Position numbers and translations under genes: made by a program. A model generated the notes under the pieces. It was given only the letters and a program-made list of their open reading frames with translations. It was not told the DNA's origin and searched no databases. A DNA stretch of 64,000 nt from Arthrobacter koreensis (GTDB lineage Bacteria; Actinomycetota; Actinomycetes; Actinomycetales; Micrococcaceae): the NCBI RefSeq assembly GCF_009193255.1, contig NZ_WACG01000001.1, positions 682,001 to 746,000 on the forward strand, written 5' to 3'. How positions within the stretch are numbered: the stretch's first letter is position 1; the number at the start of each line of letters is the position of its first letter. Shown one piece after another: positions 1-64,000 of the stretch.

Positions 1-1626
1 CAATCCGTACTCGACCATTATGCGTCCATCGTCGGCCGTTCCGGTACGGACCCAGACGCGCCGGCGTGCGATGAAGAGCGACGCCGAGAGGCCGAGGAGG
101 CTGAGCGCGGCGAAAACGCCCACCGCAGTCTTCGCCGGGTCATAGTGCACGTCCAGGGCCGCGTAGCGCAGCAGCCCGTCAAAGCTGATGGAGCCCTTGC
201 CCTCGGGGAGGTCGTAGCTCTGGTTCATGCCCAGGACGATGCCGCCGGAATCGAGGTCCCGGTTGTTAAGTTCGGTGAGGTCATCGGTGTCCAGGACGAA
301 CACGTTGGTGGGCACGCCGTCATCCAGGCCAAGGTCTCCGTAGTAGGAGTTCAGGTTCAGCTGCGGGTTGACCGGATCAGGGTCTCCGGAGAAGGAGACG
401 CCGGCGGGGTCCAGCATGGCGGTGGGGAGGAAGAACCCCACGAATCCGAGCTGGTCCGGCTTGGCGTCGGGTGCCTTGATGACCATCAGGGACGTGTAGA
501 CGCCGTCCGTCGGCACGCCGACTACCGGGCCCTGGAAGGCGATGTCGCCTTCCCCGTCACGCACCGTGACCACCGGAGCGTAGCCGTTACCGACCAGGTA
601 GACCTTGGTGCCGCCGATGTTCAGCGGCTCGTTGACTTTCAGGGTCTCCTGGCGGGGTTCTTCCTCGGCGTCTTCCTGCACGGTCACGCTGGCAGTGAAG
701 TCCAGGGGCTGGACATTGCCGTTGGGCTGCCGGTCGAAGGTGACGTCGAAGTCGTCGAGCGTCAGGGAATAGGGACTGAGCTGGGACTCGGAGAAGTTCG
801 TGCCCGGGCTGAAGGTGTCGTATCCCACGAGGGTGTTCACGAAGGTATCCCCCTCAACCACGATGCGCTGTCCGTTGTAGCCCATCAGTCCGCCGACGGC
901 AACGGAGGCCAGGACACCGATCAGCGAAACGTGGAACACCAGGTTGCCGGTCTCCTTGGCGAAACCGCGCTCGGCGCCGACGGACGGACGGTTACCGTCC
1001 AGGTCCCGGGTCTCAACGCGGTACCCGCGCTTGCGCAGGACGGCCGCTGCGTCGCGGGCGGCGTCGGCGGCTGTGAGTCCCGTACCAGCCTGCACGGCCA
1101 GGGTTCCGTATTCCGGCAGGCGGGAAAGCCGGGTGGGCGTGCGGGGCGGCTTGGAGCGCAGGGCCTTCCAGTGCACCTTGGCACGGGGAATAACGCAGCC
1201 GATCAGGGAGATGAACAGCAGCAGGTAGATGGCGGAGAACCATACCGAGGAGTAGACGTCGAACAGCTGGAACCGGTCCAGCCAGGGCCCGGTGTCCGGA
1301 TTGTCCTGGATGTACTGGGTTACTGCTCCGGGGTTGGCTGGACGCTGCGGGAACAGCGATCCGGGCACCGCCGCCACTGCGAGCAGCAGCAGCAGGAACA
1401 GTGCCGTGCGCATGCTGGTGAGCTGCGTCCACGCCCAGCGCAGGGTGCCGCGCAGTCCCAGGGCAGGAAGGGCGACGTCGTTGTCAGCCTTTTTGCCCGC
1501 ACGGTCCGCGGCAGCGGTCTCCGCTTCCGTGTTCTCCACGGGAGGCTGTGGCGTCATTTCGCTCTCCGGTTTCGGTTTCAACTGGTTCTCATTGTTCTCT
1601 GGGGAGGGATTCGAGGGTTTAGTCAT
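1..1626 (-). CDS. resB: Cytochrome c biogenesis protein ResB (3' end cut by window edge)
   Basis: The 542 codons visible read in frame to the window edge, so the C-terminus is missing. ResB is the membrane partner of CcsA in system II cytochrome c maturation, which delivers and ligates haem to apocytochrome c outside the membrane. After a polar 60-residue N-terminus there are membrane segments near residues 75-92, 125-145 and 215-237, then a large extracytoplasmic domain, then another segment near 505-525 followed by Arg-rich residues. This is the ResB layout. The ATG at 1626 overlaps the ccdA stop as ATGA, so translation is probably coupled. A ccsA gene would be expected just beyond the left edge; this is inference. 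Confidence 0.93.
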   Translation of the reverse strand, partial: MTKPSNPSPENNENQLKPKPESEMTPQPPVENTEAETAAADRAGKKADNDVALPALGLRGTLRWAWTQLTSMRTALFLLLLLAVAAVPGSLFPQRPANPGAVTQYIQDNPDTGPWLDRFQLFDVYSSVWFSAIYLLLFISLIGCVIPRAKVHWKALRSKPPRTPTRLSRLPEYGTLAVQAGTGLTAADAARDAAAVLRKRGYRVETRDLDGNRPSVGAERGFAKETGNLVFHVSLIGVLASVAVGGLMGYNGQRIVVEGDTFVNTLVGYDTFSPGTNFSESQLSPYSLTLDDFDVTFDRQPNGNVQPLDFTASVTVQEDAEEEPRQETLKVNEPLNIGGTKVYLVGNGYAPVVTVRDGEGDIAFQGPVVGVPTDGVYTSLMVIKAPDAKPDQLGFVGFFLPTAMLDPAGVSFSGDPDPVNPQLNLNSYYGDLGLDDGVPTNVFVLDTDDLTELNNRDLDSGGIVLGMNQSYDLPEGKGSISFDGLLRYAALDVHYDPAKTAVGVFAALSLLGLSASLFIARRRVWVRTGTADDGRIMVEYGL

Positions 1627-2414
1627 CAGATCGGCAGGGTCACGCTGTCCAGCCAGCCCTGCAGCTGGTTGATCCAAAGGTTCCAGATGCCGGTGACCAT
1701 CAGCAGGCCAAGGGCAATCAGCATGCCGCCGCCAAAACGCTGCAGCCCTACGCGGTAGCGGCGGAAGAATCCGAGGGCCCCCATGCCGCGCCGGAAGCCG
1801 AGGGCGATCAGCAGGAACGGCAGTCCCAGCCCCAGGCAGTAGACAAAGGTGAGCAGCGCACCCTTGGCCGCGGAAGCGTCGTCGCCGGAGAAGGAGAGCA
1901 ACTGCACGGCGGAGAGGGTTGGGCCCAGGCAGGGGGCCCAGCCCAGGCCGAATGTGATGCCCAGCAGCGGAGCGCCCCAGAGCCCGGCGGGCGGGCGGGC
2001 CTCGATCTTGCGGTCGCGCTGGAACCAGGAGAGGCCGCCCATGAAGATGACACCGAGCAGGATGATCAGCGCACCCAGCACCTGCTGGATCCACACCTGC
2101 TCCGCACCGCGCAGCCAGGCACCCAGCTGGCCGATTCCCGCCCCGATGGCCACGAACACCACGGAGAAGCCCAGTACGAACAGGGCGATGCCGGTGAACA
2201 TCCGGCCGCGGCGCTGCTTCTGCAGGTCGATTCCGGTCAGGCCGGTGACGTATCCCAGGTAGCCGGGCACCAGCGGCAGCACACACGGGGAGAGGAAGGA
2301 AACGAGCCCGGCCAGCACGGCAACGGGGATCGCCAGAAGCATCGATCCGTTCAGGATCGTTTCGGCGAAGACGTTGGCTGCCGGCACGGCGGCAGCTGGA
2401 AGCACGGGCGGCAC
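1626..2414 (-). CDS. ccdA: Cytochrome c biogenesis protein CcdA (thiol-disulfide membrane transporter)
   Basis: The protein has 262 residues and is predominantly hydrophobic, with about six membrane segments. CcdA carries electrons from cytoplasmic thioredoxin across the membrane to the extracytoplasmic thioredoxin-like protein that keeps apocytochrome c cysteines reduced. The two family cysteines sit in SPCVLPLVPGY (Cys44) and GWAPCLGP (Cys162). The GTG start at 2414 lies 5 nt after the stop of the upstream ResA-like gene, and the stop overlaps resB. The three genes therefore look like one operon. An internal ATG at codon 25 is a possible alternative start. Confidence 0.95.
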   Translation of the reverse strand: MPPVLPAAAVPAANVFAETILNGSMLLAIPVAVLAGLVSFLSPCVLPLVPGYLGYVTGLTGIDLQKQRRGRMFTGIALFVLGFSVVFVAIGAGIGQLGAWLRGAEQVWIQQVLGALIILLGVIFMGGLSWFQRDRKIEARPPAGLWGAPLLGITFGLGWAPCLGPTLSAVQLLSFSGDDASAAKGALLTFVYCLGLGLPFLLIALGFRRGMGALGFFRRYRVGLQRFGGGMLIALGLLMVTGIWNLWINQLQGWLDSVTLPI

Positions 2415-2419
2415 GTCGG

Positions 2420-3055
2420 CTACGCGGCCAGCGCGTCGGCGATGAGGGTCTTCAGCGTTCCCTTGTCCGCCAGGCCCAGGATGCGTGCGGCTACCCTGCC
2501 TTCGCGGTCAAGGACCAGCGTGGTGGGAACGGCCTGCGGCGGCACGAAGCTGGTCATGGCCAGCAGCACTCCCCCGTTGCGGTCCTCGAAGCTGGGGTAG
2601 GGAATGGCGAAGTTCCGCTCGAAGGCCTGGGCGGTCTCGGCTTCGTCGCGGATGTTCACGCCGTAGAAGCGTGCACCTTCCGGGGCGTAGGTCTCATGGA
2701 GTTCCACGAGGTCCGGGGCTTCCTTCCGGCACGGCGCGCAGGCGGCGTACCAGAAGTTCAGGACGACGACGTCGCCGGCCCAGTCCGCAGCGCTGACTTC
2801 CGTGCCGTCAAAGAGGGTTCCGGTCAGGCGGACCGGCTCTCCGCGCTCGGAGGCGGCGTACTCGGTGACGGAGCCGTCACCGGCAATGTAGTTCTTGTTG
2901 TCTCCGGCTTTGGCCTGTTCGGCAAGCGGATCATCGGCCGAACAACCGGCCAGGGCAGCCGCCAGCGGCACGCCAACTGCCAGCCCGGCGCCAAGGCGCA
3001 GGAAGGACCTGCGGTGCATGGCAGCAGGTGATGTTTCGCTTGTGGGTTTCTTCAC
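2420..3055 (-). CDS. TlpA/ResA-like thioredoxin-fold lipoprotein
   Basis: This 211-residue protein is an extracytoplasmic thiol-disulfide oxidoreductase for cytochrome c maturation, receiving electrons from CcdA. The N-terminus carries RRSFLRL followed by a hydrophobic stretch and a lipobox LAGC (Cys38), so it looks like a Tat-exported lipoprotein. The active site is CAPC (Cys106, Cys109) in a WYAACAPCRK context typical of TlpA/ResA. I chose the GTG at 3055 because GGAG lies 4 nt upstream. The in-frame ATG at 3019 lacks a ribosome site. A possible -10 (TACAAT) lies inside the 3' end of the preceding phosphatase gene. Confidence 0.9.
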   Translation of the reverse strand: MKKPTSETSPAAMHRRSFLRLGAGLAVGVPLAAALAGCSADDPLAEQAKAGDNKNYIAGDGSVTEYAASERGEPVRLTGTLFDGTEVSAADWAGDVVVLNFWYAACAPCRKEAPDLVELHETYAPEGARFYGVNIRDEAETAQAFERNFAIPYPSFEDRNGGVLLAMTSFVPPQAVPTTLVLDREGRVAARILGLADKGTLKTLIADALAA

Positions 3056-3114
3056 GGAGCTCCAGCTTTCATCGCGGCAGGGGGCGGCCACTTCTACAAC
3101 GCGTAGTAATTGTA

Positions 3115-3777
3115 TTATGCGCCGGGGAGATTCGCCGCCCCGGGCAGGAGGTCGGCCGACGGCTCGGCGTAGCGGACCCCGGTAAGTTCCATGTCATTGA
3201 AGTCCAGGGTGGTCACCGAGGTGAGCGTGCACTCGCGGCTGCGGGGGTCGTGCCAGAGCCTGCGCCCCTCGGCTGCCAGCCGGGTGACCCAGATGGGCAG
3301 CTGGTGGCTGACCAGCACTGCTTCGGCTCCACTGCCGCCCAGCTCAAGGGCATGGATCCTCGCCTCATGCACTGCGGCCATGACCCGGTCCACCTGCTGA
3401 GCGTAGGGCTCGCCCCAGGAAGGCTTCATGGGGTTGCGCAGCAGCGGCCAGTACCTCGGATTGCGCAGTTGCCGCTTGACCCCGGGCAGTCCCTCGAAAC
3501 GGTTCTCCGCTTCGAGGATCCTCTCGTCAGTGATGGTTTCGACTCCGAGCGCGCGGGCGATCGGAGCCGCCGTCTCCTGCGCACGGGTCAGGGGTGAGGC
3601 AACCAGGTACACCAGCTTCGCGCCGTCGTTCCGGCGTTCGGCGAAGTAGTTCGCAACACGGTCCGCCATTTCCCGCCCGAGGTCCGATAGATGGAATTCG
3701 GGCAGCCTGCCGTAGAGAATGCCGTCCGGATTGAAGACTTCACCGTGGCGGACGAGGTGGATTGAGGCGCGGGACAT
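3115..3777 (-). CDS. Histidine phosphatase superfamily protein (phosphoglycerate mutase-like)
   Basis: The product of 220 residues has the RHG motif at residues 10-12 (LVRHGEV) and the second catalytic His in VLVSHQLPI, which identifies the histidine phosphatase fold. The substrate cannot be told from sequence. In M. tuberculosis a similar gene (Rv0525, from memory) also precedes the TlpA/CcdA/ResB genes, and the same order is seen here. The start is uncertain. The ATG at 3777 gives the usual family N-terminus, but its GGGAGG is only 1 nt away. A GTG at 3798 follows a TAATCT -10 box by 8 nt and could be a leaderless start. Confidence 0.87.
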   Translation of the reverse strand: MSRASIHLVRHGEVFNPDGILYGRLPEFHLSDLGREMADRVANYFAERRNDGAKLVYLVASPLTRAQETAAPIARALGVETITDERILEAENRFEGLPGVKRQLRNPRYWPLLRNPMKPSWGEPYAQQVDRVMAAVHEARIHALELGGSGAEAVLVSHQLPIWVTRLAAEGRRLWHDPRSRECTLTSVTTLDFNDMELTGVRYAEPSADLLPGAANLPGA

Positions 3778-3827
3778 GCCTCCCAGTCTCGCAGACACGC
3801 CGGGGAAGATTAAATCTTCACAAACGG

Positions 3828-3874
3828 TTGAACCTTTGAGCAACGTATGCAATAGTGGATGCAAATGCATCTAC
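3828..3874 (+). promoter_or_regulatory. yceI promoter with overlapping palindromic operator
   Basis: A -35 TTGAAC (3828-3833) and a -10 AATAGT (3851-3856) are separated by 17 bp, giving a predicted transcription start near 3863. A 20-bp inverted repeat, GTGGATGCA-AA-TGCATCTAC (3855-3874, 8 of 9 arm positions matching), covers the end of the -10 and the start site. Its size and short spacer resemble MarR-family operators. The cognate regulator is not identifiable in the window. Confidence 0.55.
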
Positions 3875-3923
3875 TGGTGGTGGGGCAAAGCGCTTCGCCA
3901 CTGCAACAACCAAGGAGAAACAC

Positions 3924-4463
3924 ATGATCCCCACCGGTCTGACCGCAGGCACCTGGAACCTCGATTCTTCCCACAGCGAAGTTGGCTTCACCGTCCGCCA
4001 CGCCGGCATCAGCAAGGTCCGCGGCAACTTCGACAAGGTGACCTCGGTTCTGGAAGTTGGCCAGGACCTGGGTGACTCCAAGATCACTGCCGTGATCGAC
4101 GCCGCATCCTTCAACTCGAACGACGCCAACCGCGACGCGCACGTCAAGGGCGCGGACTTCTTCGACGTCGAGCAGTTCCCCGAACTGCGCTTCACCGCCA
4201 CCGGCATTGAAGGTTCCGGCGAAGAGTACAAGCTCACCGGCGACCTGACCATCAAGGACACCACCCGCCCGGTGACGCTCGACGTCGAGTTCAACGGCGT
4301 CGCCGTTGATCCGTTCGGTGCCACCCGCGCAGGTTTCGCCGGCAGCACGGTCATTAGCCGCAAGGAATTCGGCCTGACCTGGAACGCAGCACTGGAGACC
4401 GGCGGCGTCCTCGTGGGCGACAAGGTCACCATCAACGTGGACGTAGCCTTCGTCAAGGCCTAA
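3924..4463 (+). CDS. YceI family protein (lipocalin-like)
   Basis: This is a 179-residue YceI-domain protein, usual for the family. It begins with the typical GTWNLDSSHSEVGFTVRHAG segment and contains the FTATGIEG and VTLDVEFNGVAVDPFG blocks. YceI proteins form a lipocalin-like barrel that binds long amphipathic molecules such as polyprenyl compounds. No signal peptide is visible, so the protein is probably cytoplasmic. The ATG at 3924 is preceded by AAGGAG at a good distance. It has its own promoter with a palindromic operator upstream and a strong terminator downstream, so it is monocistronic. Confidence 0.92.
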   Translation: MIPTGLTAGTWNLDSSHSEVGFTVRHAGISKVRGNFDKVTSVLEVGQDLGDSKITAVIDAASFNSNDANRDAHVKGADFFDVEQFPELRFTATGIEGSGEEYKLTGDLTIKDTTRPVTLDVEFNGVAVDPFGATRAGFAGSTVISRKEFGLTWNAALETGGVLVGDKVTINVDVAFVKA

Positions 4464-4476
4464 TCCGCCCATCCAC

Positions 4477-4515
4477 ACGGATCCGGAGCGCTGAACGCGC
4501 TCCGGATCCGTTTTT
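4477..4515 (+). terminator. Rho-independent terminator of yceI
   Basis: A perfect 14-bp stem (ACGGATCCGGAGCG, 4477-4490, with its complement at 4498-4511) and a 7-nt loop are followed by a short T run. Confidence 0.85.
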
Positions 4516-4659
4516 AACGTGTTCCGGCCCGCTGGAAAAGGGCCGCTCCCGGTGTGTCCGGGCTGGCAGGGGGCATAGACTGGCTTGCGACTTCGCAGAT
4601 GGGTTATCTGCCCTGCCGGAGACCTTCCGGCAGGCCAATCCACACGGCAGGCGGGCCCC

Positions 4660-5364
4660 ATGAGCACTCCCAACGTTCCCGATCCGCAGGACGGCGGCAA
4701 CGCCGCCCACGGCGATGGCCCGGGACCGGATCCCCGGCCCGAACCCCGCTACGGACAGTATGGCCAGGCCTCCGGGCAACAGGGTCAGCAGCACACTCCC
4801 CCGCAGCCCGGACAGGGCCAGTACGGCCAGTCCTACGGTTACCAGCCGGCCCAGCCTTCCGGCTACAGCTCCCCGGGGGCACCCCAGCAGCAGGGCCAGC
4901 CGAAGGGTCCGGCACCCCGCGAGGTTGTTCTCGGTTTCTGGCTGATCATCGCCGCCGGGGTCTTGTCCCTGATCAACAACCTTGTGACTTCCTTCCGGCT
5001 GCCGGACGTCCTCACCGCCTCCCAGATGGATGCCCTGCGGGATGCCAACGTCGACGTCCAGGACGCCGGAGGCTTCGTCGTCTGGTTCTCCGTGGTCCTG
5101 AGCATTATTGGACTTGGCCTGTACGTCCTGATCGGCTGGTTCATCCTGAAGGGGCACAACTGGGCGCGGATCCTCGGCACGGTTTTCGCCGCCTTTTCTG
5201 CCGTAGGCCTGCTGGTTTCCCTGCCCGCCTATGTGATGTCCCCGCTGGGCTGGCTCTCGCTGCTGTCATCACTGGCCGGAATCGCCGGAATTGTGATGCT
5301 CTACCTCCGCCCGAGCAACCCCTACTTCCGGCGCCGGGAGTTCAACCCCTACCGCGCTTACTAG
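4660..5364 (+). CDS. Gln/Pro/Gly-rich four-helix membrane protein
   Basis: The protein has 234 residues in two parts. Residues 1-86 are low complexity, rich in Gly, Pro, Gln and Tyr with YGQ repeats, and probably disordered and cytoplasmic. The rest has four membrane segments near 89-108, 139-162, 168-188 and 196-216. I recognise no catalytic motif and assign no function. The next gene at 5540 has the same architecture and a similar GxxWAR segment between its second and third helices, so the two look like diverged tandem paralogues. The ATG at 4660 was chosen because upstream codons are out of character; no clear Shine-Dalgarno is visible. Confidence 0.75.
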   Translation: MSTPNVPDPQDGGNAAHGDGPGPDPRPEPRYGQYGQASGQQGQQHTPPQPGQGQYGQSYGYQPAQPSGYSSPGAPQQQGQPKGPAPREVVLGFWLIIAAGVLSLINNLVTSFRLPDVLTASQMDALRDANVDVQDAGGFVVWFSVVLSIIGLGLYVLIGWFILKGHNWARILGTVFAAFSAVGLLVSLPAYVMSPLGWLSLLSSLAGIAGIVMLYLRPSNPYFRRREFNPYRAY

Positions 5365-5459
5365 GGCTTCCGCCCTGCCAACCGGCCCACGGGAAAAGAA
5401 TCTGGGCCGCGGGGAGACGGGTTCGGGGCAGCACAGTCCACAGCCGGAGCACTGACGCG

Positions 5460-5505
5460 TAGCGTTGAGTCTCCGCCGGGCACCTTCGGGATCACGGCGG
5501 AGTTT
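5460..5505 (+). promoter_or_regulatory. Putative -10 box and leader hairpin upstream of the second membrane protein
   Basis: TAGCGT (5460-5465) matches the TAnnnT form seen at other promoters here. It is followed by an 8-bp stem CTCCGCCG/CGGCGGAG (5471-5478 and 5495-5502) and TTT. The hairpin could terminate the preceding gene or fold in the roughly 70-nt leader of the next one. The remainder of 5365-5539 shows no convincing gene. Confidence 0.35.
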
Positions 5506-5539
5506 CGATTCTTCCGGTCTTGTGAAGGCGGCGACGATT

Positions 5540-6451
5540 ATGACGACTCCTCCCGCAGCGCCCCGCTCATCCCGAGCAGGCACCCATTCCCTCGCCAACC
5601 GCATCCTGCATCCCGGTCCTCGCCGGCCACCCGGCGGCAATACTTTGTCCCCGGACCATGACCTGCAGGCCAGGAATACGGCCGGCCTGCATCCGCCGGA
5701 TTCAACGGCAGGACACACGGGAATCGGCGACCGCCTGTTCGGCTGGGCCCGCTTCCCCGACGCAGTCATCCAGCTGGCGCTCTCGTCCCCGGCTTCCCGC
5801 CGGACCAAGGCGCACTCCTCCCCTGCTGCACTTGATGGATCCAGGACGCTGCCCGTAGACAGCACCGCGGAGACGAAGGCCAGCCAGGAAGCAACCACTA
5901 CCGGGCAGCCTGCCAAGGCACCCGTCCAGCCGCGGCCCGCAGCCAAGACACCGCACCGGCCGGACCACTCGCCGTCGGCTCCCGCAGCAGCACCGCGGCC
6001 GCCGCAGATCTCAGCTCGCAAGACTCGGCGCCCGGCACCCCTCGCCATCAATACCGCGGCACTGCTCCTCATCGCAGGCGGCGTGCTCAGCCTGGTTGCC
6101 GGCCTCCGCGCGGCCCTGGATCCGGAACGGCCTGCACCTCAGGCAGCGGCCCAACTGGCGGAACTGCGCGTTCCGGTTGAGATGGTGCTGTCCTTCGCCA
6201 GGGTCGCGGATGTGGCCGTATCCGCCGTCGCCTTTGGAATCTTCCTGCTCCTGGCGTCCCTGGTTCGGGACGGCAGGAGCTGGGCGCGGACCGGCGGGTG
6301 CGTGGTGGTTGCCGCTGCGCTGTACTTTGCCTTCCGGGATGGTTCCTCCGTCCAGGTGGCCGGGGCACTGCTGGCCCTGGTGGGAACCGGCCTCCTGTTC
6401 CTGCCGGCCAGCAGCCGGTACTTCGCGACCAAGGGAGGCAGGATCGCCTAG
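5540..6451 (+). CDS. Membrane protein with long disordered N-terminus, paralogue of its neighbour
   Basis: At 303 residues it has an N-terminal half rich in Pro, Ala, Ser and Arg without recognisable motifs. It is followed by four predicted membrane segments, beginning LAINTAALLLIAGGVLSLV and ending VAGALLALVGTGLLFL. The GRSWAR turn and a final SSRYF resemble GHNWAR and SNPYF in the gene at 4660, supporting a paralogous pair. No function is assigned. The ATG at 5540 has only a weak GAAGG upstream. An in-frame TTG at 5465 would lengthen the protein but overlaps the proposed -10 box. Confidence 0.6.
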   Translation: MTTPPAAPRSSRAGTHSLANRILHPGPRRPPGGNTLSPDHDLQARNTAGLHPPDSTAGHTGIGDRLFGWARFPDAVIQLALSSPASRRTKAHSSPAALDGSRTLPVDSTAETKASQEATTTGQPAKAPVQPRPAAKTPHRPDHSPSAPAAAPRPPQISARKTRRPAPLAINTAALLLIAGGVLSLVAGLRAALDPERPAPQAAAQLAELRVPVEMVLSFARVADVAVSAVAFGIFLLLASLVRDGRSWARTGGCVVVAAALYFAFRDGSSVQVAGALLALVGTGLLFLPASSRYFATKGGRIA

Positions 6452-6454
6452 GCC

Positions 6455-7165
6455 TCAGCGCATCAGGCGCGCCTGGGCATCCGTCGCGATGGCGGAGACC
6501 TGGGCGCGCTGCGCGTGGTACGCGAGGATCTGCAGTTCGGTTGCCATGTCCACCTTGCGGATCTGGACTTCCGGGGGAGCCTGCAGGACCACTGGGGCGA
6601 AGCTGAGGATGCTCGTTATTCCGGCGTTCACCAGGCGCGTGCACATTTCCTGGGCGGCTTCAGCAGGCACCGCCAGGACAGCCATGTTGGCCCGTGTTTT
6701 TTCGAGCACGGCTTCCAGCGACTGCACTTCACTGATCCGGAGCCAGCCGACTTCCTGGCCCACGGCCAGCGGATCGGCGTCGAAAAGCGCCACCACTTCA
6801 AAGCCCCGGGACCCGAATCCCGGGTAGCCGGCCAGGGCCCGTCCCAGGTGACCGGCACCAATGATCGCCACGCGCCAGTCCAGGGTCAGGCCCAGGGCTG
6901 CGGAAATCTGTCCGCTGAGATAGGGCACGTCATATCCAACGCCGCGGGTTCCGTAGGAACCCAGGTAGGAAAGGTCCTTGCGGAGCTTGGGGGAATTTAC
7001 CCCCGCGGCTTCGGCGAGTTCCTCGGAGGACACCCGTTCAACACCCTCAGTCAGCATGGTGCCCAGGACCCTGAGGTAGACGGTTAGCCGCGCGAGGGAA
7101 GCCGGGGGTATGTGCCGGCCGTGCGCAGGCACGGCCGGGCCTGCGGAGGCTGACTCTTCCGGCAT
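6455..7165 (-). CDS. rex: Redox-sensing transcriptional repressor Rex
   Basis: The product of 236 residues has the Rex two-domain layout. An N-terminal winged helix (PPASLARLTVYLRVL, then VNSPKLRKDLSYLGSYGTRG) precedes a Rossmann fold with GAGHLG in VAIIGAGHLGRAL. Rex binds NAD(H) and releases DNA when NADH/NAD+ rises, controlling respiratory and fermentative genes. I chose the ATG at 7165; a GTG two codons earlier is possible. The divergent side carries a glutaredoxin and a hydrolase. I did not find a convincing Rex operator in the window. Confidence 0.95.
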   Translation of the reverse strand: MPEESASAGPAVPAHGRHIPPASLARLTVYLRVLGTMLTEGVERVSSEELAEAAGVNSPKLRKDLSYLGSYGTRGVGYDVPYLSGQISAALGLTLDWRVAIIGAGHLGRALAGYPGFGSRGFEVVALFDADPLAVGQEVGWLRISEVQSLEAVLEKTRANMAVLAVPAEAAQEMCTRLVNAGITSILSFAPVVLQAPPEVQIRKVDMATELQILAYHAQRAQVSAIATDAQARLMR

Positions 7166-7287
7166 ACTCACTTCGGCAACTTTCGATAGCTACGGGCTGC
7201 GGTGCGGCTCCTGGCAGCCGGGATGCCCCGGCAGGTTCTCCACTCTAGAACCGCTTCTCCCGGCGACCAAGTGTGTTTAGCGCAGGG

Positions 7288-7551
7288 TTACTTTGCCAGC
7301 AGGCGGCGCAGGCGGGCCTCGTCGATCTGCCAGAAGTCGCGCTGCACGCCGTCGATCATCAGCACCGGAATCTCCTCGGCGAAGCGTTCCTGCAGCTCGG
7401 GATCCTCCGCGATCGACCGTTCCTGCCACGGAACACCAAGGTCCGCGGATACCCGATCCAATACTTCACGGGCGCCCTGGCACAGGTGGCAGCCGGGGCG
7501 GGTCAGCAGGAGGAGCTCGGGTACACCGGCTCCGGAAGACGCATCTTTCAT
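7288..7551 (-). CDS. Glutaredoxin family protein
   Basis: This 87-residue protein has a thioredoxin-like fold with active-site CHLC in LLLTRPGCHLCQGAREVL, and the cis-Pro segment IPVLMIDG. It is a small cytoplasmic thiol-disulfide oxidoreductase; partners are not evident. The ATG at 7551 lies 7 nt after TAAGTT (minus strand), so the mRNA may start at the initiation codon. The divergent gene at 7618 shows the same arrangement, leaving only 66 bp between the two start codons. Confidence 0.88.
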   Translation of the reverse strand: MKDASSGAGVPELLLLTRPGCHLCQGAREVLDRVSADLGVPWQERSIAEDPELQERFAEEIPVLMIDGVQRDFWQIDEARLRRLLAK

Positions 7552-7558
7552 GACTTCC

Positions 7559-7611
7559 AACTTAGTCTCCTGGCAGCGTTTCCGCGTTCCGGTGAGGTTT
7601 TTCAGTAGACT
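7559..7611. promoter_or_regulatory. Divergent leaderless promoters of the glutaredoxin and HAD genes
   Basis: The minus-strand -10 TAAGTT (7564-7559) ends 7 nt before the glutaredoxin ATG. The plus-strand -10 TAGACT (7606-7611) ends 6 nt before the HAD hydrolase ATG. Neither has a consensus -35. Confidence 0.5.
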
Positions 7612-7617
7612 TCTTGC

Positions 7618-8430
7618 ATGCCCCGTCCCGCGCTCGTCCGTGCCGCCGATTCTCCGGCCGCGGAAGGCAACCCGGGGGAAGCAGCATTCTTCGACGTGGA
7701 CAACACCCTGATGCGAGGGGCCAGCCTGTTCCACGTGGGCCGGAAAATGTACCAGAAGAAAGTCTTCACGCTCCGTGAAGCGGCAGGGTTCGCGGTCAAG
7801 CAGATCCGGTTCATGCTTCGGGGCGAGAATATGAAGGACGTCCACAGCGTGCGGGACGCGGCCCTGGCGTTCGCCACCGGGCTGGCCGCGGAGGACGTCC
7901 GTATCCTGGGCGAGGAAGTCTATGACGAGATGATCGTCTCCAAGATCTGGCCGGGAACCCGTGCATTGACCGAACAGCACCTGAAGGCCGGACGGCCTGT
8001 CTGGCTGGTGACCGGGACTCCGGTGGAAGTCGCTTCGGTTATCGCGAGCAGGCTCTCCCTCACCGGCGCACTGGGAACGGTCAGCGAAGTCACGGACGGC
8101 CTGTACACCGGACGCCTGGTCGGTGAGTTCCTGCACGGGCCGGCGAAGGCATCCGGTGTGAAGGCGCTGGCCGAGCAGGAAGGGCTGGACCTGGACCGCT
8201 GCTGGGCCTACAGCGACTCCTACAACGATGTGCCGCTGCTCAGTCTTGTGGGCCACCCTGTGGCGATCAATCCGGATGCCCGGCTGCGCCGCCATGCCCG
8301 GGACCGGAACTGGCCGGTCTATGACTTCCGTTCCGGGCGCCGGGCGGCAACACTGGGCCTGAAGACGGCTTCACTCGCGGGTGCCGCCTACGGGCTGTGG
8401 CGCGGTTTCTCCTGGGTGCGTTCCCGCTAG
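7618..8430 (+). CDS. HAD-IB family hydrolase (SerB-like)
   Basis: The protein of 270 residues carries HAD motif I (FFDVDNTLM), motif II (VTGTPVE), a conserved Lys region (HGPAKASGVKAL) and motif III/IV (YSDSYNDVPLL). These place it in the HAD-IB group with phosphoserine phosphatase-like enzymes. A C-terminal segment rich in Arg and hydrophobic residues (GLWRGFSWVRSR) is typical of the actinobacterial members. The real substrate is unknown. It is monocistronic, with the ATG 6 nt after a TAGACT -10 box. Confidence 0.88.
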   Translation: MPRPALVRAADSPAAEGNPGEAAFFDVDNTLMRGASLFHVGRKMYQKKVFTLREAAGFAVKQIRFMLRGENMKDVHSVRDAALAFATGLAAEDVRILGEEVYDEMIVSKIWPGTRALTEQHLKAGRPVWLVTGTPVEVASVIASRLSLTGALGTVSEVTDGLYTGRLVGEFLHGPAKASGVKALAEQEGLDLDRCWAYSDSYNDVPLLSLVGHPVAINPDARLRRHARDRNWPVYDFRSGRRAATLGLKTASLAGAAYGLWRGFSWVRSR

Positions 8431-8452
8431 GACAGCTGCCGGAGCGGAGCTT

Positions 8453-8495
8453 AAAAAGCGGAAGCCCGCCAGGTCCTGTGCGGACGGCGGGCTTC
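8453..8495 (-). terminator. Terminator of the bS22 gene
   Basis: The 10-bp stem GAAGCCCGCC/GGCGGGCTTC (8461-8470 with 8486-8495) contains an inner GTCC/GGAC pairing. It is followed on the minus strand by a T run (the A's at 8453-8457), so it terminates bS22 transcription. It may also stop readthrough from the HAD gene. Confidence 0.75.
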
Positions 8496-8513
8496 GCGGC
8501 AGCTAAGAAGAAT

Positions 8514-8612
8514 TTACTTCTTATTGCGGCGCTGGTGGCGGGTCTTACGAAGCAGCTTGCGGTGCTTCTTCTTGGCCATACGCTTGCGGCGCTTCTTGAT
8601 TACTGAACCCAC
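8514..8612 (-). CDS. Small ribosomal protein bS22 (AURKAIP1/COX24 domain)
   Basis: This is a 32-residue, extremely basic protein, beginning MGSVIKKRRKRMAKKKHR and ending QRRNKK. It matches the actinobacterial small-subunit protein bS22, which binds rRNA near the decoding region. The GTG start at 8612 is preceded by GAGGA 4 nt away. Gene length and sequence match what I recall of M. tuberculosis Rv0500B, which also lies beside a small HTH gene and proC. Confidence 0.93.
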   Translation of the reverse strand: MGSVIKKRRKRMAKKKHRKLLRKTRHQRRNKK

Positions 8613-8798
8613 AGAGTCCTCACAAACTTGAATTAGGAGCCATGCCGGTCCCCGCTTCCGCCAGGCCACATGGCCCGCCAGCATCGGTTCCGGCAATTAC
8701 TAGCCAGAATGAAACGTTCCTTAACAGGGTACCGCCTCCGCGCAGCCTTCATGGACAGCGCCGGGGCAACCCCGAAACAGGTTACGGACTGGGAATGC

Positions 8799-9011
8799 CT
8801 AGGCCGTTCCGGACTGCCGGTCGATGACGGCGTTGCGCAGAACCTGCTGCACCGCAGACTCCGGAACGCGGTAGGACCGTCCGAAACGGACTGCCGGGAG
8901 TTCCCCGGAATGCACCAGCCTGTAAACGGTCATCTTGGACACGCGCATGACATCCGCGACCTCTGACACCGTCAGAAACCGCACGTCCGAGAAATTGCTC
9001 TCGTCTGCCAT
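8799..9011 (-). CDS. BldC-like/excisionase-family helix-turn-helix protein
   Basis: The product is a 70-residue single-domain MerR-type HTH. LTVSEVADVMRVSKMTVYRLVHSG forms the helix-turn-helix, and LPAVRFGRSYRVPESAV forms the wing. Such proteins (BldC, and Rv0500A in M. tuberculosis) bind DNA cooperatively and act as developmental or growth regulators. It lies directly upstream of bS22 on the same strand, with a 186-bp gap that could hold a separate promoter. Its targets cannot be inferred. Confidence 0.9.
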   Translation of the reverse strand: MADESNFSDVRFLTVSEVADVMRVSKMTVYRLVHSGELPAVRFGRSYRVPESAVQQVLRNAVIDRQSGTA

Positions 9012-9159
9012 TTATCTCTTGTTCCTTCGCTCGGAAGCAACCTGCGCCATACAACTAGAGGCGGCGTGTCGCCTTGATGACCATCTCGTGACCGTCTAGC
9101 ACTCTACTCTAGTGGCTGGAGTAACCATAGTGGAAGTTTTTCCGCTCATTCTTCGGCTC

Positions 9160-10257
9160 TTAAGACGCATTCCGGCGGCTTCGTGCTGCCTGCGCCAGCA
9201 CGGTCAGGACTCCCGCGGAAGTTTCCCAGTCCATGCACTTGTCCGTGATGCTCTGGCCGTAGACCAGCGGGCCCGGATTGGCGGAGTCATGCGCCTGGGC
9301 GCCTCCCACCAGGAAGCTCTCCAGCATGATTCCGGCCAGGATGCCGGCACCCTCCGTCCCCGATTCAAGCTGGGCAGCCAGTTCCAGCGCGACCTCCGCC
9401 TGGCGGTGGTGGTTCTTGCCGGAGTTCGCGTGGCTGGCATCCACGATCAGCCGCGGATTCAGCTCCCGCTCCGCCAGCGCCTGCGAGGCGGCAGCGACGT
9501 CGGCCGGTGAGTAGTTGGGACCGGCACTTCCGCCGCGCAGGATCAGGTGGGTGTCCGCGTTGCCGGCGGTTCGAACCATGGAGGCGCGGCCGGCGCCGTC
9601 GATTCCCAGGAAGGACTGCGGGGCAGCTGCCGCCGCACACGCGTCCAGGGCGATCTGAAGCGACCCGTCCGTGCCGTTCTTGAAGCCCACCGGCATTGAG
9701 AGCCCAGAAGCGAGCTGGCGGTGAATCTGGCTTTCCGTGGTCCGTGCGCCGATGGCACCCCAACTGACCAGGTCCGCGACGTACTGCGGGCTGATGGGCT
9801 CAAGGAACTCGGTGGCAACGGGCAGCCCCAGCTCGCCGGCAGCAATCAGGAACCTCCGGGCGGCGTACAGGCCGGCCTCGATGTCATGGCTGCCGTCCAG
9901 GTGCGGGTCATTGATCAGGCCCTTCCAGCCCACCGTTGTGCGCGGCTTCTCGAAGTAGGCCCGCAGCACAATGAGCAGGTCCTCACTGTGCTCCTCCGCC
10001 ACGGCGGCCAGCCGCCGGGCGTAGTCCAGGCCGGCGTCCGGATCGTGGATGGAGCAGGGTCCGACGACGACGAGCAGGCGGTCGTCAACGCCGTCGAGCA
10101 CTGCGCGGACAGCTTCGCGTCCCTGGCGCACGGTAGCCGCCAGCTCCGGCGTAAGCGGCAGTTCAGCCAGCAACTGCTCCGGCGCCGGCAGCGGACGGAA
10201 TTCGCGCACCCGCTGATCTGAGGTGGTTGTGGTGTGCTGTGTGGCGGTGAGGTTCAT
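9160..10257 (-). CDS. aroG: 3-deoxy-7-phosphoheptulonate synthase (DAHP synthase, class I)
   Basis: The 365-residue enzyme condenses phosphoenolpyruvate and erythrose 4-phosphate, the first step of the shikimate pathway. Class I motifs are clear: VVVGPCSIHDP, LRAYFEKPRTTVGWKGLINDP, SFLGIDGAG, TLILRGG-type GNADTHLILRGG, and VDASHANSGKNHHRQ with its metal-binding His. Class I enzymes are usually inhibited by an aromatic amino acid; the specificity is not assigned here. The ATG has only a weak ribosome site. Upstream lie a leader ORF with Trp, Tyr and Phe codons and several hairpins, suggesting control by aromatic amino-acid supply. Confidence 0.95.
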   Translation of the reverse strand: MNLTATQHTTTTSDQRVREFRPLPAPEQLLAELPLTPELAATVRQGREAVRAVLDGVDDRLLVVVGPCSIHDPDAGLDYARRLAAVAEEHSEDLLIVLRAYFEKPRTTVGWKGLINDPHLDGSHDIEAGLYAARRFLIAAGELGLPVATEFLEPISPQYVADLVSWGAIGARTTESQIHRQLASGLSMPVGFKNGTDGSLQIALDACAAAAAPQSFLGIDGAGRASMVRTAGNADTHLILRGGSAGPNYSPADVAAASQALAERELNPRLIVDASHANSGKNHHRQAEVALELAAQLESGTEGAGILAGIMLESFLVGGAQAHDSANPGPLVYGQSITDKCMDWETSAGVLTVLAQAARSRRNAS

Positions 10258-10282
10258 GGTCCCGTATCCGTTTGAGGGTGGA

Positions 10283-10356
10283 CCGGCGGGACTCGTTCTC
10301 CAGAACCCGCCGGATATGGCGAAGGACAGGGAATGATCCCTGTCCTGTTGGCTCTG
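10283..10356 (-). promoter_or_regulatory. Structured leader RNA / putative attenuator of aroG
   Basis: Reading the minus strand, CAGAGCCAAC (10356-10347) can pair perfectly with GTTGGCTCTG (10402-10393) inside the leader ORF. It is followed at once by a 10-bp perfect hairpin AGGACAGGGA/TCCCTGTCCT (10346-10323), then a second strong hairpin CCGGCGGG/CCCGCCGG (10313-10283). CAGAGCC can alternatively pair with GGTTCTG in the last hairpin, with one G-U pair. No T run follows either hairpin, so the mechanism (termination or translation control) is open. Confidence 0.6.
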
Positions 10357-10374
10357 AAGGTTGGCGTCAGCGTA

Positions 10375-10431
10375 TTATCGCGCGGGCTCCTCCAGAGCCA
10401 ACGAAAAATACGCATACCAACGGTTAGTCAT
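10375..10431 (-). CDS. Aromatic-rich leader peptide of aroG (18 aa)
   Basis: The ORF reads MTNRWYAYFSLALEEPAR and stops. Trp5, Tyr6, Tyr8 and Phe9 cover all three end products of the pathway opened by aroG. The stop is 117 nt before the aroG ATG, and the distal codons overlap a segment that pairs with downstream RNA. The ATG lies 7 nt after TACGGT (10444-10439), itself 17 bp after TTGCGG (10467-10462), so a leaderless transcript is plausible. This is the layout of ribosome-mediated attenuation. I recall a comparable leader gene (aroR) before a DAHP synthase gene in Corynebacterium glutamicum; that comparison is from memory. Confidence 0.72.
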   Translation of the reverse strand: MTNRWYAYFSLALEEPAR

Positions 10432-10438
10432 GGGTAAG

Positions 10439-10467
10439 ACCGTAGGCCGGTTCCGGAAGCACCGCAA
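10439..10467 (-). promoter_or_regulatory. Promoter of the aroG leader
   Basis: The -35 TTGCGG (10467-10462), 17-bp spacer and -10 TACGGT (10444-10439) end 7 nt before the leader-peptide ATG. Confidence 0.55.
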
Positions 10468-10477
10468 GTTCCCGTGT

Positions 10478-10496
10478 TCACAATCTTTCTTTGTGA
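10478..10496. promoter_or_regulatory. Inverted repeat between aroG leader and lactate dehydrogenase-like gene
   Basis: TCACAA-N7-TTGTGA is a perfect 6-bp inverted repeat. It sits just upstream of the aroG-leader -35 and upstream of a possible TAGGCT -10 (10520-10525) for the gene at 10565, so a bound protein could affect either. The half-site order is the reverse of a Crp site, so I do not assign it to Crp. Confidence 0.4.
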
Positions 10497-10564
10497 CGTG
10501 TGTCCCGCCGTTGACGGCGTAGGCTCGGGTGCCAAGAACAGCCAGCAGTGAAAGCGAGTTTTTG

Positions 10565-13179
<2,615 letters not shown>

Positions 13180-13225
13180 ACCGGTCAGCGCCGGGAAGCG
13201 ATCCAGGACCGGGTTGGGGAGCCGC

Positions 13226-13777
13226 CTACGGGCGGCGCCGGCGGAACTTGGGCAGAGCTCCCAACAGATCGGCTGCGCGTTCCGCGGCGCGGCCTACAGT
13301 TCGGCCCAGCTGCTGCTGGACACTGGCATCGACTGCTGCTGCCGGGGTTTCGGCGGCACCGGAGGGCATCTTGGCCGCGGCTGCTGCAGCAGTGGTTTGC
13401 CGTGTTGTGCCGGGAAGCCCGGCAAACAGGGAACGGCCGCGGGCTTCGCTGCTGTGTCCGGCGGCGACGCCTGCCAGACGAGGTGTGGTGGCCTGGGCGG
13501 CTGTGAGTGATGGCAGATCAAATGCGCTTAGCCATAGTACTACTTCGTCGAGGGGGCCGGTCTTCAACGAGTAGTAGCGGCGCTGGCCTTCGGCGCGCAT
13601 ATCCACCAGTCCGGCTTCGCGGAGGACCTTCAGGTGCTTGGATACCGTGGGCTGGCTGACCTCCAGTTCCTGGACCAGTTCCCCTACGGACTTGTCGCCG
13701 CAGCGCAGCGCGCCCAGGATCTCCCGCCGGGTTCCCTCTGCTATGACAGCGAAAACATCGTCAATGACCATAGGCAT
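13226..13777 (-). CDS. ArsR-type winged-helix regulator with Ala-rich tail
   Basis: The product of 183 residues has a typical ArsR/SmtB DNA-binding domain in its first 85 residues (GTRREILGALRCGDKSVGELVQ, VSQPTVSKHLKVLREAGLV, and a wing EGQRRYYSL). The ELCVCDL-type metal site is absent, so it is probably not a metal sensor. The remaining 100 residues are Ala/Thr/Gly-rich with a basic RRRRP end and no recognised domain. It may regulate a neighbour (gdhA or acuC), but no target is shown. A GTG or ATG near 13777-13771 is the start. Confidence 0.8.
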   Translation of the reverse strand: MPMVIDDVFAVIAEGTRREILGALRCGDKSVGELVQELEVSQPTVSKHLKVLREAGLVDMRAEGQRRYYSLKTGPLDEVVLWLSAFDLPSLTAAQATTPRLAGVAAGHSSEARGRSLFAGLPGTTRQTTAAAAAAKMPSGAAETPAAAVDASVQQQLGRTVGRAAERAADLLGALPKFRRRRP

Positions 13778-13828
13778 TACCTTAGCGGCATATCTGTGCT
13801 GCCCCTGTTTCGGCAGCCGTCGGGCCGG

Positions 13829-15037
13829 TCAGTCGAACCAGGGATCCAGTCCGTGCAGCGGGAAGACTTCCCGGCGGGTGGCCATGACTGTCCGGTCAAT
13901 GTCGTCATTCGGGTCGTAGCCGACCTCCCAGGAACGCCACCACATATCCACCCCGTCCCCCATCTCGGTAGGGGTGTCGATTCCGTGCCGTTCGCGGACG
14001 TATTCGCGCCAGGGCTGGGGCACGGGGGTGGTCAGCGGCATCCGGGTATTCGCGGCCACAGCCAGCAGCAGGGACCAGGACCGAGGCACCACGCTGGCAA
14101 CGTTGTATCCGCCGCCGCCGGTGGCGATCCAGCGCCCCTCGCAGAACTGGTCCGCCAGTCCGGAAATGCTCAGCGCTGCCTGCCGCTGCGTGTCCACGGA
14201 TACGCGCAGGTTGGAGAGCGGGTCATCGCGGTGACCGTCGCAGCCGTGCTGGCTGATGATGATTTCCGGCGCAAAGGCGGCTGCCAGCTGGGGTACGACG
14301 GCGTGGAAGGCACGCAGCCACCCGGCGTCCCGGGTGCCGGGAGGCAGGGCAACGTTCACGGCGGTGCCCGGCGCGTCCGGCCCGCCGGATTCGTTGGCGA
14401 ACCCGGTTCCGGGAAAGAGCGAGATTCCGGTTTCGTGGATTGAGATGGTCATGACCCGGGGATCGTTCCAGAAGATGGACTGGGTGCCGTCCCCGTGGTG
14501 CGCGTCCACGTCGATGTAGAGGACCCGGGTGTAGCCGGCGTCCAGGAAACGCGCGACGGCGGCAGCGGCGTCGTTGTAGATGCAGAAACCGGCAGCCTTT
14601 CCGGCAAACGCATGGTGCATTCCCCCGGCGAAGTTCACTGCGTGGCGTGCCCTCCCGGAGAGCACCGCCTCGGCCGCTGCCAGGGAGCCTCCCACGAGCC
14701 GGGCACTGGCCTCGTGCATCCCCTCGAACGCCGGATCGTCTTCCGTACCGAGGCCAAGGGGAGCATTGGAGGTCTGGGGATTCCGGCTGATTTCCCGCAC
14801 CGCTGCGACGTAGGCGGGGTCATGGATCCGCTCCAGCTGACGGTCCTCGGCGACGTACGGGGCTCCCAGCGTCACCTGCGGAAGGTCGAAAATTCCCAGC
14901 TCCTTCGCCAGGCGGGCGGTCAGGTCCAGCCGCAGCGGGCTCATGGGATGTGTGGAGCCGAAGTTGTACGCCAGCAGCGATTCGTCCCACACGATGTGCG
15001 TCGGCACAGCGGGAAGGCCCAGCCCGGTACTCGTCAT
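13829..15037 (-). CDS. acuC: Acetoin utilization protein AcuC (histone deacetylase family)
   Basis: The 402-residue protein is a zinc-dependent deacetylase of the arginase/deacetylase fold. The active-site features are visible: NFAGGMHHAFAGKAAGFCIYND (tandem His), IDVDAHHGDGTQ (Asp-His zinc ligands), and the Tyr loop in ATGGGGYN. In Bacillus AcuC deacetylates acetyl-CoA synthetase; an acs gene occurs 29 kb away in this window, so the same pairing is possible but unproven. The ATG at 15037 lies 6 nt after a TAGCCT -10 box on the minus strand, which suggests a leaderless mRNA. Confidence 0.92.
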   Translation of the reverse strand: MTSTGLGLPAVPTHIVWDESLLAYNFGSTHPMSPLRLDLTARLAKELGIFDLPQVTLGAPYVAEDRQLERIHDPAYVAAVREISRNPQTSNAPLGLGTEDDPAFEGMHEASARLVGGSLAAAEAVLSGRARHAVNFAGGMHHAFAGKAAGFCIYNDAAAAVARFLDAGYTRVLYIDVDAHHGDGTQSIFWNDPRVMTISIHETGISLFPGTGFANESGGPDAPGTAVNVALPPGTRDAGWLRAFHAVVPQLAAAFAPEIIISQHGCDGHRDDPLSNLRVSVDTQRQAALSISGLADQFCEGRWIATGGGGYNVASVVPRSWSLLLAVAANTRMPLTTPVPQPWREYVRERHGIDTPTEMGDGVDMWWRSWEVGYDPNDDIDRTVMATRREVFPLHGLDPWFD

Positions 15038-15043
15038 GCTCAC

Positions 15044-15049
15044 AGGCTA
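15044..15049 (-). promoter_or_regulatory. acuC -10 box (leaderless)
   Basis: TAGCCT ends 6 nt before the acuC ATG. No ribosome-binding site fits between. Confidence 0.45.
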
Positions 15050-15144
15050 CGCGATCCGCCCCGGGCGGCCTGCACCGCCGGACGCCCGGTTAAGTGGTTT
15101 ACTACTTGGCAGGACCCCGCGCACAGAACTGGACTTTTCGACCC

Positions 15145-16554
15145 ATGGCATCCCAACCGCAGCCCACGCTGCAGACGCGGCAGCGCCGTCCCCTCGGCTT
15201 CATCGTCGCAGGCCGGGACTTCATTGACGCAGTAGCCAGTTCGTCCCCGGCTCGGCTCGCACTCATTGTCTTCTCGCTGGTGATCCTGGTGTTCACCGCC
15301 CTGCTGGCGCTGCCCATTGCGTCCTCCTCCGGCGAGGCCACGGCCCTGCACGACGCGCTGTTCACCGCGGTCTCCGCCGTGTGCGTCACCGGGCTGACCG
15401 TGGTGTCCACGGCCACGTACTGGTCCGGTTTTGGCCAGGTCCTCATCCTGATTGCCATCCAGGTGGGCGGCCTGGGCATCCTGACCATGGCGTCGCTGCT
15501 GGCGCTTGCCGTGAACCGACGCCTGGGCGTCCGCGGCAAGCTGATCGCGCAGGAAGGAATGAACACCGGCCGCCTGGGCGAGGTAGGCAACCTGCTGCGG
15601 ATCGTGGTGAGCACCACCGTCCTCATTGAACTCGCTCTGGCTGCCGTGCTCGCGCCACGGTTCATGATCCTGGGCGAGTCTCCGGGCCAGGCCATTTGGC
15701 ACGCCCTCTTCTACTCCATCTCTTCCTTCAACAATGCCGGGTTTACGCCGCACTCGGACGGCCTGGTGCCGTACGAAAACGATCTGTGGGTGCTGATCCC
15801 CATCATGGCCGGCGTCTTCACCGGCAGCCTGGGCTTCCCGGTGATCATGGTGCTGCTGCAAAGCCGGTTGCGGACCCGGAGGTGGAACCTGCACACCAAG
15901 CTCACCGTGCTGGTCTCGCTGATCCTGCTGGCTGCCGGTTCAGTGCTGTGGGCCCTGTTCGAGTGGTTCAACGAGCGCACGATCGCCGGCATGGGCGTCG
16001 GCGAGAAGATCCTGCATGCCGTGTTCGCTTCCGTGATGATGCGCTCCGGCGGTTTCAACCTCGTCGATATGGCAGACCAGGACGCTTCAACCCTGCTCAT
16101 CACGGACATGCTGATGTTCGCCGGCGGCGGCTCAGCGTCCACTGCCGGCGGCATCAAGGTCACCACCATCGCCGTGATCTTCCTGGCCATCATCGCGGAG
16201 GCACGCGGCGATACCGACGTACGGGCCTTCGGGCGGAACATTCCAGCCGGAGCGCTGCGGGTAGCTATCTCAGTGGTCATCCTGGGCGCCACCATGGTGG
16301 CAGTGGCCACGATCGGACTGCTGGTCGTCACGGAGGAAACCCTCCAGCCGGTACTGTTCGAAGTGATCTCCGCGTTCGCCACCGTGGGCCTGAGCATCGG
16401 GCTCAGTCCCGAGCTGCCGCCGTCGGGCAAATACATCCTGGCCGGGCTGATGTTCGCCGGCCGCGTCGGAACCATCACGCTGGCCGCGGCGCTGGCCCTG
16501 CGCCAGCGCAAACCGCTGTACCACTACCCCGAAGAAAGGCCCATCATTGGCTGA
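15145..16554 (+). CDS. TrkH/KtrB family potassium uptake membrane subunit
   Basis: This 469-residue polytopic protein of the TrkH/KtrB superfamily has four M1-P-M2 repeats. Selectivity-filter-like segments occur at VCVTGLTVVSTATYW, SSFNNAGFTPHSDG, MMRSGGFNLVDM and FATVGLSIGLSPELP, each with the conserved Gly. It is the K+-translocating subunit and works with the RCK protein encoded immediately downstream. The ATG at 15145 has no clear Shine-Dalgarno. An in-frame GTG at 15094 would add 17 residues. Confidence 0.93.
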   Translation: MASQPQPTLQTRQRRPLGFIVAGRDFIDAVASSSPARLALIVFSLVILVFTALLALPIASSSGEATALHDALFTAVSAVCVTGLTVVSTATYWSGFGQVLILIAIQVGGLGILTMASLLALAVNRRLGVRGKLIAQEGMNTGRLGEVGNLLRIVVSTTVLIELALAAVLAPRFMILGESPGQAIWHALFYSISSFNNAGFTPHSDGLVPYENDLWVLIPIMAGVFTGSLGFPVIMVLLQSRLRTRRWNLHTKLTVLVSLILLAAGSVLWALFEWFNERTIAGMGVGEKILHAVFASVMMRSGGFNLVDMADQDASTLLITDMLMFAGGGSASTAGGIKVTTIAVIFLAIIAEARGDTDVRAFGRNIPAGALRVAISVVILGATMVAVATIGLLVVTEETLQPVLFEVISAFATVGLSIGLSPELPPSGKYILAGLMFAGRVGTITLAAALALRQRKPLYHYPEERPIIG

Positions 16555-17215
16555 GAGACCTCCGCATAACGCCCCCGTCCTGGTGATTGGGCTGGGCCGC
16601 TTTGGCTCCGCCACCGCCGAACAGCTGGTGAAGCAGGGCCGTGAAGTCCTGGCCATCGAACGGGACCCGGACCTGGTGCAGAAGGCCTCCGGCAAGCTCA
16701 CGCACGTGGTGCAGGCGGACGCCACCAACATCGACGCCCTCAAGCAGCTTGGCGCGCAGGACTTTTCTGCCGCCGTCGTGGGCGTGGGCACGTCCATCGA
16801 GTCCAGCGTGCTCATCACCGTGAACCTGGTGGACCTGGGCATTGAGCACCTGTGGGTCAAGGCCATTACTCCGGCGCATGGAAAGATCCTCACCCGGATC
16901 GGCGCGAACCACGTGATCTACCCCGAAGCGGACGCCGGGCAGCGCGCCGCCCACCTGGTGGGCGGGCGGATGCTGGACTTCATCGAGTTCGACGACGACT
17001 TCGCGATTGTGAAGATGTACCCGCCCAAGGAGACCCAGGGTTTCACCCTGCGGGAATCCAACGTCCGCTCGAAGTACGGGGTCACCGTGGTGGGGGTGAA
17101 GTCCCCCGGCGAGGACTTCACGTACGCGCAGGCTGACACCAAGGTCTCCAGCCGGGACGTGCTGATCGTCTCCGGTCACGTAGACCTGCTGGAACGCTTC
17201 GCGTCCAGGCCCTAG
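16547..17215 (+). CDS. TrkA/KtrA regulatory subunit of K+ uptake (RCK domains)
   Basis: The protein has 222 residues with an RCK_N Rossmann domain, VLVIGLGRFGSATAEQL with the GxGxxG motif and the acidic end AIERDP. It is followed by an RCK_C domain after residue 140. This cytoplasmic ring-forming subunit binds nucleotide and gates the membrane subunit. It starts at a TTG (16547) preceded by GAAAGG and overlaps the upstream gene by 8 nt, so the two are translationally coupled. Confidence 0.93.
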   Translation: MAERPPHNAPVLVIGLGRFGSATAEQLVKQGREVLAIERDPDLVQKASGKLTHVVQADATNIDALKQLGAQDFSAAVVGVGTSIESSVLITVNLVDLGIEHLWVKAITPAHGKILTRIGANHVIYPEADAGQRAAHLVGGRMLDFIEFDDDFAIVKMYPPKETQGFTLRESNVRSKYGVTVVGVKSPGEDFTYAQADTKVSSRDVLIVSGHVDLLERFASRP

Positions 17216-17221
17216 TGCCGG

Positions 17222-18067
17222 TTACCGGGAGGCGCTGAGATCGGCAGTGATCTCTGCCGAGCGGTCCGCCGCGGCCTGCATGCCGGCAGCAATAATCCCC
17301 GGCAGTCCCTGGGCGTCGAAGACGCCGATCGCCGCCTGCGTGGTCCCGTTGGGGCTGGTGACGGCCTTCCGCAGGGCTGTGGCGACCGCTCCCGGTTCGG
17401 CCAGCATGGCGCCTGCTCCGGCGATGGTTTCGGCGGCCAGCAGGGCGGACAGTTCCGGGTCCAGGCCCAGGTCCGCGCCGGCCCTCGCCATTGCCTCGGC
17501 CAGGTAAAAGGCGTACGCCGGGCCGGAACCGCTGACGGAACCGACCGCGTTGATCTGGTCCTCACGGACCTCGACTATCCGCCCGGTGCCTGAGAGCAGA
17601 TTCGTCACCAGGTCCACGGATTCAGGTGTGGCAGCCGAACCCGCCGCCAGGGCGGTGACCCCGCGGCCCAGTTTCGCGGGGGTGTTGGGCATGGTGCGGA
17701 TCACCTGGGCGCCGGCAGGCAGGGCAGCCTCCATCAGCTCCAGCGGGACCGCCGCCGCAACACTGACGACGACGGCTTCCGGACGGAGCACGGCGGCTAT
17801 CCCCTCGAGCATGGCCCTAACGCCAACGGGCTTCACCCCGACAATGAGGACGTCCGCGGATTCGGCGGCGGTGCGGTTGGCGGCGGTGTCCTCGGACTCG
17901 GCAAGCACAGTGATGCCGTGGCGTTCCCGCAGCTCAGCCGCGCGTTCGGCCCGCCGAACGGTGGCGGTAATGAGTTCTGCCGGGAAGCCTCCGGCCAGGA
18001 TGCCGCCGAGGATTGCCTCGTTCATGGAGCCGCAGCCCAGGAAGGAAAGTCGGGGTAGATTCTGCAT
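17222..18067 (-). CDS. proC: Pyrroline-5-carboxylate reductase
   Basis: The 281-residue enzyme reduces 1-pyrroline-5-carboxylate to proline with NAD(P)H. The N-terminal Rossmann motif is FLGCGSMNEAILGGIL, and the C-terminal signature GSVSGSGPAYAFYLAEAM with AETIAGAG and TSPNGTTQAA is diagnostic. The ATG follows CAGAAT by 7 nt on the minus strand, so it may be leaderless. In M. tuberculosis proC (Rv0500) also lies near the Rv0498 and Rv0496 homologues found just upstream here. Confidence 0.96.
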   Translation of the reverse strand: MQNLPRLSFLGCGSMNEAILGGILAGGFPAELITATVRRAERAAELRERHGITVLAESEDTAANRTAAESADVLIVGVKPVGVRAMLEGIAAVLRPEAVVVSVAAAVPLELMEAALPAGAQVIRTMPNTPAKLGRGVTALAAGSAATPESVDLVTNLLSGTGRIVEVREDQINAVGSVSGSGPAYAFYLAEAMARAGADLGLDPELSALLAAETIAGAGAMLAEPGAVATALRKAVTSPNGTTQAAIGVFDAQGLPGIIAAGMQAAADRSAEITADLSASR

Positions 18068-18162
18068 GCACCTGATTCTGTCACGGCGCGCTGCAGGGCA
18101 TCGAATACGGGAACTTAAAGCATAAATTCAGGCTGTTCTGTGCCTGCGCACAACTTCGATGC

Positions 18163-18175
18163 CTAGCGTAGTAAG
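18163..18175 (+). promoter_or_regulatory. -10 region upstream of small ORF
   Basis: CTAGCGTAGTAAG with TAGCGT at 18164-18169 is identical to the gdhA promoter region. The predicted transcription start is near 18176. Confidence 0.45.
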
Positions 18176-18196
18176 TGCCTCTTGGAGGTGCGAGTG

Positions 18197-18268
18197 ATGA
18201 AGGGCCGGTTTCCCGGCCCGGTGGTGCCGGCGATCCGCGGACGTTTTCCCCCAACCGTCCGCGTCTGA
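18197..18268 (+). CDS. Possible 23-residue small protein or structured leader
   Basis: The ATG at 18197 is 8 nt after GGAGG (18184-18188) and about 20 nt after a predicted transcription start. The peptide begins MKGRFPGPVVPA and ends IRGRFPPTVRV, with the segment (K/R)GRFP occurring twice. It is basic and Pro/Gly-rich, and I recognise no family. The same bases fold strongly: GGGCCGG/CCCGGCCC near the start, CGCGGACG/CGTCCGCG in the middle, and GTGCCGGC/GCCGGCAC enclosing it. The transcript may therefore be a structured RNA rather than, or as well as, an mRNA. It lies between convergent flanks in the gap between proC and the isomerase gene. Confidence 0.38.
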   Translation: MKGRFPGPVVPAIRGRFPPTVRV

Positions 18269-18294
18269 CCGCCGGCACTCACTCGTTTAAGCGG

Positions 18295-19128
18295 TTATTC
18301 GTCCAGCACCTGGTTCAGGTTCACGCGGGCGAACTCAAGGGTCTGCCGGAGCATCTCTTCCCGTTCCCCCGCTTCCTTGGCCTTGCGGGTGCTGACTTCA
18401 ATCGCCACGGTGCCGGTGTACCCGGTTTCGGAGAGGTACTGCAGCGTTTCGGCGCAGCGCTGGGTGCCCTCCCCCGGCAGCAGGTGTTCGTCCTTGCCGT
18501 TGGGCGTTCCGTCGGTAAGGTGCACGTGGCTCAGCCGGGTGCCGAGCTTGCGAATCTCCTCATAGGAGTCCATGCCGGCGATGGCGGCGTGGGAGAAGTC
18601 CCAGGTCACGTGCTCATAGGGCTCCGGCAGCGGGTTCCAGTGCGGAAGGTAGGCCTTCGCTTCCCGGCCCCGGACCCGCCACGGATACATGTTCTCCACG
18701 GCGATGGTCACGCCGTACTCCTCCGAGATGCGCCGGACACCTTCGGCGAAGTTCTCCGCGTAACCGGACTGCCAGCGGAACGGCGGGTGGGCCACCACGG
18801 TAGTGGCGCCGACTTCGGCGGCCATCGCGGCGGACAGTTCGATCTTGGTCCAGGCCTTTCCCCAGACCTGCTGCGTCAGCAGCAGGGTTGGCGCGTGGAC
18901 GGCGAGCACCGGCATCTGGTACCGCTCAATCAGGCTGCGGATGGTCTCCGGGTTGCGGCTGATCTGGCTGCCGGTGACCATCACTTCCACGCCGTCGTAA
19001 CCCAGGTCATGTGCCACGGCGAACGTGTCATGCACAGACAGCGGGTAGACGGACGAACTGGACAGCGCCACGGGAATCTGCGGCAGGTTGGCCGCGGGCT
19101 GCAAGTTCTGGGGGGAGGTCAGAGTCAT
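18295..19128 (-). CDS. Sugar phosphate isomerase/epimerase (xylose isomerase-like TIM barrel)
   Basis: The product of 277 residues is an AP-endonuclease-2-type TIM barrel. Metal-ligand segments include VVAHPPFRWQ, IAVENMYPW (Glu), WDFSHAAIAG (Asp/His), VHLTDGT (His) and VAIEVST (Glu). Members isomerise or epimerise sugars or act on related polyols; the substrate is not predictable. Its start overlaps the ppx stop by ATGA (19125-19128), so the two are co-transcribed. The same pair occurs in M. tuberculosis as Rv0496/Rv0498 (from memory). Confidence 0.85.
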   Translation of the reverse strand: MTLTSPQNLQPAANLPQIPVALSSSSVYPLSVHDTFAVAHDLGYDGVEVMVTGSQISRNPETIRSLIERYQMPVLAVHAPTLLLTQQVWGKAWTKIELSAAMAAEVGATTVVAHPPFRWQSGYAENFAEGVRRISEEYGVTIAVENMYPWRVRGREAKAYLPHWNPLPEPYEHVTWDFSHAAIAGMDSYEEIRKLGTRLSHVHLTDGTPNGKDEHLLPGEGTQRCAETLQYLSETGYTGTVAIEVSTRKAKEAGEREEMLRQTLEFARVNLNQVLDE

Positions 19129-20159
19129 AGTGGTGCACTTCCGTTCGGTTCGCCGGCCGCAGCCAGGACCAGGGCCCCGGCCGGTTCCGGCGGGAGGATG
19201 TGGGAGCCAGCCGGGAGCCGGCCCGCTGTTTCGAAGTGCAGCGTGTCGAAACGCTGCAGGATGAGTCCCTCGCGAAGCGCCCAGGGGCAGATTCGCAGGG
19301 ACTTGATGCTGAAGGCTTCCATGGCTGCTTCCGCTACCAGTGCGCCCGCGAGGACCTGCGGCGCACGCAGGGCGGAGACGCCGTCGAGTTCCGCGCGCTG
19401 GGCGGCGGTCATTCCGGCCAGCCGGGGGATCAGGGCGGTGAGGTCCGCACGGCGGAGCCTGCGGCGAACGTACGGGCCTGCGGCCGACGGCGCAGCACCG
19501 GTGAGGCGGGCCAGGGACCGGAACGTCTTGGAGGTACCCGCAGCTACGTGCGGGGCGCCGTACTCCCTGAATTCCTCCGCGGCGTCCTGCACCACGTCCC
19601 GAATGTAGCTGCGCAGGGCCTGCACCGCGGCCGGTCCGGGCGGGTCGCCGTGCAGCCAGTCTCGGGTGAGCCGTCCGGCGCCAAGCGGCACTGAGACAGC
19701 GACGTCGGGCAGTTCGTCCTGCCCCTGCGCCATTTCAAAGGAACCGCCGCCGATGTCCAGGTCCAGCAGGGTGCCGGCGCCCCAGCCGAACCAGCGGCGG
19801 ACCGCGAGGTACGTCATGGAAGCTTCCTGCCGGCCGCTGAGCTCCCTGAGCACCACGGCAGTTTCACGTTCCACGAAGTCCAGTACATGCTGGCCGTTTG
19901 CGGATTCGCGGATGGCGGAGGTGGTGAAGGCGAGCATGTCCTGCGCGTGGTGGCGGAGGGCGAAGTCGCGGGCCTCGGCCACGAAATCTGCCAGGAGGCG
20001 CTGGCCCTCGGCCGTAATTGCCCCTTCGGCATCCAGGTGGGCTACCAGCTGCAGGGGCCGTTTATGGGATGCGAACGGAACCGGGCGCGCGCCCGGGTGT
20101 GCATCCACCAGCAGCAGATGCACCGTGTTGGACCCGACGTCCAGGACTCCTAGTCGCAT
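19125..20159 (-). CDS. Ppx/GppA family phosphatase (exopolyphosphatase-like)
   Basis: The 344-residue protein belongs to the ASKHA-fold Ppx/GppA family, which hydrolyses inorganic polyphosphate or pppGpp. The phosphate-binding loops are VLDVGSNTVHLLLVDA at the N-terminus and LDIGGGSFEMAQG near residue 145. It is the short actinobacterial form lacking the C-terminal HD domain, resembling M. tuberculosis Ppx1. The ATG at 20159 lies 6 nt after CATAAT on the minus strand, a good -10 for a leaderless transcript. It is the first gene of a two-gene operon. Confidence 0.92.
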   Translation of the reverse strand: MRLGVLDVGSNTVHLLLVDAHPGARPVPFASHKRPLQLVAHLDAEGAITAEGQRLLADFVAEARDFALRHHAQDMLAFTTSAIRESANGQHVLDFVERETAVVLRELSGRQEASMTYLAVRRWFGWGAGTLLDLDIGGGSFEMAQGQDELPDVAVSVPLGAGRLTRDWLHGDPPGPAAVQALRSYIRDVVQDAAEEFREYGAPHVAAGTSKTFRSLARLTGAAPSAAGPYVRRRLRRADLTALIPRLAGMTAAQRAELDGVSALRAPQVLAGALVAEAAMEAFSIKSLRICPWALREGLILQRFDTLHFETAGRLPAGSHILPPEPAGALVLAAAGEPNGSAPL

Positions 20160-20165
20160 GATCCC

Positions 20166-20171
20166 ATTATG
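20166..20171 (-). promoter_or_regulatory. ppx -10 box (leaderless)
   Basis: CATAAT (minus strand) ends 6 nt before the ppx ATG. Confidence 0.5.
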
Positions 20172-20179
20172 CGGCTGTA

Positions 20180-20239
20180 CCGGCCGCGCACCTTTCCGGC
20201 CCCCCGTGCAGGGGTCCGAAGAATGTGCGCGGCGGCCGG
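20180..20239 (-). terminator. Imperfect GC-rich hairpin after topA
   Basis: CCGGCCGCGCAC (20180-20191) pairs with GTGCGCGG-CGGCCGG (20225-20239) with a 3-nt bulge. There is no T run, so it is a hairpin of terminator size but unproven function. Confidence 0.35.
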
Positions 20240-20246
20240 CACCGTC

Positions 20247-22961
20247 TTACTTCTTGGCCGCGGCGCGCTTGCGGACCGGCTTCTTGGCCGGGCCCTTTTC
20301 GCGCTTCTCGGCGAGCAGTTCGAGCGCCCGTTCCCGGGTGAGTTCCTCAATGGCCATGGACCGCGGAACGGTGATGTTCGTAATGCCGTCGGTGATGTAG
20401 GGACCAAACCGGCCGTCCTTCACCACTACCGGCTTCTCGGAGACGGGATCTGTACCGAACTCGGCCAGCGGAGCCGCAGCCTGCCGGCCGCCGCGCTGCT
20501 TGGGCTGGGAGTAGATCTCCAGTGCCTGCTCCAGGGTGATCGTGAAGATCTCCTCTTCGGAGCCGATCGACCGGGAGTCAGTGCCCTTCTTCAGGTACGG
20601 GCCGAACCGGCCGTTTTGTACCGTGATTTCGTTCCCCTCGGCGTCGGTACCCAGCACGCGCGGCAGCCGCATCAGCTTCAGGGCCTCTTCCAAGCTGACG
20701 GTGTCAACGCTCATGGACTTGAACAGCGAACCCGTCCGCGGCTTGATCTTGGCAGGCTTCTTCGGCGGCTTGGGCTTGCCGTTCTTGTAGTACTCCACCG
20801 GCTGGTTCGCCAGTTCCTCTGCCGTGGGCTCCGGGATGATTTCGATGACGTACGGGCCGTAGCGTCCGTTGCGCGCCACGATGGTGCGCCCGGTCTCGGG
20901 ATCCTCGCCCAGCACCCGCTCCTCGGGGCCGGCGCTGTTCATCAGCTCAACTGCCTTCTCGGCGGTCAGCTCATCCGGGGCAAGGTCTTCGGGTACATTG
21001 GCGCGGTCCGGTTCGGTGCCTTCCGGGGCGTCCGCGGGCAGCGGGCGCTCCAGGTACGGGCCGAACTTGCCCACGCGCAGCACGATTCCGTCTGCGATTT
21101 CGATGGAGTTCACCGCGCGTGCGTCGATTTCACCGAGGTCGTTGACGATGGTGTGCAGGCCGGTGTCTTTCCGGTCTCCGTAATAGAACTGGTTCAGCCA
21201 TTCCACCCGGCCGGCTTCGCCGCGGGCAATGCGGTCCAGGTCCTCTTCCATCTCGGCGGTGAAGTCATAGTCCACGTAGTCCGTGAAGTGCTCCTCCAGC
21301 AGCCGGACCACGGAGAACGCGATCCAGCTGGGCACCAGGGCCTGGCCGCGCTGCGTGACGTAGCCGCGGTCCATGATCGTGGAGATCGTGGCGGCGTACG
21401 TGGACGGGCGTCCAATTCCCAGCTCTTCGAGCGTCTTCACCAGCGAAGCTTCGGTGAAGCGCGGCGGCGGGGAGGTCTCGTGGCCGCTGGCTGCCAGGTC
21501 CGCTGCGCTGAGCGGATCGTCCTTCTTCAGGACGGGCAGGCGTCCGCCTTCGGATCCCTCGTCCTCGTCGCGGGTGGCGTCGTGGCCTTCTTCATAGGCG
21601 GCCATGAAGCCGCGGAACGTGATGACGGTGCCGGAAGCCGAGAATTCGGCGTCGCGCCCGTCTGCCGACACGGCACCGAGCTTGACTGACGCCGTCGAGC
21701 CCTTGGCGTCCGCCATCTGCGAGGCGACGGTACGCTTCCAGATCAGTTCGTAGAGCTTGAACTCGTCCCCGCGCAGCGAGGAGGCAACCTGCGCCGGAGT
21801 GCGGAAGGAGTCGCCGGCGGGGCGGATTGCCTCGTGGGCTTCCTGCGCGTTCTTGGACTTGCCCTTGTAGACGCGGCGCGCTTCGGGCACGTACTCGGGT
21901 CCGTACAGTTCCGAGGCCTGGCGGCGGGCCGCGTTGATGGCCTGGTCCGACAGCGCGGAGGAGTCCGTACGCATATAGGTGATGTAGCCGTTTTCATACA
22001 GGCGCTGTGCAACCTGCATGGTCACGCGGGAAGAGAAGCGCAGCTTGCGGCTGGCTTCCTGCTGCAGCGTGGAGGTGGTGAACGGGGCTGCCGGGCGGCG
22101 GGTGTACGGCTTGGTTTCCAGGGAGCGGACAGTGAACGACGCCGATTGCAGGCCTTCGGCGAGGGACAGGGCTGCCGCTTCATCCAGGTGCGTGACGTTC
22201 TTGGACTTGAGTTCGCCGCGGTCCGTGAAGTCCTTGCCGGTAGCGATCCGGGCGCCGTCGACCGAGGTCAGGCGGGCCTTGAAGGACTCAGAGGAGGCGG
22301 TGGAGAACGTGCCGAGCAGGTCCCAGTAGGACGCGGAACGGAACGCCATGCGCTCGCGTTCGCGCTCGACGACAAGTCGGGTTGCCACGGACTGGACGCG
22401 TCCGGCGGAGAGTCCGCGGGCTACCTTGCGCCAGAGCACGGGGGAGATCTCGTAGCCGTAAAGGCGGTCCAGAATGCGGCGGGTTTCCTGTGCATCAACC
22501 ATGGAGATGTCGATGTCGCGCATTTCCTGCAGCGCGCGCTGGATCGCTTCCTTGGTGATTTCGGGGAAGGTCAGGCGGTGGACGGGAACCTTGGGCTTAA
22601 GCACCTGGAGCAGGTGCCACGCGATGGCTTCGCCTTCGCGGTCACCGTCAGTTGCGAGGTAGAGTTCGTCGGCGTCCTTGAGGGCGGCCTTGAGTTCCGC
22701 AACCTTCTTCTTCTTGTCCGTGGAGACCACGTAGTAGGGCTCGAAGTCCTTATCCAGGTCAACGGCGAACTTCCCCAGCGAACTCTTCTTGAGCTCGGCG
22801 GGAAGGTCCGAGGGCTGCGGGAGGTCACGGATATGACCCATCGACGCCGTGACCTCGAAGCCCTCGCCAAGATACCCGGCGATGGTCTTGCCCTTGGCCG
22901 GTGACTCGACAATTACCAGCTTCTTCTTGCCGGTCGACTTGTCCGTTGCCTTAACTGGCAC
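20247..22961 (-). CDS. topA: DNA topoisomerase I (type IA)
   Basis: This 904-residue enzyme relaxes negative supercoils by single-strand passage. The N-terminal TOPRIM domain has LVIVESPAKGKTIAGYL and the acidic DGDREGEA. The catalytic Tyr lies in NGYITYMRTDSSAL. The C-terminal third contains the actinobacterial topoisomerase-C repeats (NGRFGPYLKKG, DGRFGPYITDG and others) instead of Cys4 zinc fingers, and ends in a Lys-rich tail (KKPVRKRAAAKK) of the kind shown to help processivity in mycobacteria. The GTG at 22961 has TAGGAG 4 nt upstream. It is a single-gene transcription unit. Confidence 0.98.
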   Translation of the reverse strand: MPVKATDKSTGKKKLVIVESPAKGKTIAGYLGEGFEVTASMGHIRDLPQPSDLPAELKKSSLGKFAVDLDKDFEPYYVVSTDKKKKVAELKAALKDADELYLATDGDREGEAIAWHLLQVLKPKVPVHRLTFPEITKEAIQRALQEMRDIDISMVDAQETRRILDRLYGYEISPVLWRKVARGLSAGRVQSVATRLVVERERERMAFRSASYWDLLGTFSTASSESFKARLTSVDGARIATGKDFTDRGELKSKNVTHLDEAAALSLAEGLQSASFTVRSLETKPYTRRPAAPFTTSTLQQEASRKLRFSSRVTMQVAQRLYENGYITYMRTDSSALSDQAINAARRQASELYGPEYVPEARRVYKGKSKNAQEAHEAIRPAGDSFRTPAQVASSLRGDEFKLYELIWKRTVASQMADAKGSTASVKLGAVSADGRDAEFSASGTVITFRGFMAAYEEGHDATRDEDEGSEGGRLPVLKKDDPLSAADLAASGHETSPPPRFTEASLVKTLEELGIGRPSTYAATISTIMDRGYVTQRGQALVPSWIAFSVVRLLEEHFTDYVDYDFTAEMEEDLDRIARGEAGRVEWLNQFYYGDRKDTGLHTIVNDLGEIDARAVNSIEIADGIVLRVGKFGPYLERPLPADAPEGTEPDRANVPEDLAPDELTAEKAVELMNSAGPEERVLGEDPETGRTIVARNGRYGPYVIEIIPEPTAEELANQPVEYYKNGKPKPPKKPAKIKPRTGSLFKSMSVDTVSLEEALKLMRLPRVLGTDAEGNEITVQNGRFGPYLKKGTDSRSIGSEEEIFTITLEQALEIYSQPKQRGGRQAAAPLAEFGTDPVSEKPVVVKDGRFGPYITDGITNITVPRSMAIEELTRERALELLAEKREKGPAKKPVRKRAAAKK

Positions 22962-23116
22962 TGTTCTCCTACGTACGGGGGTGGATCAATACGGATGAGG
23001 GCGCGTGCTGCACCGCATGCCCGCTCATCCTTAGACAGTATGGGGAAACCCCAAGCACAAGGGTAACCATAACTGCACCTGCGGGCGGACCCGGACCAAT
23101 TTAGCCGTGCGCTCGG

Positions 23117-24769
23117 TTACGGTTCAGCCGGAAGGAGGAACCCGTCCAGGACCAGGTTGCGGACCTCATCTTCCAGCCCGGCGGCAAACTCCGGATCATC
23201 CCGGCCCAGCAGCGAACCCAGTGCCGCGATGATCGCCCCGGCGGGGAGATCGCCGTCGCACGCTGACACAAAGCCGGTCAGTTCGGTGCTCATCAGGTTG
23301 GTCCTCCGCAGGCCGGCGCCCTGGCGCAGCAGGATCACGCCGGGGTGCTCGGCTCCGGGGCGCGCATGGCGTTCCTCGGTGACGTCGTCGGCCACTACCA
23401 GGTGTTCGGCGCCCAGGTCCGGGTGCGCCTGGGCCCAGTCAAAACGCCCGACGGCGGCGGCCAGGTGCGGGGCGAGCGGGGACTCGAGCGGGTGGGTAAT
23501 TTCCTCGAACCGGCGCAGCGGCGCGGCCTGCGGATTTTTCCGCCGGCGCATCCACACCGAGCCGAAGCCGATTCCGGTGGTTCCGCGGGCGGCGAAATCG
23601 GCCAGGTACGCGGCATAGGAGGCCGCGTACTCGTTCCGGTCCCGGTTCTCCGCCGCGTCCCGGAGCCACATTTCCGCGTACTCGGCCGGGCTGAGCACTT
23701 CCCGCTGGATAACCCAGGCGTCCATGCCCTCCGGCAGCCAGGAGCGAAGCCTTTCGCTCCAGGCATCCTTCTCGTCCGCGTCGCCCTGGATCTCCCAGTT
23801 CCCCAGCATCTGTGCGATGCCGCCGGGAGCCAGCACGGATTCGAGGTTCCGGAAGAGCCCGGAAACAATCTGGTCTCCGGGAAGTCCGCCGTCCCGGTAG
23901 GTAAAGCGGTCCTCCTCGTCCTCGCCGGACACGCGGGGGGTGATCACGAACGGCGGATTTGAAACCACCTGGTCGAAGCGCTCCCCTGCCACCGGTTCAA
24001 GCATGCTGCCGAGCCGCAGGTCCACGCGCTGCTCCGGGTGTTCCGGGTCCAGTCCAAGCGCGGGCGCGTTCAGCACGAGGTTGAAGCGGGTGAAGCCCAG
24101 GGCACGCTCGGAAATGTCCGTGGCGGTGACGTGCCGGGCGTGGCCCAGCAGGTGGAAAACCTGGATTCCGCAGCCGGTCCCCAGGTCCAGCGCACGGTCC
24201 ACCGGAGTAGTGATGCTCAGCTGGGCCAGGGACAGGGAGGCCTGCCCGATGCCCAGCACGTGGCCGTGCGGCAGGACGCCGGGGCGCTGATGGGCGCCGA
24301 GGTCACTGGCCACCCAGAGGTGGGTGCCGCCGGCCTGTTCCGGGGCTTCCCCGGAGTCTTCGGGGCCGCTTTCGCTGGTCGCGGCGTCGAACTCGTAGGG
24401 CCGCAGATCCACCCTGGCGCGGAGCATGTCCGGGGCGTCCTTCTCGGCGAGCCCGAGCTCCAGCAGTCCCTCGGCACCGGTCCGGGGGAAGGCGTCCCGG
24501 ACCTGCTGCGCCGGAACGGAGGAGCCCACCAGCCACAGCGCTACCGCAGCTGCCACCGGTTCCGGAGTGCCGCCGTCGGCCGCTGCCCGGCAGGCGAGCA
24601 TCGCAGGAACCAGCTGGTCCCGGGACAGCGCAGCACTGGCTTCCTTCCCCAGGAAGGCTGCGACACCGTCCACCGTGTAGCCCGCGTCCGTGAGGTCGGC
24701 GGCGAGGTCGGCCAGCAGCGGGAGGTTTGAACTCTGGGGTGTGCCCGGAACGCGGGAGAAATTCGTCAC
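23117..24769 (-). CDS. Class I SAM-dependent methyltransferase with N-terminal DUF7059-type domain
   Basis: The protein has 550 residues. After an N-terminal helical domain (about residues 1-150) comes a Rossmann methyltransferase domain with ALDLGTGCGIQVFHLL (motif I), TATDISERALGFTRFN, and the amino-methylating signature VVSNPPFV. NPPF/Y motifs are typical of enzymes that methylate exocyclic amino groups of RNA or DNA bases or protein glutamine. The C-terminal 150 residues look like an accessory domain. The target is unknown. The GTG at 24769 lies 6 nt after a TAGACT -10 box, consistent with leaderless translation. Confidence 0.85.
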   Translation of the reverse strand: MTNFSRVPGTPQSSNLPLLADLAADLTDAGYTVDGVAAFLGKEASAALSRDQLVPAMLACRAAADGGTPEPVAAAVALWLVGSSVPAQQVRDAFPRTGAEGLLELGLAEKDAPDMLRARVDLRPYEFDAATSESGPEDSGEAPEQAGGTHLWVASDLGAHQRPGVLPHGHVLGIGQASLSLAQLSITTPVDRALDLGTGCGIQVFHLLGHARHVTATDISERALGFTRFNLVLNAPALGLDPEHPEQRVDLRLGSMLEPVAGERFDQVVSNPPFVITPRVSGEDEEDRFTYRDGGLPGDQIVSGLFRNLESVLAPGGIAQMLGNWEIQGDADEKDAWSERLRSWLPEGMDAWVIQREVLSPAEYAEMWLRDAAENRDRNEYAASYAAYLADFAARGTTGIGFGSVWMRRRKNPQAAPLRRFEEITHPLESPLAPHLAAAVGRFDWAQAHPDLGAEHLVVADDVTEERHARPGAEHPGVILLRQGAGLRRTNLMSTELTGFVSACDGDLPAGAIIAALGSLLGRDDPEFAAGLEDEVRNLVLDGFLLPAEP

Positions 24770-24775
24770 CCGTCC

Positions 24776-24781
24776 AGTCTA
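24776..24781 (-). promoter_or_regulatory. Methyltransferase -10 box (leaderless)
   Basis: TAGACT (minus strand) ends 6 nt before the GTG start. Confidence 0.5.
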
Positions 24782-24820
24782 GGTTCCGGCTTCCTGCCAC
24801 CTCACCACGTCCGCTCCCCC

Positions 24821-24880
24821 ATCGAGATGGCAGAAACTGCCCGTATGAGCGCTCATACGGGCAGTTTCTGCCATCTCGAT
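24821..24880. repeat. Perfect 60-bp palindrome, copy A of a dispersed element
   Basis: Two 30-bp arms are exact reverse complements with no spacer. The left arm begins ATCGAGATGGCAGAAACTGC and the centre is GAGC|GCTC. CCCC before and GGGG after extend the symmetry. A second copy lies at 46535-46590 and shares the arm core CAGAAACTGCCCGTAT. It sits between the MFS stop and the methyltransferase promoter. Confidence 0.9.
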
Positions 24881-24897
24881 TTGTGGGGCAGGTGTGT

Positions 24898-26355
24898 CTA
24901 GGCGCGGCGGGGGATGCGAATGAAGGGCGCCAGGACGAGGCTGGCCGTGGACAGCAGCGCTCCGATGATGAACGCTGTGTGCGCACCGGCGAACAGAGAA
25001 TCCGCCAGCGCGGTCCCCTCCTCGAGTCGGCTTGCCGAGAGCATGGACAGCACGGTCACAAAGATGGTGGTGCCAATTGCACCACCCAGCTGCTGGCCGG
25101 TGTTGAAGATGGCCGAGCCGTGGCCGTAGAGCCGGGGTTCCACTGTGGCCAGGGCCGAGGACAGCAGCCCGGTCATCAGCATCGCCAGCCCAATGCTGAA
25201 TACAACATGGGAAACGGTGAACATCCAGAGCGGGGACTCCGGCGTGACGCTGACGTACAGCCACTGTCCCAGCGCCAGCATGGCCGCACCGGGGATGAGG
25301 ACGGGACGCGGACCAAAGCGGTCAAAGACCCGGCCAAAGACGGGACCGACGGCGGCCTGCACCAGGCCGCCGGGCAGGAGCATCATGCCAATGGTCAGGG
25401 TGTCCAGGCCGCGGCCGGTCTGGAGCAGGATCGGCACAATCATGACGGTGCCCAGCAGCGTGCCCATGGCGATCATGATCATGACCACGCTGAGGCGGAA
25501 GTTCCGGTTCCGGAACGGTGCCAGGTTCAGCAGTTCCCGTCCGGTCCGGGCCAGGCGGACCTGGCGCCGGATGAACAGCACCAGGGCCGCGGCCCCGACG
25601 ACGACGCTGGCGGAGACCAGGAGGAGGTTGTCGGAGGCATGTTCAAGGCTTGAGATGGCATAAACCAGGAAGCCGAACGCCAGGGCGGAAAGAATGACGG
25701 AGGGAACGTCGACAGGCAGGCGGCGGGTCTGGGAGGGCAGCTTAATGAAGATGGTTCCCAGCAGCAGGATTGCCACGGCAAGGGGAATCATCAGCACGAA
25801 GATCCAGTGCCAGCTCAGTGCATTCACGATTGCTCCGGAGACAGTGGGGCCGACAGCCGGCCCTACCGAGATGACAATAGAATTCAGGCCCATGATGGTG
25901 CCGCGCTTGTGCAGCGGAACCAGGGTCAGCGTGGTAGTCATCAGCAGCGGAAGCACAATGGCGGTGCCGACGGCCTGGATGATCCGGGCGATGAGCAGCA
26001 CGGCGAAGGTGGGGGCGAAGACGGCCAGGGCGGTTCCGGTCAGGAAGCTGGCCAGCGCAAAGATGAACAGGCTCCGGGTGGTGAACCGTTGGAGCAGGAA
26101 GCCCGTGGTGGGGATGACTACCGAAACAGTGAGCAGGAAGCCGGTGGTCAGCCACTGGCCTGCGGACGCCGTGACGTCCAGGTCCGCCATGATCGAGGGA
26201 AGGGCCACCGAGAGGACGGTCTCATTCAGGATCATCAGGAACGCGGCCAGGGCCAGTGCGCCAATGATGCCGGTCAGCTGCCGGGTGGGCAGGTCCGGAC
26301 GCGGAGGTGCTGCGGGTGCCGCTTTGTGCTCGGCGGCGGGGCTTTCGGAAGTCAA
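24898..26355 (-). CDS. DHA2-family MFS multidrug exporter (EmrB/QacA-like)
   Basis: The product of 485 residues has about 14 membrane segments. The DHA2 family signature is visible in LALAAFLMILNETVLSVALP (motif D1), QWLTTGFLLTVSVVIPTTGF and the motif C segment GPAVGPTVSGAIV. It is probably a drug/proton antiporter; substrates are unknown. I chose the TTG at 26355 because GAGGA lies 5 nt upstream. An upstream GTG at 26400 would start inside the operator. The gene is divergent from a TetR regulator, with two operator copies between them, so it is very likely repressed by that protein. Confidence 0.88.
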   Translation of the reverse strand: MTSESPAAEHKAAPAAPPRPDLPTRQLTGIIGALALAAFLMILNETVLSVALPSIMADLDVTASAGQWLTTGFLLTVSVVIPTTGFLLQRFTTRSLFIFALASFLTGTALAVFAPTFAVLLIARIIQAVGTAIVLPLLMTTTLTLVPLHKRGTIMGLNSIVISVGPAVGPTVSGAIVNALSWHWIFVLMIPLAVAILLLGTIFIKLPSQTRRLPVDVPSVILSALAFGFLVYAISSLEHASDNLLLVSASVVVGAAALVLFIRRQVRLARTGRELLNLAPFRNRNFRLSVVMIMIAMGTLLGTVMIVPILLQTGRGLDTLTIGMMLLPGGLVQAAVGPVFGRVFDRFGPRPVLIPGAAMLALGQWLYVSVTPESPLWMFTVSHVVFSIGLAMLMTGLLSSALATVEPRLYGHGSAIFNTGQQLGGAIGTTIFVTVLSMLSASRLEEGTALADSLFAGAHTAFIIGALLSTASLVLAPFIRIPRRA

Positions 26356-26393
26356 GGATTCCTCGGTTTCTGTGGGACGCGAACCGGAAAATA

Positions 26394-26410
26394 CTGTCAC
26401 AGACTGACAG
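26394..26410. promoter_or_regulatory. TetR operator copy 1
   Basis: CTGTCA-CAGAC-TGACAG is a perfect 6-bp inverted repeat with a 5-bp spacer in the MFS/TetR divergent promoter region. Confidence 0.65.
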
Positions 26411-26425
26411 ATTATTCTAACCAAA

Positions 26426-26442
26426 CTGGCATACTGTGACAG
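26426..26442. promoter_or_regulatory. TetR operator copy 2
   Basis: CTGGCA-TACTG-TGACAG has the same 17-bp design as copy 1 with one arm mismatch, centred 32 bp (about three helical turns) away. Confidence 0.6.
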
Positions 26443-26484
26443 AAGATATTTCAGTGGCGGCCCTCCGACGAAAGCTGGAACACC

Positions 26485-27084
26485 GTGGGAAAACGAGACG
26501 ACCACAAGGCCGCAACGAGGCGGCAGATCCAGCAGGCCACCCTGGACCTGCTGGAAACGGCGGGCGTGGAGTCCACCACGGTAGCCAGCATCGCAGAGCG
26601 CGCCGGGATCTCGGAGCGGACGTTCTTCCGCTACTACGACTCGAAGGAATCCGCCGCCGTTCCGGGTCAGGGCGAACTCCTGGACGCGCTGCTCTCCCGG
26701 GAGCTTGTCCCGGAAGCTTCCCCGGCGGAGATCCTGCGCGAGCTGATCGATGCCTGCCGGCAGCAGTTCGCCTACGAGGTGGAACAGGTTCAGTTCAAGC
26801 GGATCTCACGTCTTCTGCTGCGTGAGCCCCGGCTGCTCCAGGCCGTCTCACGCCAGGAGATGCATCTGGTGGACGCAGTGAGCAGCGCACTGACGGAACG
26901 CGCGGCGCTGACCCGGATGCAGGCACAGCTCGCAGCGGAGCTGATTGCCTGCACCTGGCGGGTGGCGTGGCAGTGCTTTGCGCGGGAGGAGAGCGCAGGC
27001 CGCACCTCGCATCCAGCCGACCTGTTCGAGCAGGCGGTACAGGGCTTGTCCGTCATCACAGCACCGGAGGCATTCGGCCGGTAG
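26485..27084 (+). CDS. TetR/AcrR family repressor of the adjacent MFS exporter
   Basis: The 199-residue protein has an N-terminal HTH (RRQIQQATLDLLETAGVESTTVASIAERAGISERTFFRYYDSKE) typical of TetR regulators. The C-terminal ligand domain is not assignable. The arrangement of divergent efflux pump and TetR gene with two palindromic operators predicts ligand-relieved repression of both genes. It starts at GTG 26485; an upstream in-frame extension is unlikely because it would cross the operator. Confidence 0.9.
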   Translation: MGKRDDHKAATRRQIQQATLDLLETAGVESTTVASIAERAGISERTFFRYYDSKESAAVPGQGELLDALLSRELVPEASPAEILRELIDACRQQFAYEVEQVQFKRISRLLLREPRLLQAVSRQEMHLVDAVSSALTERAALTRMQAQLAAELIACTWRVAWQCFAREESAGRTSHPADLFEQAVQGLSVITAPEAFGR

Positions 27085-27149
27085 CCCCGCCGGGAGGCAG
27101 CGCCCCGTGTGCTGCTGGAAAGCGGATGCCGCTTCCCGGGGGGGGTGTA

Positions 27150-28037
27150 CTAGTCTTCGCAGCCGTCCGGGCAGCGCAGCGTCGCCGGATCCGCAGCGCA
27201 TTCGGCACAGTACAGCGTCAGCTTCCGGCAGGACGGGTTGGAGCAGTTCTCGAACTTGCTGGTGGGCGCATGGCACCGGGCACACTCACCGATGGTGGCG
27301 GCGTCGTCAGTGAATTCCATGTGCATCCGCTTGTCGAAGACGTAGAGCGAGCCTTCCCAGAGACCCTTGTCCCCGAACGTCTCGCCATAGCGGACGATTC
27401 CGCCCTTCATCTGGTACACCTCGGAGAAGCCGCGGTTCACCATCAGTGCGGACAGCACTTCACAGCGCACACCGCCGGTGCAGTAAGTGACCACCGGCTT
27501 GTCCTTCAGGTCGTCATACTTGCCTGATTCAAGTTCTTTGATGAAGTCGTGAGTGGTGGATACGTCCGGAACCACAGCGCCCTTGAACTTGCCGATCTGG
27601 GCTTCGAAGGCGTTGCGTCCGTCGAAGAACACCACGTCCTCCCCGGCCGCCTTCTTTGCTTCCACCAGCTCATGCACTTCCTCGGGCCGCAGATGGGTGC
27701 CGCCGCCCAACACCCCGTTCTCATCCACCTTCAGCTCCCCGGGCGCACCGAAACTCACGATTTCGAGGCGGACCTTCACGCTGAGCCGGGGGAAGTCCTC
27801 GGCAGAGCCTTCGGAGTACTTGATGTCCATCTTCTTAAAGGCGGGGTACTCGCGAGTGGCCTTTACGTAGGCCTTGACCGCGCCGAGTTCACCGCCGACG
27901 GTCCCGTTGATGCCGTCCTTGGAAATCAGGATGCGGCCGCGCAGTCCGAGCTTTTCGCACAGGGCGCGCTGCCAGAGCCGGACCGCTTCGGGATCCGGGA
28001 GGGGGGTGAAAGCGTAGTAGAGAGCAATTCGATTCAT
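27150..28037 (-). CDS. trhO: tRNA uridine(34) hydroxylase, rhodanese-domain (TrhO)
   Basis: The product of 295 residues belongs to the YceA/TrhO family, which installs 5-hydroxyuridine at the wobble position of some tRNAs using oxygen. It has an N-terminal acylphosphatase-like domain ([15 protein letters not shown]) and a rhodanese domain with active-site YCTGGVRCE (Cys near residue 186). A Cys-rich C-terminus ([23 protein letters not shown]) probably binds zinc. The ATG at 28037 is preferred over a GTG two codons upstream. It is a single gene between convergent and divergent neighbours. Confidence 0.93.
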
Positions 28038-28114
28038 GGCCACGTATTAAGGGTAGACCGGGAGGCGAAATCCTGATTTGCGCAGCGGCCCTCCCGCGGG
28101 CAGGGGCAGCAGGC

Positions 28115-28120
28115 TAGTGT
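28115..28120 (+). promoter_or_regulatory. GNAT gene -10 box (leaderless)
   Basis: TAGTGT ends 6 nt before the ATG at 28127. Confidence 0.4.
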
Positions 28121-28126
28121 TTCCGC

Positions 28127-28777
28127 ATGAACGGACTAACCGACGAACTCCTTGAGACCTGGGTGAGCGGGTGGGCCAGCGCCAGGGGGTATCAGACGCG
28201 CCACGAGGGCCGTTTCCCGGCCGCGTTCCTGCATGACAAGACCAATGACTGGGAGTACTTCGCGCTGGAGCCCTCCCATGACGAGTTCGCCGCCCTGGCG
28301 AATTCGGCGCGGCAGGGTGCGGGGCGGCTGTTCACGATCGTGACGTCGAGGGTGTCCGAACTCTACGGTGCGGCCAACGTCTACGGGCTGACCGTCCGGT
28401 CCACGGATGAGGTCTTCATGATGCTGCCGATGGAGGGCCAGGACGTTGAAGACCCGCTGCCTCCGGACGGGTTCAGTGTCAGGACTCTCCGCGGTTCCTC
28501 CGGCGGACGGGTGGAAGTGGATTCCGGCGAGACACCGGCTGCGCGGGGGCATGTGGCGGTGGTGGACGGGTTCGCGGTTTATGACCAGATCTACACGGAC
28601 CGGCATTTCCGCCGGCAGGGGCTGGGCAGTTACGTGATGCGGGCACTGACGGCGCTCGCCCTGGAGCACGACGCAGACACGGGGCTGCTGATTTCTCCCG
28701 AAACCGGCCTTGGGCTGTACCGGTACCTGGGCTGGGAGTCCCTGGCCAGCGTCATGATGTTCGAGCCGCGGCTGTAG
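28127..28777 (+). CDS. GNAT family N-acetyltransferase
   Basis: The protein has 216 residues. The acetyl-CoA-binding motif A is RRQGLGSYVMRALTALAL near residues 163-180, preceded by VVDGFAVYDQIYTDRHF and followed by GLYRYLGW, the motif B tail. The N-terminal half is not a recognised domain. The substrate is unknown. The ATG follows a TAGTGT box by 6 nt with no ribosome site, so it is probably leaderless. The helicase gene starts 70 bp downstream from its own promoter. Confidence 0.87.
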   Translation: MNGLTDELLETWVSGWASARGYQTRHEGRFPAAFLHDKTNDWEYFALEPSHDEFAALANSARQGAGRLFTIVTSRVSELYGAANVYGLTVRSTDEVFMMLPMEGQDVEDPLPPDGFSVRTLRGSSGGRVEVDSGETPAARGHVAVVDGFAVYDQIYTDRHFRRQGLGSYVMRALTALALEHDADTGLLISPETGLGLYRYLGWESLASVMMFEPRL

Positions 28778-28834
28778 ATTTCGCCCGCCGCGGACCCCGC
28801 TGTGCCCGTGTCCCGAACGTGCAGGTACCGGTGG

Positions 28835-28840
28835 GACAAT
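28835..28840 (+). promoter_or_regulatory. Helicase gene -10 box (leaderless)
   Basis: GACAAT ends 6 nt before the GTG at 28847. Confidence 0.35.
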
Positions 28841-28846
28841 GGCGGC

Positions 28847-31255
28847 GTGGCCATTTCCGATTCCCTGATCCCGCTGCTCGGCGGCGGAGCCGACCCGGAG
28901 CAGCTGGTCCACACCCACCGGATTCCGGCGCGGGAGGCCAAGACCGCCCCCTGGCCGGACTGGGTTCACCCGGACCTGGTTGAGGCCTACGCAAGGCTGG
29001 GTGTGCATTCGCCCTGGCAGCACCAGGCCGAGGCCGCAGACTGCGCCCATTCCGGACGGCACACCATCATTTCCACCGGCACCGCGTCCGGCAAGTCGCT
29101 GGCCTACCAGCTGCCGGTCCTGGATGAGATCCACCGGACCGCTCTCGATGACCGGATTTCGCTTGAGCCCACCGGGTCCGTGGCCTTGTATCTCTCCCCC
29201 ACCAAGGCGCTGGCTGCTGACCAGCTGGCCGCCCTCAATGCCCTGCACCTGCCGACGCTGCGTGCCGAAACGTACGACGGTGATACGGACCCGGGTGCCC
29301 GCCGCTGGATCCGGGACCACGCCAATATGGTGCTGGCGAACCCTGACATGCTTCATTTCGGGGTGCTTCCGAACCATGCCTGGTGGGCACGGTTCTTCCG
29401 CCGCCTGAAGTACGTGATCATCGACGAAGCGCACAGCTACCGCGGCGTCTTCGGGTCCAACGTTGCCAACCTGATGCGCCGGCTGCGCCGGATCTGTGCC
29501 TATTACGGCGCCGACCCGGTGTTCATTGGTGCCTCCGCCACCTCCGCTGATCCAGCCCAGTCCTTCGGCCGCCTGATTGGCAGTGCGGTGGAGGCGTTCA
29601 CCCATGACTATTCGCCGCACGGCGCCACGACGGTTGCGCTGTGGGAGCCGCAGCTCACGGACGGCAAGGGTGAGAACGGTGCCCGCGAGCGCCGGACGGT
29701 GATCGCCGAAACCTCGGACCTGCTGGCCAACCTGGTCTCCGCGCAGGTACGGACAATTGCGTTCATCAAGTCCCGCCGGGGAGCTGAGACCATTGCCACC
29801 ATCACACGGCGGCTGCTCGACGAGGTGCATCCTTCCCTTCCTGACCGGGTGGCCGCGTACCGCTCCGGGTACCTGCCGGAGGAGCGGCGGGCGCTGGAGA
29901 ACCAGCTGCGCAGCGGGCAGCTTTTGGGTATTGCCAGCACGTCGGCGCTGGAACTGGGCATCGACATTTCCGGGCTGGACGCCGTGCTGGTGGCCGGTTG
30001 GCCCGGGACCCGCGCGTCCCTGTTCCAGCAGATCGGCCGGGCCGGCCGGTCCGGGCAGGATGCCCTGGCGGCCTTCGTGGCCAGCGACGATCCGCTGGAC
30101 ACCTACCTGGTACATCACCCGGAAGCGATCTTTGACATTTCCGTGGAGGCGACGGTCTTCGACCCTTCCAACCCGTACGTCCTGGGTCCGCACCTGTGTG
30201 CGGCGGCGGCTGAACTGCCGCTGAAGCCGGAGGAGCGGGACATGTTCGGTCCGACGGCCTCCGGCCTGCTGGATTCGCTGGTGGTGCAGGGGTACCTGCG
30301 CCGCCGTCCGGCCGGGTGGTTCTGGACGCATGCCGAAAGTGCCGCCTCGATGGTGAACCTGCGGGCCGCCGGCGGCGGGCCGATCAACATCGTGGAGGCC
30401 GAGACCGGCACGCTGCTGGGAACCATGGACGGAGCCCAGAGCCAGTACCAGGCCCATACCGGTGCGGTGTACGTGCATCAGGGGCAGACCTTCCTGGTGG
30501 AGGAATTGAACGAAGCAGACCACTGCGCCGTGGTCACCCGGGCCAACCCTGAGTTCTATACGCAGGCCCGGGATATCACCCAGATCGAGGTCATGGAAAC
30601 CGAACGTTCCGAGCAGTGGGGCGACGTCCAGATGTGCTTCGGAACGGTGAAGGTGACTACGCAGGTGGTTTCCTTCCAGCGCAAGGCCCTCGTTTCCAAC
30701 GAGATCCTGGGCGAGGAGCCGCTGGAGCTCGAGGCCAAGGAACTCTTTACGAAGGCCGTATGGTTCATCGTTGACGAGAAGCTGCTGCTGGGCGCCGGCC
30801 TGGCCGCAGCTGACTTCCCCGGTTCCCTGCACGCTGCGGAACATGCCTCGATCGGGATGCTGCCGCTTGTGGCGACCTCAGACCGCTGGGACATCGGCGG
30901 GGTTTCCACCGCCCTGCACGCTGACACCGGCAAGCCGACCATTTTCGTGTACGACGGGCATCCCGGCGGTGCCGGATTCGCGGAGCGCGCCTACGAGGCC
31001 GCCGCGATCTGGTTGACCGCGACGCGGGATGCGATCCGTGCCTGCGAGTGCGACGGCGGTTGCCCCTCCTGTGTTCAGTCCCCCAAATGCGGGAACAAGA
31101 ACAACCCGCTGGACAAAAAGGGGGCCGTCACGCTGATCGAAGTGCTGCTGGCGAATGCTCCGGCGAGCGGCGTTTCCCCGGACCGGTCCGGAGCCTCGTC
31201 CGGCAACCGGCCCGGGGAAGACCGTGTTCCGGGCCGGGTCGGGACCCGTTCGTAG
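28847..31255 (+). CDS. DEAD/DEAH-box helicase with DUF1998 zinc-binding C-terminus
   Basis: This 802-residue SF2 helicase of the YprA/MrfA-like group is thought to act in DNA repair. Motif I is STGTASGKSL, motif Ia LSPTKALAADQ, motif II VIIDEAHSY, motif III GASATSADP, and motifs V/VI are STSALELGIDISGLD and QQIGRAGRSGQ. The C-terminal DUF1998 domain ends with a Cys cluster CECDGGCPSCVQSPKCG, the expected zinc site. The GTG at 28847 starts after the first alternative codons because those upstream overlap the -10 box. In M. tuberculosis the homologue (Rv3649) also precedes the Tad-like cluster. Confidence 0.93.
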   Translation: MAISDSLIPLLGGGADPEQLVHTHRIPAREAKTAPWPDWVHPDLVEAYARLGVHSPWQHQAEAADCAHSGRHTIISTGTASGKSLAYQLPVLDEIHRTALDDRISLEPTGSVALYLSPTKALAADQLAALNALHLPTLRAETYDGDTDPGARRWIRDHANMVLANPDMLHFGVLPNHAWWARFFRRLKYVIIDEAHSYRGVFGSNVANLMRRLRRICAYYGADPVFIGASATSADPAQSFGRLIGSAVEAFTHDYSPHGATTVALWEPQLTDGKGENGARERRTVIAETSDLLANLVSAQVRTIAFIKSRRGAETIATITRRLLDEVHPSLPDRVAAYRSGYLPEERRALENQLRSGQLLGIASTSALELGIDISGLDAVLVAGWPGTRASLFQQIGRAGRSGQDALAAFVASDDPLDTYLVHHPEAIFDISVEATVFDPSNPYVLGPHLCAAAAELPLKPEERDMFGPTASGLLDSLVVQGYLRRRPAGWFWTHAESAASMVNLRAAGGGPINIVEAETGTLLGTMDGAQSQYQAHTGAVYVHQGQTFLVEELNEADHCAVVTRANPEFYTQARDITQIEVMETERSEQWGDVQMCFGTVKVTTQVVSFQRKALVSNEILGEEPLELEAKELFTKAVWFIVDEKLLLGAGLAAADFPGSLHAAEHASIGMLPLVATSDRWDIGGVSTALHADTGKPTIFVYDGHPGGAGFAERAYEAAAIWLTATRDAIRACECDGGCPSCVQSPKCGNKNNPLDKKGAVTLIEVLLANAPASGVSPDRSGASSGNRPGEDRVPGRVGTRS

Positions 31256-31271
31256 ACCGACCGGCACCAGT

Positions 31272-31350
31272 CCGGCCTGGCCCGGCCTGGCCCCGCCCGG
31301 CCTGGCCCCGCCCGGCCTGGCCCCGCCTGGTCTGGCCCGGCCCGGCCGTT
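31272..31350. repeat. GC-rich 15-bp tandem repeat
   Basis: CGGCCTGGCCCCGCC occurs three times without change (31283-31327), with degenerate partial copies on both sides. It fills most of the gap between the helicase stop and the end of the Tad cluster. No gene is supported in 31256-31437. Confidence 0.85.
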
Positions 31351-31437
31351 CAGCCCCGTTCCCCGGCCGTGCCCGCTTCCCCGGCGGTTCAACCCGTTGC
31401 CCGAGGACCCCGAAGAGTTCCCTGCTCCCGAGTTGCC

Positions 31438-31824
31438 CTATGGTGGTCCCGCGGGGTTTCCCGGCGGCGGTCCCGCGCGCGCAGCGGCGGTTGCGGGCCA
31501 GGGAAGCAGCCCGGCCGCAGTACTCACGCTGATGGTCACCGTTCGCTCCTGCGGATCCGGGACGCACTGCTCCAACCGGGCCTCGTTTCGTTCCGCTACC
31601 GCAGCGGCGAGTGTGCACGGGTCGGCGCCGCGAAGCCCCCTCAGGGCATCTGCCCCCGCGAGCGCGGCAAGGTTCGCTGCAGCACCCGCCCTGGCTCCGG
31701 ATACCACTGCGGATGCTAGGAGCACCGCGGCCACCGCCAGTGTGATCGCCGCCAGCACGATACCGAGCATCAGGACCGTTCCCGCCCCAGCATCCGCCGG
31801 GGCAGCATGGCGGACAGGGTTCAT
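31438..31824 (-). CDS. TadE/G-like pilus-assembly protein (Rv3654c-like)
   Basis: The product of 128 residues has a short N-terminus, GAGTVLMLGIVLAAITLAVAAVLLASAV as a single membrane helix (about residues 13-42), and an Ala-rich extracellular part. The helix position matches pseudopilins, although the usual Glu five residues after the Gly is missing. It is the last gene of the Tad cluster and overlaps the preceding TadE stop by 4 nt. The family was named from M. tuberculosis Rv3654c. Confidence 0.78.
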   Translation of the reverse strand: MNPVRHAAPADAGAGTVLMLGIVLAAITLAVAAVLLASAVVSGARAGAAANLAALAGADALRGLRGADPCTLAAAVAERNEARLEQCVPDPQERTVTISVSTAAGLLPWPATAAARAGPPPGNPAGPP

Positions 31825-32180
31825 TCGTTATCCTCCCGCGGGGCCGAGGCTTCTGCAGTGAGTGTGATGGGCAACAGGTCCAGTAACGGTGCCCGAAGCG
31901 GGGATTCAACGCGGACTTGAATCCAGTCCCCGCTCTCGGATATCTCCATCGCCGCCCCGTCACCGGCCAGGCGGTTGACGGCCGCGGAAGCCTCATCGAT
32001 GTCTCCGCGCATGGCGAGCCTGGCCGCAGCACCGGCAGCTTCTTCGAGCCGCAGCTGGGTCAGGCCAGCCGCTGCTCCGGTCAGCAGTGCAGCCAGGACG
32101 ATTGCCGCGGCAGGCATAGCCACTGCCAGTTCAGCTGTGACGGCACCATGGTCGGTTTCCCGGCGGAGTGCGGGGCTCAC
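31821..32180 (-). CDS. TadE family minor pilin
   Basis: This 119-residue protein has the pseudopilin pattern GAVTAELAVAMPAAAIVLAALL, a Gly followed by Glu at +5 and a hydrophobic helix, as in TadE. The remaining domain would lie outside the membrane. TadE-type pseudopilins prime or cap Flp-type pili. The GTG at 32180 overlaps the DUF4244 stop, indicating coupled translation. Confidence 0.85.
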   Translation of the reverse strand: MSPALRRETDHGAVTAELAVAMPAAAIVLAALLTGAAAGLTQLRLEEAAGAAARLAMRGDIDEASAAVNRLAGDGAAMEISESGDWIQVRVESPLRAPLLDLLPITLTAEASAPREDNE

Positions 32181-32572
32181 CCGAAACTGAGCGCGGCACG
32201 AATCAGGGACATGAGCAGCTCCCGGACATCACCGCTGCTGAGCACCGCCACGAGCAGCGCGGCGAACGCGACGGCCGCAAGGGTAGCGATGGCGTACTCT
32301 GCGGTCGCCATTCCCGCCTCCTTATCCTGCGCCGTCATTTGTCCCCTTCTATCCGGGAACGGGTAGACCTTGGCCAGGGGAACGGATTGGTCCGGTGTAT
32401 CCGGTAGCGCGGCGGACCCGGATACCGTTGCCCCGGTACCGGCCGCAGGCATGTGCTGAGCATCGTCCGGAGCAGCAGCGCCGGGAGAGCGGCCGGCGTT
32501 GCCGGCACCGGTCGTTGCAGCCAGACGGCGGGACTCGGGGGATGCGATCGGTTCGAGCTGCATGGATGACAT
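32177..32572 (-). CDS. DUF4244 protein, probable Flp-type major pilin
   Basis: At 131 residues it has a variable Ala/Pro-rich N-terminal half of about 78 residues. The C-terminus is EAGMATAEYAIATLAAVAFAALLVAVLSS, which carries a prepilin-like site (Gly then MATAEY, Glu at +5) and one helix. The N-terminal region is unusually long for a Flp leader. I chose the ATG at 32572 because GAGGAG lies 7 nt upstream. A hairpin-containing 200-bp gap separates it from tadC, so the pilin may have separate expression. Confidence 0.82.
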   Translation of the reverse strand: MSSMQLEPIASPESRRLAATTGAGNAGRSPGAAAPDDAQHMPAAGTGATVSGSAALPDTPDQSVPLAKVYPFPDRRGQMTAQDKEAGMATAEYAIATLAAVAFAALLVAVLSSGDVRELLMSLIRAALSFG

Positions 32573-32704
32573 TCTTTGACTCCTCGATTGTGTGGGTAAC
32601 GCCGCGGACCGGCGGCCGTTGGCATGAACCGAGTCTTGCCCTCGCGGGGTCTTCTGGAGACCGAGGGGTCCGCAGCTAGGGAAAACAGCTTCCGCACACG
32701 GCCC

Positions 32705-32744
32705 TGTGGAGGAGCACCGCCTCTGCTGCAGGCACTCCTCCACA
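32705..32744. other. Hairpin between tadC and pilin gene
   Basis: TGTGGAGGAG (32705-32714) and CTCCTCCACA (32735-32744) form a perfect 10-bp stem with a 20-nt loop in the tadC-pilin gap. There is no T run on either strand. It could be an RNA processing or stability element. Confidence 0.6.
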
Positions 32745-32776
32745 ATCTCCGTCACGGAATGGGTGGAGCAAAAACC

Positions 32777-33427
32777 CTAGAACTGCGGCAGCAGCGCCAG
32801 CAGAAGCGGAACCACTGTGAAACACAGAAATGCAGGTAGGGCGCAGAGGCCCAGCGGCACGACAAGCTGGATCCCCAGTGCTGCCGCACGCCGTTCCGCC
32901 TCCCGGGCCCGGCGGCGGCGAATCTGTGATGCCTGGGCATGAAGCACGGCGGCCGATGGCGCACCGCTGGACGCGGCAAAAGCGAGGGCATTCCCGAGAA
33001 CCGTGGCCGATGACCCGGCTTCCTTCGTCGTTTCCCCTCCTGTCCTAGCCCCCAGTTCCCAGGCCTGCTCCCATCCGGCTCCCAGCTCCAGTGCCGTCAC
33101 TACCCGGCGCAGGATGGTACGAAGCGGTGGATCGGCGGTCTCGCCAAGCACCAGCAAGACGGTGCTCAGCGGCCGTCCCGCGGAAAACATGGCCGCAGAA
33201 AGATCCAGCATGAGGGCCGGGTCACGGATTCCAGCAGGCACGGCCTGTGCGGACATGCCGCCGCCTGAAGCTGCAGCGCGTCCAGATGCGCCGGCCTCGC
33301 CGGCGGCCGGCCCGGATGCGGCCGGCAAAGAGCCGCCGGATGGCGTGGGCACCACGATCGTGACAGGCCCCTGCCACAGGACTGCGACGGCGAGGCAGAG
33401 CAGGAGGCCCACGAACAGGCCGGTCAT
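32777..33427 (-). CDS. tadC: Type II secretion F-domain protein TadC
   Basis: The 216-residue protein has an N-terminal membrane helix, a Gly/Ser/Ala-rich linker, and a GspF-type domain (RDPALMLDLSAAMFSAGRPLSTVLLVLGE) ending in two hydrophobic helices (LGIQLVVPLGLCALPAFLCF, VVPLLLALLP). TadB and TadC together form the inner-membrane platform on which the TadA ATPase acts. It starts 17 nt after tadB ends. Confidence 0.88.
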   Translation of the reverse strand: MTGLFVGLLLCLAVAVLWQGPVTIVVPTPSGGSLPAASGPAAGEAGASGRAAASGGGMSAQAVPAGIRDPALMLDLSAAMFSAGRPLSTVLLVLGETADPPLRTILRRVVTALELGAGWEQAWELGARTGGETTKEAGSSATVLGNALAFAASSGAPSAAVLHAQASQIRRRRAREAERRAAALGIQLVVPLGLCALPAFLCFTVVPLLLALLPQF

Positions 33428-33443
33428 ATCCTGATCCGGAACG

Positions 33444-34274
33444 TCACCCGGTCCCCTCCCCAGGCGGTACCGCGCGCACCATCAGCCGTCTGGACCAGAA
33501 CCGCGCAGCCAGACCGAGCACCGTACCGGTTCCGGCTGCGGCCCATCCCAGCGGGCTTTGGGCCAGTACGGCCAGTGGGTTGGTGCCCAGCAGGAATCCG
33601 AGCCCCAGCCCAGCCAGCGGCAGCCAGGTCAGGAGCCGGACGGTGGCCCGCGGCCCCGAAAGCGCCGAGGCCCTCGCCGCGCGGGAATCCAGAATTGCCT
33701 CCAGGCCCTGCGCGTAGCGTGCCAGGATTCCTGCCAGCGGCGCTCCGCTGCGCTCTGCTGCCTGCACACACGCTGCCAGATCGCTCCACAGCATGGCATG
33801 CAGGCCGGAGGTTTCCCGCGCGGCCCGGCGCAGCACGGGCACCGGGCTCATCCCCAGCAGGGCTGCCCGCGCGGCCCGGTCCAGGGTTGGTGACAGGAGG
33901 TTTCCCGGGAGCGCGGCCTCCGCATCCCGCTGCAGGCTGGCGGCGTCAGCCCACAGCTGGACAGGTGTCCGGCCCGCTTCGAGAAGACCGGCCAACTGGT
34001 GGACCAGCAGCGGCAAGCGGTGCAGTTCGTCCTCGGTGACCCTGTTCTGTCTGGTCCGCCGAGGCACAGGAGGATGAGTTTTCGGCACAGCCGGGGGAGC
34101 GCCCGATGGAAGCGGGTTCCGCTGCAGCGGTTCGCCTGCCCTCTGGTTCTTGAGCGCCAGCAGCCAGGCAGCCGCCAGCAGGCCGGCGACCCACAGGCCA
34201 GTCACGACTGTGCCCGGAGACGAGGGTGCCGGTGAGGCAACCGGCACCGGGTACCTGCGAACTCCCGGGTACAC
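33444..34274 (-). CDS. tadB: Type II secretion F-domain protein TadB
   Basis: The product of 276 residues has an N-terminal helix (TGLWVAGLLAAAWLLAL), a basic/Pro linker, the F domain (LPLLVHQLAGLLEAGRTPVQLW), and C-terminal helices (LLTWLPLAGLGLGFLLG, AAAGTGTVLGLAARFW). It is the platform partner of TadC. The start is 4 nt after the tadA stop. Confidence 0.9.
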   Translation of the reverse strand: MYPGVRRYPVPVASPAPSSPGTVVTGLWVAGLLAAAWLLALKNQRAGEPLQRNPLPSGAPPAVPKTHPPVPRRTRQNRVTEDELHRLPLLVHQLAGLLEAGRTPVQLWADAASLQRDAEAALPGNLLSPTLDRAARAALLGMSPVPVLRRAARETSGLHAMLWSDLAACVQAAERSGAPLAGILARYAQGLEAILDSRAARASALSGPRATVRLLTWLPLAGLGLGFLLGTNPLAVLAQSPLGWAAAGTGTVLGLAARFWSRRLMVRAVPPGEGTG

Positions 34275-34278
34275 ACCG

Positions 34279-35496
34279 TCACCTTTCGGTCTTCGCGGCC
34301 AGCCGTGCCTGCAGTTTGTCCCAGCCCGGTCCGGGTTCCGGGCTGTCGGGACGGCAGTCCAGGGCTGTCAGGGCAACGAGCGCGCCGTCGCCTGCTGAGT
34401 CAAGCACGGCAATTTCAGCAACCCGGCGACCGTCCGCGTCCCGTTCCAGATGGATCACAGCATCCAAGGCGCCCGCCGCCTGCAGGGCCAACGCCCGCGC
34501 ATTGAGTCCGGCGAGCGCGCCAAGGGCAGCAAGCCGGGCCGGGACAGTGGTGGCTGCGCTGGCGTGGATGGTTCCGCCTGCGCCGTCGTGGCCGGTATTC
34601 ATTGCCGCGAGGAGTTCCCGTACTTCCGCCCCGCGGCACTCCCCCACAACCAGCCGGTCAGGACGCATGCGCATGGCCTGGCGAAGCAGGTCGGCCAAAT
34701 CCACTGATCCAGCGCCTTCAATGTTGGTGTGCCTCGCCTGCATCCCGACGACGTGAGGATGCAGGGGCGCAAGTTCAGCGGCGTCCTCGATCAGCACCAG
34801 GCGTTCATTCGGCTGGCAAAGGGACAGGAGGCTGGAGAGCAGTGTGGTTTTCCCCGTGCCGGTGGCACCGCTAATCAGGAAGTTCAGCCTGGAAGCCACG
34901 ACGGTCCGCAAGATGCCTGCACACTGCGCATCCATCATGCCTGCGTCCTGCAGCTCGTCCAGGCTGAAGCTGTCCGCAGCCCGAACCCGGATCGACAGCA
35001 GGGTGGAACCCGTGGAGACAGGCGGCAGTACTGCATGGACGCGGCACCCCCGAAGCTGAACATCGGCGCATGGAGCTGAGTCATCCAGGCGCCGGCCACC
35101 GGCGGCGATGAGCCGGACGGCCAGTCCCTGCAGGTCAGCCTCGGAGGAGAAAGTGACTTCGGTCCGGGAGAGTCCGGCCCCGGTGTCTATCCATACCTCC
35201 TGTGGCCCGTTGACCAGGATGTCTGTCAGCCCCGGTAGTTGAAGCAGCCCCTGCAGCGGTCCGAGTCCCTGCAGCTCCGCGTGGACCCGGTCAACGGCGC
35301 GCAGACCTCCGTCCGATCCCAGCAGGCGGCCGCTGGCATGCACCGCGGCGGCCAGCCGTGCACCGGTGACCGGGACGTCGCCTGCCAGGACGTCCTCCCG
35401 GATCTGGTTGACCAAGCCGGCGTAGGATTGCCGGTCAGCGGTCCGCTGGACCGGACGAAGTGCCCGCCGCCCCGCGCCGTTCATGGTTGAATCCAT
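34279..35496 (-). CDS. tadA: Tad pilus assembly ATPase TadA (secretion VirB11-like)
   Basis: The 405-residue ATPase has Walker A SGATGTGKTTLL, a Walker B-type VLIEDAAEL, and the His box region NTGHDGAGGTIHA, which identify the VirB11/GspE superfamily TadA. It powers pilin extrusion. The ATG at 35496 overlaps the ssd stop by 16 nt. A second in-frame ATG four codons later would reduce this overlap to 4 nt. It is the second gene of the cluster. Confidence 0.93.
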   Translation of the reverse strand: MDSTMNGAGRRALRPVQRTADRQSYAGLVNQIREDVLAGDVPVTGARLAAAVHASGRLLGSDGGLRAVDRVHAELQGLGPLQGLLQLPGLTDILVNGPQEVWIDTGAGLSRTEVTFSSEADLQGLAVRLIAAGGRRLDDSAPCADVQLRGCRVHAVLPPVSTGSTLLSIRVRAADSFSLDELQDAGMMDAQCAGILRTVVASRLNFLISGATGTGKTTLLSSLLSLCQPNERLVLIEDAAELAPLHPHVVGMQARHTNIEGAGSVDLADLLRQAMRMRPDRLVVGECRGAEVRELLAAMNTGHDGAGGTIHASAATTVPARLAALGALAGLNARALALQAAGALDAVIHLERDADGRRVAEIAVLDSAGDGALVALTALDCRPDSPEPGPGWDKLQARLAAKTER

Positions 35497-36608
35497 CCCG
35501 CTGAAGGGCCAGCCGCGGCCAGGATTCCGCGGACAGCGCGGCGGAGCCGTTTTCGCCTGGCGTCCAACAGGCGCCCGCCGTCGGAAGCTGAGGCGAGCCC
35601 CCGCACCCAGGGCAGGTAACCGGCCAGGTCCATCCCCAGCAGCGCAGCTGTCCGGGCCTCATCCATACCCTCCGGGAGCGGTCCCCGAACTACGGCGAAG
35701 GCCGGCGGCGCCCCGGAGCCCATACCGCTCCACCAGGATTTGGCAGCGAGAAGCCGGGCTGTTCCTCCGCCGACGACGGCCAACAGTGCGTCACACTGCT
35801 CCAGCGCCCTTGAGTGCCGCGGCGGAGAGGCCCCCAGGTCCAGGATGGTCAGTTCAAAGGCTGCACGGGCCGCATGCAGGACTGCAGGCTGGACCTCATG
35901 TTCCAGCCCTTCCGGAATGGGTTCACCGGTGGCGTTCCCAAGCACTGCGAAGTGCCCGGTCTCCGGGAGTGCAGCCGCCAGCTGGACGGGGTTGACCGTC
36001 CCCTCAACGCCGGCAAGATCCTGCCAGCGCAGTCCGCCCGCTTCCGCCGCACCCACACGGTATTCGATGCCTCCGCTGCTTGACCCCGTCTCGGCGAGCA
36101 GTACCTGCAGCCCGGACTCAGCTGCCTCCCGGGCCAGCAGGCACGCCAGTGTTGAACCGCCGATCCCGCCAAAGGCCCCTGCAACGCCAAGGATGCGTCC
36201 GGTGGGGCTGTTGCGCCGGGCGAGGTGTTCGGCCAGCCAGCCGCCGGCCTGCGGCAGCACCGCTACTCCATCCACCCCGTGCCGGGCAGACTGCTGCCAG
36301 GGCTCATCAGCGTCAAAACCAACACAGATGGTTTCCGTGCCCCCGAAACCTCCCAGCGCACGTCCTCCGCGCTCCAGGGCGTGGGTGTCCAGCAACAGGA
36401 TTCCGGGAGAGAGCGCCAGCGCACCGGCAACGGTTTCTGCCGTGCCAAGGGCGATGCCTGCAGCGACGGCGATGCGCGCGACTTCGTCCTGGAGCGCCTG
36501 GTTTCTGGGATTCACCAGGACGGCGTCCACTCCGCCGGTTTGGCCCGAGGACGCCCGTTCCAGCTGGACCCGCCTGGCAGGTGGGGTCCAGGAGAGAGTT
36601 TCCGTCAT
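35481..36608 (-). CDS. ssd: Septum site-determining protein Ssd (TadZ/MinD-like)
   Basis: The 375-residue ParA/MinD-like protein is homologous to M. tuberculosis Ssd (Rv3660c), which heads the same gene order. A receiver-like N-terminal part (GGVDAVLVNPRN onward) is followed by the ATPase fold beginning ILGVAGAFGGIGGSTLA. This deviant Walker A lacks the usual lysines, so hydrolysis may be weak or absent. In Tad systems this protein (TadZ) localises the pilus machine; in mycobacteria it affects septation. I chose the ATG at 36608, with GGAAGG upstream, because the frame before it is non-coding in character. Confidence 0.88.
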   Translation of the reverse strand: MTETLSWTPPARRVQLERASSGQTGGVDAVLVNPRNQALQDEVARIAVAAGIALGTAETVAGALALSPGILLLDTHALERGGRALGGFGGTETICVGFDADEPWQQSARHGVDGVAVLPQAGGWLAEHLARRNSPTGRILGVAGAFGGIGGSTLACLLAREAAESGLQVLLAETGSSSGGIEYRVGAAEAGGLRWQDLAGVEGTVNPVQLAAALPETGHFAVLGNATGEPIPEGLEHEVQPAVLHAARAAFELTILDLGASPPRHSRALEQCDALLAVVGGGTARLLAAKSWWSGMGSGAPPAFAVVRGPLPEGMDEARTAALLGMDLAGYLPWVRGLASASDGGRLLDARRKRLRRAVRGILAAAGPSAGWIQP

Positions 36609-36770
36609 GGCTTCAGCCTTCCGGCCGGTGCCCGGTCCTGCTCGACTGCAGGCCAAACTGGGGAGAGAAGACACTCCTCGGTCAGCGGTCACCCCCTGTG
36701 GAGGACAGGACCGCAGGCACCGTCGCCGTCCGCGTCTTTGGATGTCCCCGGGACAGGGAAGAATGAAGGC

Positions 36771-38477
36771 ATGCACCTTGTCCTGGCTCCCGCAAGCGCC
36801 GATGCCTGGGTCCTGCAGCCGGCCGACGCTGCCGGGACGCCCACCGCTCCGGCCGCCGTCGTGCCCGCAGCTGAGCTGCCGCGCGCCGTGGCGCAGGCGG
36901 AGCAGCGGCCGGTCCGCTGGGTCTGGGACCGGAGCCGGGAGACCTACGGCCGGCTCCTGTCCGCCGGGATGAGCGTTGAACGCAGCCACGACCTCACCCT
37001 GTGCCGGGAGATCCTGCGCAACTCCGAATTCGCCGCTGAAACGCCCTACATCCAGGAGCTGCGGGCCCACCGTCCCGAGGATGAGCCGGACCTGGCACCC
37101 CGCCAGCTGCTCCCGGCAGCACCGTCCCCGGACCAGGGATCACTGTTCGAGGGGCTCGACGGCGCCGAAAACCTTGATCCCCGCGCCCGGCAGGCATCCC
37201 GCACGGTCGAGGAACTCACCGAAGAGCTCCAGGACCAGCTGGCCGCCGTCGCCGGAAGCACCGAACGGCGACGCCTCACGCTGCTGCTCGCGGCCGAATC
37301 CGCCGGAGGCCTGATCGCCGCGGAGATGGAGCATGCCGGGATGCCCTGGCGCCGGGACCTGCACGAGGCGATGCTCGAAGAACAGCTTGGGCCGCGTCCG
37401 CCGGAAGGCCGGCGCCCCGCCAAACTTGAGGCCGCGGTCGCTGAGCTGCGGGCACAACTGAACAATCCGTCCTTCAACCCCGACTCCCCGCAGGAACTCC
37501 TCCGCGCCCTGCACCGCGCCGGCATCGAAGTCCGCACCACCCGCACCTGGGAACTGGAACAGCAGCACCACCCGGCCATCGAACCGCTCCTGCGCTACAA
37601 GAAACTGGCACGCCTCCTCTCAGCCAGCGGCTGGAGCTGGCTCGATGACTGGGTTCAGGATGGACGCTTCCGCACCGAGTACGTGGTGGGCGGCGTGGTT
37701 TCCGGCCGCTGGTCCTCCCGCGGCGGAGGCGCCCTGCAGATCCCCAAGTCCGTCCGTGACGCCGTGCGGGCGGATTCCGGGCACAAGCTCCTCGTGGCCG
37801 ACGCCGCCCAGCTTGAACCACGGGTCCTCGCCGCCCTGGGCCAGGACTCTGCGCTCGCGGCAGCCGCCCGCGGCAAGGACCTGTACCAGGGCATTGCAGA
37901 CCAGGGCTTCAACGGTGAGCGGTCGCTGGCCAAAGTGGCCATGCTCGGCGCCATGTACGGGGCAACCAGCGGCGAAGCCGGCCGGCTGATGCCCGTCCTG
38001 ACCAGGAACTATCCCCGGGCAATCGCAGTGGTGGAACGTGCCGCGCGCACCGGTGAAGCCGGCGGAACAGTATCTAGCCGGCTGGGCCGCAGCACGCCCC
38101 CCGCCTCCGAACGGTGGCTCGCCTCGCAGCGCACAGCGTCGGCGGAGGAACAGCGCCGCGCGGACAACCTTGCCCGGTCCCGGGGACGTTTCACGCGAAA
38201 CTTCGTAGTGCAGGGCACCGCAGCTGAGTGGGCTACCTGCTGGCTGGCGGGAATACGACGCCGGCTGCGGGCGGCGTCGGGCACCTCACCGGCGGGGCGG
38301 CTCGTGTTTTTCCTGCATGACGAGGTGATGCTGGAGGTGCCTGCCGGGCGGGTCCGGGAGGCCGAGTCGATTGTCACGGACGCCGCAGCCGAGGCCACGG
38401 AGCTGCTCTTCGGAAAGATTCCGCTGGAGTTCCCGGTGGTGTGTGCCGCCGTCGACTCCTACGCCGAGGCGAAGTAG
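36771..38477 (+). CDS. DNA polymerase I-like family A polymerase (annotated elsewhere as bifunctional 3'-5' exonuclease/polymerase)
   Basis: The 568-residue protein has a family A polymerase domain in the C-terminal half. Motif A is VADAAQLEPRVLAAL (Asp344), the O-helix LAKVAMLGAMYG (Lys388) and motif C HDE (516-518). The F762-equivalent in the O-helix is Leu392, so nucleotide selection may differ from Pol I. The N-terminal 200 residues show no DxE exonuclease motif, so proofreading is doubtful. No 5' nuclease is present. The start ATG is preceded by GAAGGC. It is divergent from the Tad cluster and convergent with the CPBP gene, with no gap. Confidence 0.85.
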   Translation: MHLVLAPASADAWVLQPADAAGTPTAPAAVVPAAELPRAVAQAEQRPVRWVWDRSRETYGRLLSAGMSVERSHDLTLCREILRNSEFAAETPYIQELRAHRPEDEPDLAPRQLLPAAPSPDQGSLFEGLDGAENLDPRARQASRTVEELTEELQDQLAAVAGSTERRRLTLLLAAESAGGLIAAEMEHAGMPWRRDLHEAMLEEQLGPRPPEGRRPAKLEAAVAELRAQLNNPSFNPDSPQELLRALHRAGIEVRTTRTWELEQQHHPAIEPLLRYKKLARLLSASGWSWLDDWVQDGRFRTEYVVGGVVSGRWSSRGGGALQIPKSVRDAVRADSGHKLLVADAAQLEPRVLAALGQDSALAAAARGKDLYQGIADQGFNGERSLAKVAMLGAMYGATSGEAGRLMPVLTRNYPRAIAVVERAARTGEAGGTVSSRLGRSTPPASERWLASQRTASAEEQRRADNLARSRGRFTRNFVVQGTAAEWATCWLAGIRRRLRAASGTSPAGRLVFFLHDEVMLEVPAGRVREAESIVTDAAAEATELLFGKIPLEFPVVCAAVDSYAEAK

Positions 38478-38480
38478 CGC

Positions 38481-39428
38481 TCAGCCTGCCGCAGCGGTAC
38501 CGGAGGGCGCGTGACCCGGATGGGAACCGGCGGGCGGGAACCAGCGGAGCACCAGCAGTGTGTAGGCCAGCACGACGGCGATGGAAACCGGCAGGTGGGC
38601 CAGCGGCAGATCGACGGCGTTCGGGTCTGCCAGGCCCACCGCCCCCAGGGCCAGCACCACCAGGTTGTTCACCACGTGCAGGGCAATGGCGGCTTCCAGT
38701 CCGCCCGTGCGCCACGTCAGCCAGCCTGCGGCTACGGCGAACACGGCGACGTCGATCTGGCCCACCAGTCCGTAGCCGTGACCCAGCACGAACAACGGCA
38801 CCGGAAGAAGGATCGCGAACGCCGGATGGCGGAGCCAGGACCCAATGACCTGCATGAGCAGCCCTCGGAAGGCATATTCCTCCGCGGCGGCCTGGAACGG
38901 GACCACGGCCACGGCGACCAGGAGCATCAGCCACCCTCCCCCGGCGGCGCCGGCGGAGGACTCACCGGAGACTTCTCCGGGCAGCAGCAGCGTGACCGCG
39001 CTGCCGGCCAGGACCAGCCCGGCGGCCACCGCCAGCAGCCGGGGAAAGAGCTGCCAGCGCAGCCTGCCGGTAACCGATGAGAGCGTCCCGCCGCTGCGCC
39101 GGCCGCCCCAGCGCACGCCCAGCACGGCCGCCGGCCAGAGCAGGCACACCGCGCCCAGCAGGAACGCCAGCTGCCCGGGGTCGCGGAGATCGGGGTGCAC
39201 CGAAACCGCTCTGTCTACGGTGGCGGCCACCGCGGGGACGAAGAACCCAAGGATGAACAGGAACACGACGGATGCCAGGACCAAGACACCGTAGATCCCG
39301 GCGGCGAAGAGCAGGGTGAACACCGGACGCCACCACCGGTAGTCCGGCCTTGCGCGGGCCAGGCGGTGGAAGGCCGTCCCGCGGGGTGCGGCTGCGGACT
39401 GGGCGTGGAGTGGGGAAGGGGAAACCAT
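38481..39428 (-). CDS. CPBP-family intramembrane glutamic endopeptidase
   Basis: The protein of 315 residues has about eight membrane segments. The Abi/CPBP motif EEYAFRG (Glu-Glu...Arg) lies in FQAAAEEYAFRGLLMQV, followed by the His-containing PLFVLGHGYGLV and LEAAIALHVVNNLVVL. These residues form the active site of Rce1-like proteases. Its substrates are unknown. It starts at ATG 39428 with GGGAGG upstream and is divergent from a two-component system, which might control it; that link is only inference. Confidence 0.88.
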   Translation of the reverse strand: MVSPSPLHAQSAAAPRGTAFHRLARARPDYRWWRPVFTLLFAAGIYGVLVLASVVFLFILGFFVPAVAATVDRAVSVHPDLRDPGQLAFLLGAVCLLWPAAVLGVRWGGRRSGGTLSSVTGRLRWQLFPRLLAVAAGLVLAGSAVTLLLPGEVSGESSAGAAGGGWLMLLVAVAVVPFQAAAEEYAFRGLLMQVIGSWLRHPAFAILLPVPLFVLGHGYGLVGQIDVAVFAVAAGWLTWRTGGLEAAIALHVVNNLVVLALGAVGLADPNAVDLPLAHLPVSIAVVLAYTLLVLRWFPPAGSHPGHAPSGTAAAG

Positions 39429-39549
39429 GGTCCCCAGCCTCCCTGCCGCCGGTGTTTGCCCGCATCGGCCACTGGGCCTTTTCCCGCTCCGCCCTCTGGC
39501 GCCCGAAGCTCATGCTTTTGGCCAATTGCCCGGTCTAAGCGGCCCTCAC

Positions 39550-39555
39550 TAGGAT
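39550..39555 (+). promoter_or_regulatory. Histidine kinase -10 box (leaderless)
   Basis: TAGGAT ends 7 nt before the ATG at 39563. Confidence 0.45.
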
Positions 39556-39562
39556 CGGTTGA

Positions 39563-40732
39563 ATGCAGCCGATGCTTTACCGCCCCAGCGTCCTTCGGAC
39601 CACGGGGCTGACCCTCGGCGCGGCGGCCGCCGGGATCGCCACCTTCCTGGTGGCGCAGGGCAGCATGTTTCCCGCCGATGGTTCGGACCCGCCGCCCTCT
39701 TTCCTGGCACTGATGGTGCTGGATCTGCTGCTGGGGCTTGCCGCCGTCGGGCTCCTGCCGCTGGCACTCCGGCGGGCGCCGCTGGGCGCCGGACTGCCGA
39801 CCATCGCCCTCTCTTCGCTCTCTTCCCTGGCTTTCATCCCGGCCTGCATGGCACTGATCGGGATTGCCGCCCTGCGCCGGCCCCGGGCCCTGATCGCCGC
39901 AGCGGCCGCCTACGCTGCCGCTGTCGCGGTGGACCTGGCCGTGCATCCGGACGGAGACCTGCCCTGGTGGGCCGTGCCGACGACCGCAGGCCTGCTGCTC
40001 GCCGTCCTGGTTTTAGTGGGCCTGAACCGCGGCGCCCGGCGGCAGCTCATCCGCTCCCTGCAGCACGAGGCACAGAGCGCGCACCGCGAGCAGGAGGCAC
40101 GGATGTCCGCGGCGCGGCTCGCTGAGCGCACCCGTATTGCCCGGGAAATGCATGACACTCTCTCCCACCGGCTGAGCCTGATTTCAATGCATGCCGGCGC
40201 CCTTGAGTACCGCTCCGACCTGGACCGGGACACCATCCGGGCCACTGCGGCCATACTGCGCGAGACCGCGCAGACAGCAGCGGGCGAACTGCGTACTGTC
40301 CTCTCCGTGCTGCGGGAGGATCCGGCTGAGACCGAGCCGCAGCCGGCACTGGACTCGATTCCCGGGCTGGTGGCTTCGGCCCGCGCAGCCGGCAGCAACG
40401 TTACGCTGCAGATGGATCCGCCTCTCCAGGGGGAGGCAACTGCCTCGCTCCCGGATGCAACCTCCCGGCACCTGTACCGGATTGTGCAGGAGGGGCTCAC
40501 GAATGCGCAGAAGCATGCACCACGCCAGCCCGTCCGGGTCTCCCTCACCGGCGCACCCGGGCAGGGCATCACGGTGGACGTCAGCAATCCCCTTCCCGCC
40601 GGGGCAGCGTCTCCGGGCACCGGAGGCCTGGGCCTGGTGGGCCTGGCAGAACGTGCCCGGCTGGCCGGGGGATCCTTTGAAACAGGCGTCCGCGGGGACG
40701 TCTACGCGACGACTGTGAAGGTGCCCTGGTGA
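39563..40732 (+). CDS. Sensor histidine kinase (HisKA_3 family)
   Basis: The 389-residue kinase has a sensor part with about five membrane helices (residues 10-155) and almost no extracellular domain. The DHp helix EMHDTLSHRLSLI has the phospho-acceptor His197. The HATPase domain has an N box EGLTNAQKHAP and a G box GGLGLVGLAERA. The NarL-type response regulator follows with a GTGA overlap. The stimulus is unknown; sensors of this kind often detect membrane perturbation. Confidence 0.92.
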   Translation: MQPMLYRPSVLRTTGLTLGAAAAGIATFLVAQGSMFPADGSDPPPSFLALMVLDLLLGLAAVGLLPLALRRAPLGAGLPTIALSSLSSLAFIPACMALIGIAALRRPRALIAAAAAYAAAVAVDLAVHPDGDLPWWAVPTTAGLLLAVLVLVGLNRGARRQLIRSLQHEAQSAHREQEARMSAARLAERTRIAREMHDTLSHRLSLISMHAGALEYRSDLDRDTIRATAAILRETAQTAAGELRTVLSVLREDPAETEPQPALDSIPGLVASARAAGSNVTLQMDPPLQGEATASLPDATSRHLYRIVQEGLTNAQKHAPRQPVRVSLTGAPGQGITVDVSNPLPAGAASPGTGGLGLVGLAERARLAGGSFETGVRGDVYATTVKVPW

Positions 40733-41394
40733 AACCCCTGCGTGTCCTGCTGACCGACGACGAGCCGCTCATCCGCGCGGGGCTGCGGCTCATCCTCGAC
40801 GGCGCGCCGGACATCGAGATCGTTGGTGAGGCCGGGGACGGTGAAGCCGCCGTGCGCCTCGCAGCGCAGCTTCGCCCGGACGTGGTCCTCATGGACATCC
40901 GAATGCCGGTCCTCAGCGGCATCCGCGCCACGGAACGCATCACTGCGCTGGCCGCACCACCGCGGATCATCGTCCTGACTTCGTTCGATACCGATGACTT
41001 CATCCTGTCCGCCCTGCGCGCGGGAGCCAGCGGCTTCCTGCTCAAGGACACGGCACCGGACGTCCTGGTGTCCGCTGTCCGGGACGCGGCGCAGGACTCA
41101 CAGAGGTTCTCCCCCACCGTGCTGAAGCGCATCGTGGCGGCGGCAGCGGCGGTCCCGCCGCCGTCGGCCCGGGTACCGGACACCCGGCTGGAAGTCCTCA
41201 GCGAACGCGAGCGGGAGGTCGCGGAGGCGGTGGCCCGCGGGCTGACGAACACGGAGATCAGCTCCCAGCTGTTCGTCAGCGTCGCCACCGTCAAGACGCA
41301 CATCGCCAACGCCTTCACCAAGCTGGACGTGACCAACCGGGTGCAGCTGGCCGTCACCGTCCTTGAGGCGCTGCGGAGCGCCGAGGCCACGTAG
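40729..41394 (+). CDS. NarL/LuxR-type response regulator
   Basis: The product of 221 residues has a receiver domain with acidic Asp10-Asp11, phospho-acceptor Asp56 (VVLMDIRMP), and the T/K switch residues in IVLTSFDT and LLKDTAP. The C-terminal GerE HTH is LSEREREVAEAVARGLTNTE, with VSVATVKTHIANAFTKL as recognition helix. It is translated from the GTG overlapping the kinase stop. It is the transcriptional output of the kinase upstream. Confidence 0.95.
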   Translation: MKPLRVLLTDDEPLIRAGLRLILDGAPDIEIVGEAGDGEAAVRLAAQLRPDVVLMDIRMPVLSGIRATERITALAAPPRIIVLTSFDTDDFILSALRAGASGFLLKDTAPDVLVSAVRDAAQDSQRFSPTVLKRIVAAAAAVPPPSARVPDTRLEVLSEREREVAEAVARGLTNTEISSQLFVSVATVKTHIANAFTKLDVTNRVQLAVTVLEALRSAEAT

Positions 41395-42078
41395 CTAGAG
41401 CGGCGGAACCATTTCCTGTGCCTCGTCCCAGGGCAGCGTCCAGCCCAGCTGGTTAAACACCTCGTCCAGGAGCAGAGCCGTGAATCCCCACACCACCACC
41501 CCGTTCACGAGGAATGCCGGGCCGCGGTGCTCCTGCCCGGGGCGGCCCAGCACGGTGGTGCGGCGGTTGACCGGGTTCAGCAGGTCTGCAACCGGGACAC
41601 GGAACACCGACGCCGATTCGGCCTCATCCACAACATCCACCGGAGTGGGTTTGGCCCACCAACCCAAGACCGGCGTCACCAGGAAGTTACTCACCGGCAG
41701 GCCGACCTTCGGCAGCGTGCCCAGTATCCGCACGCCGCTGGGGTCCAGTCCGGTTTCCTCGTTGGCCTCGCGCAGTGCCGCAGCCACCGCGTCGGCGTCG
41801 GAAGCATCCACCCCGCCGCCCGGGAAGGCCACCTGCCCCGGATGATCGTTGAGGGTGGAGGCACGCTCCACGAAAAGGACATCGAGGTCGTCCGGAACGG
41901 CATCGGAGTGGAACTGCGCCGGGTGGTCATCGAGGACACCGAAGAGGATCAGCACGGCCGCTTCCCGCGCCACGGCGGGATCCACCGCGCGGGTCAGGAA
42001 ACGCAGGTCACGCCCGTAGTTGCCGCCCCCGCTGCTGACGAGGCTGCCGAACGCTTCCAGCTGGGCCTGGGCGCTCAT
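41395..42078 (-). CDS. CoA pyrophosphatase, NUDIX family
   Basis: The enzyme of 227 residues has Nudix box GGGVDASDADAVAAALREANEETGL and the upstream segment LNDHPGQVAFPGG, which is characteristic of NudL/PCD1-type coenzyme A pyrophosphatases (LLTxRSxxMxxHxGQVAFPGG). It would hydrolyse CoA or oxidised CoA to 3',5'-ADP and phosphopantetheine. The ATG overlaps the nth stop (ATGA), so it is co-transcribed with nth. A NUDIX gene near nth is also found in M. tuberculosis (Rv3672c/Rv3674c, from memory). Confidence 0.9.
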   Translation of the reverse strand: MSAQAQLEAFGSLVSSGGGNYGRDLRFLTRAVDPAVAREAAVLILFGVLDDHPAQFHSDAVPDDLDVLFVERASTLNDHPGQVAFPGGGVDASDADAVAAALREANEETGLDPSGVRILGTLPKVGLPVSNFLVTPVLGWWAKPTPVDVVDEAESASVFRVPVADLLNPVNRRTTVLGRPGQEHRGPAFLVNGVVVWGFTALLLDEVFNQLGWTLPWDEAQEMVPPL

Positions 42079-42890
42079 GCTTCAAGCCCGTAGCCGGCGG
42101 CGCGCAGCTGGGCCCTGGTTTCGGAAGCCATCATCCGGGCAAGCAGGTCCTCGCGTCCGGGAGCGAGCTCGTATTTGAGCAGTTTCCGGGCTTTCTCCGG
42201 ATCCGTTTCGCCTTCTCCGTAGGAGGGGCAGAGCTGCGCCACGGCGCACGCACCGCACGCGGGTTTCTTGGCATGGCAGACCCGGCGGCCGTGGAAGACC
42301 ACCCGGTTGGACAGCGGCGTCCAGTCCTTGGGTTCGAAGAGCTCCGCTACGTCCTGCTCAACCTTCACCGGGTCCTTCGAGTCCGTCCAGCCGAACCGCC
42401 GGGACAGGCGCAGGAAGTGCGTGTCCACCGTGATGCCCGGAACTCCGAAGGCGTTGCCCAGCACCACGTTGGCGGTCTTGCGGCCCACCCCGGCCAGTTT
42501 CACCAGTTCTTCCAGCTTGTTCGGCACTTCGCCGTCATAGTCGTCAACAATCTGGGTTGCCAGTTTCTTGATCGCGGCCGACTTGGCCCGGAAGAAACCC
42601 GTGGGCCGGATCAGTTCCTGCAGCTCTTCCTCGTTCGCTTCCGCCAGCGCACGGGCGTCCGGGTAACGCGCGAACAGGACCGGGGTGACCGAGTTAACGC
42701 GTACATCGGTGGTCTGGGCGGAGAGCACGGTCGCAATCAGCAGCTCGAACGCGTTGGTGAAATCCAGCTCGGCCACCGCGTAGGGGTAGAGCTCACCGAG
42801 CAGGCGGTTGATCTTGCGGGCGCGGCGCTTGGTCGCCAGCGGGGAGGCATCGTTGCCGGTGGGCATCTGGATGGTTTCCTTCGCAGTCAA
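42075..42890 (-). CDS. nth: Endonuclease III
   Basis: The product of up to 271 residues is a DNA glycosylase/AP lyase removing oxidised pyrimidines. The helix-hairpin-helix is LVKLAGVGRKTANVVLGNAF with the catalytic Lys, the catalytic Asp is in ITVDTHFLRL, and the [4Fe-4S] ligands follow the C-x6-C-x2-C-x5-C spacing in CHAKKPACGACAVAQLC. The first start is at 42890 and an ATG eight codons later (42866) is an alternative. The coding start abuts a large hairpin at 42891-42935. Confidence 0.95.
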   Translation of the reverse strand: MTAKETIQMPTGNDASPLATKRRARKINRLLGELYPYAVAELDFTNAFELLIATVLSAQTTDVRVNSVTPVLFARYPDARALAEANEEELQELIRPTGFFRAKSAAIKKLATQIVDDYDGEVPNKLEELVKLAGVGRKTANVVLGNAFGVPGITVDTHFLRLSRRFGWTDSKDPVKVEQDVAELFEPKDWTPLSNRVVFHGRRVCHAKKPACGACAVAQLCPSYGEGETDPEKARKLLKYELAPGREDLLARMMASETRAQLRAAGYGLEA

Positions 42891-42935
42891 CGATGCCCCG
42901 GCGTTCCCGGAAGTATCCGGGGCGCCGGGGCATCG
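42891..42935. terminator. Nested hairpin between membrane-protein gene and nth
   Basis: CGATGCCCCGGCG (42891-42903) pairs with CGCCGGGGCATCG (42923-42935) over 13 bp, and the loop holds an inner CCCGGA/TCCGGG stem. No T run follows. It is a probable terminator or processing element after the gene at 42948. Confidence 0.55.
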
Positions 42936-42947
42936 GTGGTGGTTCTC

Positions 42948-44216
42948 TTAGTGGCCGGAACTGTCGTCGCTGACCCGTTCGATGTTGGTGAGGTCCCGCA
43001 GCACGCCGATTCTTCCGGTGCGCTTGTCCTGTACCAGGAACTCGTGGCCGCGGTCTTCCAGGCCAAGTTCCCAGTCACCCGGGTAGAACATGAACAGCGG
43101 CAGGCCGGTACGTTCGTCAACGATCTGGCGCGGCGTGCCAACGGCGAACCAGAAGGCCTCCACAACGTTCTCGTTCTCTTCACGGGTCGCCGAGATTGAT
43201 TCATGGGCCTCGGTGTTCGACGCCGGAGCGCCGCCCTGGACCGCAGGGTTCACTGTGGTGGCAGGCAGCGGATCTTCCCCTGCCGGGACTTCGCGACCAG
43301 CGGGACTGTTACCGCCGGCGGCTGTTCCGGCTGTTCCGGCTGTTCCGGTGGCTGATGCCGCAGCACCTGCCCCTGCAGCCCCGGCCGCACCCGCAGGGCC
43401 CTTGCCGGCCCCGGCCGCCGCAGCGCCCGATCCGGCTCCGGCCTGGCCGGATTCGCTGCGGGCGCCAGCACCGGCGGAACGGGCTTCTGCCGCGCCGTCG
43501 GACTGGGCGGCGTTACCGGACACCGTCTCCGGACGCCCGGTACCGGCCTGCTGGGCGTGGACCTGCCCGGTCCGGGGTGCGCCGGGAGCGCTTTCCCCGG
43601 GCTTGGGCGCTCCAACAGGCCGGCGGTCACCCTCAGCCCCTGCCGGCCCGGGCGCCGGTACCGGCTTGGGAACCCGGACCAGCGGCTTGGCATCCCGCGC
43701 AACGGGGTGTGCGGGAATCTCCGGACGGTCGCTGAACTCAGCGGCGAACGGCGGGATGTACGGAGCGAACGTGGTGGCCGCGAGCAGCGCGGCGGCGCCC
43801 AGCAGCCCCAGCAGGGAGCCAACGCTGAAAACGTAGACGATCTGCAGGAAGAAGAAGACGGCGGCGAGTACCGCAATCACGGAAGCGAACTGGTCCAGCG
43901 AGAGGGAGCCCACGCGCAGGCGGGTGGACGGTGCCAGTCGGCGGGCAGTGAGGAGGCCTGCCACCACCAGCGGCATGATGATGCCGATTCCGACGTAGAA
44001 GAGGCTGAAGGCGGTCCACAGGTTCCGTCCGCTGCCAATGGTGAACGGCAGGACGCTGCCTACCAGCATCACCAGCACCGCGGATCCCACCACGATGTCC
44101 CGCAGCCCGAACGGCCCGGCTACAGCACGGAGGCCGGTTGCCGGTTCGGCGCCGGGGCGGGTGCCGGCGGCTTCCGCAGCGGGGTGTTCCCCGTGTTCAA
44201 CGTGGGGCTGGTTCAT
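42948..44216 (-). CDS. Membrane protein with Ala/Gly-rich linker and conserved C-terminal domain (unknown function)
   Basis: The protein of 422 residues has four membrane helices (about residues 33-150, beginning DIVVGSAVLVMLVGSVLPFT). These are followed by 180 residues of Ala/Gly/Pro/Ser-rich low complexity and a globular end (ENVVEAFWFAVGTPRQIVDERTGLPLFMFYPGDWELGLEDRG). I do not recognise the C-terminal domain. The linker contains short tandem repeats and is likely length-variable. The ATG at 44216 has GGAG 8 nt upstream. Confidence 0.8.
   Translation of the reverse strand: MNQPHVEHGEHPAAEAAGTRPGAEPATGLRAVAGPFGLRDIVVGSAVLVMLVGSVLPFTIGSGRNLWTAFSLFYVGIGIIMPLVVAGLLTARRLAPSTRLRVGSLSLDQFASVIAVLAAVFFFLQIVYVFSVGSLLGLLGAAALLAATTFAPYIPPFAAEFSDRPEIPAHPVARDAKPLVRVPKPVPAPGPAGAEGDRRPVGAPKPGESAPGAPRTGQVHAQQAGTGRPETVSGNAAQSDGAAEARSAGAGARSESGQAGAGSGAAAAGAGKGPAGAAGAAGAGAAASATGTAGTAGTAAGGNSPAGREVPAGEDPLPATTVNPAVQGGAPASNTEAHESISATREENENVVEAFWFAVGTPRQIVDERTGLPLFMFYPGDWELGLEDRGHEFLVQDKRTGRIGVLRDLTNIERVSDDSSGH
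43321..43347. repeat. 9-bp tandem repeat in the Ala-rich linker
   Basis: GCTGTTCCG occurs three times in a row, encoding Gly-Thr-Ala units of the minus-strand gene. Confidence 0.8.
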
Positions 44217-44537
44217 TCTGGTCTCCGTTCCGAGAGCATCCAACCGGAAGGCGGGTGCGCCGACCGTGCTCTGGCTCCGCCGCAGCGGCGCCAGAGCGGT
44301 TTGCTTTCACTGACAGCCTAGTCAACGCCAGCAGGTCAGACTACCGGTTCGCGCCTGCCCGGGGGCAGCGAGGTAACCGTTTATCGCATAATTACCCCGT
44401 TTCACGGAGGTGGCTGTGACCGGCACCACAGCATTGCCGCGTCCGCGTTAGGGTAAGGACAAAGACCATCAACAGCCCCGCCGGCCGGGCAGACGCACGG
44501 CTCCGGCGCCGGGTGCAGCCAATGGAAAGGGTCCGAG
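44217..44537. promoter_or_regulatory. Divergent control region upstream of acs
   Basis: This 321-bp gap has no supported gene. It holds an 8-bp stem hairpin (GCTCTGGC/GCCAGAGC, 44268-44297), a Crp-like site TGTGA-CCGGCA-CCACA (44415-44430, 9 of 10 consensus positions) and a possible -10 TAGGGT (44449-44454). The site centre would lie about 38-42 bp upstream of the predicted acs transcription start, the usual position for class II activation. Confidence 0.4.
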
Positions 44538-46526
<1,989 letters not shown>

Positions 46527-46534
46527 TCCCCAAA

Positions 46535-46590
46535 CGAGATGACAGAAACTGCCCGTATCGAGCTCGATACGGGCAGTTTCTGTCATTTCG
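46535..46590. repeat. 56-bp palindrome, copy B of the dispersed element
   Basis: The arms CGAGATGACAGAAACTGCCC... and their reverse complement meet at GAG|CTC with one mismatch in 28 pairs. The flanking CCCC/GGGG matches copy A. It lies between the convergent ends of acs and ohr. Confidence 0.9.
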
Positions 46591-46608
46591 ATGGGGAGGG
46601 AGGAGGAA

Positions 46609-47031
46609 TTAGCCGACGACGGCGTCCACTTCCACCTCGATGTTGCCGCGGGTGGCGTTGGAGTACGGGCAGACCTGGTGTGCTTCCTGGACCAGCTTGT
46701 CTGCCATGGCCTGGTCAACACCGGACATTTCAACGTGCAGGGCGACGGAGAGCTGGAAACCGCCCTCTTCCTTGGGATGGATGCTGACTTCTGAGGTCAC
46801 TGCGCTGTCACTGATCTGTGCCTTGGCCTGGCGGGCAACCATCTTCAGTGCGGAATGGAAGCATGCGGCGTATCCGACGGCGAAGAGCTGTTCCGGGTTG
46901 GTCGCTCCGCCTGCGCCACCCATTTCGGCAGGAACGGCGAGGTCGACTTCGAGGAGTCCGTCGCTGGTGCGGGCCTCTCCGTTCCGGCCGTCACCGGTGG
47001 CCGTGGCAACTGCTGTGTAAAGGGCGCTCAT
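46609..47031 (-). CDS. ohr: Organic hydroperoxide resistance protein Ohr
   Basis: The 140-residue OsmC/Ohr-family peroxidase reduces organic hydroperoxides with lipoyl- or thiol-based reductants. Both catalytic cysteines are present (Cys57 in GYAACFHSAL, Cys121 in QVCPYSNATRGN), and NPEQLFAVGYAAC is diagnostic of Ohr. It is divergent from a TetR regulator, with a 26-bp palindrome between the genes. Usually a MarR-type OhrR controls ohr, so the TetR arrangement is less common. Confidence 0.95.
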   Translation of the reverse strand: MSALYTAVATATGDGRNGEARTSDGLLEVDLAVPAEMGGAGGATNPEQLFAVGYAACFHSALKMVARQAKAQISDSAVTSEVSIHPKEEGGFQLSVALHVEMSGVDQAMADKLVQEAHQVCPYSNATRGNIEVEVDAVVG

Positions 47032-47092
47032 CGGGTTCTCCTTCGGGTTGGAACACTTGGCTGTCGAAAAGCGGGGCTTTCCGCCGTTCAGC

Positions 47093-47118
47093 TAGTAGAC
47101 TAACTAGTAAGTCTACTA
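47093..47118. promoter_or_regulatory. 26-bp palindromic operator between ohr and tetR-type gene
   Basis: TAGTAGACT (47093-47101) and AGTCTACTA (47110-47118) flank AACTAGTA. The whole 26 bp is symmetric at 24 positions. It ends 33 bp before the regulator's GTG and 62 bp before the ohr ATG. Confidence 0.7.
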
Positions 47119-47150
47119 ATCGCCAGTCCGACGGTCCCAAGGAGGTTCCA

Positions 47151-47735
47151 GTGGCAGCACAGAACGACGGCGGCACGAGGCCGGTCCGGGAGCGCATCCT
47201 CGATGCCGCCACGGATGCCTTTTACCGCGACGGGATCCGCGCCGTCAGCGCGGACAAGATCATTGCCTCCGCCGGCACCACCAAGGTGACCTTCTACCGG
47301 AATTTCCCTACCAAGGATGACCTGGTGGCCGCCTACCTCGACCGGCAGTCGGAGCTGATCCGTACGGCGGCAGGAAATCTGCCCGCGGACCCCTGTGAAG
47401 CACTCCGGGCTCTGGCCCAGGTCATGGGGTCCGAAGCCTGCCGGCCCGGTTTCCGCGGCTGCCCGTTCATCAATGCGGCAGCCGAGTACCCGGCGAGCGA
47501 CCACCCGGTGCGGGCCGCCGTCGCACGCCACCGGGACTGGTTTCGCGGACTGGTGGCCGAACTCGCGGGCCGGCTCGGCGCCGCCGATCCCGAGCTCGCC
47601 GCGGACCAGCTGATCATGCTGCGCGACGGCGCCATGGTCCACGGCTACGTTGCCGATCCCCGGGCGGTAGGAGCCGCCCTGCTCCAGGCCGGTGCCGCCG
47701 TCCTGCAGCAGCACCTCCCCTCGGCGCTGCACTAA
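47151..47735 (+). CDS. TetR/AcrR regulator, probable repressor of ohr
   Basis: The product of 194 residues has an N-terminal HTH (RERILDAATDAFYRDGIRAVSADKIIASAGTTKVTFYRNFPTKDDL). The C-terminal domain contains Cys82 and a pair Cys97/Cys104 in ACRPGFRGCPFINAAAEY. The Cys pair and the ohr neighbour suggest thiol-based peroxide sensing; this is inference. The GTG at 47151 is preceded by AAGGAGG 6 nt away, which decides the start. Confidence 0.88.
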   Translation: MAAQNDGGTRPVRERILDAATDAFYRDGIRAVSADKIIASAGTTKVTFYRNFPTKDDLVAAYLDRQSELIRTAAGNLPADPCEALRALAQVMGSEACRPGFRGCPFINAAAEYPASDHPVRAAVARHRDWFRGLVAELAGRLGAADPELAADQLIMLRDGAMVHGYVADPRAVGAALLQAGAAVLQQHLPSALH

Positions 47736-47857
47736 GCCGCCGCACTGCACGCCGGGGGCCACCGCTCAGCGCGCGGAAGACGCGCCCAGCGACCCAAATC
47801 GTGACGTTCGGCTCAGCAACTGGCCAAAGCCGCCGGCACCTAGCACAATCAGCACTT

Positions 47858-49186
47858 GTGTCTACTTCCTCCACCACGGTGAATCCCGCCCAGCGTTCCC
47901 GGATGGCCCGCAGGGTCGCCGGCGCCTCCTTCGTCGGGACAGCACTGGAATCCTATGACTTCTATGTCTTCGGCACTGCCGCCGCCCTGATCCTGAACCG
48001 GGTGTTCTTCCCCGACGTCGATCCGCTGACCGGAACGCTCCTGGCCTTCCTTTCCCTGGGCATGGGCTTCGTCGCCCGGCCGCTGGGCGCCGTGCTGTTC
48101 GGCCACATTGGGGACCGCGTGGGCCGGAAGAAGTCCCTCATCTACACCATCGTCCTGATGGGCCTGGCCACCGGCATCATTGGCCTGCTTCCGGACTACT
48201 CCACCATCGGTGTCTGGGCTCCGATCCTGCTGGTGGCCCTGCGGCTGCTGCAGGGCCTGGCCGTTGGCGGAGAATGGGGCGGCGCCGTCCTGATTGCCAG
48301 CGAGCACGCCGAACCGCGCAAGCGAGCCCTCTACGCCGCCATCCCGCAGATCGGCTCCCCGGTGGGCACCATCATGGTCACCGCCACCTTCCTGATCCTC
48401 ACCCAGGTCTCCCCCGAGGCCATGGAAGCCGGCGTCTGGCGCATTCCCTTCCTCCTCGCGTTCCCCTTCATGGCAGTAGCGCTCTACCTGCGCCTGGCCA
48501 TCGACGAGACCCCGGTCTTCAAGGACGTCGCCGAGCACAACCAGGTGGCCCGCGTCCCGGTCCTGGAGGTGCTGCGGTCCCAGCCCGCCGCCGTCGTTAT
48601 CGCCATGGCCGCCGCCCTGCTGGGCATCGGCTCCTACTTCCTGATGACCACCTACACCCAGGCCTACGGCGTGGGTGTCCTGGGACTGTCCGAATCCACG
48701 GTACTCAACGCCGCCCTGGTGGGCTCGGTCCTGCAGCTGGCCACCATTCCGGCCTTCGGCTGGCTGGCCACGAAGATTGGTTCGGCGAAGGTAGTCGCCG
48801 GCGGCGCGGCAGCCACAGCGCTGATTTCCTTCCCGCTGTACTACCTGATCAGCATTGCGGACCAGCCGCTGTACATCCTGACCATCCTGATCGGCGGCAT
48901 CGCCCCGACCGCTGCCTGGGCAGCGCTGGGCGGACTGATGGCGGACCTGTTCCCGGCCCGGACGGGGTACACAGCCATGTCCCTGGCCTACAGCTTCGCC
49001 GGCATTGCCGCAGGCTTCACACCGGCCGTCACCCAGCTCTTCTCCGAAGCAACCGGCGCCGCCTGGTGGCACCCCGGCGCGGTACTGGCCCTGATGTCCC
49101 TGATCACGATCGCCGGCTCCCTCGCGGCAGCCCGCCGGATTCGGGCGCAGTCACAGACGGCGGACGCAGAGACGGTTGCGGCATAG
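47858..49186 (+). CDS. MFS transporter, metabolite:H+ symporter (MHS) family
   Basis: The protein of 442 residues has twelve membrane helices. MHS features are VGTALESYDFYVFGTAAALILN at the start, LGAVLFGHIGDRVGRKKSL (motif A), and RLLQGLAVGGEWGGAVLIASEHA. Members import dicarboxylates, shikimate, proline/betaine or aromatic acids. The downstream shikimate-pathway gene aroQ starts 9 nt after its stop, so shikimate, quinate or a related acid is a reasonable guess. The GTG at 47858 is chosen; the ATG at 47903 is an alternative. Confidence 0.85.
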   Translation: MSTSSTTVNPAQRSRMARRVAGASFVGTALESYDFYVFGTAAALILNRVFFPDVDPLTGTLLAFLSLGMGFVARPLGAVLFGHIGDRVGRKKSLIYTIVLMGLATGIIGLLPDYSTIGVWAPILLVALRLLQGLAVGGEWGGAVLIASEHAEPRKRALYAAIPQIGSPVGTIMVTATFLILTQVSPEAMEAGVWRIPFLLAFPFMAVALYLRLAIDETPVFKDVAEHNQVARVPVLEVLRSQPAAVVIAMAAALLGIGSYFLMTTYTQAYGVGVLGLSESTVLNAALVGSVLQLATIPAFGWLATKIGSAKVVAGGAAATALISFPLYYLISIADQPLYILTILIGGIAPTAAWAALGGLMADLFPARTGYTAMSLAYSFAGIAAGFTPAVTQLFSEATGAAWWHPGAVLALMSLITIAGSLAAARRIRAQSQTADAETVAA

Positions 49187-49194
49187 TTGAACCC

Positions 49195-49668
49195 ATGACT
49201 ACAGAACGCACCCGCAACCTCCTGGTCCTGAACGGCCCCAACCTCAACCTGCTGGGGACGCGCGAACCCGCGGTGTACGGGACGGACACGCTGGATGATG
49301 TGGAAGCCGCGGCAGTTGGAGCCGCGGAATCCCATGGCTGGACGGCGGACTGCATCCAGTCCAACCACGAAGGCGACCTGATCGATGCCATTCACGGGGC
49401 TCCGGGCCTGGCCGACGCAATCATCATCAACCCCGCCGCCTACAGCCACACCTCGGTGGCTATCCGCGACGCCCTCTCCGGAGTCGGCCTTCCCGTGGTG
49501 GAAGTCCATCTGAGCAACATCCACAAGCGGGAGGAGTTCCGGCACCACTCGTTCGTCTCCGCGGTAGCGGAGGTGGTCATCTGCGGTGCAGGAATCGCCG
49601 GCTACCGCATGGCAGTGGACTACATTGCCGCGAAACTGGACGCAGCAGCCGGGTCCGCTACTCGCTGA
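49195..49668 (+). CDS. aroQ: 3-dehydroquinate dehydratase, type II
   Basis: This 157-residue small dodecameric enzyme converts 3-dehydroquinate to 3-dehydroshikimate by anti-elimination. Motifs are LVLNGPNLNLLGTREPAVYG (with the catalytic Tyr), IQSNHEGDLIDAIH, INPAAYSHTSVAIRDAL and VEVHLSNIHKREEFRHHS (with the His). It lies directly behind an MFS transporter. Its 3' end overlaps the convergent marP gene by 11 bp. Together with aroG it is the second shikimate gene in the window, in a separate location. Confidence 0.96.
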   Translation: MTTERTRNLLVLNGPNLNLLGTREPAVYGTDTLDDVEAAAVGAAESHGWTADCIQSNHEGDLIDAIHGAPGLADAIIINPAAYSHTSVAIRDALSGVGLPVVEVHLSNIHKREEFRHHSFVSAVAEVVICGAGIAGYRMAVDYIAAKLDAAAGSATR

Positions 49669-50851
49669 TGCACTCCCCCGGGGACACCGCACTGCTGTAC
49701 CCGGGGGCGGCCTCGGCGATCGGGCCAAGTTCGGCAAGGGACAGCGCGTACCCAATCGGCTGATCGCCGGTGGTCTTGGCGAAGACCACTCCGGCAACCT
49801 GGCCGTCGATATCCAGCAGCGGACCACCAGAGTTGCCCTGCTGGACGTTCGCCGCCAGCGTGTAGACCTCCAGGACTTCCGGCGAGGTTCCGTAAATACT
49901 GCGCACGGAGACGTCGCCGAGGTTCTGCACGACGGCGGGCTGGAGCCTGAAGGGTCCGCCTGCCGGATAGCCCGCGAACCCCGCGGTTGTTCCCGCTGGA
50001 AGTTCGGTGCCCAGGGGCAGCGGCTTCGCGTCCAGGTTGTCCACAGCGATGACGGCGAGGTCCCTGGCCGGGTCGAAGTGCACCACGCGTCCGGGCAGCA
50101 CCCCGCCCCCGGGGACCTGGACCACCGGTTCGCTCACTCCGGCAACCACGTGCGCGTTGGTGATCACCCGGTCTTCCGCGACGACGAACCCTGATCCGGT
50201 CTGGTTCTGGCCGCACTGGAACGCGGTGCCGGTGATCTTCAGGACCGAGGACGACGCAGCGGTCAGGGCCTCCGAACTGATGCCGTCGGCAGGAAGCTCG
50301 ACCGTTTCGGGAGCCGCGCCGTCGAAAATCCGCGGCAGCCCTTCGTCGAGGGTGAAGGAGCGCACCTGCGCAGCCACCGTCTTCACCGCGTTCGGAGTGA
50401 TCGAATCGATGGTCATCAGGACCTTCGACGAGGCGATCTGCTGTGACAGGAAGGGCATGCCCAGTGTGCCGATGCTGAACGCGAGCATGGACATCACCAC
50501 CGCGGCCACCACAACGTTCAGGGCACCGCCGAGGATGCGGTCCAGTGCACGCAGCGGCGCGAAGTTGAACCACCGGCGCACCGCACCGCCGAGCGCTGCG
50601 CCGGCCGCGTGGCCCACCAGGACCAGCACGACGGCGGTGGCGATCACCGCTACCAGGCGCCAGGTCTCATCCGGCACCCAGCCCGAAACCAGCGGGATGG
50701 CGAAGAACGCCGCGGTGGCACCGGCCACGAACCCGACGATTCCGCCGAGGGTAACCGCCAAGCCGTTCCGCAGGCCTGCCAGCAGGTAAAAAAGCAGGGA
50801 GAGGCCCAGAATGATGTCCAGAACGGTGAATCCGAGCACAAAGAGCTCCAA
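49658..50851 (-). CDS. marP: MarP-family periplasmic-facing serine protease
   Basis: The protein of 397 residues has four N-terminal membrane helices of the CvpA type, then a chymotrypsin-like protease outside the membrane. The triad is His234 (TNAHVVAG), Asp264 (DPARDLAVI) and Ser341 (QQGNSGGPL). Cys213 and Cys394 match the disulfide pair that activates M. tuberculosis MarP (Rv3671c), an acid-resistance protease. The start is TTG 50851. It overlaps aroQ at the 3' end and diverges from crp. Confidence 0.93.
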   Translation of the reverse strand: MELFVLGFTVLDIILGLSLLFYLLAGLRNGLAVTLGGIVGFVAGATAAFFAIPLVSGWVPDETWRLVAVIATAVVLVLVGHAAGAALGGAVRRWFNFAPLRALDRILGGALNVVVAAVVMSMLAFSIGTLGMPFLSQQIASSKVLMTIDSITPNAVKTVAAQVRSFTLDEGLPRIFDGAAPETVELPADGISSEALTAASSSVLKITGTAFQCGQNQTGSGFVVAEDRVITNAHVVAGVSEPVVQVPGGGVLPGRVVHFDPARDLAVIAVDNLDAKPLPLGTELPAGTTAGFAGYPAGGPFRLQPAVVQNLGDVSVRSIYGTSPEVLEVYTLAANVQQGNSGGPLLDIDGQVAGVVFAKTTGDQPIGYALSLAELGPIAEAAPGYSSAVSPGECISE

Positions 50852-51060
50852 TATGGTGTACGTACGCGTGGCGGCTGCCGGTCAAGAGCCCCTTTGCCTC
50901 CCGAGTCTAGCGGCCGCTGGTGACGATTCCACGGGCGTGTAATCCTGCGCACATTAGGCAGGCGTTTTATCATCCGAGGGCGAACAAGGCTATTACGGCT
51001 GTCACATGCCCGTTCGGTGCGGCAAGATAGTAGAAGCGACAACTATTAACAGGAGATTTC

Positions 51061-51738
51061 ATGGATATCGAGGTATTGCGCCGCGCGCCTTTGTTCGCCT
51101 CACTGGGAGACGACGTCTTCGCCGCTTTGACCGACGAACTCACCGAGGTCGATCTGTCCCGCGGAGCATCTGTCTTCCGCGAAGGTGACCAGGGCGACCA
51201 GCTCTATTTCATCGTGTCCGGAAAGATCAAGCTGGGGCGTTCGGCTCCTGACGGCCGCGAAAACCTGCTGGCCATCCTTGGCCCGGGCGAGCTGTTCGGC
51301 GAGATGGCCCTTTTCGACCCGAGCCCCCGCACCGCCACGGCCACTGCCGTGTCCGAAACGCGCCTGGCCGGTCTGCGCCACGAGAACCTGCGCGCACTGA
51401 TCGAGACGCGCCCCGAGGTATCGGTACAGCTGCTGCAGGCCCTGGCCCGCCGCCTGCGCCGCACCAATGAGTCCCTGGCAGACCTCGTCTTCTCCGACGT
51501 GCCCGGCCGCGTTGCCAAGGCTCTGCTGGACCTGGCGGACCGGTTTGGCCGGCCGGCGACGGACGGCATCCTGGTGGCCCACGAACTGACCCAGGAAGAG
51601 CTGGCCCAGTTGGTTGGCGCTTCCCGTGAAACCGTGAACAAGGCACTGGCCGAGTTCGTCCAGCGCGGCTGGCTGCGGCTGGAGGCACGCGCCGTCGTCA
51701 TCCTTGACGTCCAGCGCCTGCGCCAGCGCTCCCGCTGA
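51061..51738 (+). CDS. crp: Crp/Fnr-family transcriptional regulator
   Basis: The 225-residue protein has an N-terminal cyclic-nucleotide-binding fold (VFREGDQGDQLYFIVSGKIKL, with the phosphate-binding cassette ILGPGELFGEMALFDPSPRTATATA). The C-terminal HTH is LTQEELAQLVGASRETVNKAL. The Gly-Glu-x-x-x-x-Pro-Arg-Ser/Thr-Ala type cassette suggests that it binds cAMP, as in GlxR/Rv3676. AGGAG lies 5 nt before the ATG. A Crp-like site occurs upstream of acs. A strong terminator follows. Confidence 0.95.
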   Translation: MDIEVLRRAPLFASLGDDVFAALTDELTEVDLSRGASVFREGDQGDQLYFIVSGKIKLGRSAPDGRENLLAILGPGELFGEMALFDPSPRTATATAVSETRLAGLRHENLRALIETRPEVSVQLLQALARRLRRTNESLADLVFSDVPGRVAKALLDLADRFGRPATDGILVAHELTQEELAQLVGASRETVNKALAEFVQRGWLRLEARAVVILDVQRLRQRSR

Positions 51739-51753
51739 GTCTCTCCAGACAAA

Positions 51754-51800
51754 CAGAAAAGCGGCACCGCCTTCCTCCCGGAAGCGGTGCCGCTTTTCTG
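51754..51800. terminator. Bidirectional terminator after crp
   Basis: A perfect 17-bp stem (CAGAAAAGCGGCACCGC and its complement, 51754-51770 and 51784-51800) with A and T runs on either side serves both crp and the convergent NUDIX gene. Confidence 0.9.
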
Positions 51801-51809
51801 TGTGCTAAC

Positions 51810-52721
51810 TCAGCGGCCGCGGTGCCCGGAACCTTCAGCGGCGTCGACGGCGGTCACCCGCAGGGCGTAACCGCCGTCAGCTTCCACCAGCTCCGGCTGG
51901 AAAACCTCGTTCGCTCGCCGGTGGGCAAGGTAGGCAATGCAGCCCCTGGCCTTGGCCAGCTTTTCGATCATCAGCGCCACGGCGGGCACGGTGAGCTGTT
52001 CCAGCGTCAGCCCGACGGTGTCCGGCTGACCGACTTCGTCCCCGAGTTCCGTGGTGGCTGCACGTTCCATTTCGACTGCTGCCGCACGCCATTGCCCCCA
52101 GATGCCCTTGCTCTCCAGGAGCGAGGTTTCCTGCCCGAGGGGCTGGACGGCGGCGAAATAACGGGTGTCGAAGCGGCGCAGCGCAAAGTCCGCAGTCAGC
52201 CAGTGGGTGAGCGGCCGCAGCAGGTCGCTGCGCAGGCCGAGTCCGCGGCGGGCCAGCAGCTCAGGAAAGGACTCGTCGCCGGCGGCGATGCCGACCCGCG
52301 CGGCCATCCATTCCGGGCCCCGGTTGCTTTCCAGCAGTGTGGACCCGTCCGGGCCGGCCAGCAGCACGCCGGTCTCCTCAAACAGCTCCCGGGCAGCGGC
52401 TACGACGTGGCGTCGGGCTTCCTGGGCATCGTCCATCCCCAGGGTCCGCGCCCATTCGGCGGGTGTTGGACCGTACCAGTCGACGGGATCGCCGTCGGCT
52501 TCTTCCAGGCTGCCGCCGGGAAAGGCGATCTTCCCCAGCGGGGATTCGCCCCGGCGGTAGCGCAGGAACACTTCGGCTCCCTGGCGGGAGTCACGCAGCA
52601 GCAGGACGGAGGAGGCAGCCCTTGGCTTGCGGGCGGTGCCTTCCTCCCGTTCGAACCAGCTTTGCGCTGCACCCTGTTGCCAGGGCGGCAGCTGGAAATG
52701 CCGGGTGGAGACGTTAGGCAA
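51810..52721 (-). CDS. NUDIX hydrolase with interrupted Nudix box
   Basis: The 303-residue protein has SSVLLLRDSRQGAEVFLRYRR, then GKIAFPGGSLEEADG, then about 33 inserted residues, then AARELFEETGVLL. Together these make a Nudix box split after its first part, as in eukaryotic NUDT19. The catalytic Glu residues are kept. The substrate is unknown, perhaps an acyl-CoA or CoA derivative by analogy. The TTG start at 52721 overlaps the ridA stop region. It is the last gene of a DUF4177-ridA-NUDIX run. Confidence 0.85.
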   Translation of the reverse strand: MPNVSTRHFQLPPWQQGAAQSWFEREEGTARKPRAASSVLLLRDSRQGAEVFLRYRRGESPLGKIAFPGGSLEEADGDPVDWYGPTPAEWARTLGMDDAQEARRHVVAAARELFEETGVLLAGPDGSTLLESNRGPEWMAARVGIAAGDESFPELLARRGLGLRSDLLRPLTHWLTADFALRRFDTRYFAAVQPLGQETSLLESKGIWGQWRAAAVEMERAATTELGDEVGQPDTVGLTLEQLTVPAVALMIEKLAKARGCIAYLAHRRANEVFQPELVEADGGYALRVTAVDAAEGSGHRGR

Positions 52722-53196
52722 ACTCTGCGATCACTTCCACTTCCACCGGCGCGTTCAGCGGCAGCACTGCCACGCCGACGGCGGAACGGGCGTGGCTGCC
52801 CGCCTCACCGAATACCTGTCCCAGGAGTTCCGAAGCTCCATTGATGACGCCGGGCTGGCCGGTGAAGGACGGGTCCGAGGCCACGAAGCCCACAACCTTC
52901 ACAATCCGGGTGACCCGGTCCAGGTCACCGATCTGCGCCTTGATGGCGGCCAGTGCGTTCACTGCGCAGCGCGCGGCGTACGTCTTTGCGTCCTCGGCGC
53001 TCACGTCCGCGCCGACCTTGCCGGCGGCCGTCAGCGCACCGTCGATGAAGGGCAGCTGGCCGGAGGTGTACACGTGGTTCCCGCTCACTACGGCAGGAAC
53101 GTAGGCTGCCACCGGCGCGGCGACCGGGGGCAGTTCCAGGCCGAGTTCGGCCAGGCGCTGCTCGACGGCGGAAACCGCCTCCGGGGCAGTGCTCAT
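52714..53196 (-). CDS. RidA/YjgF family protein
   Basis: The 160-residue RidA superfamily protein may hydrolyse reactive enamine/imine intermediates, or may bind small ligands. Family segments are VVSGNHVYTSGQLPFIDG, ARCAVNALAAIKAQIGDLDRVTRIVKVVGFV and VEVEVIAEFA. The Arg typical of enzymatic RidA (in the ...xRxxV-V/E segment near the end) is not clear here, since the sequence reads RSAVGVAVLPLNAPVEVEV. The ATG overlaps the DUF4177 stop as ATGA. In M. tuberculosis the pair is Rv3678A/Rv3678c (from memory). Confidence 0.88.
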   Translation of the reverse strand: MSTAPEAVSAVEQRLAELGLELPPVAAPVAAYVPAVVSGNHVYTSGQLPFIDGALTAAGKVGADVSAEDAKTYAARCAVNALAAIKAQIGDLDRVTRIVKVVGFVASDPSFTGQPGVINGASELLGQVFGEAGSHARSAVGVAVLPLNAPVEVEVIAEFA

Positions 53197-53351
53197 CAGG
53201 CCTTCTCCCGCTTCATGTAGGCCACTGAACCGGTGCCATTCGGGGCCGGGGTGATCTGCACCAGTTCCCATCCTTCTTCACCGTGCATGTTCAGCACGGC
53301 GCCGGGGGTGTGCAAAGGCAGCGGTGTAATGAAGTATTCCCATTTGCTCAT
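53196..53351 (-). CDS. DUF4177 small protein
   Basis: The product has 51 residues, begins MSKWEYFITPLPLHTP and contains EEGWELVQITP, which is the DUF4177 signature. Function is unknown. It overlaps ridA by 4 bp and lies only 37 bp from the divergent penicillin-binding protein start, so both promoters are compressed into this gap. Confidence 0.85.
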   Translation of the reverse strand: MSKWEYFITPLPLHTPGAVLNMHGEEGWELVQITPAPNGTGSVAYMKREKA

Positions 53352-53375
53352 GATCCAAAGACTAGCGCGTGCTTG

Positions 53376-53381
53376 TAGACT
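53376..53381 (+). promoter_or_regulatory. Penicillin-binding protein gene -10 box (leaderless)
   Basis: TAGACT with an upstream TG ends 7 nt before the ATG at 53389. Confidence 0.5.
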
Positions 53382-53388
53382 GATCCGC

Positions 53389-55638
<2,250 letters not shown>

Positions 55639-55640
55639 CC

Positions 55641-56597
55641 TTGGCAACTGAACATCCGGTGGCCCCGGTCCTTCGATCCGCCGCGTGGACCGCCGGCAGC
55701 TTCGCGGCTGCCGGCGCTGCGGCCCTCGCCTACGGCTCCCTCATCGAGCGGAACCTCTTCGGCATCCGCACCGAGACGGTGGCGGTGCTCCCTCTGGGCA
55801 GCAAGCCGATGCGGGTCCTCCATCTCTCGGACATCCACTACGTTCCCGGCCAGGACCGCAAGACCCGCTGGCTGCACTCCCTGGCGGACCTGGAACCTGA
55901 TCTGGTGGTCAATACCGGGGACAATCTCAGCCATCAGCAGGCCGTGCCTCCGCTGCTGGAAGCGCTGAAGCCGCTGATGCGGTTCCCCGGCGTGTTCGTT
56001 CCCGGCTCCAATGACTACTACGCGCCCGTCCTGAAGAACCCGTTCACGTACTTCACCTCGCCGTCCAAGCTGCGGAAGAATCCGGCCAAACTGCCCTGGG
56101 CAGACATGTTCACGGCCTTCGGCAACGCGGGCTGGATCGACCTCACCAACCGGAACCAGTCCGTGGTCCTCAACGGTCTGCGCCTGGACTTCTCCGGCGT
56201 TGATGATCCGCACCTGAAGCGCGACCGGTATGCCGGCTTCCCGGCCGGGAGCTCGACGTCGTCCTCCGCACGGCACGTGCGCATCGGCGTCGCGCATGCC
56301 CCGTACCAGCGGGTGCTGGATTACTTCACCGACGGCGGTGCCCAGCTGATCCTGGCCGGACACACCCACGGCGGGCAGGTCTGCATTCCGGGTTACGGCG
56401 CTCTGGTGAGCAACTGCGACCTTCCCACCTGGCGGGCCAAGGGCCTGACGGACTGGGAACACAACGGGCGCACCGTGCCGCTGAATGTCTCGGCCGGCAT
56501 CGGCACCTCCCGGTTCGCCCCGGTGCGGTTCGCCTGCAGGCCGGAAGCCGTGCTGCTCACCCTCACCCCCGCCGAGAGGCCAGTTACGGCTTCTTAG
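55641..56597 (+). CDS. Membrane-anchored metallophosphoesterase (Rv3683-like)
   Basis: The protein has 318 residues with one N-terminal helix (AAWTAGSFAAAGAAALAYGS) and a calcineurin-like phosphoesterase domain. Metal-ligand motifs are LHLSDIHYVPG, VVNTGDNLSH, VPGSNDYYAP (GNHD-type with Ser-Asn-Asp), and AGHTHGGQV. The substrate is unknown. It starts at a TTG 2 nt after the PBP stop, and M. tuberculosis has the same order (ponA2, Rv3683). Its last codons form the left arm of a long palindrome. Confidence 0.87.
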   Translation: MATEHPVAPVLRSAAWTAGSFAAAGAAALAYGSLIERNLFGIRTETVAVLPLGSKPMRVLHLSDIHYVPGQDRKTRWLHSLADLEPDLVVNTGDNLSHQQAVPPLLEALKPLMRFPGVFVPGSNDYYAPVLKNPFTYFTSPSKLRKNPAKLPWADMFTAFGNAGWIDLTNRNQSVVLNGLRLDFSGVDDPHLKRDRYAGFPAGSSTSSSARHVRIGVAHAPYQRVLDYFTDGGAQLILAGHTHGGQVCIPGYGALVSNCDLPTWRAKGLTDWEHNGRTVPLNVSAGIGTSRFAPVRFACRPEAVLLTLTPAERPVTAS

Positions 56598-56633
56598 AGC
56601 GCCGAAACGAGCCGTAAGTGGCCTCTCGGCGGG
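56568..56633. repeat. Long inverted repeat at the end of the metallophosphoesterase gene
   Basis: 24-bp arms (left 56568-56591, right 56610-56633) match except for one position. The arm core is GCCGAGAGGCCAsTTACGGC. The 18-nt loop contains the stop codon, and there is no T run. It resembles the 24.8 and 46.5 kb palindromes in position and size but not in sequence. Confidence 0.85.
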
Positions 56634-56742
56634 AGGGGCGAAACCGGCACGCGGCGTCGTAACCATGCCCGGCGTGGCCTAGGATTGAGCGGTATCCGGC
56701 CCGCACCCCTCGGCGCGGACCTCTCGATCTCGAAGAGGATTC

Positions 56743-58557
56743 ATGCCCCCGCAGACATCATTGTGGCAATCCCTGGGGCGCCTGTACCCGCACATCAAAC
56801 CGATCCTCCCCCGGCTGTTCCTTGGCTTCCTCTGCGCGGTCGGCGCCAGCGTCGTCGCGCTGGCCATCCCGCAGGTCCTCCGGATCCTGGTGAACAATTA
56901 CCTCGCCCCCGGCGGTGCGGTCACCGCACTGTGGTGGGCCACCGGCATCGTCCTGGCCCTGGGGACGCTGGAAGCCGTGTTCATGGCACTGCGGCGGCAG
57001 TTCGCCGTCGCGCCGTCCACTCTTGTGGAAACCAGCCTGCGGACCTCCTTTTACCGCCACCTGCAGGACCTTTCCGTCGCGTTCCATGACCGCTGGGGCT
57101 CCGGGCAGCTGCTCTCCCGCGCCATGAGCGACCTGAACCTGATCCGCCGCTGGATGGCATTCGGCGCCCTGATGCTGATCGTCACGGCGCTGACGGTGCT
57201 CATTGGCGTCACCATCATGTTCTTCACGGCCTGGCAGCTGGCCATCGTGTTCCTGCTCGCCGCCGTGCCGATCATCGTTTACGGCTTCAAGTTCCGCCGC
57301 TTCTACGGCCGGGTATCTCGCCGAAGCCAGGACCAGGCCGGAGACCTGGCTACCACCGTGGAAGAATCGGTCCACGGCATCCGCGTTTTGAAGGCTTTCG
57401 GCCGCAGTTCCGAGGCGCTGGACGCGTTCGAAGAGCAGGCCGAGGGCCTGCGCCAGACCGAGGTGTACAAGGCGAATTCACTGGCCAAGTTCTCCCTGGT
57501 GGTGACTCTCCTTCCGGAGGCAGCACTGGCTGTCTCCCTGGTCCTGGGCATCCTGCTGGTCAACGACGGACAGGTGAGCATTGGCGCGCTGGTGGCTTTC
57601 TTTGCCACCGCTGCGGTGGTTGCCGGACCGGTGGAGTCCATGGGACCGCTGCTGTCCATGACGCTGACGGCCGCCACCGCGATCGACCGGCACTTCGAGG
57701 TCATGGATGCCAGGCGCACCATCACCGATCCGAAACACCCGGTGCAGCCGAAGGAAGTCCACGGCCGGCTTTCCTTCGAGGACGTGCACTTTGCCTACCC
57801 GGACGCCGCGCCGGACCGCCCGGACGTGCTCGACGGCGTGAGCCTGGACCTGCGTGCCGGTGAGACCATGGCGCTGGTCGGCATCACCGGCAGCGGCAAG
57901 TCCACTCTGCTGCAGCTGGTCCCCCGGCTATACGACGTCACCGCCGGCAGCATCCGGATCGACGGCGTCGACGTGCGGGACTACCCGCTGACGGAACTGC
58001 GCCGCATCGTATCGGTGGCCTTCGAGGAGACCACCCTGTTCTCCAGCTCAGTCCGGGACAATGTACTGCTCGGAGCTGACGCCGCCAGCGGCTCCGAAGC
58101 CGCGGACCTCCTGCGAGAAGCCCTGGACGTAGCGCAGGCCCAGTTTGTCTATTCGCTTCCGGACGGCGTGGACACGCTGATCGGGGAAGAGGGACTCAGT
58201 CTTTCCGGCGGGCAGCGCCAGCGCGTGGCGCTGGCACGTGCGATTGCTGCCCGGCCCACGGTCCTGGTTCTGGATGACCCGCTCTCCGCGCTGGACGTAC
58301 GCACCGAGGAACTGGTGGAGCACCGGCTCCGCGAGGTCCTCGCGGAGACCACCACGCTGGTGGTGGCCCACCGTCCCTCCACAGTCTCCCTGGCGGACCG
58401 CGTGGCCCTGATACAGGACGGCAGGATCGCCGCCGTCGGCACCCACGCTGAGCTCCTGGCCCAGAATGAGCACTACCGCCACGTGATCGCCAGCCTCCCG
58501 GCCTCGCCGCAGGACCTGGACAGTGGACTCGAAGACGAAAGAGAGGTTCTCCGGTGA
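56743..58557 (+). CDS. ABC exporter half-transporter with degenerate ATP site
   Basis: This 604-residue type IV exporter subunit has six N-terminal helices and a C-terminal nucleotide-binding domain. Walker A is [11 protein letters not shown], signature [16 protein letters not shown], Walker [12 protein letters not shown], and H-loop AHRPSTV. The catalytic Glu after Walker B is Asp, and the Q-loop reads VAFEETTLF with Glu for Gln. It is coupled by GTGA overlap to a second subunit with canonical residues, so they probably form a heterodimer. GAGGA precedes the ATG, and TAGGAT (56679) is a likely -10. Confidence 0.92.
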
Positions 58558-60416
58558 GCCGGTTCAGCATCCGCCGTCCCGGTGCGCCCCTGCCGGGCCC
58601 GGCACGGGCAGACAACGCCGTTGGCACGTCCGGCGAGGACAACCTGGACCTGGACCGGGAGCAGAACCTGGCCGTGCGGCGTCGTTCGCTATCCCTGCTG
58701 GCGTCCCTGGTCCGCCCCAACCGCGGACGGTTCATCTTCACCATCGCACTGGTGGTGTTCTCGCAGGCCGCCCGGGTCGCCGGACCCGCGATCATCGCCT
58801 TCGGCATCGACCACGCCCTGCCCGCCCTGCAGGACGGCAGTTCCCTTCCGCTGCTGGCGGCCGGCGGCACCTACCTGCTCGCAGCGGTCCTGGCGGCCGG
58901 GCTGACGGCAGGCTACGTCCGTTCCACGGCGCAGCTCAGCCAGGCAATGCTGCTGGACCTGCGGCTCCGGGTGTTCCGGCATACCCAGCGGCTGAGCCTC
59001 GAGTTCCATGAACGCTACACCTCGGGCAGAATCATCTCGCGTCAGACCTCGGACCTCGAGGCGCTGCGTGAACTGCTGGATTCGGGCATCAGTTCCCTGG
59101 CCTCGGGTGCTATGTACATGGTCTTCGTGGCCGTCAGCATCTTCGCCCTGGATTGGCGCACCGGAGTGCTGCTCTGCGTGGCGTTCGTGCCGATGTTCCT
59201 GCTGACCCGCTGGTACCAGAAGCGCTCCCAGATCGCGTACCGGGCCTCCCGGGTGACCTCGGCAAAACTGATCGTCCACTTCATCGAAACGATGACCGGC
59301 ATCCGCGCCGTGAAGGCCTTCCGCCGGGAGACCGTCAACGCCGAGAAGAATGACGAACTGGCCGAGGACTACCGCCGGGCCACCCTCCGCTCCATCAACC
59401 TCAACGGTGTGTTCCAGCCCGGCCTGATCTTCATCGGCAACGCGACCGTGGCCGTGGTGCTGCTGGTGGGCGGTTACCGGGTGCTCGACGGCGGCCTGGA
59501 AGTCGGCGCGCTGCTGGCCCTGCTGCTCTACGCCAAGCGGTTCTTCCAGCCGGTGGACCAGATGGCCATGTTCTACAACTCGTTCCAGTCCGCCTCCGCG
59601 GCCCTCGAAAAGGTGTCCGGCCTGCTGGAAGAAGTCCCCACCGTCCGTCCGCCCCGCCAGCCGGTGGAACTTCGGGACGCCAAGGGGGACGTAAGGTTCG
59701 ACGGCGTCGAATTCCGTTACGGGGACGGCCCGCTGGTCCTGCCCCGACTGGACCTGCACATCCCCGCCGGGCAGACCGTGGCCCTGGTGGGCCAGACCGG
59801 TGCCGGCAAATCCACCCTCGCCAAACTGATCGCCCGGTTCTATGACCCATCGGACGGTGCAGTGCTGCTGGACGGCGTGGACCTGCGGAACCTCACGCAG
59901 CGCGACCTGCGCCGCGCCGTCGTCATGGTTACCCAGGAAGCGTTCCTGTTCAGCGGCTCGGTGGCGGAGAACATTGCCCTGGGCAAACCGGGCGCCTCGC
60001 CGCAGGAAATCGAAGCCGCTGCCCGTGCCGTGGGCGCCCACGATTTCATCGAGTCTTTGCCCGAGGGTTATGAGACCGATGTAAACAAGCGCGGCGGCCG
60101 GGTCTCGGCCGGGCAGCGCCAGCTGATCAGCTTTGCCCGCGCCTTCCTCGCCGACCCGGCGGTGCTGATTCTCGACGAAGCGACGTCCTCCCTGGACGTG
60201 CCCAGCGAGCGGCTGGTGCAGCAGGGCTTGAAGACGCTGCTGGGCAACCGGACCGCGCTGATCATCGCCCACCGGCTTTCAACGGTTGAAATCGCGGACC
60301 GGGTGCTGGTCATGGATTCCGGCGCTGTGGTGGAAGACGGCACGCCTGCCGAGCTCACCAGCGGAACCGGACGCTTCGCGGCACTCAATGCCGCCTGGCA
60401 GGACTCGCTCGTGTAA
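58554..60416 (+). CDS. ABC exporter half-transporter, partner subunit
   Basis: The product of 620 residues has a 45-residue polar N-terminus, six membrane helices and a nucleotide-binding domain. Walker A is [12 protein letters not shown]-loop [10 protein letters not shown], signature [14 protein letters not shown] (Ala for the second Gly of LSGGQ) and Walker [12 protein letters not shown] with the normal catalytic Glu. The altered signature would complete the degenerate site of the upstream subunit. The substrate is unknown; lipid or drug export is typical. Confidence 0.92.
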
Positions 60417-60467
60417 CGCTGTTGCCTGTCGCAGGGCGCTGATTTCGCGCTCCCGCAGGTTGTCGAG

Positions 60468-60473
60468 TACACT
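60468..60473 (+). promoter_or_regulatory. Candidate tRNA-Pro -10 box
   Basis: TACACT lies about 50 nt before the tRNA; TAAAGT at 60476-60481 is an alternative. No clear -35 is seen. Confidence 0.3.
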
Positions 60474-60521
60474 TGTAAAGTTGCTTGGCCGGGAGGGAAA
60501 CCTCCGGATGAGCAGTGGTTA

Positions 60522-60598
<77 letters not shown>

Positions 60599-60605
60599 AA
60601 ACAGG

Positions 60606-60637
60606 AAAGGACCCATCGTTTTCGATGGGTCCTTTTT
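60606..60637 (+). terminator. tRNA-Pro terminator
   Basis: A 13-bp stem AAAGGACCCATCG with a TTTT loop and its complement is followed by T's. Confidence 0.9.
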
Positions 60638-60692
60638 GCTGTGCCGGCGAGTATGCTCTGGAACATCCCTCACCAAGACACCAGGAGTTCCC

Positions 60693-61331
60693 ATGGCTGT
60701 CCGCGTTGACCTGAACATCTCCCTTGACGGGTACGCCACCACCACGGACCAGACTCGGGAGAAGCCGTTCGGGGAAGACTGGGGACGGCTGGTTGGGCCA
60801 TATACCGCCACGCGTACCTTCCAGGAGCGGGTGCTGAAGCAGCCCGGTAAGGGCACCACCGGGGTGGATGACACATACGCCGCCGCCTACTTCGAGGGCA
60901 TCGGGGCGGAAATCATGGGCGCCGGGATGTTCGGCCTGCACAATTTCCCGGACGATCCCGAGTGGAAGGGCTGGTGGGGAGATGAGACGCCGTTCCAGTA
61001 CCCGGTCTTCATCCTCACCCATGACGCCCGTGAACCCATCGACATGCCCGACGGCACCCGGTTCGAGTTCCTTGCCGCCTCGCCGCAGGAAGCCCTGGAC
61101 CGGGCCCTCGACGCCGCGGCCGGCCAGGACGTACGGATCGGCGGCGGGCCAACGGTCATTAAGTCGTTTCTTAAAGCGGGATTGGTGGACCGGATCCACG
61201 TAGGCATCACACCGATCCTGCTGGGCCGCGGCATCAACCTGTGGGAGGGCCTGCGCGGCCTGGAGAACGGTTACAAGGCCCGCTCGGAAGCGGCTGACGA
61301 CGGCGTCACCCACCTGACGTTCTTCCGCTAA
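60693..61331 (+). CDS. Dihydrofolate reductase-family protein (RibD C-terminal-like)
   Basis: The product of 212 residues has the RibD_C/DHFR fold. It starts VDLNISLDGYATTT and carries the cofactor-binding segment DVRIGGGPTVIKSFLKAGLVDRIHVGITPILLGRG. Such proteins are NAD(P)H-dependent reductases of unknown substrate. The ATG has CAGGAG 5 nt upstream, and TATGCT (60652-60657) is a plausible -10. It is a single gene, convergent with purC. Confidence 0.88.
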   Translation: MAVRVDLNISLDGYATTTDQTREKPFGEDWGRLVGPYTATRTFQERVLKQPGKGTTGVDDTYAAAYFEGIGAEIMGAGMFGLHNFPDDPEWKGWWGDETPFQYPVFILTHDAREPIDMPDGTRFEFLAASPQEALDRALDAAAGQDVRIGGGPTVIKSFLKAGLVDRIHVGITPILLGRGINLWEGLRGLENGYKARSEAADDGVTHLTFFR

Positions 61332-61357
61332 GTCCGCGCGACAGGCGCCACACAACA

Positions 61358-61391
61358 CCGCAGGCCCCGGGAAACCCCGGGGCCTGCGGTC
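61358..61391. terminator. Terminator between DHFR-like gene and purC
   Basis: A 14-bp GC-rich stem ACCGCAGGCCCCGG with its complement (61378-61391) lies between convergent genes. No long T run is present. Confidence 0.6.
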
Positions 61392-61400
61392 ATGGAAATC

Positions 61401-62294
61401 CTAGACGAAGCTCTTTCCGGTCAGCCGCTCGTACGCTTCTACGTACCTCGCACGCGTGCGGTCGATAACATCCTCGGGCAGGGCCGGCGGCGGGGTGTCC
61501 GCTGCCTTGTCCCAGCCAGACTCGGGCGAGGTCAGCCAGTCCCGGACGTACTGCTTGTCGAAGGAAGGCTGGGCCTTGCCCGGTTCGTACAGCGAAGCGT
61601 CCCAGAAGCGCGAGGAATCCGGGGTGAGTACCTCGTCGCCAAGGGTCACCAGGCCGGTCGCCGGATCCAGGCCAAACTCCACCTTGGTATCCGCCAGGAT
61701 GATTCCGCGGTCCCGCGCAATGGCCTCGGCCGTGGTGTAGATCTCCAGGGTCAGGTCCCGGATCTGCGCGGCCGTCTCGGCACCCACCGCGGCCACGACG
61801 GCGTCGTAATTGATGTTCTCGTCATGCTCGCCCACCTCGGCCTTGGCCGAGGGAGTGAAAATAGCCGGCTCAATCCGCGAGCCGTCAACGAGCCCGGCGG
61901 GCAGCGGAACGTCGCACACGGTCTGCGACTGCCGGTACTCCGCCAGTCCGGAGCCGGTGAGGTAGCCGCGGGCAATGGCTTCCACGGGGTACATTTCAAG
62001 CTTCTTGCAGATCATGGCCCGGCCGGCCACTTCGGCGGGCACGCCCTCGTCAGCGGAAAGCACATGGTTCGGAACGCTGCCCAGCTGCTCGAACCACCAC
62101 AGGCTCAGCTGCGTCAGGATGCGGCCCTTGTCCGGGATGATGCTGGAGAGCACGTGGTCGTAGGCGCTGATCCGGTCGCTGGCCACAACCAGCACCCGGT
62201 CCTGCGCGGCGTCCGGTCCGGCGGGCACGTACAGGTCCCGCACCTTCCCGGAGTAGATGTGGTTCCAGCCGTCCAGCTGCGGTGCGGTGCTCAT
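61401..62294 (-). CDS. purC: SAICAR synthase (phosphoribosylaminoimidazole-succinocarboxamide synthase)
   Basis: The 297-residue ATP-dependent ligase joins CAIR and aspartate in purine synthesis. Motifs include HIYSGKVRDLY, LVVASDRISAYDHVL, PVEAIARGYLTGSG, IILADTKVEFG and LTPDSSRFWDASLY. It is the longer monofunctional form. It follows purD with a 4-bp overlap and is probably the last gene of the operon. Confidence 0.97.
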   Translation of the reverse strand: MSTAPQLDGWNHIYSGKVRDLYVPAGPDAAQDRVLVVASDRISAYDHVLSSIIPDKGRILTQLSLWWFEQLGSVPNHVLSADEGVPAEVAGRAMICKKLEMYPVEAIARGYLTGSGLAEYRQSQTVCDVPLPAGLVDGSRIEPAIFTPSAKAEVGEHDENINYDAVVAAVGAETAAQIRDLTLEIYTTAEAIARDRGIILADTKVEFGLDPATGLVTLGDEVLTPDSSRFWDASLYEPGKAQPSFDKQYVRDWLTSPESGWDKAADTPPPALPEDVIDRTRARYVEAYERLTGKSFV

Positions 62295-63601
62295 GCCAGG
62301 TCCTCTTCGATGTCAGCGCCTGCGCTGCCGGCAGGGACCACGATGTCGCCGCGCTCGGCTTTCAGCGCGATGTCACCGCGGTGCTGGGAACCCTCAAGGT
62401 CAATGGCGTCCACGCCCTGGTAGGCGAGTTCCCTTGCCTGCGCCAGGTTCTCCCCCAGTGCGACGACGGCCAGGACCCGTCCGCCCGCGCTCACGATCTC
62501 GTTGGCTTCCATGGCGGTGCCGGCATGCAGCACGTGAACGCCCTCGATCGCCTCGGCTTCCACGAGTCCCAGGATCGGGTCGCCGGTGCGCGGAGTGTCA
62601 GGGTAGTTTTCGGACGCGACGACGACGGCGACTGCCGTGCGGGCATCCCACTTCAACTGTTCCATGGCATCCAGTTCACCCTTGGCGGCAGCCAGCAGCA
62701 GTCCGCCGAGCGGGGTCTTCAGCCGGGCCAGCACCGCCTGGGTTTCCGGATCGCCGAAGCGCGCGTTGAACTCGATGACCCGCAGTCCGCGGGAGGTCAG
62801 GGCCAGGCCGCAGTACAGCACTCCGACAAACGGGGTGCCGCGGGAGGCCATCTCATCCACGGTGGGCTGCGCCACCCGGGCAATGACATCGTCCACCAGG
62901 TTGGCCGGGGCCCACTCCAGCGGGGAGTAGGCGCCCATGCCGCCGGTATTGGGGCCTTCGTCGTTGTCGAAGATGCGCTTGAAGTCCTGGGCCGGGGCCA
63001 GCGGCACCACGTGCCGCCCGTCGGAGAGGACAAACAGGGAGACCTCGGGGCCGTCCAGGAACTCCTCGATGACCACCGTTCCGCCGGCGTCGAAGCAGGC
63101 CTGCGCGTGGGCCAGCGCTTCGTCCCGGTCCGATGTCACAACAACGCCCTTGCCGGCGGCCAGCCCGTCATCCTTGACCACGTAGGGAGCACCGAAGGTG
63201 TCCAGCGCGTCGGCGGCTTCGTCCGGTGTCGCAGCGACCCGGGCCATCGCCGTGGGCACGTTCGCCTCGGCCATGACCTGCTTCGCGAAAGCCTTGGAGG
63301 CTTCCAGCTGGGCTGCTGCCCTGGAAGGACCGAAAACCGGAATGCCGGCCTCCGCGAGGGCGTCTGCAACACCGGCTGCCAGCGGCGCTTCCGGGCCGAC
63401 GACGACGAGGTCGGAACCGAGCTCACGGGCCAGGGCTGTCACGGCTTCCGGATCGCTGGCCTTGATGGAATGGACTGGCACTACCTGCGCGATGCCCGCG
63501 TTGCCGGGAGCCGCGTGGACTTCCGAAACGTAGGGGTCGGCCAGCAGGGCCCGGACAATGGCATGTTCGCGGCCGCCGGGGCCAACAACGAGAACCTTCA
63601 C
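62291..63601 (-). CDS. purD: Phosphoribosylamine-glycine ligase (GAR synthetase)
   Basis: This 436-residue ATP-grasp ligase attaches glycine to phosphoribosylamine. Evidence: MKVLVVGPGGREHAI, PSRAAAQLEASKAFAKQ, PYVVKDDGLAAGKGVVV, GGMGAYSPLEWAP and the FNARFGDPETQ signature. The GTG at 63601 has TAGTCT 8 nt upstream, a leaderless-type promoter. The stop overlaps the purC start, so translation is coupled. Confidence 0.97.
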   Translation of the reverse strand: MKVLVVGPGGREHAIVRALLADPYVSEVHAAPGNAGIAQVVPVHSIKASDPEAVTALARELGSDLVVVGPEAPLAAGVADALAEAGIPVFGPSRAAAQLEASKAFAKQVMAEANVPTAMARVAATPDEAADALDTFGAPYVVKDDGLAAGKGVVVTSDRDEALAHAQACFDAGGTVVIEEFLDGPEVSLFVLSDGRHVVPLAPAQDFKRIFDNDEGPNTGGMGAYSPLEWAPANLVDDVIARVAQPTVDEMASRGTPFVGVLYCGLALTSRGLRVIEFNARFGDPETQAVLARLKTPLGGLLLAAAKGELDAMEQLKWDARTAVAVVVASENYPDTPRTGDPILGLVEAEAIEGVHVLHAGTAMEANEIVSAGGRVLAVVALGENLAQARELAYQGVDAIDLEGSQHRGDIALKAERGDIVVPAGSAGADIEEDLA

Positions 63602-63909
63602 AAGAGTTCAGACTACTGGCTGGGATGCACGCCCCGAAAGCCGCCGCTGGTCCGTGACGCGGCCCGCGCAGGGGTGGATTTCCCGCCGACCCGTTGCCCG
63701 GCGGCGCCTGCCGCCGGATAGTGAATCACGGCGGGGCTTTGGCCCCGCCGGGCCGGGCAGCGAGGGAGGCTGCCTCGATGGCGGTGCTGGGGCGGTCATC
63801 GCTCCCCTGCTTCGCTGCCCGCGCCCTCTCCCGTGCTGCCGGGGCGGAGCCTTTCCGCCGGGCTTTTCCGGCGTCCCGGACGGGTGCCGGACTTCCGTAC
63901 ACTGGCAGT
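63602..63909. other. Intergenic region between purD and asparaginase gene
   Basis: In this 308-bp gap I see no gene. It contains the purD -10 (TAGTCT at 63615-63610), a 9-bp GC hairpin CGGCGGGGC/GCCCCGCCG (63729-63750), and the asparaginase -10 (TACACT, 63898-63903). Confidence 0.6.
63898..63903 (+). promoter_or_regulatory. Asparaginase gene -10 box (leaderless)
   Basis: TACACT ends 6 nt before the ATG at 63910. Confidence 0.45.
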
Positions 63910-64000
63910 ATGTCTGCCACCTTTGCTGCCTCCGATGCCGTTGAACTCGCTGTCCTGGAGCGCAACGGCTTCATTGAATCCCGCCACGTGGGTTCCGCCG
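63910..64000 (+). CDS. Asparaginase (type II, pfam06089-like), 5' end only
   Basis: The visible 30 codons start MSATFAASDAVELAVLERNG and continue FIESRHVGSA. This resembles the N-terminus of actinobacterial L-asparaginase II-like proteins, which usually show an ELAVVxRxGxVESRHxG stretch. The gene runs off the window. The assignment rests on this short segment only. Confidence 0.6.
   Translation, partial: MSATFAASDAVELAVLERNGFIESRHVGSA

Follow-up and report, generated by a model that had tools for sequence, protein, structure and literature searches.

A conserved aromatic leader ORF with alternating RNA helices, a candidate ribosome-mediated attenuator, precedes the class I DAHP synthase gene of Arthrobacter koreensis and its relatives

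The window, i.e., the whole stretch of 64,000 nucleotides of Arthrobacter koreensis DNA that was analysed, carries on its minus strand aroG, a gene for a class I DAHP synthase (DAHPS), the enzyme at the entry to the shikimate pathway. Between its promoter and its start codon lie a short ORF with aromatic codons and a series of RNA segments that can pair in more than one way:

10439..10467, minus strand: promoter TTGCGG-17-TACGGT, read from the sequence, with the -10 ending 7 nt 5' of the leader ATG
10375..10431, minus strand: leader ORF MTNRWYAYFSLALEEPAR, 18 codons, ATG at 10431 and stop at 10377..10375, with Trp5, Tyr6, Tyr8 and Phe9
10389..10402, minus strand: segment A (leader codons 10-15), partner of B; 14 bp in the window, 97.5% of helix cells paired in the alignment
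10347..10360, minus strand: segment B, partner of A or D, from the window pairing and the alignment of both states
10323..10346, minus strand: hairpin C, a 10-bp stem that fits both states; 93.3% of cells paired, 5 of 9 pairs changed on both sides
10308..10321, minus strand: small hairpin C2 (CGCC/GGCG), belonging to the B:D state; 91.8% of cells paired, double-sided change in 3 of 4 pairs
10298..10313, minus strand: segment D, pairing through 10313..10306 with E and through 10307..10298 with B, from the window pairing and the alignment of both states
10283..10292, minus strand: segment E, partner of D or of the aroG start region F, from the window pairing, the alignment and the E:F complementarity
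10259..10269, minus strand: segment F, the aroG ribosome-binding region, which E can cover, from the fold and complementarity
9160..10257, minus strand: aroG, class I DAHP synthase, the accessory isozyme (PF00793, E 1.6e-85; NF009395, E 3.1e-147)

An earlier note on this DNA had described an 18-codon ORF with Trp, Tyr, Tyr and Phe codons and its own -35 and -10 elements, and both were recovered, the ORF at 10431..10375 of the minus strand and the promoter as TTGCGG-17-TACGGT at 10467..10439. This promoter was absent from a consensus promoter scan, which gave one site, inside the leader. Among related leaders, a T stands at -36 in 51 of 59 aligned upstream regions, and all 120 leaders of the strict pattern defined below (120/120) have TANNNT 5' of an in-frame start, with a gap of 6-8 nt in 115 of them, any in-frame ATG or GTG within 60 nt being accepted as the start. 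With 7 nt between the end of the -10 and the leader ATG, the leader mRNA probably lacks a 5' UTR (is leaderless), as judged from the position of the -10 only. A 20-residue peptide resembling the leaders of relatives had no match in Pfam or NCBIfam. Diverging from aroG at 10529-11800 on the plus strand is a gene for an FMN-dependent dehydrogenase (PF01070, E 9.9e-131); it reads away from aroG, so that its promoter and that of the leader share one short gap. The window genome contains one full-length element of this kind, and its class II DAHPS is encoded elsewhere (G000:C6:53587-54879).

For comparison, the family was sampled with 149 genomes, that of the window among them, and class I AroG was called at E<=1e-60. 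Class I AroG was present in 58 of them, and a leader of the form M..[RQ]WYA[YN]F lay upstream of the gene in all 58, while class II DAHPS was found in 149/149, so that the isozyme governed by the leader is an accessory one. The earlier note had made its proposal dependent on the leader ORF being kept in relatives, and had looked to conserved Trp, Tyr and Phe codons and covarying stems across the family as the comparison to make; the ORF is kept in every family genome with the gene, and both the codons and the covariation were found. The codons CGT TGG TAT GCG TAT TTT are nearly invariant as DNA in the alignment of leaders (A1), unlike the usage of five ORFs of the window, which prefer TAC (38/44) and TTC (56/61) to the TAT and TTT of the leader. 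In one leader (L009), a +1 insertion after Phe9 alters the tail of the peptide and keeps segment A, a hint in the sequence of selection there on the RNA and not on the peptide. When a sample of 297 genomes of the order was scanned with the pattern MGNTGGTAYGCNTAYTTY, it matched in 17, 14 within the family and three outside it; of the latter, one (locus L062 of genome G184) is a leader before class I aroG, and two (L060 and L061) were rejected as leaders, their matches lying inside long ORFs.

The pairings themselves were largely as the earlier note had drawn them. Its first pairing, a perfect 10-bp match of the 3' codons of the leader, is indeed present as a helix region, A:B, with 10360..10347 as the partner, but its length is 14 bp with one G-U pair included. 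The 10-bp hairpin after it (C, 10346..10323) was confirmed, as was the GC-rich hairpin just 5' of aroG, D:E, whose 8 bp (CCGGCGGG/CCCGCCGG) span 10313..10283. The alternative pairing of CAGAGCC with GGTTCTG, i.e., B:D, likewise forms and extends to 10 bp with two G-U pairs, and the lack of a T run also held, with 0 terminator-like sites in 10150..10700. To these features the present analysis adds the leaderless-looking ORF, the pairing of E with the aroG start region, and hairpin C2. The 210-nt leader has a fold of -89 kcal/mol (z -5.59, a depth reached by 0 of 200 shuffles), and the lowest-energy fold of the window's leader without a ribosome is the B:D state. In Rfam, at the gathering score, the only match in the window was a tRNA, with none in the leader, for which the best weak match had 16.7 bits of the 60 needed and lay on the opposite strand.

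Two sets of helices were compared in alignment A1, which holds 58 of the 59 leaders (57 family rows and L062; L058, an identical segment, was omitted). State I, consisting of A:B (14 bp), C (9 bp) and D:E (6 bp), has 94.8% of its cells paired, versus 88.9% in shuffles, and 97 cells with double-sided changes, versus 27.3 in shuffles, a value reached by 0 of 500; slid partners used as a control pair at 39.5 to 59.2%. State II, consisting of B:D (8 bp), C and C2 (4 bp), has 91.4% paired, versus 84.8%, with 89 double-sided cells, versus 26.7, again reached by 0 of 500 shuffles, and for both states the shuffles and counts, like the z-scores given below, ignore relatedness and count close relatives repeatedly. 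Since both states use B and D, they cannot coexist. A:B varies little (double-sided change in 1 of 14 pairs), and the covariation of state I comes mostly from C and D:E; D:E complementarity has z below -1 in 44 of the 59 family leaders. RNAalifold, unaided, returned A:B, C and a 3-bp hairpin in the leader codons. A further candidate, in which the control codons would pair with sequence 3' of the leader stop, was rejected, as it was 89.1% paired with no double-sided change and one side invariant. The leader observation is thus real and beyond chance; and that some ribosome-mediated attenuator lies before aroG we regard as very probable. The general claim of the earlier note, ribosome-mediated control at aroG, is accordingly upheld by the conserved leader ORF, the mutually exclusive helices and a DAHP synthase as the target.

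How a leader ribosome might choose between the states was simulated by placing a ribosome on the leader, with its leading edge 12 nt beyond the first nucleotide of the codon in the A site, and folding the RNA 3' of it. Over 59 leaders, the mean number of A:B pairs was 11.8 with Trp5 in the A site, 12.3 with Tyr6, 3.4 with Tyr8, 0.4 with Phe9 and 0 with the ribosome at the stop, and the corresponding means for B with downstream sequence were 0.7, 0.35, 5.6, 8.2 and 8.4; in the absence of a ribosome they were 9.3 and 2.4. Hairpin C was present in both simulated states. A ribosome that holds Trp5 or Tyr6 in its A site, and so stands 5' of A, is thus predicted to let A:B form and leave D to E, and a ribosome over A (Phe9 onward, stop included) is predicted to give B:D and leave E to F. 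The flip from A:B to B:D falls at the Phe codon or one before it, in means over 55 family leaders and 46 and 17 leaders of two other lineages (f22 and f38), in a set whose strict pattern requires the Phe 8 nt before GGCTC, so that the spacing is selected; a footprint 3 nt shorter or longer moves the flip by one codon. The strict pattern is found in 120 of 160 loci, and the 40 without it are 17 of f35, 15 of f22 (including L287), three of f38 (including L097), three of the family and two of f53.

These positions bear directly on the earlier proposal, in which a ribosome stalled at codons 5-9 blocked the first pairing. The blocking holds for Phe9 and partly for Tyr8, but not for Trp5 and Tyr6, where the A:B pairs are kept, and with such stalls leaving A:B in place, Trp, Tyr and Phe cannot all act together as that proposal had it. 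Its direction is also doubtful: the pairing of CAGAGCC with GGTTCTG forms as described, but it frees E, which is complementary to the aroG start, and for that reason the B:D state may be the OFF state. Termination of the leader ribosome is informative as well. Counted from the first base of the stop codon, the paired part of B begins 14-23 nt downstream in the family (0 of 55 at 12 or less), so a terminating ribosome leaves B free, unlike the coverage of strand 2 in trp-type attenuators; in f38, the distance is 9-14 nt (16 of 17 at 12 or less, a borderline case), and in f22 it is 9-38 nt (5 of 46 at 12 or less).

The pairing of E with the start region was scored against shuffled F, and z fell below -1 in 41 of the 59 family leaders, compared with 12/59 and 14/59 for two decoys inside aroG; E:F is weak in the other 18/59. 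In 43 of 59 leaders, E pairs better with the leader's own F than it does, averaged, with the F of other species (Wilcoxon p 1.3e-4), and z is below -1 in 12 of 17 leaders of f38 and in 25 of 37 of f22, the f22 scoring having covered 37 of 46 leaders. D:E in f38 is no better than shuffles, with z below -1 in 3 of 17. Opening energies gave a mixed picture: the cost of opening the SD is higher in the B:D state in 19 of 59 leaders and lower in 16, and with sequential folding it is higher in 22/59 and lower in 9/59 (Wilcoxon p 0.018), the window standing at -0.3. Within the window's genus (L002-L005), opening the start region is dearer in the B:D state, e.g., 6.4 vs 12.3 kcal/mol for the window's start region (L002). 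At equilibrium, the window RNA stalled at Trp5 keeps part of E:F rather than D:E. The notion that the SD is covered in the B:D state in every species is not borne out by the opening energies and was dropped; a weaker form was kept because the E:F complementarity passes its controls, and that complementarity points to a translational output.

From these strands a scheme can be assembled in which the helix sets come from comparison, the effects of the ribosome from simulation, and the outcome for expression by inference. With aromatic tRNAs charged, ribosomes would reach the stop, B:D and E:F would form, and little aroG would be translated; with Trp or Tyr tRNA in short supply, a ribosome would halt just before A, A:B and D:E would form, and the open start would allow aroG to be made. 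We give this direction, with a translational output, about an even chance. Weighing against it are the part of E:F kept at equilibrium, the weak E:F of 18/59 family leaders, the f38 values for D:E and for the terminating ribosome, and the effect of aroR in C. glutamicum, reported at transcription (PMC11802643); a single Phe located at the flip would, moreover, escape sensing, and the opening costs do not show the direction or output consistently.

The opposite direction, which is that of the earlier note and of classical attenuators, is the principal rival, and its appeal owes something to the closest known case, the aroR leader of Corynebacterium glutamicum, reportedly the subject of a study by Neshat et al. 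2014. In the portions of the accounts available to us, aroR precedes aroF, which encodes a class I DAHPS that is one of two isozymes, and has Phe-Tyr-Phe codons (PMC4046766, PMC11802643, PMC7356990); one of these portions describes it as Phe-responsive at transcription (PMC11802643), and another calls it translational (PMC7356990). Compared by such partial descriptions only, the present leader resembles aroR in being an ORF with aromatic codons before the class I DAHPS of a pair of isozymes, and differs from it in having W-Y-Y-F codons instead of Phe-Tyr-Phe. Stalling at Phe9, and to some extent at Tyr8, would here put the ribosome over A and give B:D, D:E would be prevented and aroG would be ON, and in unstalled leaders A:B and D:E would end transcription, either with Rho or without a U run. 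This direction draws support from the simulation, where Phe9 is the earliest position with A:B gone in the mean, from aroR, which is reported to raise transcription under limitation for Phe and not Tyr, as given in the part of the source available (PMC11802643), and from the spacing between E and the aroG start, which varies widely (12 to 57 nt among family leaders). Yet A:B survives stalls at Trp5 and Tyr6, no terminator-like T run is present, the terminating ribosome of the family leaves B free, and the E:F complementarity would close the start in the supposed ON state, all of which make this direction rather unlikely in our judgement.

How widely the element extends was examined in lineages outside the window's family (f22, f38, f53, f8 and f35) and in a class sample of 296 genomes, 58 of which have class I AroG. 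By script, aromatic leaders precede class I AroG in 17 of 20 loci of f38, 14 of 14 of f22 (in five of which the pairing taken as A:B was another one) and 1 of 2 of f53, but in 0/1 of f8 and 0/17 of f35; by eye, there were further ones in two more f38 loci, the other f53 locus and the f8 locus, and one f38 locus (L097) was masked. Another f22 set had 47 loci of established orientation, and 46 of them carry an ORF with three aromatic residues inside a span of six; L287 was the one without a leader, and L275 could not be oriented. The motifs differ among lineages (RWYWRF, RRYRYF, RAYWRF, YFWF, and, in small-genome members of f22, WRFYF or QRFYF), and the WRFYF leaders of the latter contain the Phe-Tyr-Phe of aroR, a combination that fits both directions since one Phe is upstream of the flip and one is at it. 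A covariance model (R1), built from A1 (57 family rows and L062) and so representing almost wholly one family, matches at E<=0.01 39 of 74 other-lineage loci, i.e., 0/17 of f35 and 39/57 of the others, in a test that took 74 of 102 such loci (L097 and 27 of L252-L279 being omitted). Among the small-genome f22 relatives with WRFYF, it matches L278 and L281 and not L280 (2/3). The f35 lineage has class I DAHPS with no aromatic leader by script or model in 17 of 17 loci (e.g., L082 and L089). Some f22 loci (L278, L280, L281 and others) have a U-rich tract after hairpin C.

Among named loci from a pattern scan, whose matches are not a census, R1 matches at least 64 of at least 80: 49 in Micrococcaceae genera, one filed as Sporosarcina and 14 others. 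The others, at least 14 in number, comprise six Glycomyces, three Phytoactinopolyspora, one Jiangella, two Luteimicrobium and two Streptomyces, and a class I DAHPS motif lies downstream in 17 of 18 loci checked. The contig filed as Sporosarcina beigongshangi (L127, 7798-7965) carries an Arthrobacter-type leader and class I aroG at 157 bits, and is probably contamination of that assembly. A broader picture, to which we give somewhat less than an even chance, would be of an unrecognised RNA switch in several Actinomycetes orders, in which a leaderless aromatic ORF and a chain of helices, A:B or B:D and then D:E or E:F, open or cover the start of an accessory class I DAHPS, thereby pooling information on aromatic supply with codon sets specific to each lineage.

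The same comparison informs two further rivals. In one, the way the leader is translated would govern transcription, either at hairpin C or through Rho acting in the leader, with D, E and F secondary; in its favour are the U-rich tract found after C in genus g21 and in several leaders from other lineages, and the small-genome f22 leader L280, which has A:B and C and no evident D. However, C is present in both states, so its pairing alone gives no regulation, the tract is weak in the window (TTCGCCATAT), and the window leader has no terminator-like site, which leaves this account quite improbable, even if the output may differ between lineages. A survey of hairpin tails over 445,945 bases was dominated by the leader element itself. 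That the peptide itself acts, e.g., as a small regulatory protein, would suit its strong conservation in the family, but is very improbable given the DNA-level conservation that also covers the pairing positions, the L009 insertion, which alters the tail and keeps A, and the changes of W and Y in other lineages.

The favoured scheme, with stalling that would open the aroG start, has partial counterparts elsewhere. Canestrari et al. 2020 are said to have described a stalled ribosome that itself holds an SD-covering structure open. The mycobacterial polycysteine leaderless short ORFs, in the portions of the sources available, sense an amino acid with a translational output (PMC13236596, PMC9094748); our leader ORF is likewise leaderless-looking, with amino-acid sensing and a translational output proposed for it, and differs from them in the amino acid and genes concerned and in the proposed chain of alternating helices. 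With the trp-type attenuators of actinobacteria, as the available part of their survey describes them, it has in common leader codons that specify the product amino acid, and hairpins that exclude one another, but those finish in a GC-rich hairpin with poly-U (PMC1262725), and no terminator-like T run was found here. Upstream of phenylalanine or tyrosine operons, the same part of that survey found no RNA structures to be conserved (PMC1262725), and the part available of a survey of S. lividans gives eight leader peptides, none for Phe or Tyr (PMC8079986). In a literature search confined to titles and the openings of abstracts, no DAHPS leader in actinobacteria was found besides that of C. glutamicum. 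Leader-peptide control is of a known kind, little described for a DAHP synthase gene, and here several aromatic codons would act as the sensor for an accessory isozyme. The element makes predictions codon by codon, by which limiting one of Trp, Tyr and Phe at a time should tell the two directions of the switch apart. As a covarying family absent from Rfam, it could be annotated at once, and it would be relevant to the engineering of aromatic production.

Elsewhere in the window are two long perfect palindromes, at 24821-24880 and 46539-46586, with stems of 26 and 22 bp and a common half-site, GRCAGAAACTGCCCGTAT, of which the genome has 31 copies that often form inverted pairs with 8 nt between them.
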